DNA of 35,908 nt. Source: Acidisphaera sp. L21. GTDB lineage: Bacteria > Pseudomonadota > Alphaproteobacteria > Acetobacterales > Acetobacteraceae. Where the stretch lies: assembly GCF_009765685.1 (NCBI RefSeq), contig NZ_LMUY01000033.1, positions 1 to 35,908 of the forward strand, written 5' to 3'. The notes below the pieces were generated by a model, which saw only the letters and a program-made list of their open reading frames with translations, had not been told where the DNA came from and made no database searches. The position numbers were made by a program, and so were the translations under genes. The stretch's first letter is position 1. Each line of letters begins with the position of its first letter. Of this stretch, positions 1 through 35,908 are shown piece after piece.

Positions 1-1353
1 CTGCACCAGGGTCAGGAAATCGCCCATCAGCATGGCGAACCCGCCATCACCGGAGAGGCTGATGATTTGGCGACCTGGGAAGGCGGCCTGCGCCCCGATG
101 GCTTGCGGCATGGCATTGGCCATCGAGCCATGCACCAGCGACCCGATCAGCCGGCGCTTGCCGTTCATCTTCAAATAGCGCGCCGCCCAGATCGTTGGGG
201 TGCCCACGTCGAAGGTAAACACCGCGTCGTCGGACGCATATTCGCTGATGAGTTTGGCGAGGTGTTGGGGATGGATGGGTTTGCGGCCCGGCTTACCGGT
301 TGCGAGGTCATCCAACTCCTTGCGGGAATGGTGGTAGCGCGTAACACAGGCATCGAGATGCGCAGTGTCGGCCTTCGGCGTCAGTTTCGGCAGCAGGGCC
401 GCCAGCGTCGCCCCAACGTCGCCGACTAGTCCCAGGTCCAGCCGGGTGCGGCGGCCGAGGTTTTCCGGCCGCAGATCAATCTGCGCGATCTTCGCATCAG
501 TGGGGTAGAATTGGCGATATGGGAAATCCGTCCCAAGCATCAGCAACGTGTCGCAATCCAGCATGGCATGATAACCGGAGGCGAAACCGATCAGCCCCGT
601 CATCCCTACGTCGTAGGGGTTATCGTATTCGACGTATTCCTTGCCGCCGAGCGCATGCACCATGGGTGACTTCAGCGCCGCCCCAAGCTGCATGAGCGCG
701 TCATGGGCGCCAGCACAACCACGGCCGCATAGTAGCGTCACCCGCTTGCTGCCGTTTAGCAAGGTCGCAAGCGCTTCGAGTTCGGGCTCGGCTGGCACGA
801 CCACGGGTTGGCGCACGGCGATGGAGGCCGGGGCGGAGACGGGCACGTCATAGTCCATCAGCGCGATGTCGCCGGGGATCACCACCACGGCCACGCCGCG
901 ATGGCCCACGGCGGCGCGGATGGCGGATTCGAGCACCGCGGGGAGCTGGGACGGGTGGGAGACGAGTTCGCAATAATGCGAGCATTCGCGAAACAACTGG
1001 TCGGGGTGTGTTTCCTGGAAGAAGCCGCGCCCGATCTCCGCCGAGGGAATCTGCGCCGCAATCGCCAGCACCGGCACGCGAGACCGATGACAGTCGAACA
1101 GGCCGTTGATCAGATGTAGATTGCCCGGCCCGCAACTCCCCGCGCAGACGGCCAGTTCGCCGGTCAGATGCGCCTCCGCCCCGGCGGCGAAGGCGGCGGC
1201 TTCCTCGTGTCGGGTGTGGATCCAATCGATGTCACCACGCACCCGAAGCGATTCCGTGATGCCATTGAGGCTGTCCCCCACGACTCCGAAAATCCGGCGA
1301 ACACCCACGGAGTGAAGCATTTCAGTAATGATGTCGGCGACCTTCTTGGCCAT
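1..1353 (-). CDS. poxB: Pyruvate dehydrogenase (quinone), PoxB, 3' end outside window
   Basis: Thiamine-diphosphate flavoenzyme that oxidatively decarboxylates pyruvate to acetate and CO2 and passes electrons to ubiquinone at the membrane. The visible 451 codons start at ATG 1353 with an AGGGGG ribosome site about 7 bases upstream. The N-terminal TPP-family domain is clear ([10 protein letters not shown], then the catalytic Glu in [16 protein letters not shown]), followed by the strongly PoxB-like stretch [19 protein letters not shown] and [11 protein letters not shown]. The TPP/Mg motif [12 protein letters not shown] lies at the window edge. Family length is about 570-580 residues, so roughly 120 C-terminal residues, including the membrane-binding tail, are missing only because the window ends. 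It lies 120 bp downstream of a LysR gene on the same strand, a possible regulator. Close relatives are acetolactate synthase-type enzymes, but the PoxB-specific segments make that unlikely. Confidence 0.93.
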
Positions 1354-1386
1354 GTCGGACCCCCTGAACGATTGAGCGGCGGCGGG

Positions 1387-1415
1387 CTAGGCCCCGGCTA
1401 CTGCCAAAGGCCTAG
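1387..1415. promoter_or_regulatory. Inverted repeat between LysR gene and poxB
   Basis: Arms CTAGGCC (1387-1393) and GGCCTAG (1409-1415) are perfectly complementary with a 15-base spacer. They sit 34-62 bases before the poxB start and 59 bases after the LysR stop. With no following T-run, an operator for poxB is more likely than a terminator, but neither is demonstrated. Confidence 0.3.
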
Positions 1416-1473
1416 GTGAAGTAGCGCGGCGTTGCTCGATGCATTTCGCCGCCTTTGCACGCAACAATGGCCC

Positions 1474-2370
1474 TCACCCATTTGCCCCGTGCAGGAAATC
1501 TGCCACGTGACTGAAGAACGAGTCATGGAAATCACGCGCCGCGATCGAGAGTTCTCTGTCTCGCGCGAACACGATGGCGCTGCCAATCACGAGCGAGGGA
1601 ACCAGCGGCCGCACGACGAGACCGCGATCGGCAAATTCACTCGCTGTGTAGGGATCAACCACTGTCACCCCCGCCCCCTCCGCTGCCAGCAGGCACGCCA
1701 CCGATGACATTGACGTTTCAACCGAAACCCGGTGCGCGACGGATTGCAGCTTCACCTCGATGGGATGACGGCCATTGCGAAACCTTCCCAGCAGAATGAG
1801 ATGCTCGTCCTTCAAATCGTCGATCCGGACTGCCTTTTGCGTTCGGAAGCGATGGCCCGCCGGCGCCACGACGACGGCTTTGTCGTAGATCGGCGTCGCA
1901 GCGAGCGAGTTTCGCTGGAATGGAAAGGCGGTCACCCCGATCTCGAACTGGCCAGCCAGCACCCGCTCTCTGACGTCATTGGAAGAAAACGTCTCGAACA
2001 AAACGGAGATATGCGGACGGTCTTTACAGAATTGCGCCACGAAGCGCGGCAGGAAGCCGAACGCAACCGCTGGGAACCCGGCGATCTTCAGCTCCCCACC
2101 CCGGCCGGTGCGCAGATCGACGGCAAACTGCTGTATCCTCTCGAGCCCGGTGAATGATCGTTCCACCTCGGCCAGCAATGCTTGGGCCTCCGATGTTGGG
2201 ACAACCATGTTTCCGCGGCGGTGAAACAGGGAGAATCCGATATCCTGTTCCAGGTCCCGGATCAGCCGGCTGACTGCCGGCTGCGTGACATGAATGGACT
2301 CTGCGGCGGCGGTCATGGCACCGGTCCGCATCACTGCCCGAAACGCCTCGATTTGCCGGCTCTGGATCAT
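1474..2370 (-). CDS. LysR-family transcriptional regulator, OccR/NocR-like
   Basis: A 298-residue DNA-binding regulator of normal LysR length. Residues 1-60 form the winged HTH (RQIEAFRAVMRTGAMTAAAE, then VTQPAVSRLIRDLE), and residues about 90-290 the inducer-binding domain (LPRFVAQFCKDRPHISV). The N-terminus most resembles the opine-catabolism regulators OccR and NocR, which suggests a small amino-acid-like inducer; this is inference. The start ATG at 2370 gives the standard LysR N-terminus. The gene is divergent from the LuxR-type gene at 2476 and lies upstream of poxB on the same strand, so it could control either. A palindrome 13-24 bases ahead of its start is a candidate autoregulatory site. 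Confidence 0.9.
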   Translation of the reverse strand: MIQSRQIEAFRAVMRTGAMTAAAESIHVTQPAVSRLIRDLEQDIGFSLFHRRGNMVVPTSEAQALLAEVERSFTGLERIQQFAVDLRTGRGGELKIAGFPAVAFGFLPRFVAQFCKDRPHISVLFETFSSNDVRERVLAGQFEIGVTAFPFQRNSLAATPIYDKAVVVAPAGHRFRTQKAVRIDDLKDEHLILLGRFRNGRHPIEVKLQSVAHRVSVETSMSSVACLLAAEGAGVTVVDPYTASEFADRGLVVRPLVPSLVIGSAIVFARDRELSIAARDFHDSFFSHVADFLHGANG

Positions 2371-2382
2371 GCCTTAGCATAA

Positions 2383-2394
2383 CATTCCGGAATG
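2383..2394. promoter_or_regulatory. Perfect 12-bp palindrome, probable LysR operator
   Basis: CATTCCGGAATG is self-complementary and lies in the 105-bp divergent intergenic region between the LysR gene (start 2370) and the LuxR-type gene (start 2476). This is the usual position of a LysR autoregulatory and target site. Binding is inferred from position and symmetry only. Confidence 0.45.
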
Positions 2395-2475
2395 CTTGTC
2401 GATGCAATAGTCATTTGAATTTTTGAGACGGCGCTCGCATGTTGGGCGTATGACGGACGCTAGGAATGCCGGCCT

Positions 2476-3246
2476 ATGATCGCTCATACGTCACTTCCCG
2501 CTCTCGGCCGAATGGCTTTCACCGCACATCCGCGTATGGAGCCGTCCCCTTCCCTGCTCGACGCCCTTGGCGAGCCAGCGTTTTTGCTGACTGCGAATGC
2601 CGTCGTATTGCATGCTAATGCGCCGGGTATAGCGATGCTGGCCTCCCGCCAGGAGTTGAGTTGCACCGGCGGACGCTTGCAAAGCTTGAGCGGGCAGGAA
2701 ACGGCCGCCATTGAGGCCATCGTAGCTGAAATGTCACGCAAGCCCGAGGCGGTGGCGCCAATCCGCAACGTGACGATCGCACCTAGCGGTGGCCGAGCCT
2801 CGCTCGTACTGACGTTCATGCGCTGGAAGGGAACAGTGGAACCTCACGTGTTGGCGATCATTCAGGCCGGGACGGTGAGTGTCATCGGTGCCGCCAGCCG
2901 GTTTGGCTTGACCACGATGGAGGCCGTTCTTGCCGAGGACCTGCTGACAGGTGCGCAACTCAAGGATATCGCCGCCCGGCGCGGACGGCGCATCAGCACG
3001 CTCCGGACGCAACTATCCCGGCTGATGGCCAAGACCGGCACGAACCGGCAGGCCGAACTTGTGAGCCTGTTGATGCGAACGGATTTGGCCCAACGGGCCT
3101 CGCCAGACACACCGGCCCTCCAACCTAGCCGGTCGCACGGCGCCCGGGCACATGCGGAGCTGTTTCACATCAATGACAATGAGGTGGATCGGCCGCGGAA
3201 CACGCCGAAGACGAGAAGGCCAAGCCTAAGTAGCGCACGCTACTGA
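2476..3246 (+). CDS. LuxR-type HTH regulator with PAS-like N-terminus
   Basis: A 256-residue protein. Residues about 25-135 look like a degenerate PAS/sensor segment (LDALGEPAFLLTANAVVLHA, then a beta-rich stretch). Residues about 137-200 carry a LuxR/GerE-type HTH in the variant FGLTTMEAVLAEDLLTG...STLRTQLSRLMAKTGTNRQAELVSLL, in which TNRQAELV is typical. The start at 2476 has AGGA about 10 bases upstream; Met13 and Met21 are alternatives. The last 50 residues are low complexity and basic and may be poorly conserved. The gene is divergent from a LysR gene and its 3' end overlaps the convergent monooxygenase gene by 7 bases. Its targets are unknown. Confidence 0.8.
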   Translation: MIAHTSLPALGRMAFTAHPRMEPSPSLLDALGEPAFLLTANAVVLHANAPGIAMLASRQELSCTGGRLQSLSGQETAAIEAIVAEMSRKPEAVAPIRNVTIAPSGGRASLVLTFMRWKGTVEPHVLAIIQAGTVSVIGAASRFGLTTMEAVLAEDLLTGAQLKDIAARRGRRISTLRTQLSRLMAKTGTNRQAELVSLLMRTDLAQRASPDTPALQPSRSHGARAHAELFHINDNEVDRPRNTPKTRRPSLSSARY

Positions 3247-4571
3247 TAGCGGCTGCTGGGTCGATCGAGGCCGAGCCGGGTTCGTAAGGTGCCGTCTTCG
3301 TAGCGTGTGCGGTAAAGCCCGCGTCGCTGCAGCTCTGGTACCACCATGTCCACGAAATCCACCAGTCCGGCGGGGGTGTAGACGGGCAGTAGATTGAACC
3401 CGTCCGCGGCACCACTGCCGAACCATTCCTCCATGTGGTCTACGACCTGCCCGGGCGTCCCGATGATCTGGCAATGACCATTGCCAGCCGCGATCGCCAG
3501 ATAAAGTTGCCGGATGGTGAGGTTCTGCCGCTGCGCCATGTCGTACATCACCTGCCCCCTGCTCTGCCGCCACTGCGGCAATAGCGGCACCGGGCCGTCC
3601 ACCGGGTAAGCACTGAGATCGCCCATCGAAAACGCGAGCTGGGACAGCCCGACCACGGGATCGACGAGCGCTTGCAGCGCCTCGTATTTGTCACGTGCCT
3701 CCTGCGCCGTGTTCCCGACGATCGCCATCATTCCAGGCATGATCTTCAGCGCGTTCGGGTGGCGGCCAAATCGGGCCATGCGCCCCTTGACGGTGGCGTA
3801 GTATTCCTGGGCCGTCTGCAGGGTCGGGGCGGCAACGTAGATGACGTCGGCGGTTTCGGCTGCCAACTCGCGACCCGGCTCAGACGCCCCTGCCTGGACG
3901 ATTACCGGGCGGCCCTGCGGCGTGCGTGCAACGTTCAGCGGGCCGCGCACCTGAAAATGCTGGCCCCGATGGTGCAAGACGTGTTGCCTTGCAGGGTCGT
4001 AATTGATCCCGGTCGTTTGATCGCGGATGAACGCATCGTCGTCCCAGCTATCCCACAGGCCGCACACGACCTCCACGAATTCACCAGCCCGCGCGTAGCG
4101 TTCGTTCGGTGGCGGCATCACCGAAGCGCCGAAGTTCTGCGCCTCCATGTCGGTATGCGATGTGACGACGTTCCACCCGGCGCGGCCCCGGCTGATGTGG
4201 TCCAGCGATGCGAATTTGCGGGCAACATGGTACGGCTCGTTCCATGTGGTGGAGGCGGTGGCGACGAGGCCGATATGATCCGTCACCATCGCGAGAGCCG
4301 ATAGCAGCGTCAGCGGCTCGAAATGCACGTTGTTGGCTTGGCGAGGGAGCGCCCCAGCAGGCTCGTCATAGGACCGAATACCAACCCCGTCGGCCAGGAA
4401 GGCCATGTCGAACAAGCCGCGTTCGGCGGTTTGCGCCATGTGGATGTAGTGGCGGAGATCCATGTTGCCGCCAGCATTGGCATCGGGATGGCGCCACGCC
4501 GCCGGGTGATAGCCGAGGCCCGCCATAGATACGCCAAGCTTGATCTGAGGACGGGACGGGGCGGCCATCAT
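3240..4571 (-). CDS. LLM-class flavin-dependent monooxygenase, NtaA/SnaA/DszA/DmoA family (LLM-A)
   Basis: A 443-residue luciferase-like monooxygenase that would use FMNH2 from a separate reductase and O2. The N-terminal GVSMAGLGYHPAAWRHPDA, the FMN-site region (ALAMVTDHIGLVATASTTWNEPYHVARKFASLDHIS), GRAGWNVVTS and GPLNVARTPQGRPVIVQAGAS are hallmarks of the NtaA family, whose members act on nitrilotriacetate, dibenzothiophene sulfone, dimethylsulfide and related compounds. The substrate is unknown here. AGGAG precedes tandem ATGs at 4571 and 4568, so the start is uncertain by one codon. The gene is divergent from the LysR gene at 4657, its likely regulator. It is a close paralogue of the gene at 26172-27542. 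The glycine pair usually preceding GRAGWN is S-R here. No reductase gene was seen in the window. Confidence 0.92.
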   Translation of the reverse strand: MMAAPSRPQIKLGVSMAGLGYHPAAWRHPDANAGGNMDLRHYIHMAQTAERGLFDMAFLADGVGIRSYDEPAGALPRQANNVHFEPLTLLSALAMVTDHIGLVATASTTWNEPYHVARKFASLDHISRGRAGWNVVTSHTDMEAQNFGASVMPPPNERYARAGEFVEVVCGLWDSWDDDAFIRDQTTGINYDPARQHVLHHRGQHFQVRGPLNVARTPQGRPVIVQAGASEPGRELAAETADVIYVAAPTLQTAQEYYATVKGRMARFGRHPNALKIMPGMMAIVGNTAQEARDKYEALQALVDPVVGLSQLAFSMGDLSAYPVDGPVPLLPQWRQSRGQVMYDMAQRQNLTIRQLYLAIAAGNGHCQIIGTPGQVVDHMEEWFGSGAADGFNLLPVYTPAGLVDFVDMVVPELQRRGLYRTRYEDGTLRTRLGLDRPSSRYQ

Positions 4572-4610
4572 GCAATCTCCTGTGCAACACTAGCAGCATA
4601 CCTCGAAACT

Positions 4611-4641
4611 AGGGCAAACCACTTGTGCTGGCAGCTGCCCT
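4611..4641. promoter_or_regulatory. Inverted repeat in LLM-A/LysR divergent promoter region
   Basis: AGGGCA (4611-4616) and TGCCCT (4636-4641) are complementary arms, and a GCAGCTGC palindrome (4631-4638) overlaps the right arm. They occupy the 85-bp gap between the divergent monooxygenase and LysR genes, where a LysR protein would normally bind. Evidence is position and symmetry only. Confidence 0.3.
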
Positions 4642-4656
4642 CAGCTTTTCTAGGTC

Positions 4657-5565
4657 ATGCGTCGCGAACTGCCTGCATTGAATGCCCTACGCGCCTTCGA
4701 GGCCGCTGCCCGGCTTGGCGGGTTTGCGATCGCGGCGCACGAGCTAGGGGTGACGGCGGGGGCAGTATCGCGGCATGTGAAGCTGTTGGAGGAGCGCACT
4801 GGGGTGATGCTGTTCGAGCGTCGCCCTCGGTCTCTAGTGCTGACGCCGCGAGGACGCGATTTGTTGGCCGTGGTCGGTGAAAGTTTTGATCGACTAGATG
4901 CTGGGACGCGAGCCGTGCTGCGGCCGGCGCCACGATCCCGGCTGAAGGTAAACGTGCAAACCAGCCTGGCGATCGGCTGGATGCTGGCCAGACTAGGCCG
5001 GTTTCACCGGGATCGGCCGGAGCTCGAGTTGGAACTATCTACTCACATCGACACGCCGGATCTTCGCGCGGGACACATCGATGCGGCAATCCTGCATGGG
5101 CATGGCCCATGGCCTGGCGTGGTGTCGCACTTCCTATTCGGAGATCGACTGCAGCCAGTTTGCAGTCCTCGCTATTCAATGGAACGAGAACTGCGCACGG
5201 CCGAACCTGCCATGTTATTGGCGGAAACGCTGATCATATCCCACACCGCACGGGACGACTGGACAGAGTGGTTTAGCCACGCCGGACTCCGCGGTGTTCG
5301 GCCACAGCGCACCATGACATTCGGATCGTCGCTGCTGCCGGCTCAAGCGGCTCTGCATGGGCTGGGGGTAGCGCTCGTGGATCTGGCACTGATTGGAGAT
5401 CACTTGGAGGCTGGGCGCCTGCTTGTCTTGGCGAACCTACCACCGCTGGTTCGTGGTTCAGGATATTATCTAGCCTATGCGCCGGGCCGGCACGAAGATG
5501 GGATGATTCAGGCATTTCGGCAGTGGCTGCTAGCTGAAGTCGCTGCCACGCAGAAGGCAATGTAA
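4657..5565 (+). CDS. LysR-family transcriptional regulator, GcvA-like
   Basis: A 302-residue LysR protein. The N-terminus LPALNALRAFEAAARLGGFAIAAHELGVTAGAVSRHVKLLEE is the GcvA-type winged HTH (residues about 5-65), in which AVSRHVK replaces the commoner AVSRQIR. The inducer-binding domain follows, with RLGRFHRDRPELELELSTH and DLRAGHIDAAILHG. It is divergently transcribed from the flavin monooxygenase gene LLM-A, 85 bp away, and probably controls it; that pairing is inference from the usual LysR arrangement. The ribosome site is weak (TAGG before ATG 4657). The codons and base composition look slightly more AT-rich than the right half of the window, but this was judged by eye. Confidence 0.9.
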   Translation: MRRELPALNALRAFEAAARLGGFAIAAHELGVTAGAVSRHVKLLEERTGVMLFERRPRSLVLTPRGRDLLAVVGESFDRLDAGTRAVLRPAPRSRLKVNVQTSLAIGWMLARLGRFHRDRPELELELSTHIDTPDLRAGHIDAAILHGHGPWPGVVSHFLFGDRLQPVCSPRYSMERELRTAEPAMLLAETLIISHTARDDWTEWFSHAGLRGVRPQRTMTFGSSLLPAQAALHGLGVALVDLALIGDHLEAGRLLVLANLPPLVRGSGYYLAYAPGRHEDGMIQAFRQWLLAEVAATQKAM

Positions 5566-5604
5566 TGCGTCTTCGCCTGGCGCCCGTTGCTACTCAGCGT
5601 TGCG

Positions 5605-5626
5605 CGAGTTGACGGCCGTCAACTCG
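5605..5626. other. parS centromere-like site of RepAB partition system
   Basis: A perfect 22-bp palindrome whose 16-bp core GTTGACGGCCGTCAAC (5608-5623) matches the repABC parS consensus GTTnnnnGCnnnnAAC at every fixed base. It lies 91 bp upstream of repA, where its cognate RepB would nucleate. Sites of this type are established targets of RepB in alphaproteobacterial repABC replicons; binding by this RepB is inferred. Confidence 0.85.
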
Positions 5627-5663
5627 TCCGCTTGTCATTTGCACCAAGTGCGCGACTTAATGT

Positions 5664-5704
5664 AGATGCGCTAAAGTTCGCCGGGAACGGTTTGAAGCGC
5701 ATCT
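5664..5704 (+). promoter_or_regulatory. Stem-loop in the repA leader next to the ribosome binding site
   Basis: AGATGCGCT (5664-5672) pairs with AGCGCATCT (5696-5704) over nine perfect base pairs. A nested GTTC/GAAC stem (5676-5679 with 5685-5688) lies inside the loop. The outer stem ends immediately before the GAGGAG ribosome site (5705-5710) of repA, so the structure could affect translation or act as a DNA operator for RepA/RepB. Function is inferred. Confidence 0.45.
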
Positions 5705-5716
5705 GAGGAGTTCAGC

Positions 5717-6931
5717 ATGGACGGTGTAGTTGGTAAAGACGAACTCTACCGCGACATTGATGCCATCATCAGCGCTCATGCGCAAAATCTCTCAGATAAG
5801 TTGCAAGCCCATCGCCTGGAGTTGTTCCCACCGGCAGCAGAGAAAACACTGCGGCCGTTCCAGGTGAGCGAAGCAGCCAAGTTGCTGGGGGTGAAAAGCG
5901 GATATCTGCGCAATTTGTCACTGGAGGGGAAAGGTCCCTCTCCCCAACTCAGCGCTGGCGGCCGACGGTCCTATACCGCAGCACAGATCCAGGAATTGCG
6001 GCACTATCTGGACGCCAATGGCCGCGCAAGCCGCCGCTACGTGCCGAAACGGGCCGAAGCAGAGCATCTGCAGGTCGTGGCCGTCGTGAACTTCAAGGGC
6101 GGCAGCGGGAAGACCACCACCGCGGCTCATCTGACCCAGCACCTTGCCCTCTCCGGCCACCGCGTGCTGGCCGTGGACTTGGATCCACAGGCAAGCCTAT
6201 CGGCGTTATTCGGCTTTCACCCGGAATACGATGTGGGTCTCAACGAGACCATATATGCCGCCCTCCGCTATGACGACGAACGCCGGCCGTTGGCGGAGAT
6301 CATCAAGCCGACCAACTTCCCCGGCCTGCATATCGTGCCAGGCAATATCGAATTGATGGAGTTCGAATACGACACCCCCCGCATGCTGGCCGCTCAGGAC
6401 GGCGCGTCAGGCGAGCCTGCGTTTTTCGCCCGCCTTCACGCGGCCCTCGCTGAGGTGGCAGACCAGTACGACGTAGTGGTGATCGATTGTCCGCCGCAGC
6501 TTGGCTACCTCACCATGTCGGCCCTATGTGCGGCGACAGGGGTGTTGATCACCGTGCATCCGCAGATGTTGGACGTTATGTCCATGTGTCAGTTCCTGTT
6601 GATGATGGGTGATATACTGGGCCATCTGAAGCGGGCGGGCGGTAGCATGGGATATGACTGGCTGCGCTACTTGATCACCCGCTATGAACCCTCCGATGGG
6701 CCACAGACGCAGATGGTGACCTTCCTGCGCTCGCTGTTCGACCAATACGTCCTGCTGCACCCGATGCTGAAGAGTGTGGCCATCTCCGACGCCGGCATCA
6801 CCAAGCAGACGCTGTACGAGGTAGAGCGACGCCAGTTTACCGCCGCCACCTACGACCGGGCGATGGAATCGCTGGACGCGGTGAATGGCGAGATTGAACG
6901 ATTGATCCACGGCGCATGGGGCCGAACCTGA
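5717..6931 (+). CDS. repA: Plasmid partition ATPase RepA (ParA family)
   Basis: A 404-residue ParA-type ATPase of the RepA subfamily that moves and positions plasmid copies together with RepB and parS. Residues about 46-100 form a MerR-like HTH for operator binding (VSEAAKLLGVKSGYLRNLSLE, then GGRRSYTAAQIQELR). The deviant Walker A motif KGGSGKTT is at 127-134, DLDPQAS at 154-160 and the Walker B segment VVIDCPP at 254-260. This length and HTH-plus-ATPase layout match RepA of repABC plasmids, not the short chromosomal ParA. GAGGAG lies 6 bases before ATG 5717. The stop overlaps the repB start (TGATG). It is preceded by parS and a leader stem-loop, which are probably involved in autoregulation. 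A repC initiator does not follow repB. Confidence 0.95.
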   Translation: MDGVVGKDELYRDIDAIISAHAQNLSDKLQAHRLELFPPAAEKTLRPFQVSEAAKLLGVKSGYLRNLSLEGKGPSPQLSAGGRRSYTAAQIQELRHYLDANGRASRRYVPKRAEAEHLQVVAVVNFKGGSGKTTTAAHLTQHLALSGHRVLAVDLDPQASLSALFGFHPEYDVGLNETIYAALRYDDERRPLAEIIKPTNFPGLHIVPGNIELMEFEYDTPRMLAAQDGASGEPAFFARLHAALAEVADQYDVVVIDCPPQLGYLTMSALCAATGVLITVHPQMLDVMSMCQFLLMMGDILGHLKRAGGSMGYDWLRYLITRYEPSDGPQTQMVTFLRSLFDQYVLLHPMLKSVAISDAGITKQTLYEVERRQFTAATYDRAMESLDAVNGEIERLIHGAWGRT

Positions 6932-7974
6932 TGTCGCGCAAGAACCTGTTGGCCAGCATCACCGGCAGCAAACCCACAGCGCCGGAGGGCACGCCGCCGT
7001 TGGCTGCCCGTCCATCAACGCCGGGTTTGTCCAGCCGCGGCGCCTTGGGGGCGGTAACCCGCACCATCGACACATTGGCAGCCCGAGCCAGCACCGCGAA
7101 GGAGTTGGAGGCACGGTTGGCCAACGGCGCCACCGTCGTGGATCTAACCCCGGCGCTGGTCGATCGCTCCTTCGTAGATGACCGCATGCCCGGGTCGGAA
7201 GAGAGCTACGCCGAATTGCTGGAGGCAATCCGGCAGACTGGGCAGGAGTCCCCAATCCTCGTGCGCCCGCATCCGCAGCAGACTGGGCGCTTCCAGGCTG
7301 CGTTCGGGCATCGCCGGCTGCGGGCAGCCGCCGAATTAGGTCGGCCGGTTCGGGCGATCGTGCGACAGCTTTCTGACCTCGAGTTGGTGCTGGCGCAAGG
7401 CCAGGAAAACAGTGCCCGGGCCGACCTGTCCTTCATCGAGCGGGCGCGCTTTGCCAAGCGGCTGGAGGATCTTGGCTACACCCGCGACACCATCATGACT
7501 GCGTTGGGGATCGACAAGACCACCCTCTCCCGCCTGATCTCGGTTGCGACGGAGATCCCGTCGGCGATGATCGAGGCCGTGGGCGCGGCACCCGGTGTTG
7601 GCCGGGACCGTTGGATGGAGTTGGTGGGTTTGCTGCGCAATGCTGGCGTCTCGCCCGGTGCGGAGGCTTTGGTGCGCACGACCGATTTCACCGCCCTGCC
7701 CTCAGATGACAGGTTCGGCGCCTTGCACCGCGCCTTCTCCGACCCGGCGCCCTCCTCTGTGTCGTTGCCCCACCCCGCCGATACCGCCCGACCGCCACGC
7801 GCCCGGTCAACTTACTGGGCGACGGAGGACGGCAAGCGTTTGGTGAAGATCACGGCCAGCGATCGGGCCTTTGTGCTGACGATCGACGCCAAGGCGGCGC
7901 CGGCATTCGGCGAGTTTCTGCTGGCCGAAATGGAGCAGCTCTACGACACCTACCGCACCCGCTTTAAGCGCTAA
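6931..7974 (+). CDS. repB: Plasmid partition protein RepB (ParB family)
   Basis: A 347-residue ParB-type centromere-binding protein, partner of RepA. The start chosen is ATG 6931, which overlaps the repA stop as TGATG and gives the typical MSRKNLLASI N-terminus; an in-frame upstream ATG at 6916 is less likely. Residues about 70-165 form the ParB N-terminal CTPase domain (RQTGQESPILVRPHP, GHRRLRAAAELG at 126-137, QGQENSARADLS at 156-167). The HTH is at about 181-205 (LGYTRDTIMTALGIDKTTLSRLI). The C-terminal third is a proline-rich linker and a dimerisation segment. Iterons begin 6 bp after its stop. Confidence 0.94.
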   Translation: MSRKNLLASITGSKPTAPEGTPPLAARPSTPGLSSRGALGAVTRTIDTLAARASTAKELEARLANGATVVDLTPALVDRSFVDDRMPGSEESYAELLEAIRQTGQESPILVRPHPQQTGRFQAAFGHRRLRAAAELGRPVRAIVRQLSDLELVLAQGQENSARADLSFIERARFAKRLEDLGYTRDTIMTALGIDKTTLSRLISVATEIPSAMIEAVGAAPGVGRDRWMELVGLLRNAGVSPGAEALVRTTDFTALPSDDRFGALHRAFSDPAPSSVSLPHPADTARPPRARSTYWATEDGKRLVKITASDRAFVLTIDAKAAPAFGEFLLAEMEQLYDTYRTRFKR

Positions 7975-7979
7975 TCCGG

Positions 7980-8046
7980 TTGGACTTTTGCGGGAGCCAG
8001 GCCTTGGACTTTTGTGGGATGGTGTCCCAGTTTGGACTTTTGCGGG
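7980..8046 (+). repeat. Three direct iterons downstream of repB
   Basis: TTGGACTTTTGCGGG occurs at 7980-7994 and 8032-8046, with TTGGACTTTTGTGGG (one change) at 8004-8018. Starts are 24 and 28 bases apart. They fill the 76-bp gap between the convergent repB and initiator genes. The same 15-mer recurs in inverted orientation at the other side of the initiator gene, so these are probably its binding sites for replication or copy-number control. Confidence 0.85.
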
Positions 8047-8050
8047 CGCG

Positions 8051-9031
8051 TTAGACGGTGCCGAAGAGTGGCGCAACAGATCCTTGGGATTTTGCGGGGC
8101 CGCCTAGTGCGTGCAGTTTCGGCGCGACCGGGGGCCTTGCCGGTTTCAGGATAATGCCCTTTGCGTCGATTTCGATGTCTGCCGCTGGGTAGACGGCTGC
8201 GGCAACTTTCAGGCTGTCCAGAAACCGCTCGCGAAAATGGTCCAGCCGCTTGTAGGAACTGCCGAATTGGGCATGCAGGGCGCGCCAGGTGATGGGCTTC
8301 GCCCCGGTTAGCACGTGCAGTCTATAGGCAAGCCAGCAATAGATATCCAGCGCCTGGCTGTTGTTGCTGATGGCGCGGATCGCAGCTTCTTCCAGCGGAA
8401 CGGGGTGTTTTTTCAATTGCTCGAAGAATGTCTCGCTCAACCGAGCAGTCTCGATGAAGAGGCTGCCTTGGCCCGCTTGGTCTGGCTCGTGGACGAACAT
8501 TGCGTTGTCCACGATCGACTGGTTGACCAGCCCGGCGCGTGAGCCCTGTTGTACGTGGAAGGATAGATGGCAGCGGGACAATCGCTCTGCTTGTTCGCGG
8601 ACGTCACGAAAGGACTTGCCGCCAACTGGAATGTCCAGCCGTCGCAGCCAGGCAGTGAGGCTGCGACCGAGTTCGATGTCGCGGGAGTTGGTGCGTAAGG
8701 CTTCGCTTTGCAGGAAGAGCAGGATCAGTCGGGCACGGCTGCCATAGGGGACGCCGACGAAGACGGTGCCACCACCGGGTATAGCCCGACGACCCGGTTC
8801 GACTAGCAGCGCGACCTTCTCGGTTTCCAGTCGCCACACGGCGTCGTCGGCCAGTTTGCGATGGGGTAGGGCGGCTTGGCACCACCCACTATACAGAAAG
8901 CCAACGCCCGCATCTTCGTCGCCAAGATAAGACAATGCGGCTTCGACGGCTTTTCTGTCGGCATCTGTTTCTGCCTGGCGCAATGCCTCCTGGCGACCGA
9001 CACCTTCAATGAGCCGATGCACATCACCCAT
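8051..9031 (-). CDS. Plasmid replication initiator, RepA_C-type (PF04796-like)
   Basis: A 326-residue initiator protein. The central block GGGTVFVGVPYGSRARLILLFLQSEALRTNSRDIELGRSL, then WLRRLDIPVGGKSFRDVREQAERLSRC, is characteristic of plasmid-encoded RepA_C initiators common in alphaproteobacteria and acetic acid bacteria. The family binds iterons to open the origin. The second half contains a winged-helix-like segment (NNSQALDIYCWLAYRLH, WRALHAQFG, FRERFLDSLKVA). The start at 9031 has GGGAGGG about 8 bases upstream. Iterons flank the gene on both sides, with a degenerate copy inside its 3' end. It is convergent with repAB and is not a RepC. Because repA is used above for the partition ATPase, no symbol is given. 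Confidence 0.88.
   Translation of the reverse strand: MGDVHRLIEGVGRQEALRQAETDADRKAVEAALSYLGDEDAGVGFLYSGWCQAALPHRKLADDAVWRLETEKVALLVEPGRRAIPGGGTVFVGVPYGSRARLILLFLQSEALRTNSRDIELGRSLTAWLRRLDIPVGGKSFRDVREQAERLSRCHLSFHVQQGSRAGLVNQSIVDNAMFVHEPDQAGQGSLFIETARLSETFFEQLKKHPVPLEEAAIRAISNNSQALDIYCWLAYRLHVLTGAKPITWRALHAQFGSSYKRLDHFRERFLDSLKVAAAVYPAADIEIDAKGIILKPARPPVAPKLHALGGPAKSQGSVAPLFGTV
8084..8098 (+). repeat. Degenerate iteron inside the initiator gene
   Basis: TTGGGATTTTGCGGG differs from the consensus TTGGACTTTTGCGGG at two positions. It continues the same orientation as the three copies at 7980-8046, 52 bases after the last of them, within codons near the C-terminus of the initiator. Confidence 0.5.
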
Positions 9032-9118
9032 CCGTCGACCCTCCCGTCTGGCCCCAAAACCTGCGGCACAGTGTGGTCAAAGGTGCTTGGATTGCAAGTT
9101 GGGCTTTTGCGGGAAAAG

Positions 9119-9153
9119 CTATTAGTCAGAGGGTATTAGAAGACTCTATTAGT
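9119..9153. repeat. Three AT-rich 13-14-bp repeats, possible DNA unwinding element
   Basis: TATTAG occurs at 9120-9125, 9134-9139 and 9147-9152, spaced 14 and 13 bases. The outer copies are identical over CTATTAGT. This stretch is clearly AT-richer than its surroundings and lies between a forward iteron and the inverted iterons. It resembles the 13-mer arrays that melt first at many origins. On the complementary strand the same bases also give TAATAC, a possible -10 element for the initiator gene. Confidence 0.5.
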
Positions 9154-9234
9154 ATGACCCGCAAGAACCCAGGGGGTAATTGAGTAAACCCTTGATTCTT
9201 CGCTGGCCGTGCCCCGCATGAATCCTGGGGATTG

Positions 9235-9351
9235 CCCGCAACAGTCCAATGGAGACTTACGCTGCGACTCGGCGTGGCGTTTTGCGGCGAATCCTACCGA
9301 CTCCGAGTACGCCGCCCGCAAAAGTCCAATCTTGCTCCCGCAAGAGTCCAA
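9235..9351 (-). repeat. Three inverted iterons upstream of the initiator gene
   Basis: Read on the minus strand, the copies are TTGGACTGTTGCGGG (9235-9249), TTGGACTTTTGCGGG (9315-9329, identical to the downstream iterons) and TTGGACTCTTGCGGG (9337-9351). The last two start 22 bases apart, about two helical turns. They end 7 bases before the 3' end of the DUF4239 gene. Confidence 0.82.
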
Positions 9352-9357
9352 TTCTGG

Positions 9358-10161
9358 TCAATTCGGTGCATCCATGTGGACCAATGCATCCCGCAACGGC
9401 TGGCTCGGCAAGGCGAGCAGGCCGTCATACGGCGTGTCAAAATCCAGCACGAGGAACAATGCCGAGGCGATGGACAGCCCACAAAAGAAGATCGTCGTGT
9501 AGATCACGCGATTGCGCGGGGCGCTGAGCCCAAACATGACGAACACGATCATCAACCAGAACACCAACAACGCCAGGAACGGCCAAGACACCGTGCTGTA
9601 AGCCGTCTCGATCAGTGTCCAGCGCGTCTGCATGGTGTTGCCCATGCGGGCACGCAGTGCGTCGGCAATATGGGCATGCATGGCGTCGGTGGGGGTTAGT
9701 GCCTCGATCGTCAGGTCGACATTCAGCAGCAACTTGCCGAGCCCCGTGCATTCGATCGGCTGGCCGCTCGCGCACGATCGGATGACATCGATGTTGCCGG
9801 CCGGTTTCGGCTCGCGGGGCCAGGTGCTGGCGATGGCGGCCGCGGTGTAGTCGCGCAGTTGGTGCCGGGCATCCGCGGTTTCGGGGCCATACTCGCGCAG
9901 GCGCAAATCCAGTTCGATCAGTTGGATCGCATAGCCGCGCAGCATATCGGTCTGGCTGTCGAACCGCGCCTTCACCGTCGTCGTCAGCAGCCCCAGTACC
10001 AAGGCGGCGAAGGTGATGAGCATGCCAATCACCAAGCGCATCGAGTCGACGGTGTCGCGGCTGAAATGGTGCTCCGACAGCGTCTGGCGCAGCCAAAACC
10101 CGGCGGCGCTGCTGCCGAACAGCAGGGTCAGGACCAAGGCGGTCTCGGCAATCGGGATCAT
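9358..10161 (-). CDS. DUF4239 (bestrophin-like domain) membrane protein
   Basis: A 267-residue predicted inner-membrane protein of unknown function. There are two N-terminal membrane segments (residues about 5-25, TALVLTLLFGSSAAGFWL, and about 43-65, LVIGMLITFAALVLGLLTT). A soluble stretch follows, with LRLREYGPETADAR and RDYTAAAI, then two C-terminal membrane segments (PFLALLVFWLMIVFVMFG and IYTTIFFCGLSIASALFLVL). The tail FDTPYDGLLALPSQPLRDAL is the typical DUF4239 ending. ATG 10161 is chosen because it starts right at the first membrane helix; a longer in-frame reading to 10293 would add 44 arginine-rich residues that do not look like this family. It is divergent from the Ldh2-type gene. 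Its stop lies next to the origin iterons, but nothing ties it to replication. Confidence 0.82.
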   Translation of the reverse strand: MIPIAETALVLTLLFGSSAAGFWLRQTLSEHHFSRDTVDSMRLVIGMLITFAALVLGLLTTTVKARFDSQTDMLRGYAIQLIELDLRLREYGPETADARHQLRDYTAAAIASTWPREPKPAGNIDVIRSCASGQPIECTGLGKLLLNVDLTIEALTPTDAMHAHIADALRARMGNTMQTRWTLIETAYSTVSWPFLALLVFWLMIVFVMFGLSAPRNRVIYTTIFFCGLSIASALFLVLDFDTPYDGLLALPSQPLRDALVHMDAPN

Positions 10162-10211
10162 GGTGGCAGGTCCGCGATCAGCATGTCGTTGCATAGCCGA
10201 CCCCAGCCAGT

Positions 10212-10240
10212 TTGTCTGCGCATCCGGCCAGGCGTATTTT
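10212..10240 (+). promoter_or_regulatory. Sigma70-like promoter for the Ldh2/GMC pair
   Basis: TTGTCT (10212-10217) and TATTTT (10235-10240) are separated by exactly 17 bases, 28 bp before the ATG at 10269. This placement also argues against translation starting upstream at the TTG of 10212. Confidence 0.5.
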
Positions 10241-10268
10241 CGTTGCTTCCTTGCGGAGACCCTGTCGG

Positions 10269-11345
10269 ATGCCGAACGCCTCCTACGACACACATCGCGC
10301 CCAGATTGCGGCGATCCTCACCGCCTGGCAGATGCCGCCCGAGCACGCGGACAGCACCGCCGAAGTCATGGCCTGGGCCGATCTGCACGGTGTCGACAGC
10401 CACGGCATGTCGATGCTGACGGTGTATGACGCGCGACGCCGGGCAGGGCGGCTGCGCATGCAGGCCGCGCCGCGGCTGGAGCGGGAGACGCCGGTTTCCG
10501 CCCTGATCGATGCGGATGGCGGCCTGGGGCATGTTCCCTCTCGCCTGGCGATGAACACGGCCATAGGCAAGGCGCGTAGCATCGGGATCGGGGTGGTGCC
10601 GGTGCACAACTCGGCGCATTTCGGCGCATGCGGCTTCTACGCGGCAATGGCGGCGGAGGCTGGGATGATCGGCATGGTCGCTACCAGTGCATCCGGCATT
10701 CAGGTAGCGCCAACGGGCGGAGCGCAAGCGCGGCTGGGCACCGATCCGTGGGCATTCGCAGCGCCCGGCTTGCCCGGCGAGCCATTCTTGCTGGACATGG
10801 CCACAACCACCGTCGCCGCCGGGCGCATCCGCAACAAGGCGAATGAAGGCGTGCAATGCCCACCCGGCTGGGTACAGACCAAGGACGGCGCCCCCAGCAC
10901 CGACCCGCTGGAGGCGGTGGAAAAGGGAGGCACGCTCACCTCCCTGGGCGGCACGCCGGAGAATGCCAGCTACAAGGGCTACGGCCTCGCGGCGATGGTG
11001 AACATCCTGGGCTCCTGCCTGTCCGGCGCCACACTCATCACCGACCCTCAGCACATGAAGAAGCCGAAGGGAATGGATATCGGCCACTTCTTCCTGGCCC
11101 TGAGTCCAACCCTGTTCCGTGACGAGGCAGATTTTCGCGCCGACGTCGCCAGCTTCTGCGCGGCGCTCCGCGGCACCCCACCAATCAACCCGGCGCGGCC
11201 TGTACAAGTGGCTGGTGATCCACAGCGTGCCTATGCCGCCGTGCGCCGGCGCGATGGCATTCCGGTCGGGCCGAAGCTGCTGCAGAAGATCCGGTACATT
11301 GCCGACGAAGCCGGTGCACCCTGGCTGTTGCGCCCAGCCGATTGA
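10269..11345 (+). CDS. Ldh2-family NAD(P)-dependent dehydrogenase (malate/L-lactate/ureidoglycolate type)
   Basis: A 358-residue oxidoreductase of the Ldh2 (malate/L-sulfolactate/L-lactate dehydrogenase) family, which reduces or oxidises 2-oxo and 2-hydroxy acids with NAD(P). DLHGVDSHGMSML (residues 38-50), HNSAHFGACGFYA (113-125), the nucleotide-site stretch GTDPWAFAAP and LLDMATTTVAAGRI are family hallmarks. The C-terminal part has YKGYGLAAMVNILGSCLSGA. GGAG lies about 10 bases before ATG 10269, and a sigma70-like promoter precedes it. The family covers several substrates, including malate, sulfolactate, ureidoglycolate and diketogulonate; I cannot choose among them. A GMC oxidoreductase gene follows after 33 bp and is probably co-transcribed, suggesting an alcohol or hydroxy-acid oxidation route. 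Confidence 0.9.
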   Translation: MPNASYDTHRAQIAAILTAWQMPPEHADSTAEVMAWADLHGVDSHGMSMLTVYDARRRAGRLRMQAAPRLERETPVSALIDADGGLGHVPSRLAMNTAIGKARSIGIGVVPVHNSAHFGACGFYAAMAAEAGMIGMVATSASGIQVAPTGGAQARLGTDPWAFAAPGLPGEPFLLDMATTTVAAGRIRNKANEGVQCPPGWVQTKDGAPSTDPLEAVEKGGTLTSLGGTPENASYKGYGLAAMVNILGSCLSGATLITDPQHMKKPKGMDIGHFFLALSPTLFRDEADFRADVASFCAALRGTPPINPARPVQVAGDPQRAYAAVRRRDGIPVGPKLLQKIRYIADEAGAPWLLRPAD

Positions 11346-11378
11346 CCCGGCGGCGCGGTCGGGGCTTGATCGCGGCTA

Positions 11379-13019
11379 ATGCTACCGGGACCAACCGGTG
11401 CCGCAGCCGGGGAGGCCATACTGAACGAGGTTTCGGATTACGTCGTAGTCGGTGGTGGGACCGCCGGTTGCATCCTGGCAGCGCGCTTGTCGGAAGATCC
11501 AGGCACCCGCGTTACCTTGCTAGAAGCAGGGCCGCCCGATCGGGACCCGTGGATCCATATTCCTGCCGGATATGCACGGCTGTCGAAGTCCCGCCGCTAC
11601 GACTGGGGGTATGCAACCGAGCCTGAGCCAGAATTGAACGACCGCGTCATCGCCTGGCCGAGGGGCAAGGTGTTGGGCGGCTCTGGCTCGGTAAACGGGT
11701 TGGTGTTCCTGCGTGGCTCCCCGCATGATTACGACCGCTGGGCGCAGGCCGGGGCGCGCGGCTGGGCTTGGGACGACGTGGCACCGGTGTTCCGCGGGTT
11801 GGAGCGCTGGGAAGGGGAGGCAGGGGATAGCCGGGGTAAGGACGGTCCTATCCCAGTCAGCGAACCGCGCAGCCTGTCCACGGGGGCGGCGGCGTTCATC
11901 GCGGCCTGCCAAACCGCTGGGTTCCGGCTGCATCGCGACATCAACGATGGGTCGATCGAAGGCGTGGCCGCGATCCAGATGAACGTGCATGCCGGGCGCC
12001 GGGTCAGCACGGCGCAGGCCTATCTGAAGCCGGCCCGGGGTCGGCCCAACCTGCGCGTCATCACCGGCGCGTCGGCGCAGCGCGTGGTGGTGGCGGATGG
12101 CCGCGCCACCGGCGTGCAGGTCCGTCTGCCTGGCGGGGAGGTGACAACCCTGGCTGCCACGCGGGAGGTGGTGCTGTGCAGCGGCGCCATCGCCACGCCG
12201 CATCTGCTGCTGCTGTCCGGTATCGGCGACGGCGCCGCGCTCGCTGCGCACGGCATTGCGCCGGTGCTGCATCGGCCGGCTGTCGGGCAGAATTTGCAGG
12301 ACCATCTGATCGCCCGGCTATCCTATCGCACCCGCCCTGCAGGCACGCTGAACGAGATTACCGCCAGCAAGCTGCGAATGGCCGCCATGGCGCTGGGCTA
12401 TGCCATCAAACGCAGCGGCCCAATGGCCGTGGGCGCCACGGAGGCGACGCTATTTGCCCGTGCAACGCCGGGTGCGGAGGAGGCGGAATTGCAATACCAG
12501 TTCATCAATTTCAGCCTGGTGCCGGATGCAGGCTACGTCCTACCGCCATATCCGGGCGTCATGATGAATTGGGGACCGTGCCGCCCAGATAGCCGCGGCA
12601 GCCTAACTCTACGGTCGGCCGACCCGGCGGACCGGCCGATCATTCACGCAAACTACCTGTCCGCTGCGTCCGACCGGCATCTGATGTTGGCTGGCGCGCG
12701 GATAGGACAACGCATTGCCCGGTCCGACCCGTTCGCGGCCCTGGTGGAGGAGGAGCTGTACCCGCCGCGGGAAATCGATAGCGACGAGGAGTTGCTCGCC
12801 TATATCCGCGCCACCGCGACGACGGTGTATCACCCATGCGGCACCTGTCGCATGGGTGCTGACGATGCCGCGGTGCTGGACCCGGCGTTGCGCATCCGCG
12901 GGTTGGACGGGCTGCGGGTGGCGGATGCCAGCGCCATGCCGTTAGTACCGTCCTCCAACATCCAACCCGCCGTGATGATGCTGGCGGAGCGTGCGGCCGG
13001 TTTCATCCGGGCCGGTTAG
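11379..13019 (+). CDS. GMC-family FAD-dependent alcohol oxidoreductase
   Basis: A 546-residue glucose-methanol-choline oxidoreductase. The FAD-binding motif VVVGGGTAGCILAARLSE is at about residues 21-38, GMC signature 1 (GKVLGGSGSVNGLVFLRG) at about 95-112, signature 2 (CSGAIATPHLLLLSGIG) in the middle, and the catalytic His region VYHPCGTCRMG has the His at about 485 with an Asn partner at about 527 (PSSNIQPA). Choline dehydrogenase, alcohol dehydrogenase and PEG dehydrogenase share this plan; the substrate is unassigned. ATG 11379 has no convincing ribosome site, whereas GGGGAGG at 11409-11415 lies 5 bases before an in-frame CTG (11421), just ahead of the FAD motif, so a shorter form starting there is possible. 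The 3' end overlaps the convergent hydrolase gene by 4 bases. Confidence 0.9.
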   Translation: MLPGPTGAAAGEAILNEVSDYVVVGGGTAGCILAARLSEDPGTRVTLLEAGPPDRDPWIHIPAGYARLSKSRRYDWGYATEPEPELNDRVIAWPRGKVLGGSGSVNGLVFLRGSPHDYDRWAQAGARGWAWDDVAPVFRGLERWEGEAGDSRGKDGPIPVSEPRSLSTGAAAFIAACQTAGFRLHRDINDGSIEGVAAIQMNVHAGRRVSTAQAYLKPARGRPNLRVITGASAQRVVVADGRATGVQVRLPGGEVTTLAATREVVLCSGAIATPHLLLLSGIGDGAALAAHGIAPVLHRPAVGQNLQDHLIARLSYRTRPAGTLNEITASKLRMAAMALGYAIKRSGPMAVGATEATLFARATPGAEEAELQYQFINFSLVPDAGYVLPPYPGVMMNWGPCRPDSRGSLTLRSADPADRPIIHANYLSAASDRHLMLAGARIGQRIARSDPFAALVEEELYPPREIDSDEELLAYIRATATTVYHPCGTCRMGADDAAVLDPALRIRGLDGLRVADASAMPLVPSSNIQPAVMMLAERAAGFIRAG

Positions 13020-13858
13020 GTCAGTAGCGCCACAAGCGCCGCTAGCACCTCTTTTGGGCGTTCGTCGGCGATGTAGTGGCTGGCGTTCGGAACGCTGCCG
13101 CCGCGAACGTCGCTGGCGAATTCCTGCATCATGCCGACCATCCTTGGGCCGAAACGTTGGTCGCCGCCCAAGGCGAGCACGGGCATCATGAGCGGATCCG
13201 CCTTCCAGGTGAGCGCCGTGCGGTGGTCGGTGGGGAAGGCGCGGTACCATTCCATTCCGCCACGTGTCCGCCCAGGCTGGGCAAGTGCGCGGGCGAAGAT
13301 CTCGATATCGTCAGGATCATGGGCGCCATGGTCAAATAGCCGTTCGGAAATGAAGCTCGACACGTAATCATATTCGCGTCCTTGGATCAGCCGCTCGGGC
13401 AAGTCGCGGTTCATGTGGAAGCCGAAATGCCAGAGCTTGGCCGCGGTCGTCTCCCACTCGCTCCAGCCCGGCATAGGCACGTCCAGGACGGCCAAATGGG
13501 TGACGGCTTCGCGGTGGGTGGCGGCCAGGGCGACCGCGACCATCGCGCCGATGTCGTGGCCGCAAACGGCGTAGCGCGAATGGCCCAGCCCGGTCATCGC
13601 GGCATGGATGTCGGCCGCCATGGTGACCTTGTCGTAGCCGCCCTGGGGACAGTCGGAAAAGCCGGCCCCGCGCAGATCGACGGCCACCACGGTATGCCGG
13701 TTGGCCAGGTCGGGCATTATCTTGCGCCACTCCCACCATGTCTGTGGGAAGCCGTGCAGCAGCACGATCGGCGTGCCAGCGCCACCGCTGACAGTGTGGA
13801 TCTTGACCCCACCGGCGTTCACCAGCCGATGCTGGAACCCATCCAAAACTGTGTTCAT
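13016..13858 (-). CDS. Alpha/beta hydrolase, epoxide hydrolase/haloacetate dehalogenase type
   Basis: A 280-residue alpha/beta hydrolase with an aspartate nucleophile. The oxyanion motif LLHGFPQTWWEWRK is at 33-46, DLRGAGFSD at 61-69, the nucleophile elbow CGHDIGA with Asp102, and the catalytic His in NASHYIADERP at 261. HGFP plus an Asp nucleophile fits epoxide hydrolases and haloacetate dehalogenases, not serine esterases; which of the two is not decided. AGGAG 8 bases upstream supports ATG 13858. It lies 48 bp downstream of a TetR gene on the same strand, with a candidate promoter and a GGAACCG motif shared with the TetR upstream palindrome, so control by that TetR protein is plausible. 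Confidence 0.87.
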   Translation of the reverse strand: MNTVLDGFQHRLVNAGGVKIHTVSGGAGTPIVLLHGFPQTWWEWRKIMPDLANRHTVVAVDLRGAGFSDCPQGGYDKVTMAADIHAAMTGLGHSRYAVCGHDIGAMVAVALAATHREAVTHLAVLDVPMPGWSEWETTAAKLWHFGFHMNRDLPERLIQGREYDYVSSFISERLFDHGAHDPDDIEIFARALAQPGRTRGGMEWYRAFPTDHRTALTWKADPLMMPVLALGGDQRFGPRMVGMMQEFASDVRGGSVPNASHYIADERPKEVLAALVALLT

Positions 13859-13872
13859 CCAACTATCTCCTG

Positions 13873-13903
13873 AATATAGACTGATCGGTTCCTAATTAAG
13901 CAA
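13873..13903 (-). promoter_or_regulatory. Candidate promoter with TetR half-site for the hydrolase gene
   Basis: On the minus strand TTGCTT (13898-13903) and TATATT (13873-13878) are 19 bases apart. Between them lies GGAACCG (13886-13892), the same heptamer found in the palindrome upstream of the TetR gene at 14530-14545. A repressor bound there would block the promoter. The spacer is longer than ideal. Confidence 0.35.
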
Positions 13904-13906
13904 AAC

Positions 13907-14518
13907 TTAGTCGAGGCATCGCATTGCGGTGTCGACGATGGACGCCATGTCGCGCCGGGTCGCCCCGGCTTTGCCGAGGATGCGCATGCCCTCGATCTGG
14001 CACACCAGAAAGCGGGCAAGGTCGTGTTCGTCACGATCGGAGGGGATCTCGCCATCGGTTTGGCCGCGGAGGATGGCGCCGGCGAAAAGATCCTGGATGC
14101 GGCGGAGCATTCGCTCGATCCGAGTTGCGATTTCGGGGTCGTGCGGCAGCATTTCGGTCGCCGTGGCAACGACCAGGCAGCCCCGGCGGCCTGCTTCGCC
14201 GGAGGAGAGGGGTACATGGCGCTCCACCGCCGCACGAATCGCCGCCTTCGCCGAGCCCTGGGTCGCAAGCGAGTCAGAGAGCCGTTGCAGGGCGGCGTCG
14301 ATGTAGTGGTCCAGCGCCCTGAGGAACAACGCTCGCTTGTCGCCGAACGCCTTATACAGGCTGCCACGTGACAGGCCGGTTCCGGTGAGGAGCTCGGGGA
14401 GCGAGGTCGCGTGATAGCCGCGTGTCCAGAACACGTTCATCGCGTCCTGGATCGCGTCGGTGATGTCGAACTCCCGAGGCCGCCCAGCCTGGGAGGCACG
14501 ATGGTTGGTCGTGGCCAT
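13907..14518 (-). CDS. TetR/AcrR-family transcriptional regulator
   Basis: A 203-residue repressor. The N-terminal HTH reads RPREFDITDAIQDAMNVFWTRGYHATSLPELLTGTGLSRGSLYKAFGDKRALFLRAL when its parts are joined (residues about 13-68; GLSRGSLYKAFGDK is the recognition region). The ligand domain follows (RRGCLVVATATEMLPHDPEIA, then CQIEGMRILGKAGATRRDM). ATG 14518 gives the usual MATTNHRASQAGRPREF start; an ATG at 14548 would place the palindrome at 14530-14545 inside the coding region. The regulator lies between a hydrolase gene downstream and the remains of an SDR gene upstream, all on one strand. It may once have controlled a hydrolase/SDR pair responding to a small aldehyde, quinone or epoxide; that is inference. 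Confidence 0.88.
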   Translation of the reverse strand: MATTNHRASQAGRPREFDITDAIQDAMNVFWTRGYHATSLPELLTGTGLSRGSLYKAFGDKRALFLRALDHYIDAALQRLSDSLATQGSAKAAIRAAVERHVPLSSGEAGRRGCLVVATATEMLPHDPEIATRIERMLRRIQDLFAGAILRGQTDGEIPSDRDEHDLARFLVCQIEGMRILGKAGATRRDMASIVDTAMRCLD

Positions 14519-14529
14519 GGGTCGGATAT

Positions 14530-14545
14530 GGAACCGTTTGGTTCC
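14530..14545. promoter_or_regulatory. Palindromic probable TetR operator
   Basis: GGAACC (14530-14535) and GGTTCC (14540-14545) are perfect inverted arms around GTTT, 11 bases upstream of the chosen TetR start. GGAACCG recurs upstream of the hydrolase gene at 13886-13892. This fits autorepression plus control of the neighbour. It is not experimentally supported. Confidence 0.5.
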
Positions 14546-14569
14546 CATTCAACTACCGCTGACGTTGGA

Positions 14570-14843
14570 TTAGATGATTTCGCCATTCGCACGCAGGATT
14601 CGCCGCTGATCCAGGCGCCATCTGGACCAATCACGAACGATACGGTGGCGGCGATGTCCTTCGGCTGACCCAAGCGATCCAGCGACGCGGCCTGGCCAGG
14701 CGATCGATCAACTCCTGCGGCTTTTCGTCCAGAAACAGCTTGGTCGCGGTCGGGCAGGGGGCGATGGCGTTTACCGTGATCTGGTGGCCGCGCATCTCTT
14801 TGACCAGCACGCGCCCGATAGCCACGCCCGTGTCGGTGCTTTA
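14570..14843 (-). pseudogene. Decayed 3' remnant of a short-chain dehydrogenase/reductase
   Basis: Read in three frames on the minus strand this gives a near-complete SDR C-terminus. VAIGRVLVKEMRGHQITVNAIAPCPTATKLF continues to about 14690; then, after a frame change, SLDRLGQPKDIAATVSFVIG and PDGAWISG; then, after a second change near 14600, ILRANGEII followed by TAA at 14570-14572. The substrate-loop APCPTAT (normally APGPTAT) is recognisable. The nucleotide-binding Rossmann motif and the YxxxK catalytic pair are absent, so about 150 N-terminal residues were lost as well. It lies directly upstream of the TetR gene, suggesting a former regulator-target pair. The remaining DNA to 14967 (about 124 bp) shows nothing I recognise apart from the next gene's leader. 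Confidence 0.8.
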
Positions 14844-14967
14844 TCCCCGCGCTAGGCATGTCTCCCTGGGATTAAACGTGTTCGTCGATTGGTCGGCAGT
14901 CCCGTTCCGCTCACACGACGTTAACCGCGACGCCGCATTATGAGACTGTGTCTTGCGAGCGGTGACG

Positions 14968-16947
14968 ATGTCTCTAAAAATGCGGTTCTTCACGACTGCC
15001 TCTGCCCTGATGGTGTATGCAGGCGTGATATTTCTGAGTGCCCTGATCGGCGTCGTTACCTGGACGGTAGTGGATGCCCGGCACGCCGCATACCAGCAGG
15101 AAATCGAGGCGCAGAGCAACCTTTCGCTCGGGCTGGAGCGGGATGTGCGCCGGGCGATCGAAGTGTTGGATCTGTCGCTGCAATCCGCAGCGCACGGGAT
15201 GGAGATGCCGGGTATCCATACGATGGATCCGGACTTCCGCCAGGCCGTGCTGTTCGACGGTGCGATCAAGGCGGAGGGCTTCAGCGGCGCATTTATCACC
15301 AACGCGACCGGCGATTTTCTCTACGATTCTATCGGCAGCAATCGCCCGAACTTCAACATCGCCGACCGCCCGTTCTTTCAGGCGCATATGGCGAACCCGA
15401 ATCTGGGCCTTACCATTACGCCACCGTTCGCCAGTCGCACCGGGAGTGGCATGAAACTGGGGCTCGTGCGGCGCTACAACCAGCCGGATGGGTCATTCGG
15501 CGGCGTGGTGATCGGCGTCATCGGTCTGGACTACATCCAATCGCTGGCCAGCCCATTGCAGTTGGGACAACTGGGCATCGTCTCTGTCTTCAATACCGAT
15601 GCGGTGTTGATCGCGCATAAGCCCTACGTCGCGCAGGATATCGGCAAGATGTTCACCCAAAACGGGCTTCTTGATCAATTCCGACAGAATCCGATTGGTG
15701 TCTTCACCGGCAATTCAGTGCTGGATGGGGTCGAGCGGATGTATACCTACCGCCAGGTCGGCCAATTTCCTCTCATCGTGACCATCGGCCACGCCACGCA
15801 GGACGTGTTCGCCGATTGGAATCAAAAGACGACGATCCTCATCAGCATCATGGGGCTCCTGGTCCTGATCGGCTTGTGCCTCGCCGGCTTGCTGCAGCGG
15901 GAGCTACTGCGCCGCGGCCGGGCGGAGCGGGCGGCCAAGTATGCGCAGATGCGCCACGCGGAGGCGTTGGCCCATTTGGACGCGTTGTTCCACAATTCCG
16001 ATGACTCGATGCTGGTCGCCCGGTTGGCCCCGAATGGGCAATTCGTCTACGAGGCCGTGAACCCGATCTGGGAACAGATGACGGGCGTGCCGGCCGCATT
16101 GGCGCTGGGTCGTGCCCCAACCGCATGTCTGCCGCCCCCATTGGGTGAGATCGTCGGTGTAAACTGGCAGCAAGCGGCGCAAACACACCGCCCTGTTATC
16201 TTTGCCTTCGATATGGACCTGAATGGCGCTACGCGGTCGTGGGAGGCCAAGATCGTGCCGGTTGTCGCCGCCGACAACCAGGTGACGCGGCTGATCGCGG
16301 TCGCCCGGGACGTCACGCTGCGCAAGGCCGCGGAAGACCAGTTGGCCCGGTTGAACGAAGATCTGGCCGCACAAGCGACCACGGACAGCCTGACCGGCCT
16401 GGCCAACCGTCGCCGGCTAGACGATGCATTGGCCCAGGAATGGCGCCGGGCAGCACGCGATCGCTCACCGCTGTCCATGATCATGATCGATCTGGACCGG
16501 TTCAAACTCTATAACGATCGGTATGGTCATCAGCAGGGTGATGCCTGCCTGCAGGCCACAGCCCGGGTGCTGAGTGCCTTTGTGCGTCGCCCCGGCGATC
16601 TGGCGGCCCGATATGGCGGGGAGGAGTTGGCCATATTGTTGCCGAAGACTGACGCTCCGCAGGCGGCAATCGTCGCCGAACGCATGCGCGTCGCCATCGA
16701 AGCGGCGGAGATGGAGCATGCAGGCAACCTGCCATTCGGCGTCGTCACGGCCAGCATCGGCGTATCTACGTTCCGCCCATTTGCCAGCACGGATAGTGGC
16801 GTCGCGACCCAATTGGTCGCCGCGGCGGACGCCGCGCTGTATGAAGCCAAGCATTGCGGCCGGAACCAGGTGAAGCTGTCGGCAGTCGCGATCAACGACC
16901 CGGCGGCGCGGGTGCCGCAATTGTCTCTAGTGGGTGGCAAACCGTAG
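14968..16947 (+). CDS. Membrane diguanylate cyclase with Cache, PAS and GGDEF domains
   Basis: A 659-residue sensor enzyme predicted to make cyclic di-GMP from GTP. Membrane helices at about residues 9-33 and 288-309 enclose a periplasmic dCache-like sensor (FITNATGDFLYDSI, then NIADRPFFQAHMANP, LVRRYNQPDGSFGGVVIGVI). A PAS domain follows at about 340-455 (LFHNSDDSMLVARLAPNG, ending ARDVTLRKAAEDQL), then the GGDEF domain from about 470 (TDSLTGLANRRRLDD). The active site is GGEEL at 550-554, and the inhibitory I-site RPGD (541-544) is intact, so product inhibition is expected. ATG 14968 is preferred over an in-frame TTG at 14953; Met at 14980 is an alternative. There is no EAL domain. It is a single-gene unit divergent from the SDR remnant and TetR gene. 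Confidence 0.93.
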   Translation: MSLKMRFFTTASALMVYAGVIFLSALIGVVTWTVVDARHAAYQQEIEAQSNLSLGLERDVRRAIEVLDLSLQSAAHGMEMPGIHTMDPDFRQAVLFDGAIKAEGFSGAFITNATGDFLYDSIGSNRPNFNIADRPFFQAHMANPNLGLTITPPFASRTGSGMKLGLVRRYNQPDGSFGGVVIGVIGLDYIQSLASPLQLGQLGIVSVFNTDAVLIAHKPYVAQDIGKMFTQNGLLDQFRQNPIGVFTGNSVLDGVERMYTYRQVGQFPLIVTIGHATQDVFADWNQKTTILISIMGLLVLIGLCLAGLLQRELLRRGRAERAAKYAQMRHAEALAHLDALFHNSDDSMLVARLAPNGQFVYEAVNPIWEQMTGVPAALALGRAPTACLPPPLGEIVGVNWQQAAQTHRPVIFAFDMDLNGATRSWEAKIVPVVAADNQVTRLIAVARDVTLRKAAEDQLARLNEDLAAQATTDSLTGLANRRRLDDALAQEWRRAARDRSPLSMIMIDLDRFKLYNDRYGHQQGDACLQATARVLSAFVRRPGDLAARYGGEELAILLPKTDAPQAAIVAERMRVAIEAAEMEHAGNLPFGVVTASIGVSTFRPFASTDSGVATQLVAAADAALYEAKHCGRNQVKLSAVAINDPAARVPQLSLVGGKP

Positions 16948-17103
16948 AGCACAATTTCGCGACCAAGACGCAGCATGACGTATGACGGTATTCACGGCGC
17001 TGTAAGCCGTCCCGCGGTCAATCTACTCTCGCGAGCATTATTATCTAGTTGACCAGCTGTTGCATAAGGCATCACTGTTTCTTGGACGATCAAGAGGTGC
17101 CCC

Positions 17104-17451
17104 ATGCCTCCCCATCCGCCTGAGACCGTCCAAACCCGATTGCTGATTGCCCAGTCCCGGCTGCTGCTGGAAATCGCGAAAGCCCAATGTAGCGAGCTTG
17201 AGTGTGAGATGGTGCGTGCCGACAACCTCGTGAGGATTGCGAGGGAAATACGCAAACCGCGCGTCCAAGAATTGCTCCTCGACATGCCGCTGGATGGATC
17301 GTGGATGCCGGGATCCGGCGCCTACGCGGACACCATAACCGCGATGCTGGACGAGGGCAGCCTTGTCATCGAAGAGGCGGACATGCCGGAAGACGGGGAC
17401 GCACCATGGCGCGTCCGGCTGACGAAAGAGGCCATCAAGATTTTGGCTTGA
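17104..17451 (+). CDS. Small protein of unknown function
   Basis: A 115-residue acidic soluble protein without a domain I recognise. AGAGG lies 7 bases before ATG 17104, a good ribosome site. Residues about 8-50 should form a long helix, possibly a coiled coil (TRLLIAQSRLLLEIAKAQ), and the C-terminal half is acidic (DEGSLVIEEADMPEDGDAP) and ends in RVRLTKEAIKILA, like a small wing or DNA-adjacent strand-helix. No cysteine clusters, signal peptide or membrane segment are visible. It is flanked by the diguanylate cyclase gene (157 bp upstream) and a convergent hydrolase gene (35 bp downstream). Coding status rests on the ribosome site and a sensible composition. Confidence 0.55.
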   Translation: MPPHPPETVQTRLLIAQSRLLLEIAKAQCSELECEMVRADNLVRIAREIRKPRVQELLLDMPLDGSWMPGSGAYADTITAMLDEGSLVIEEADMPEDGDAPWRVRLTKEAIKILA

Positions 17452-17486
17452 GCGAGCTTGCCGAACACCTCATCGCACCAGGCGTT

Positions 17487-18329
17487 TCAACATTCACCGC
17501 GAAGCTGCTCCAGCACGGGCAACAAGTGGGTGCGGAACAGGGCGTAGTTCTCACTCATCGGAAAATGGCCGAGGCGTTCCATGATGGCGACACTGGCGCC
17601 TTGTATGGCCGAAGCGGTTTCCAGCGTCGCCTCGGGCGAGCAGGAATAGTCGTAGTCGCCGGTCAGTAGCCACACGCGGCATTGGTTGGTGTCGATCCGG
17701 TACAACTCGCCGCGTAGATCGCCCTCGGCTTTGTAGAAATGCAGGTCGCCGCGGAAGATGCCGGGACCACCCTGCATGTAGTGCCACAGGGTTTCCCAGC
17801 GCTCGTCTTCCGGGCTTTGCGGGGCCATCAGGCCGGAGACGATGGCGGCACACACTTCGCCGCCATGCACGTCGGGACGGTGGGTCCAGGACACGTCGTA
17901 ATAGGGCGACACGTGGGCAGAGGATTGCAGGCCGATCACCGCGCGGAACTCTGCCGCATGACGCGCTGCCAAATCCAACACGATGCGGCCACCGATGGAG
18001 CAGCCGAGCACGGCTGGGCGGTCCAGCCCCAGTTCCCGGCTGACGGCCTGTATCGCAGCGACGTAGGAGGCGGTGGTGAGTTGATAGTCCGTCTGCCACC
18101 AACCCGACGGCGGCGAGGATTTACCATGCCAGGGCAGGTCGAAACTGATGCAACGGAAATGCCGGGTAATCTCGGCATCCATCAATAGGCCGCGATATTG
18201 CCGCGTGTCGGACCCGGCAGTGTGCAGACACAACAATGGAATGCCTTGGCCGGCTTCCTCGTAATAGATCCGATGCTGGGCTCCGCCGATCTCGACGCGC
18301 ATGTAGCGGCCGACGATGTCCTCGATCAT
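17487..18329 (-). CDS. Alpha/beta hydrolase with serine nucleophile
   Basis: A 280-residue alpha/beta hydrolase. LLCLHTAGSDTRQYRGLL (33-50) is the oxyanion region, with HTAG in place of HG; SFDLPWHGKS follows at 62-71; the nucleophile elbow GCSIGG has Ser111; and GHFPMSEN supplies the catalytic His at 255. The serine nucleophile separates it from the Asp-type hydrolase at 13016. ATG 18329 overlaps the stop of the preceding SCP2-like gene as ATGA, so it is the last gene of a tightly coupled operon. A longer in-frame reading to 18536 is a shadow of that upstream gene. In this setting it may hydrolyse an ester or lactone captured by the binding protein at 18703; the substrate is unknown. Confidence 0.87.
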   Translation of the reverse strand: MIEDIVGRYMRVEIGGAQHRIYYEEAGQGIPLLCLHTAGSDTRQYRGLLMDAEITRHFRCISFDLPWHGKSSPPSGWWQTDYQLTTASYVAAIQAVSRELGLDRPAVLGCSIGGRIVLDLAARHAAEFRAVIGLQSSAHVSPYYDVSWTHRPDVHGGEVCAAIVSGLMAPQSPEDERWETLWHYMQGGPGIFRGDLHFYKAEGDLRGELYRIDTNQCRVWLLTGDYDYSCSPEATLETASAIQGASVAIMERLGHFPMSENYALFRTHLLPVLEQLRGEC

Positions 18330-18706
18330 GCGGCCCGCTCCTGAAGTTTGGGCTCCCGCAACTTGGCGAATACGGCTTTGAACCAAAACAGATGTTGCAT
18401 GAACGGGCGCAGATCGCCCTCCACGCGGAGGGCGCCGCGACGGACGAGGGCCATCAGGTCGTGATAGCCGGGCGTTGGTTCGGGGCGCATGAAAATGGCC
18501 CAGGCCTCCGGCTCGGCGCGCAACGCGACCGTCCAAGCCGGCATGACGAATGGGCCGGCGGTGACGCTGGCGAGCGTGCCGTCGCGGACGACCCAGCGCC
18601 AGGTTTCGGCGCCGATCTCCAACAGCACATCCGCCTCCATGTGGCGGCTCCAGCGGCGAAGCGCCGGGTCGGCGTTGATGGCGGCGAGCATGGTGGCGTC
18701 GATCAT
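18326..18706 (-). CDS. SCP2-like (sterol-carrier-type) small protein
   Basis: A 126-residue cytoplasmic protein with the SCP2-like pattern: a beta-rich first half (DVLLEIGAETWRWVVRDG, then ASVTAGPFVMPAWTVALRAEPEAWAIFM) followed by LMALVRRGALRVEGDLRPFMQHL, the RxxGxxRVEGD segment typical of SCP2 lipid-binding folds. The family binds hydrophobic ligands; an enzymatic role is not indicated. It overlaps its upstream neighbour (stop of the binding protein) and its downstream neighbour (start of the hydrolase) by ATGA each, so all three are translated in a coupled way. A hydrophobic or acyl-type substrate for the operon is a reasonable inference. The family assignment rests on pattern recognition and is only moderately sure. 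Confidence 0.65.
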   Translation of the reverse strand: MIDATMLAAINADPALRRWSRHMEADVLLEIGAETWRWVVRDGTLASVTAGPFVMPAWTVALRAEPEAWAIFMRPEPTPGYHDLMALVRRGALRVEGDLRPFMQHLFWFKAVFAKLREPKLQERAA

Positions 18707-19923
18707 GCGTGCAGCATCTTGCAGGCGGCTGGATCCATGGGGCGAAAGGCCTCGGCGGCCGGGATGGTCTGGCGCAGTGTGTAGTAATCCCAGGGGGCTT
18801 TGCTCTCGGCCGGGGTTTTCACCTGGTATAGAAACATGTCGTGGATCACGCGGCCATCGGCCCGCACCAGGCCCTTGCCGAATAGCGGATCATCCGTTGG
18901 CGTCGCCTTCATCTGCGCCACGACCCGGCGGCCATCCTGGGCGGACCCAACGGCCTTCACCGCGCGCAGATAATGCAGGACGGACGAATAGGCGCCGGCG
19001 TGGATCATCGATGGCTTCTGCCCCTTCAACTGCGGTGCGAACCTGGCGGAAAAGGCGCGGGTGCCGTCATTCTGGTCCCAGTAGAACGCCTCGGTCAGAA
19101 CCAGCCCCTTGGCCTGTTGCAAGCCGATGGCGTGGACGTCGGCGATCTGGATCAGCAGGCCGGCCAATTGTTGCTGCAGGCCGAACTCGGCCGCTTGCTT
19201 GATGCAGTTCACCGTGTCGCCGCCAGCATTGGCCAGGCCGACGACCTTGGCGCCGCTGGATTGCGCCTGCAGCAGGAACGACGAGAAGTCGGTCGTCGCG
19301 GGGAAGGGCGTGGCGGCGGACCCGACCACCTTGCCACCCGCTTGTTTCACCACGGCGGCGGTGTCGGACTCCAGCGAGTGACCAAAGGCGTAATCGGCGG
19401 TGATGAAGAACCAGCTATCCTGCCCCTGCGCCACCAGCGCCCGCCCGGTGCTGTTGGCCAATGAATAGGTGTCGTACACCCAATGCACATGGTTCGGCCC
19501 GCAATGCGTGGTGGTGAGGTCGCCGGTCGCCGGGCCAGTGAACAGCGCCACCTTGTTCTTCGCCGTCACCAGATCGGCCACCGCGAACGCGACGGAGGAC
19601 GCGACGACGTCGACGAATGCGGTGACGCCCTTCGTATCCGCCCAATCCCGCGCCAGGGCCGAGCCGACATCCGCCTTATTCTGGAAATCGCCCTGGATGA
19701 GGTCGACATCCATGTCCGGGTTGTCGCGCTTGAAATCCTCGATCGCCAAGCGTGCGCCCAATACGGAGCCGAGACCGGCATTGGCGGAATACGGTCCGGA
19801 CATGTCGGACAACACGCCCAGGCGGATCGGTTCTGCTGCCCGGGCCCGGTGCGCCAGCGTGCCCCCGGCTAGGAACGCCGATGCGCCGAGCAGTGTTCTG
19901 CGGCCGATAGTTCCTTGGACCAT
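18703..19923 (-). CDS. Branched-chain-amino-acid-type ABC solute-binding protein, TAT-exported
   Basis: A 406-residue periplasmic binding protein of the Peripla_BP_6/LivJ type. The N-terminus carries a twin-arginine signal (GRRTLLGASAFLAGG, then HRARAAEPIRLG). The mature part starts IRLGVLSDMSGPYSANAG, with GVTAFVDVVASSVAFAVADL and the second lobe FITADYAFGHSLE and DFSSFLLQAQSSGAKVVGLAN. The start at ATG 19923 is preceded by GGGGAA; a much longer in-frame reading through 21150 only shadows the MFS gene. No Liv permease or ATPase genes are in the window, so its transporter lies elsewhere or the protein serves in sensing. It is in an operon with an MFS transporter gene upstream and SCP2-like and hydrolase genes downstream. 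Confidence 0.92.
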   Translation of the reverse strand: MVQGTIGRRTLLGASAFLAGGTLAHRARAAEPIRLGVLSDMSGPYSANAGLGSVLGARLAIEDFKRDNPDMDVDLIQGDFQNKADVGSALARDWADTKGVTAFVDVVASSVAFAVADLVTAKNKVALFTGPATGDLTTTHCGPNHVHWVYDTYSLANSTGRALVAQGQDSWFFITADYAFGHSLESDTAAVVKQAGGKVVGSAATPFPATTDFSSFLLQAQSSGAKVVGLANAGGDTVNCIKQAAEFGLQQQLAGLLIQIADVHAIGLQQAKGLVLTEAFYWDQNDGTRAFSARFAPQLKGQKPSMIHAGAYSSVLHYLRAVKAVGSAQDGRRVVAQMKATPTDDPLFGKGLVRADGRVIHDMFLYQVKTPAESKAPWDYYTLRQTIPAAEAFRPMDPAACKMLHA

Positions 19924-19988
19924 GCTTCGTTCCCCGCCCTTGGTCTTGTGGCCTCCGGGGTATTTTACTCCTGGCTTGGCCGCAAGCC

Positions 19989-21203
19989 CTACTCGGCCGC
20001 GACAGCGAGTGGGGCGGTCCAGAGTTCGGGTTGCAACTCCTCCTGCCGGTCGGGGAAGAATAGCGCGCAACCCAGCGTCACCAGGCCGAAAGCGGACAGC
20101 ACCAGTGTGGGCGCCATCAGGTTGCCAGTCCGCTCGTGCAGCAGGCCGATCAAGGGGGCGGCGCCGGCACTTCCCAGGAAGCCCACGAAGAAGCGGACGG
20201 AATACATCTTCGTGCGCAAGGCCGGAGAAATGTAGCGGGCGGTCATCGTCTCGTTCAGCGTCACCTGGCCGAAGATCGCGGCGGAGACGAGGCCCGCGAG
20301 CGGCACGACCCACCAGCCCTGCACCACGGACAGCAGGGCCAGGCCCGGTACCAACACCAGCGACACTGGCAGCAACACGCGGCGCAGCGTCACGCGGTCG
20401 ATCAAGCGGCCGATGGTGAACTGGGTGAGCGCGCCGCACAGCGTGGCGGCAAAGGCGCAGGCGCCCAGGAGGGGCAGGGCTTCGGCGCCCAGGCGCTCGG
20501 CCATCAGTTTGGGAACCAGCAGGGTGAAGGCGTTGAACACCAGGCCGGACACGACCGCGATCAGCAGCAATACGATGACGGCGCGGCGCACCACGTGGCG
20601 CGGAATCGGTGGGAATGGCCGTGATGTGCGGACCGGCTGAAAATCGCGCGGGGCGTAGCGCAGCCAGGCCAATCCACCGGCGACGAAGACCACGCCGGGC
20701 ACCAGGAAGGCCCAGCGCCAGCCGAGCGTCGCGGCCAAGGCGGCGGTGATCACGGGGGCGCTGGCCACGCCGAGGTTGCCGCACACGCCGTTGGTGCCCA
20801 GGGCGCGACCAGGTCGATCGCCGGCGGCATCCACCAGCATGGCGGTGCCAATCGGGTGATAAATCGCGGCGAATGCCCCAGCGGCGGCCAGGCAGGTCGC
20901 CAGCGCGAGTGGGGAGTGGGTGAAGCCGCAGGCGAATAGCGATGCCCCTGTGCCGATGAAGAAGATCGCGATCAGCCGATGGCGCCCGAACCGGGCGGCA
21001 AGCCAGCCTTGCGGCAACGAGAGCAGTCCGTAGAGCACGAACATGCCGGTCGCCAGGGCCAGGATGGGCCCGTAATCGGCGCCGAATGGACCGCCTGGTG
21101 CTGCCATGGCCAGCACCGCGGTGGGCAGCACCAGAAGGCTGTAATGGCACAGCATATGAGCGAAATTGATCATCGCGGTCAGCCGCGTGGCAGTCGATGG
21201 CAT
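19989..21203 (-). CDS. Major facilitator superfamily transporter
   Basis: A 404-residue MFS protein with about 12 predicted membrane helices. The loop 2-3 signature is GWLAARFGRHRLIAIFF, and the equivalent loop in the second half is FTIGRLIDRVTLRRVLLP. The segment AIYHPIGTAMLVDAAGDRPGRALGTNGVCGN resembles fosmidomycin-resistance-like and related small-molecule carriers. The direction of transport is not visible. GAGGG about 8 bases before ATG 21203 supports the start. It is divergent from the AraC gene, 41 bp away, and is followed after 65 bp by the binding protein gene, so it is probably the first gene of a four-gene operon. Confidence 0.9.
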   Translation of the reverse strand: MPSTATRLTAMINFAHMLCHYSLLVLPTAVLAMAAPGGPFGADYGPILALATGMFVLYGLLSLPQGWLAARFGRHRLIAIFFIGTGASLFACGFTHSPLALATCLAAAGAFAAIYHPIGTAMLVDAAGDRPGRALGTNGVCGNLGVASAPVITAALAATLGWRWAFLVPGVVFVAGGLAWLRYAPRDFQPVRTSRPFPPIPRHVVRRAVIVLLLIAVVSGLVFNAFTLLVPKLMAERLGAEALPLLGACAFAATLCGALTQFTIGRLIDRVTLRRVLLPVSLVLVPGLALLSVVQGWWVVPLAGLVSAAIFGQVTLNETMTARYISPALRTKMYSVRFFVGFLGSAGAAPLIGLLHERTGNLMAPTLVLSAFGLVTLGCALFFPDRQEELQPELWTAPLAVAAE

Positions 21204-21244
21204 GGACGCTTCCCTCGTTGGCGGCGGAACGATAGCATTGGCAT

Positions 21245-22053
21245 ATGACGATAGGCGGCCAAGTTTTATCGCAAACCCGCCAAACCCGGCTGCAGCCCTA
21301 TGAGACGGCGCCGCGCCCGTTGGTGGGGTTCTCGCAAGATTATCCGGCCGGCTCGTTCACCGGCATGCACGGCCATCCGCGGGCGCAGTTGCTGTATGCC
21401 GTGTCGGGCGTCATGCGGATCGACACGCAGGACGCGTCGTTCGTGGTGCCTCCTGCGACCGCGCTTTTCGTGCCCGCCAACCAATTGCACGCGGTGCGGA
21501 TGGACGGCCCGGTCGCAATGCGGGCACTGTTCCTGCGGGAGGACGCGACCGCCGTCCTGCCGGGCCGCACGGCCGCGCTGGCGGTTTCACCGCTGCTGCG
21601 CGAATTGATCGTCGCCACCTGCGCCGAGCCGGTGCAATGGGACCGCCGCGGCCGTGGCCCGGCGTTGGTGGCGCTGATCCTGCACGAGGTGGCGACTGCC
21701 GACCCGCTGCCGCTGGCGCTGCCGATGCCGCAGGATGAGCGATTGTTGCGCATGGTCGCCGCCCTGCGCGAGCGGCCGGACGATCCGCGTGGTCTAGATG
21801 CGCTGGCTATCGCGGCCGGCGCCTCCGCGCGGACGGCGGCGCGGCTGTTCCGGGCGCAGACGGGGATCAGCTTCGGCCAATGGCGCCGGCGTTGCGCATG
21901 ACGGAGGCGCTGTCCGTACTGGCCGGCGGAGGCACCCCGGCGCAGGCTGCGGCAGTGGCAGGCTATGCCGGCCAGGCGGCGTTCGGCGCGGCGTTCCGCG
22001 AGGTGTTTGGCACCACGCCGGGCCAGGCACGGGCCGGGCGGGGGCTGGGTTAG
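21245..22053 (+). pseudogene. AraC-family regulator interrupted by a frameshift
   Basis: The first open frame (21245-21901, 218 residues) has an AraC-type cupin domain (FSQDYPAGSFTGMHGHPRAQ, then LLYAVSGVMRIDTQ) and the first HTH (LDALAIAAGASARTAARLFRAQ, GISFGQWRRR), then stops. The second HTH continues one frame over (RMTEALSVLAGGGTPAQAAA, then GQAAFGAAFREVFGTTPGQAR) to TAG at 22051-22053. A single missing base in the CGGCGTTGCGC region near 21890 explains it. The stop TGA (21899-21901) overlaps an ATG at 21898, so the C-terminal half could restart as a 51-residue piece. It is divergent from the MFS operon, which it would normally regulate. A sequencing error is possible, as is a true inactivation. 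Confidence 0.82.
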
Positions 22054-22125
22054 GGCAGGGCTGATCGGCTGGCCTGCGCCAGGGCGTTCTGATAAGCCGG
22101 GGACCGGTTCAGGGGAGGCATGGCC

Positions 22126-23556
22126 ATGCAGAACAGTGAGCAAATCTGGCAGATCGTGGACGAGAAGCGGGACGATTATATCGCGTTGTCCGACCGGGTC
22201 TGGGGCATGCCGGAACTGGCCTATGGCGAGCACCGAAGCGTGGCCGAGCATCTTGGCATGCTGGAAAAAGAAGGCTTTCGCATCACCCGCGATGTCGCCG
22301 GTATCCCCACGGCCGTCATGGCCGAGGCGGGTGAGGACGGCCCGGTGATCGCCATCCTGGGCGAATACGACGCCCTGCCGGGTCTGAGCCAAGAAGCCGG
22401 AGTGGCCGAGCCGATCCCGGTCGAGGGCCAGGGCGGTGTGGGCCATGGCTGCGGGCACAACCTCCTGGGCGCGGCGGCGATGCTGGCCGCGTCGTCGGTG
22501 AAGGATTGGCTGGCGGCACAGGGCATCAAGGGCCGCATCCGCTACTATGGGTGCCCAGCGGAAGAGGGCGGGGCCGCCAAGGGGTTCATGGTGCGCGAGG
22601 GCGCGTTCAAGGACGTCGACATCGCGATCTCCTGGCACCCGGCCAGCCTATCGGGCGTAAACAAGCCGGCCAGCCTGGCCAATACGCGGATCGACTTTAC
22701 CTTCACGGGGCGCGCCAGCCACGCCGCCGCCGCCCCGCATCTCGGCCGCAGCGCGCTGGACGCGGTGGAGCTGATGAATGTGGGCGTCAACTACATGCGC
22801 GAGCACATGCCCAGCAGCGCCCGGGTGCATTACGCCTACCTCGATGCTGGTGGGATCGCGCCGAATGTGGTGCAGGCGTCGGCCAAGGTGCGCTACCTCA
22901 TCCGGGCGGACGATTTATCGGAACTGACCCCGCTGGTGAACCGTGTCCGCAAGATCGCCGATGGCGCGGCGCTGATGACGGAAACCACCGTGACCACCAA
23001 AGTGGTCAGCGCCGTCAGCAACCTTATGGGCAATACGCCGCTCGAACAGTTGATGGATGACAATTTCCAGCGCCTTGGCCCACCGGTGTTCGACGATGCG
23101 GACCGGGCCTTCGCCGAGGAAATCCGCGGCACGCTGACAAAGGCAGACATCGCCTCCACCTTCGACCGGTTCGGCATTCCGCCGCGCTTCGACATGCCGT
23201 TGTGCGACTTCATCGCTCCACTCGCGGCCAAGGGTCGCGGCGGCAATGGCAGCACGGATGTGGGCGACGTCAGTTGGGTGGTGCCGACGGTGCAGGCCCG
23301 GGGTGCGACCTGCGCCGTGGGCACGCCGTTCCATGCTTGGCAGTTGACCGCGCAGGGCAAGAGCCCGGCGGCGCATAAGGGGTTGGTGCATGTTGCCAAG
23401 GTGATGGCCGGCACCGCCATCGACGCAATTCAGAACCCGGATCTGGTCGCCCGCGCCAAGGCGGATTTGGCGGAGCGCACGCGGCTGAACCCGTATGTTT
23501 CCCCCCTCCCAGCGGAGGTGCAGCCGCCGATCCAGGCCATGAGCAAGGGGGTCTGA
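22126..23556 (+). CDS. M20-family amidohydrolase, AbgB-like
   Basis: A 476-residue zinc peptidase-like amidohydrolase, similar to AbgB (p-aminobenzoyl-glutamate hydrolase subunit B), which cleaves amide bonds of N-acyl amino acids. GEYDALPGL is at 79-87, the metal-ligand motif GHGCGHN at 106-112, CPAEEGG with the catalytic Glu at 143-149, and ISWHPAS at 169-175. The dimerisation lobe contains FTGRASHAAAAPHLGRSALD. The closing His segment is GTPFHAWQLTAQGKSPAAHKG. GGGGAGG at 22112-22118 is only 1 base before ATG 22120 but 7 bases before ATG 22126, so 22126 is preferred. The actual substrate is unknown. It lies 73 bp after the broken AraC gene and 128 bp before an aldolase gene. Confidence 0.92.
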   Translation: MQNSEQIWQIVDEKRDDYIALSDRVWGMPELAYGEHRSVAEHLGMLEKEGFRITRDVAGIPTAVMAEAGEDGPVIAILGEYDALPGLSQEAGVAEPIPVEGQGGVGHGCGHNLLGAAAMLAASSVKDWLAAQGIKGRIRYYGCPAEEGGAAKGFMVREGAFKDVDIAISWHPASLSGVNKPASLANTRIDFTFTGRASHAAAAPHLGRSALDAVELMNVGVNYMREHMPSSARVHYAYLDAGGIAPNVVQASAKVRYLIRADDLSELTPLVNRVRKIADGAALMTETTVTTKVVSAVSNLMGNTPLEQLMDDNFQRLGPPVFDDADRAFAEEIRGTLTKADIASTFDRFGIPPRFDMPLCDFIAPLAAKGRGGNGSTDVGDVSWVVPTVQARGATCAVGTPFHAWQLTAQGKSPAAHKGLVHVAKVMAGTAIDAIQNPDLVARAKADLAERTRLNPYVSPLPAEVQPPIQAMSKGV

Positions 23557-23620
23557 TCCGCGACGCGCTGGGATTTGCGGGGGGCTTGAACACTGTGCCA
23601 ATAGTAATTCCGGGTGGACA

Positions 23621-23632
23621 GCAACCGGTTGC
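23621..23632. promoter_or_regulatory. Perfect palindrome upstream of the aldolase gene
   Basis: GCAACCGGTTGC is self-complementary, 53 bp upstream of the aldolase start, in the 128-bp gap between the M20 and aldolase genes. It is a candidate regulator site by position only. No convincing promoter hexamers were found around it. Confidence 0.35.
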
Positions 23633-23684
23633 GGCGGCGTGCGTGTGTGTTTCGCACAGCAGCCCCAGGTAAGGGATGACGACA

Positions 23685-24581
23685 ATGGCCAATGAGAAGA
23701 TGAACGCGCAGATGTCGGGCAAGAGCGGCTTCATCGCCGCCCTTGACCAGAGCGGCGGTTCGACCCCAGGCGCGCTACGCCAGTATGGCATTCCGGAAAC
23801 GGCCTACAGCGGCGACGCCGAAATGTACGCGCTGATGCACGAGATGCGCGTCCGCATCATGACCGCGCCGGCCTTCAGCGGTGACTCGGTCATCGCTGCC
23901 ATCCTGTTCGAGCGGACGATGGATGGCGAGGCCAAGGGCAAGCCGGTGCCGAGCTATCTTTGGGAGGAGCGCGGCGTCGTTCCCTTTCTGAAGGTCGATA
24001 AGGGGCTGGAGGCCGAGGCGGACGGCGTGAGCCTGATGAAGCCGATCCCTGGCCTGGACGAGTTGCTGGCCCGCGCGGTGAAGCTTGGCGTCTACGGCAC
24101 CAAGATGCGCTCCACCATCAACCTTGCGTCGAAGACCGGCATTGCCGCCATCGTGGCGCAGCAATTCAGGATTGGCGCGCAGATCTACGGTCACGGGTTG
24201 ATGCCGATCATCGAGCCGGAGGTTTCGATCAAAAGCCCGGACAAGAAGGGCGCCGAAGCCATCCTGAACGAGGAACTGCTGAAGGCGGTGGACGCTTTGC
24301 CGGCCGGCCAGCAGGTGATGCTGAAGCTGACCATTCCCGACATGCACGATCTGTATGCCGACCTGATCAAGCACAAGAATGTCGAGCGCGTCGTGGCGCT
24401 GTCCGGCGGCTACAGCCGCGCCGATGCCTGCAAGAAGCTCATGGCCAACCACGGCATGATCGCCAGCTTCTCCCGTGCGCTGACCGAGGGGCTGACCAAG
24501 CAGATGAGCGACGCGGAGTTCGACACTGCCCTGGCGGCGTCGATCAAGGAGATCTACACGGCCTCCACGCAGAAGGCGTAG
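23685..24581 (+). CDS. Class I fructose-bisphosphate aldolase
   Basis: A 298-residue Schiff-base aldolase that cleaves fructose 1,6-bisphosphate to glyceraldehyde 3-phosphate and dihydroxyacetone phosphate in glycolysis or the Calvin cycle. GFIAALDQSGGSTPGAL near the N-terminus, PSYLWEERGVVPFLKVDKGL, LMPIIEPEVSIKSPDK and MLKLTIPD (Schiff-base Lys about 214) are family hallmarks, as is VVALSGGYSRADA, a phosphate-binding loop. TAAGGG lies 9 bases before ATG 23685; an in-frame ATG at 23676 is adjacent to the same ribosome site and so less favourable, but it cannot be excluded. The gene is followed by a strong hairpin and is convergent with the binding protein gene. It looks like core metabolism placed within an accessory region. 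Confidence 0.92.
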   Translation: MANEKMNAQMSGKSGFIAALDQSGGSTPGALRQYGIPETAYSGDAEMYALMHEMRVRIMTAPAFSGDSVIAAILFERTMDGEAKGKPVPSYLWEERGVVPFLKVDKGLEAEADGVSLMKPIPGLDELLARAVKLGVYGTKMRSTINLASKTGIAAIVAQQFRIGAQIYGHGLMPIIEPEVSIKSPDKKGAEAILNEELLKAVDALPAGQQVMLKLTIPDMHDLYADLIKHKNVERVVALSGGYSRADACKKLMANHGMIASFSRALTEGLTKQMSDAEFDTALAASIKEIYTASTQKA

Positions 24582-24591
24582 GAATTGCCGG

Positions 24592-24620
24592 CCACGGTCA
24601 GGGCGCTTTCCTGACCGTGG
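24592..24620. terminator. Bidirectional hairpin terminator between convergent genes
   Basis: CCACGGTCAGG (24592-24602) and CCTGACCGTGG (24610-24620) are a perfect 11-bp stem with a 7-base loop. It lies 11 bases after the aldolase stop and overlaps the last codons and stop (24598-24600) of the converging binding protein gene. There is no long T-run on either strand, so it is a hairpin without the classic tail. Confidence 0.65.
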
Positions 24621-26172
24621 TGGCCAGCGTGTACTGGTCTGCCCGGGGTGTCATCGTCAGGTCCTTGCGAATACCCCACGATGCCTTGACGAAGAACAGC
24701 GGCAGCACGTCCCGCTGATCCATTGCGTAGCGGACTGCGTCCTGGGTGCGCTTCTCCCGCTCCGCCTCGTCGAACGTGCCATCCACTTCCGTCAGCATGC
24801 CGTCCAGCTTGGCGTCGGAGACGAAGCGACGGTTGCTGCCGCCCAACCCGCGCTCCGGATCGGCGGTGCGGATGATGGTGTTCATGCCCTCGCTGCCCAG
24901 GCCGCTGCTGGACCCAAACATAGAGATGGTGGCTGTGAAGTCCGAGGTGCCGTCTGCGCCATACGTGGCCCAGCGGCGGAAGTAGATCGCCGAGGGCATG
25001 GCATCCACCTGGGCGCGGATCCCCACCGCGGTCAGCATCTGGCCCACCGCCTGGCAGGTTCGGGAATCACCGGCGAAGCGATCGTTAGTGCAGGTCAGCC
25101 CCAGGGTGAAGCCCTTGGGATAGCCGGCATCCGCCAGCAACTGCTTGGACAAGGCCGGGTCGTAGGCGGCGGGCTTCAAATCCGGCACGTTGCCGATCAG
25201 CCCTGGTGCGGCGATCTGCCCGGCTGCCGTGGCACCGCCCTGCATGGCGCGGTCCGCTAGGCTGCTGCGGTTCAGCGCATGGTCCATCGCCTCCCGCACC
25301 CGAAGGTCTAGCAGTGGGTTGCTGGGCAGCACCTTGCCGTCCGCATCGGTGGCATTGGCGACGCGTGGGCTGTGGCCGTCGATGTAGAGGTAGTTGGTGA
25401 AGATCGAGTCCGTGGTGATCAACTTCACCTGGGCGGAAGATTTCACCCGGTCATACAGTTCCGCCGGCAGGGTATCGGCCACGTCCACATCGCCCGATAG
25501 TAGGGCGGCCACGCGGGCTCCGTCATTGGGGATGAAGCGGAAGGTCACATGCTCCCACGGCTCTTTCGCGCCCCAGTAATCGTCGTTGCGAACCAGGTCG
25601 ACTTCCTGGCCGGGGATCCAGCGCACCCACTTGTACGGGCCTGTGCCGATAGCAGCGCGGCCGCCATTCCAGTCTGCATTGGTGGCGTTGGCGGCGGCCT
25701 TGGCGGAGACGATGCCGATGGTGGTGAGGTATTCCGGCTGCAGCGGAGTCGGCTCGCTGTTATGGATCAGGAAGGTGCGCTCACCCGTCGGCTCGACCGA
25801 GACGACGTTGCGGACGGAGGCGGCGTAGGTTCGGATGCCGGTCGCAGCCTTCGCCCGCATGAGCGAGAAGGCGACATCTGCCGGGGTGAGGGGGGAGCCG
25901 TCATGGAATTTCACGCCGGCCCGCAGCGTGAACTCCCACGTGGTGGGATTGATGGCACGCCAGGATTCGGCGAGCCCGGGATGCGGGCGCAGATGCTCGT
26001 CCTGGAACAGCAGCGGCTCGTAGACGTGGATCTGCACGTTGCGGTTGGGCGTGTAGCTCTGGTGTGGGTCGGCATTGTCCACCACACCCTTCATGGCGAC
26101 GCGCAGATCGTCCGCCCAGGCCGGGGTGGCAGCCAGCAAAGCCAGCAAGGCGGCGCCTAGGGGTAGTTTCAT
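24598..26172 (-). CDS. Family-5 ABC solute-binding protein (peptide/nickel/opine type) 1
   Basis: A 524-residue periplasmic solute-binding protein. The signal peptide ends AWA at residue 20. The mature protein shows YEPLLFQDEHLRPHPGLAES, WEFTLRAGVKFHDGSPLTPADVAFSL in segments, AIGTGPYKWVRWIPGQEVDL and LLSGDVDVADTLPA, all typical of SBP_bac_5. Its start overlaps the monooxygenase LLM-B stop by one base (TGATG), so the two are one operon and the protein probably delivers the monooxygenase substrate. It would feed the permease at 28991-32863, which is transcribed divergently. The solute may be a peptide, an opine or another small organic compound; the family does not decide it. Confidence 0.92.
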   Translation of the reverse strand: MKLPLGAALLALLAATPAWADDLRVAMKGVVDNADPHQSYTPNRNVQIHVYEPLLFQDEHLRPHPGLAESWRAINPTTWEFTLRAGVKFHDGSPLTPADVAFSLMRAKAATGIRTYAASVRNVVSVEPTGERTFLIHNSEPTPLQPEYLTTIGIVSAKAAANATNADWNGGRAAIGTGPYKWVRWIPGQEVDLVRNDDYWGAKEPWEHVTFRFIPNDGARVAALLSGDVDVADTLPAELYDRVKSSAQVKLITTDSIFTNYLYIDGHSPRVANATDADGKVLPSNPLLDLRVREAMDHALNRSSLADRAMQGGATAAGQIAAPGLIGNVPDLKPAAYDPALSKQLLADAGYPKGFTLGLTCTNDRFAGDSRTCQAVGQMLTAVGIRAQVDAMPSAIYFRRWATYGADGTSDFTATISMFGSSSGLGSEGMNTIIRTADPERGLGGSNRRFVSDAKLDGMLTEVDGTFDEAEREKRTQDAVRYAMDQRDVLPLFFVKASWGIRKDLTMTPRADQYTLATTVRKAP

Positions 26173-27542
26173 CAGGCGGGGACCTCGGTGGGTATGGGGG
26201 CGGCTTGGGGTACGGGGCGGCGGCGCGCGGGGCCGGCGCCGAGATTGGCACGCAGCGTCGTGCCCTCGTATTCGGTGCGGAACAGGCCGCGCCGCTGCAA
26301 TTCGGGGACGACCATGTCGACGACGTCCTCCAACCCGCCGGGTAGCCAGGGCGGCAGGAAGTTGAAGCCGTCGGCGACACCGGCGTGGAACCAGGATTCC
26401 ATGGCGTCGACGATGTCCGCTGGCGTGCCGATGACCAGCCGGTGCCCGTTGCCACCGGCGACGGCGAGGTAGAGTTCGCGAATGGTATAGCCGTGACGCT
26501 CGGCCATGTCGGTGAAGATCTTGGCCCGGCTGTGCATGCGGGTGGAGGTGGACGATGGAACTGGGCCGTCCAATGGATAGGCGGACAGATCGCCTAGGTA
26601 GTTGGCTAGCGAATTCAGCCCGACCACGGGGGCGATCAGGTCCTGCAGCACATCGTATTTATCCTGCGCTTCCTGCCGGGTGTGGCCCGGTACCGCCATC
26701 AGGCCGGGCATGATCTTCAGTTCGTCCGGTTCGCGGCCGTAGTGTCCCATCCGGTTCTTGACCGAATCATAATAGGCACGCGCATCCTCGATCGTTTGCG
26801 ATGCGGCATACACCACGTCCGCGGTCGCGGCGGCCAATTCACGGCCCTGGTCGGAGGCGCCGGCTTGCACGATGACGGGGGCGCCCTGCGGCGTGCGCGC
26901 AACGTTCAACGGGCCGCGCACCTGAAAATGGACGCCGCGATGGTCCAATACGTGCAGGCCTTCCGGGCGGTAGTTAATGCCGCTGGCCCGGTCGCGCACG
27001 AACGCGTCGTCATCCCAGCTTTCCCACAGGCCCTGCACGACATCCACGAACTCCGCCGCGCGGCCGTAGCGCTCCCCGTAGCCAGGGGCACCGTCGCGGT
27101 TGAAATTCTGGCCCTCCATGTCGGTGGCGGATGTCACCACGTTCCACCCGGCGCGCCCGCCGCTGATATGGTCCAGCGAGGCGAATTTGCGGGCGATGTG
27201 ATACGGCTCGTTATACGTGGTGGACGCGGTGGCGACGAGCCCGACGCGGCTGGTGACCATCGCCAGGGCCGACAGCAACGTCAGCGGCTCGAACTGCACG
27301 TTCTTGGACAGGCGGTGCAGCGCGCCCTTCGGCTCGTCATAGCTGCGGATGCCGACCCCATCGGCCAGGAACGCCATGTCGAACAAACCGCGCTCGGCCG
27401 CCTGGGTGACCCGGATGTAGTGGGACAACGCCATGTTGCCGCCGGGTGGGGCGTCCGGGTGGCGCCAGGCGGCGACGTGGTAGCCCATGCCGATCATGGA
27501 GACGCCGAGCCGCATGCGGCGTGGTTGGGTTGCTGAAGCCAT
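26172..27542 (-). CDS. LLM-class flavin-dependent monooxygenase, NtaA family (LLM-B)
   Basis: A 456-residue FMNH2-dependent monooxygenase very similar to LLM-A at 3240-4571. Shared stretches include GYHxAAWRHPDA, RGLFDMAFLADGVGIRSYDE, NVQFEPLTLLSALAMVT, NEPYHIARKFASLDHIS and GPLNVARTPQG, and the tail has ADGFNFLPPWLPGGLEDVVD. ATG 27542 with GAGG 6 bases upstream is chosen; the in-frame reading to 28007 runs through the opposite-strand LLM-C gene and is a shadow. A proline/arginine-rich extension closes the protein. It is divergent from LLM-C (108 bp) and its stop overlaps the binding protein start. Family members oxidise organosulfur compounds or N-substituted amino acids; no substrate is assigned here. 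Confidence 0.92.
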   Translation of the reverse strand: MASATQPRRMRLGVSMIGMGYHVAAWRHPDAPPGGNMALSHYIRVTQAAERGLFDMAFLADGVGIRSYDEPKGALHRLSKNVQFEPLTLLSALAMVTSRVGLVATASTTYNEPYHIARKFASLDHISGGRAGWNVVTSATDMEGQNFNRDGAPGYGERYGRAAEFVDVVQGLWESWDDDAFVRDRASGINYRPEGLHVLDHRGVHFQVRGPLNVARTPQGAPVIVQAGASDQGRELAAATADVVYAASQTIEDARAYYDSVKNRMGHYGREPDELKIMPGLMAVPGHTRQEAQDKYDVLQDLIAPVVGLNSLANYLGDLSAYPLDGPVPSSTSTRMHSRAKIFTDMAERHGYTIRELYLAVAGGNGHRLVIGTPADIVDAMESWFHAGVADGFNFLPPWLPGGLEDVVDMVVPELQRRGLFRTEYEGTTLRANLGAGPARRRPVPQAAPIPTEVPA

Positions 27543-27569
27543 AGGCACCTCGCTCTGCCATGCTGCATC

Positions 27570-27614
27570 GCAAGAATTGTGCCGATCAGTGAGGCTAAAG
27601 GGCATGGTTCTTGC
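27570..27614. promoter_or_regulatory. Inverted repeat in the LLM-B/LLM-C divergent promoter region
   Basis: GCAAGAA (27570-27576) and TTCTTGC (27608-27614) are perfect inverted arms 31 bases apart, about the spacing of two face-aligned binding sites. They lie in the 108-bp region that must hold the promoters of both operons, and no regulator gene is adjacent. Function is inferred. Confidence 0.35.
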
Positions 27615-27650
27615 TGGCATGTTCGGACAATCTACACGTCGCGTTGGAAC

Positions 27651-28991
27651 ATGATGGATCCCCGCCCCCGCCCCCGAACCATGAGCCTTGGCGCCTTCGT
27701 GCACGAAACCGGGCAGCACGTGGCGGGGTGGCGGCATCCGGATGCGCATACCGGCGCGGGCACAAATTTCGGGCAAATGGTGGACGCCGCGCGCACCGCG
27801 GAGCGTGGGCTGTTCGATCTGTTCTTCTTGGCCGACACCGCGGCGCTGAGCCTGGCTGGCGATCCGGCGGTGCAGGGCCGGTTCGGCAAGGCCGCGAAGT
27901 TCGAGCCGATTACCGTGCTGTCGGCATTGGCTGCGATGACGACGCATATCGGCTTGGTCGGTACGGTCAGCAGTACGTTCAGCGATCCGTACCTGCTGGC
28001 GCGGCAATTTGCTTCGCTGGACCAGATCAGCGGCGGCCGTGCGGGCTGGAATTTAGTGACATCCAACAACGAGGCGGAGGCGCTGAACCATTCGCGTGAG
28101 GCGCATCCGGCGCATGCCGACCGCTACGAGCGCGCAATCGAGTTCGCGGCCGTGGTGCAAGGATTGTGGGAGAGCTGGGACGAGGATGCGTTCATCCGCG
28201 ACAAAGACAGCGGCATGTTCTTCGATCCGACGAAGGTGCACGCGTTGAACCACCAGGGCCGCCACTTCCAGGTGCGTGGGCCGCTGAACGTGGCGCGTTC
28301 GCCGCAGGGCCGGCCCGTGCTAGTACAGGCGGGCGCGTCCGACACCGGCCGCGGCGTTGCGGCGCAATTGGCAGAGATCGTGTTCACTGCGCAAACCACG
28401 TTCGAGCAGGGGCAAGAATTCTACGGCGACGTCATGCGCCGGGTGACCGAATACGGGCGCGCCCCGGCGGATGTGCGAGTGTTGCCGGGCATCTACCCCG
28501 TGGTGGGCCGCACGAAGGCGGAGGCAGAGGAGAAATTCGCCTATCTGCAATCGCTGATCGACCCGGCGGTCGGCCTGTCGGTGCTGGGGCATACGATAGG
28601 GGTGCCCAATCTGGCGCAGTATCCGCTGGATGGCCCGGTGCCGGACATGGCGATCACCAACGGCCCGCGCAGCCGCCAGGCGCTGTTGCTGGAGGCCGCG
28701 CGGCGCGACAACCTGACGCTGCGGCAATTATGCGAGTTGAACGCCGGGCCACGTGGGCATCTGTTGATTTGCGGCACGGCGGTGCAGATTGCGGATGAGA
28801 TGGAACAGTGGTTTCGTGGCGGCGCCGCAGACGGGTTCAACGTCATGCCGGCCTGGCTGCCGGGTTCACTGACGGAGTTCGTCGACGAGGTGGTGCCGGA
28901 ATTGCAGAACCGCGGTTTATATCGCACTGCCTATGAGGGGACGACATTGCGCGATCATCTTGGCCTGCCGGCGCAGAAGGCGCGCGGCTAA
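27651..28991 (+). CDS. LLM-class flavin-dependent monooxygenase, NtaA family (LLM-C)
   Basis: A 446-residue NtaA-type monooxygenase, distinct from LLM-A and LLM-B. GAFVHETGQHVAGWRHPDAH, ARTAERGLFDLFFLADTAAL, FEPITVLSALAAMTTHIGLV, QISGGRAGWNLVTSNNEAEA and GPLNVARSPQGRPVLVQAGAS place it in the same family with a different active-site lining (TVSSTFSDPYLLARQ rather than TASTTYNEPYHIARK). ATG 27651 (GGAA upstream) is chosen; ATG 27681 after a CCCCCG triplicate is an alternative. It is the first gene of a five-gene operon: its stop overlaps the permease start (TAATG). Oxidation of the imported compound is its likely role. Its flavin reductase partner is not in the window. Confidence 0.9.
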   Translation: MMDPRPRPRTMSLGAFVHETGQHVAGWRHPDAHTGAGTNFGQMVDAARTAERGLFDLFFLADTAALSLAGDPAVQGRFGKAAKFEPITVLSALAAMTTHIGLVGTVSSTFSDPYLLARQFASLDQISGGRAGWNLVTSNNEAEALNHSREAHPAHADRYERAIEFAAVVQGLWESWDEDAFIRDKDSGMFFDPTKVHALNHQGRHFQVRGPLNVARSPQGRPVLVQAGASDTGRGVAAQLAEIVFTAQTTFEQGQEFYGDVMRRVTEYGRAPADVRVLPGIYPVVGRTKAEAEEKFAYLQSLIDPAVGLSVLGHTIGVPNLAQYPLDGPVPDMAITNGPRSRQALLLEAARRDNLTLRQLCELNAGPRGHLLICGTAVQIADEMEQWFRGGAADGFNVMPAWLPGSLTEFVDEVVPELQNRGLYRTAYEGTTLRDHLGLPAQKARG

Positions 28992-29965
28992 TGTCCACCT
29001 GGCTGCTGCGTCGCTTGGTGCAGGCGCTATTCGTCGTATTGGCGATGACGGTCATCGTGTTCGTTGGCGTCAACGTCATCGGCAACCCCATCGATATCTT
29101 GATCTCACCGGACGCGAATGCGGCGGAACGGGCGCAGGCGATTGCCTCGCTGGGGTTGGACAAGCCACTGTGGCAGCAATATCTCAGCTTCCTAAGCGGT
29201 GTGCTGCATGGCGATCTCGGCCGTAGCTTCGTGTATAACGAACCGGCGATGCGGGTAATCCTGGAACGCCTGCCGGCGACGATGGAATTGGCGGTTGCGG
29301 CGGTGCTGATCTCGATATTGATCGGCATTCCGGCAGGACTTTATGCCGGGCTGCGGCCAAATTCCTGGGGTGCACGCAGTTTGATGGCGGGCAGCATCCT
29401 CGGCTTCAGCCTGCCGTCGTTTTGGATCGGGCTGATGATGATCATGGTGTTTTCGGTGCAGCTCGGTTGGTTGCCCAGCACCGGGCGCGGCGCCACCCGG
29501 GCGTTGTTCGGCGTGCAATGGTCGTTTCTGACGCGGGATGGACTGGTGCATATGATCCTACCGTCGATCAACCTAGCCTTGTTCAACCTCAGCCTGATCA
29601 TCCGGTTGACCCGCGCCGGCGTGCGGGAGGCATTGCCCAGCGAATACGTGCGGTTCGCGCGGGCGAAGGGACTGAGCCCGATGCGGGTGGTGGGCGTGCA
29701 CGTGATGAAGAATATCCTGATCCCGGTGGTGACGGTGCTGGGGCTGGAATTCGCCACCACGATCGCGTTCTCCGTCGTGACGGAGAGTATTTTCGCCTGG
29801 CCCGGCATGGGCAAACTGATCATCGACAGCATCAGCGTGCTCGATCGCCCCGTGATCGTGGCCTACCTGATGCTGATCGTGATGCTGTTCGTGACGGTGA
29901 ATTTGGTGGTGGATCTGCTGTACGTCGTGCTGGACCCGCGCGTGCGGTTGGAGCAACAGGGATGA
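28991..29965 (+). CDS. ABC transporter permease, DppB/OppB type
   Basis: A 324-residue inner-membrane permease. It begins with a membrane helix (LVQALFVVLAMTVIVFVGVN), followed by the large periplasmic segment usual for DppB and four to five further helices. The ATPase-docking EAA loop is ALPSEYVRFARAKGLSPMRVV, followed by HVMKNILIPVVTVLG. WPGMGKLIIDSI near the C-terminus is typical. Its start overlaps the LLM-C stop by one base and its end overlaps the next permease gene by ATGA. It forms a heterodimer with the DppC-type protein. The substrate is not predictable from the permease. Confidence 0.93.
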   Translation: MSTWLLRRLVQALFVVLAMTVIVFVGVNVIGNPIDILISPDANAAERAQAIASLGLDKPLWQQYLSFLSGVLHGDLGRSFVYNEPAMRVILERLPATMELAVAAVLISILIGIPAGLYAGLRPNSWGARSLMAGSILGFSLPSFWIGLMMIMVFSVQLGWLPSTGRGATRALFGVQWSFLTRDGLVHMILPSINLALFNLSLIIRLTRAGVREALPSEYVRFARAKGLSPMRVVGVHVMKNILIPVVTVLGLEFATTIAFSVVTESIFAWPGMGKLIIDSISVLDRPVIVAYLMLIVMLFVTVNLVVDLLYVVLDPRVRLEQQG

Positions 29966-30861
29966 GCACCAGCACGACGATCGTCGCGGAGGAAAGCCCG
30001 TTCCGACGCCTCGTCGGCGATTTCGTGCAGTCGAAAATGGCGACCGCCGGGTTCGTGGTGATGTGCTTGATCCTGCTATGTGCCGTGGTGGCGCCCTGGA
30101 TCTCGCCACAGAACCCGTATGATCTGGTGCAGATCGACATCATGGACAGCAGCATGCCGCCGGGTTCGGTGTCGGCGGAGGGACTGAAATTCCTGCTGGG
30201 GACCGACGACCAGGGGCGGGATATCCTGTCCGGCATCATCTACGGGTTGCGCATATCGCTGATTGTGGGCGCCGGTTCGGCGCTGATTGCTGGCGTTATA
30301 GGGTCGTCTCTCGGCTTAATCGCAGCCTATGTCGGCGGTTGGGTCGAGAGCGCGATCATGCGCCTGGTGGATTTGCAGCTCAGCTTTCCCAGCATGCTGG
30401 TGGCGCTGATGATTCTGGCGATTTTGGGCAAGGGCGTGGGTAATGTGATGCTGGCGCTGGTGCTGGTGGAATGGGCGTATTACGCGCGCACCGCTCGCGG
30501 GTCGGCCCTGGCGGAGCGACGGCGCGAGTATATCGAGGCGGCGGAGTGCCTGGCGCTCTCTCGCGCCCGCGTCGTGTTCCACCATCTGCTGCCGAACTGT
30601 ATGCCGCCGCTGATCGTGGTGGGCACATTCCAGATGGCCCGCGCCATCGCGCTGGAGGCGACGCTGAGCTTCCTGGGCTTGGGTGTGCCGGTGACGGAGC
30701 CGTCGCTGGGGCTGCTGATCGCCAACGGCTACCAATACATGTTGTCGGGTAAATACTGGATCAGCTTCTTCCCCGGTCTGGCGCTGCTCCTGACGATCGT
30801 GGCGATCAATCTGGTAGGCGACCAGTTGCGCGACGTGCTGAACCCGAGGCTGCGGCGATGA
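29962..30861 (+). CDS. ABC transporter permease, DppC/OppC type
   Basis: A 299-residue inner-membrane permease. The N-terminal cytoplasmic tail and helix ([20 protein letters not shown]) precede the segment [21 protein letters not shown], a clear DppC motif. The EAA loop is [20 protein letters not shown], followed by [33 protein letters not shown] is the usual C-terminal signature. A longer in-frame reading from 29422 shadows the DppB gene; ATG 29962, overlapping the previous stop as ATGA, is right. It is followed by the first ATPase gene with another ATGA overlap. Confidence 0.94.
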
Positions 30862-31831
30862 GCGTCCCGGCGCTGGAGGTAAGGGGGCTTTCGACACATT
30901 TCAGCTCGCGTGCCGGGGTGGTGCGGGCGGTGGATGACGTGTCGTTCACCGTGCAGCGTGGCGAGGTGATGGGGCTGGTGGGGGAAAGCGGATCGGGCAA
31001 ATCCGTCACCGGTTTCTCGCTGCTGGGGTTGGTGGATGAGCCGGGCCGGGTGGTGGCGGGGCAGATCCTGCTCGAAGGGCGGGACATCGCCAAGCTGTCC
31101 GATGGGGAGATGCGGCGGCTGCGCGGGCGCCATATCGCCATGGTGTTCCAGGACCCGATGATGACGCTGAATCCGGTGCTGCGCGTCGACACCCAGATGA
31201 TCGAGGCAGTCCAGGCGCACGAGCCGGTGTCGCGGGCAGTGGCGCGGGCGCGGGCGCGGGACGCACTGGGCTTGGTGGGGATTTCCAGCCCGGAGGAGCG
31301 GTTGAGCGCGTATCCGCACCAGTTCAGCGGCGGCATGCGGCAGCGCGTCGCCATAGCCATCGCGCTGTTGCATCGGCCGGCCCTGATCGTCGCGGATGAG
31401 CCGACGACGGCGCTGGACGTGACGATCCAGGCGCAGATTTTATCGGAAATGCAGGATCTATGCACGCGATTCGGCACGGCGCTGGTGTGGATCACGCATG
31501 ATCTGTCGGTGATTGCCGGGCTCGCCGACCATATCGCGGTGATGTACGCCGGGCGGATTGTCGAGAAGGGGACGGTGGACCAAGTGCTGGACAATCCGCT
31601 GCACCCGTACACGCAAGGGCTGATCGGCTCGGTCCCCAGCCGTACCCCGCGCGGTGAGCGGCTGCGCGGCATCCCCGGCATGACGCCGAATGTACTGAAT
31701 TTGCCAGTGGGCTGCGCATTCCGCACGCGTTGCGGCCGGGCAGATGCGCAGTGTGAGGAAGATCCACCGGAATTTGCCGCCGAGCCGGGGCATGCGCATC
31801 GCTGTTTCCACCCGGTGGCGGAGTTGGTGGC

Positions 31832-31835
<4 letters not shown>
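30858..31835 (+). CDS. ABC transporter ATP-binding protein, DppD/OppD type
   Basis: A 325-residue ATPase that powers the DppB/DppC-type permease pair. The Walker A motif [11 protein letters not shown], the signature [16 protein letters not shown], Walker [17 protein letters not shown] and the switch His in [11 protein letters not shown] are all intact. The C-terminal oligopeptide-transporter tail contains [13 protein letters not shown] and [16 protein letters not shown] (GGGCGC)-like triplet repeat at 31241-31260 encodes an ARARAR stretch. It overlaps its neighbours on both sides by ATGA. Confidence 0.95.
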
Positions 31836-32840
<1,005 letters not shown>

Positions 32841-32863
<23 letters not shown>

Positions 32864-34400
32864 CGGAGGTCGCCATGGTCAGGTCGTCGGAGCGGGCTTC
32901 GAACTTCAAGCCGGCGCGGGTGGCCCAGGCGTTCTTGTAGTGGAACAGGGGGATATCGCCCAATTCATCCACTGCGATGGTCATGGCCTGGCGCAATAGG
33001 GCATTGCGCTGGTCGGCATCGATGGTGGCGAGCGCCTGGTCGGTGAGCGCGTCGAGCTTGGCATTGCCGTATCCGTTGACGTTGGAGACGCCGCGGTCGG
33101 TGCCGTTCTGCGTGCCCAACACGTTCACGAGGGCGTAACCGGCCTCGGCGGTGCCGTTGCTCCAGCTCCATTCGCCCATGGCGAAACCGTGCTTCACGCC
33201 GCGGGGGCCGTAGAGGGCGCCGGGCATCATGTCCAACTGTGTTTGCACGCCGATTCGCGTCCACATGCCGGCAACCGCCTGGGCGACGGCGGGGCCGTTG
33301 ATGTAGCGGTCGGTGGGGGCATGGAACACCAGGTGGAAGCCGTCGGGGTAGCCGGCCTCGGCCAATAAGTGGCGGGCGGCGGCTGGATCGTAGGCTGGCA
33401 CAGCGTGGTCCGGTAGGGAGCCTGGAAGCCCCGTAGGCAGCCACTGGCCGGTCGCGGTAGCGGCATCCACCATGACGCGGGTGACGAGCGCCTTACGGTC
33501 GATCGCCAGTGACAGCGCCTGGCGCACGCGCAGGTCGCGCAAGGGGTTCGTGGGCAACGGCTTGCCGTCATTGCCCGTGATGTCGGGGTCGGAGCCCTCG
33601 CGGGTGAAATCGGGGGCAAGATACATCACACGCAGGCCGGGCGCTTCCCAGACGGAGACGCGCCTATCGCTGCGCAGGCCTGGCAGGTCGGAGGCGGGAA
33701 TGGCGTCGATCGCGTCTACGTCGCCGGCGAGCAAGGCTGCGCTGCGTGCCGCCGGGTTCGCGATGAGGCGCAGGGTGACGTGTGCCCAGGTGGCGTGTGG
33801 CCCCCAATACGATTCGTTGCGCACCAACACGACGCGGTCGCCACGCACGAATTGCTCCAGCTTGTACGGCCCCGTGCCGATGGCGGCGCGGTTGGAATCG
33901 TAGGCGTCCGTCGCTGCGTTCTCGCCGGCGTGGCGGGAGATGATGGACACGATGGCGAGGTCTCCCGGCAGGTTCGGCGCGGGGCGGGCAGTGTGCAGGC
34001 GGATGGTCAGTGGGTCGATCGCCTCCATCTTGGTGACCGCGCGCAGCATGCCGGCGAAGTTGCTGGGGCTGTTGGGCACGTTGGGCGCGCGGGTGAAGCT
34101 GAATGCAACATCGTCGGCGGTGAACGGGGTGCCGTCCTGCCACATCACCCCGGGGCGCAGGTGGAAATCCCATGCGGTGTCGCCGACGGGCGTCCAATTG
34201 AGCGCCAGGTCAGGTTGCAATGTGCCATCCGGTCCGCGCTGTGTGAGGCGACCGAAGATATGGTTCGCAAGGCTGTTATTGGCGGCCAGGTTGTAGAATT
34301 GCGGATCAGCCGACGTGGCCAACGCGGCGACACCGATGCGCAAATTCTGCGCCGACACCGGCCCGGCGAGAAGGAGGAAGGCAAGAACGAGGCGGCGCAT
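32841..34400 (-). CDS. Family-5 ABC solute-binding protein 2
   Basis: A 519-residue periplasmic binding protein of the SBP_bac_5 family. A signal peptide (RRLVLAFLLLAGPVSA) ends at about residue 17. DFHLRPGVMWQDGTPFTADD, AIGTGPYKLEQFVRGDRVVL, LLAGDVDAIDAIPA, NPLRDLRVRQALSLAIDRKA and LLAEAGYPDGFHL are family markers. AGGAG 8 bases before ATG 34400 fixes the start; the reading to 34925 runs opposite the next gene and is a shadow. It is convergent with the DppF-type gene and divergent from a third binding protein (127-bp gap). It is a different sequence from the binding protein at 24598 and probably delivers a different or overlapping solute to the same permease. Confidence 0.92.
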
Positions 34401-34527
34401 CGGTGACACTCCTGGCGACGCATCCGGAATGACGAATTGGCAAGGATAACTCAACAGTGTTTGTTCGGACTTCCCTGCGGGGCGGAACGGCTGCAAGGTG
34501 CGCGCGCCTGCAGGAGACAGCGTCCGA

Positions 34528-35908
34528 ATGATCCGTCCACTCCGACCATTCCTGATGCTGTTGCTGATATGTCCGCTGCTGGCGCAGCCCGCAAAGGCGG
34601 ATGACCAGTTGTTGCGCATCGGGGTGCAGGCGCCGTTCCTGGTAGATCCGCAATTGTTCTTCCTGGGGCCGAATATGGCGGCGTCCCGGCAGATTTTCGA
34701 CAGCCTGGTGGGACGCGATGAAGATGCGCGCTGGGTGCCCTCGCTGGCGACAAGCTGGAAGCAGATCGATCCCCTCACCTGGGAGTTCAAGCTGCGGCAG
34801 GGCGTGACGTTCCACGATGGCTCGCCCTTCACCGCGGCGGACGTGGTGGCGACGTTCGCCCGGGTGCCAGCGATTCCGAACAACCCATCGCCATACACGC
34901 CGAACATGCGCACGGTGGCCAACACGGAGATCGTTGATCCCTACACCATTCGGGTCCACACCGATCGACCGAACCCGACTTTGCCGGGCCAATTTACGAA
35001 CATCTTCATCATTCCGGCGCGTCTGGCGAAGGAGCCGGGTGAGGGTGCGTCCAGCAAAATGGCGGTCGGCACGGGGCCATACAAGCTGGTGAGTTTTCGC
35101 TACGGCGACACCATGATGCTGGAGCGGAACAACGCATATTGGGGGCCGAAACCCGGCTATGCCCGCGTGCAGGTGAAGGTGATGAGCAACGATGCCGCGC
35201 GGGAGGCGGCGTTGCTGTCCGGCGATATCGACCTGATGGAGAATGTGCCGCCCGATGACGTGGCGCGGCTGAAGGCGAACAAGGCGATCACCGTGTTTGG
35301 CCGGCCGGCCGATCGCGTGGTTTTCCTGATGCCGAATATGAGCGCGGCGCCGCTACCGCTGATGCAGGACAAGGACGGCAAGCCACTGTCGGCTAATCCG
35401 ATGCTTGATCTGCGGGTGCGGCAGGCGATATCGGCCGCAATCGACCGCACGGCGTTGGTGCAGCGCGTGCTGTCCGGCCAGGGCGTGCCGAGTATGGAAA
35501 TCGTACCGGAGGGATTTGCCGGCTGGATCCCCGGCGTAGGCGTGCCCAAAGGCGATCCGGCGGGGGCACGCAAGTTGCTGGCCGATGCCGGGTTTCCGAA
35601 CGGGTTCAAGATGACGCTGGCCTGCACCAACGATCGCTACATCTATGACGCACGCATTTGCCAGACGCTGGGGCAAATGCTGAGCCGCGGCGGGTTCGGG
35701 ATGTCGGTGGATGTGTTGCCCAGCAGCGTCTTCACCGCACGCACCCGGATGGGCAAAAACGATATACCATTGATCATGTCCGCCATCTCGTTGTCGTCGT
35801 TACGGGACGTGGCCTATATTCTAGGCCTGGTCGCGCATACGCCGGACGATGCGGCGGGGTTCGGCGACGGCAACCGCGGCGGGTTTTCCGACCCGGTGCT
35901 GGACAAGC
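34528..35908 (+). CDS. Family-5 ABC solute-binding protein 3, 3' end outside window
   Basis: The first 460 residues of a third SBP_bac_5 protein. The signal peptide runs to about residue 24 (LLICPLLAQPAKA). FDSLVGRDEDARWVPSLATS, WEFKLRQGVTFHDGSPFTAA, VGTGPYKLVSFRYGDTMMLE, LLSGDIDLMENVPPDDVARL and NPMLDLRVRQAISAAIDRTA confirm the family; LLADAGFPNGF follows. AGGAGA at 34512-34517 supports ATG 34528. Usual length is about 510-530 residues, so only the last 50-70 are missing, through the window edge. It shares its 127-bp upstream region with binding protein 2. Its phrasing (LTCTNDR-like ACTNDRYIYDARICQTLGQM) is nearer to binding protein 1 than to binding protein 2. Confidence 0.93.
   Translation, partial: MIRPLRPFLMLLLICPLLAQPAKADDQLLRIGVQAPFLVDPQLFFLGPNMAASRQIFDSLVGRDEDARWVPSLATSWKQIDPLTWEFKLRQGVTFHDGSPFTAADVVATFARVPAIPNNPSPYTPNMRTVANTEIVDPYTIRVHTDRPNPTLPGQFTNIFIIPARLAKEPGEGASSKMAVGTGPYKLVSFRYGDTMMLERNNAYWGPKPGYARVQVKVMSNDAAREAALLSGDIDLMENVPPDDVARLKANKAITVFGRPADRVVFLMPNMSAAPLPLMQDKDGKPLSANPMLDLRVRQAISAAIDRTALVQRVLSGQGVPSMEIVPEGFAGWIPGVGVPKGDPAGARKLLADAGFPNGFKMTLACTNDRYIYDARICQTLGQMLSRGGFGMSVDVLPSSVFTARTRMGKNDIPLIMSAISLSSLRDVAYILGLVAHTPDDAAGFGDGNRGGFSDPVLDK

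Follow-up and report, generated by a model that had tools for sequence, protein, structure and literature searches.

A repABC-type partition cassette and a convergent RepA_C iteron replication module side by side on an Acetobacteraceae contig

The window, the whole stretch of 35,908 nucleotides analysed here, forms positions 1-35908 of contig C122 (61,005 bp), a draft contig whose ends show no terminal overlap, in a 6.38-Mb draft genome of 162 contigs. It carries a two-gene partition operon with a palindrome upstream and a replication initiator gene that faces the operon (Table 1). The palindrome ends 90 bp before the repA ATG, and a LysR-type regulator gene lies upstream of it at 4657-5565. 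The start of repB overlaps the end of repA (6916 vs 6931), both genes are intact over the full length of their family models, and both products belong to the repABC partition families, with RepA matching TIGR03453 at 645.7 bits against a cut-off of 348.45 and RepB matching TIGR03454 at 375.5 bits against 201.5. RepA contains the Walker-type motif KGGSGKTTT as well as an N-terminal helix-turn-helix region with a MerR_1 match barely above cut-off, and the RepB segment GHRRLRAA aligns with GERRWRAA of a solved ParB. All parts of a type I ParABS system are therefore present, namely a ParA ATPase, a ParB with a ParB_N domain and a palindrome in cis by the operon. A search for sigma-70-like promoters 5′ of repA gave no match in 5400-5800. 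The gap between repB and the initiator gene is 76 bp. The initiator is a member of the RepA_C family, scoring 94.5 bits against a curated PF04796 cut-off of 26, and is 72.8% identical to plasmid proteins of Roseomonas mucosa, annotated as 'replication protein RepA'; its comparison with solved structures returned nothing notable (best E 0.47).

Table 1 Features of the partition and replication region, in window coordinates
Feature	Position	Strand	Description
parS, presumed RepB binding site	5605-5626	.	Perfect 22-bp palindrome CGAGTTGACGGCCGTCAACTCG
Presumed repAB promoter/operator region	5627-5716	+	Assigned by position only, between parS and repA
repA	5717-6931	+	ParA-type partition ATPase; TIGR03453, E 2.2e-194
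repB	6916-7974	+	ParB-type centromere-binding protein (by family); TIGR03454, E 2.4e-112; PF07506, ParB_N
Iterons 3′ of initiator	7980, 8004, 8032 (8084 inside 3′ end of initiator gene)	+	TTGGACTTTTGCGGG
RepA_C replication initiator gene	8051-9031	-	PF04796, E 1.2e-26; convergent with repAB
Iterons 5′ of initiator gene, presumed oriV region	9099; 9235, 9315, 9337	+ (9099); - (others)	TTGGACTTTTGCGGG; span 9099-9351
Cluster of 7 GANTC (CcrM) sites	9142-9348	.	One overlaps an iteron

An earlier note made from the letters of this DNA had described the palindrome as a perfect 22-mer around a repABC parS core lying upstream of repA-repB, and both its extent and its place proved exact, the core GTTGACGGCCGTCAAC occupying 5608-5623. 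Fit to the loose repABC pattern GTTNNNNGCNNNNAAC means little by itself, since this pattern is common by chance: 0.33 occurrences are expected per window, 29 of 100 shuffles contained it and the whole genome has 123 places. Consensus fit as proof of parS was dropped for this reason. The palindrome carries more weight: no other perfect palindrome reaching 14 bp exists in the window, 200 shuffles contained a mean of 0.03 palindromes of at least 22 bp, and none held a parS-patterned palindrome of at least 16 bp. The site thus has the features by which repABC parS sites were recognised here, being palindromic, matching GTTNNNNGCNNNNAAC and lying near the operon. Its exact core is unique in the draft genome, where the pattern GTTGACNGCNGTCAAC with up to one mismatch occurs in three places, as an exact match in the window and on contigs C127 and C7. 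The C127 place lies in the gap immediately 5′ of the second strong repA of the genome, a gap that holds two palindromes of 14 and 16 bp, and the C7 place is non-palindromic. A third, weaker RepA above cut-off (373 bits) is encoded on contig C87, for which the genome scan gave no GTTGACNGCNGTCAAC-type site at up to one mismatch. As to the further parS copies that the earlier note had proposed to count on the full replicon, C122 contained none by the patterns used.

The absence of repC was borne out as well. Three RepC queries gave no tblastn match (E 1e-6) on the pieces covering C122, and the gene that follows repB is the initiator, so that the operon has no downstream RepC gene with an origin inside repC. 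The sole PF03428 match of the draft genome is on contig C84, where the stretch 5234-8825 of L081 shows a repC with both RepC domains and without repABC-type repAB, a ParA-like gene lying 1 kb upstream of it. This 39-kb contig begins and ends with the same 44 bases, which suggests, without proving, a separate circle, and C84 is probably a separate circular plasmid. A repC elsewhere on the same replicon, which the earlier note had named as a finding that would speak against it, was thus not seen as far as the draft shows. The antisense ctRNA expected between repB and repC in a repABC operon was also absent: the ctRNA_p42d and S-element models had no match in C122:1-12000 (L083) or in window positions 4500-9600, and both matched in all six repABC controls, each above the gathering score in four of the six, these controls being from Rhizobiales only. 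No trace of a concealed repC or of ctRNA was found in the interval from repB to the initiator gene, and the idea of such a remnant was set aside. In genomes G077 and G073, repC was seen with a distant RepA-like gene 1.6 kb upstream.

The initiator gene is flanked by direct-repeat iterons, as in a RepA_C iteron replicon. Eight TTGGACTTTTGCGGG sites with up to three mismatches were found in the window, all of them within 7980-8098 or 9099-9351, whereas five mononucleotide shuffles had 0.4 sites on average, and the earlier claim of an oppositely directed RepA_C initiator with its own iterons was upheld. The first iteron starts 5 bp past the repB stop, and weaker copies occur at 9158 and 9213. Relative to the initiator start, the upstream iterons of the window lie at -320, -298, -218 and -82. 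Similar positions were found, at 2-3 mismatches from the window consensus, in L018 (-315, -287, -217, -85), L017 (-316, -287, -218, -86, plus -343) and L022 (-310, -284, -213, -81, plus -336), and L016 has only -318, -198 and -86 at the same degree of mismatch. In L016, L018 and L022, an iteron copy also lies just past the end of the initiator gene. Five other members of the window's initiator clade (L010, L019, L020, L021 and L023) had no upstream TTGGACTTTTGCGGG-type iteron at up to three mismatches, and iteron spacing agrees with the window for part of this clade.

The pairing of repAB with a RepA_C gene was also found on Acidisoma sp. PAMC 29798 unnamed1 and Komagataeibacter saccharivorans CV1 unnamed4. 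The trees described below include 13 distinct RepA_C-linked loci (the window, C127, L001, L004, L026, L039, L041, L046, L124 and L130-L133), with L126 and L123 counted once as they lie on the same contigs as L026 and L041, respectively; 11 are convergent and two are in tandem. How common the pairing is was estimated from a census of 200 family genomes, including our own, drawn evenly from a larger group, in which repAB loci with TIGR03453 scores above 600 bits were compared with the places of PF04796 and PF03428 matches and checked on the DNA. All counts are lower bounds; three TIGR03453 matches at 371-383 bits, above cut-off, were excluded from them, as were PF07506 matches in genes that tblastn shows not to be repAB. 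The census gave at least 15 strong repAB matches in at least 13 genomes. A RepA_C gene was adjacent in 9 of the 15; repC lay upstream of repA in two and about 41 kb off on the same contig in one, and the remaining three were on contigs of less than 7 kb and unreadable. The order repA-repB-repC was seen in none of the 12 readable strong repAB loci. Seen from the initiator side, 66 of 79 rows had no repAB in the stretch covered, many of these being short contigs beyond whose end repAB could lie. The draft genome itself has 16 PF04796 matches (~15 genes) on 13 contigs (C75, C145, C107, C122, C85, C47, C127, C159, C101, C83, C11, C74 and C63), and the next highest load in the 200 genomes was nine among the matches listed. 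Several family genomes also have genes with PF07506 domains (L092-L104 and L120; E as low as 1e-50) that tblastn shows not to be repAB, most of them in adjacent pairs.

Palindromes accompany the partition genes in most of these loci. Parsing of the 13 RepA_C-linked loci showed parS-like palindromes beside repAB in 12, and in 10 the palindrome was perfect (at least 14 bp) and located 5′ of repA or near the repB start. The L041 palindrome has one broken pair, L001 has two palindromes with two broken pairs, and no parS-like palindrome was seen beside repAB in L124. The 22-mer of L039 is identical to that of the window. Of the 16 RepC-linked rows, 13 had a palindrome in which no more than one pair was broken, the exceptions being L139, L141 and L142, and in L144 and L145 it lies solely 1.3-3.1 kb downstream of repB. 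The inner bases of the palindrome differ by clade, being of GGCC, GCCGGCCGGC or AGCT type, and both arms change together, as expected for a dimer site. RepB of clade 2 has an altered stretch (HPAEMTR-like vs DKTTLSR-like). An explanation of the parS type by the RepB recognition helix was rejected as no simple rule emerged, DKT-type RepB also occurring with the AGCT core.

The RepAB proteins and the initiators have separate histories. In a tree of RepA plus RepB (33 rows), in which some sister-group forks are weak or open and L145 and L141 are long branches, the RepA_C-linked RepAB took three placements among RepC-linked RepAB: the window group, next to Roseomonas repC-repAB (support 82/78) and Rhizobium repABC; the C127 group, near pTi and Methylobacterium at an open fork with long rows; and Komagataeibacter L004. 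The fewest RepC/RepA_C changes on this tree is three, and a single clade for all RepA_C-linked RepAB was rejected by the AU test (p-AU 5e-142), indicating several re-couplings of the repAB cassette. By parsimony on a midpoint-rooted tree, the changes would have run from RepC to RepA_C. The window RepAB forms a starred set of four together with L039, L046 and L125, of which the last two share much sequence and were both kept as rows, while the window initiator groups with those of Roseomonas, Belnapia and Dankookia and one on contig C85 of the same genome. Placing the window initiator with those of L039, L046, L001, L026 and L041 was rejected at a cost of 69.5 log units (p-AU 0.0003), the group having been set from the RepAB tree, though a quick initiator tree had already been seen. 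The mosaic replicon proposed in the earlier note therefore stands in that bona fide repABC-type RepA and RepB adjoin an initiator of an unrelated family with a differing history; its view of a singular joint, with repC as the expected third gene, does not, given the pairing on named plasmids and the adjacent RepA_C genes in the census. A second odd initiator, on a long branch, was seen in L131.

In DNA alignments, the match of the Roseomonas loci L016-L018 and L022 to the window covers ~8171-9249, which is most of the initiator gene plus ~220 bp upstream, and not repAB, and the relatives in RepAB have their best alignment at 5750-7627. These two patterns make it likely that the modules are joined close to the end of repB, whose stop codon is 5 bp away from the first iteron. 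The RepAB relatives also align over the initiator in shorter pieces at 64-71%, so DNA similarity alone leaves the joint unfixed.

The region upstream of the initiator gene is also marked by GANTC sites, 7 of the 20 in C122:1-12000 falling in the cluster of Table 1. In 66 RepA_C upstream regions of 350-400 bp each (the 79 minus near-copies), 243 GANTC sites were counted against 111.5 expected (sd 9.9; maximum 139 in 200 shuffles), an approximately two-fold enrichment, and 44 of the 66 contained three or more. Seven control pentamers in the same regions were at, near or below expectation, the highest being TG.CA with 92 vs 90.3. Tested singly, 10 of 42 chosen loci were not enriched (p > 0.05). 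An origin of the sites merely from iterons was rejected, as 34 of the 243 overlap window-type iterons (up to four mismatches) and 209 do not, the iterons of other lineages being undefined such that part of these remaining sites could be iteron sequence. The draft genome encodes one RAMA-domain (CcrM-like) protein, which is consistent with CcrM; among 14 control genomes, the domain was found in Caulobacter only. According to passages of PMC6090056 and PMC11514494, repABC origins and repE promoters are GANTC-rich, and nothing of the kind for RepA_C plasmids appeared among open-access titles, a weak negative.

Given these results, we consider it highly probable that the window holds the backbone of a low-copy Acetobacteraceae plasmid composed of two interchangeable modules, repAB-parS for partition and RepA_C with iterons for replication. 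In such a plasmid, RepB dimers would bind the 22-bp palindrome, the RepA ATPase would separate the RepB-parS complexes, and RepA and RepB at an operator by parS would repress their own operon. The RepA_C protein would bind the iterons flanking its gene and initiate replication at that place, with CcrM methylation of the GANTC cluster perhaps setting the time, and RepC, its internal origin and the antisense RNA that controls it would be unused. The coupling of repAB with RepA_C recurs in the family and arose on several occasions. In the window, the initiator module appears to have been swapped once more, for one of the Roseomonas/Belnapia-type lineage, probably joined near the repB stop. Since C122 is a draft contig without terminal overlap and PF04796 matches number 16 in the genome, spread over 13 contigs, another initiator could lie elsewhere on the replicon. 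A further reading, offered tentatively and with some doubt, is that repAB-parS is a free cassette repeatedly plugged into RepA_C replicons and that CcrM governs the iteron origins of these replicons in the way proposed for repABC, despite an unrelated initiator; this would be a convergent coupling to the cell cycle in which the GANTC cluster travels with the initiator module.

The palindrome could instead be mainly an operator of RepA/RepB, or a site for a LysR-type regulator, rather than a centromere. It lies in the presumed repAB promoter region, between a lysR gene and repA, and parts of PMC9040568 propose operon regulation for Rhizobiales parS upstream of repA. We nevertheless regard this as unlikely, given that the same core is found inside the repB 5′ end (+57) in Roseomonas relatives and beside repAB in other genomes, and that no second such site was found on C122; RepB, if it partitions the plasmid, most likely uses this single site. 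Operator and centromere roles can coexist.

Decay would be another way to arrive at repAB without repC: the module could be what is left of a repABC plasmid after its fusion with a RepA_C plasmid, with repC lost or elsewhere and repAB decaying or redundant. A RepC gene is indeed present in the genome, and composite plasmids that combine two replication modules have been reported (PMC5613091, PMC10194956). This is quite improbable in view of the intact repA and repB, the perfect palindrome and the retention of the pairing in 13 tree loci and 9 of 15 census loci; moreover, the genomic repC is on C84, with its own ParA-like gene and a 44-bp end overlap. An assembly artefact, in which repAB and the initiator were misjoined, might be suspected in a 162-contig draft rich in RepA_C genes (16 matches), the more so as the window and its RepAB relatives have initiators of different lineages. 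It is very improbable, as the convergent layout matches complete plasmids and the longest exact match between 7401-9500 and 15 other loci of the same genome, which hold only 7 of the other RepA_C genes, is 16 bp, too short to mislead an assembler.

Compared with repABC replicons of the p42d, pTi and pSym type, the modular backbone of the window shares the RepA and RepB families, the overlapping repA-repB, a GTTNNNNGCNNNNAAC parS upstream of repA, common in Rhizobiales according to parts of PMC9040568, and a GANTC-rich control region (PMC11514494 and PMC6090056, in part). It differs in lacking repC, the repC-internal origin and any ctRNA/S-element match, its replication presumably proceeding via the convergent RepA_C gene with iterons. 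With Acetobacteraceae RepA_C iteron plasmids it shares the closely related initiator and, in L017, L018 and L022, similar iteron spacing, whereas the nearest RepA_C relatives have no repABC-type repAB within the flanks covered. Acidisoma unnamed1 and Komagataeibacter unnamed4 likewise have repA-repB with a convergent RepA_C gene and parS-like sites at repAB, but their RepA_C genes are of other lineages, their parS copies lie partly or wholly inside repB and, in Acidisoma, the sites are imperfect. Roseomonas haemaphysalidis p546-2 and R. marmotae p1318-3 have sister RepAB (82/78) and the same parS core, but their records end with repC and an RPA gene, the latter checked against PF10134 in p546-2 alone, a position upstream of repA if the records are circular.

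Separability of repAB from repC has been noted before. Passages of Castillo-Ramirez et al. 2009 (PMC2783167) place repAB apart from ctRNA/repC in several alphaproteobacterial genomes and suggest module fusion, repC is absent from some replicons in figure 3 of PMC9040568, and parts of PMC9025767 list RepA, RepB, DnaA-like and other replicon types in Rhodobacterales. Plasmid records already name RepA, RepB and 'replication protein RepA', and among open-access literature titles no description of the repAB-RepA_C pairing was found. The principle is known. New here are the repeated occurrence of the pairing, how many re-couplings took place, a second exchange within the window, the different types of parS and the pattern of GANTC sites. 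According to the trees and the census, the repABC partition cassette can be separated from RepC and has joined a different initiator family on several occasions, which bears on the compatibility of plasmids with many co-resident relatives. In this genome, RepB clade and parS core are not the same for the two strong repAB loci, and 16 RepA_C matches coexist. The GANTC enrichment 5′ of RepA_C genes suggests a connection, open to testing, of one type of iteron plasmid with the cell cycle of Alphaproteobacteria. Annotators who meet repAB lacking repC in Acetobacteraceae should regard it as a type of replicon rather than a damaged repABC.

Two other arrangements were seen among the loci collected. 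L121, L122, L136 with L002 and L148 with L003 are Roseomonas-type replicons with the order RPA-repC-repA-repB, which for the two named plasmids assumes circular records. L127 (G052:C71), excluded from the RepAB tree for its odd gene set, has a gene with a RepB domain, a distant RepA_C gene and another, different pair of parA-parB-like genes in tandem, resembling two partition systems around one initiator.
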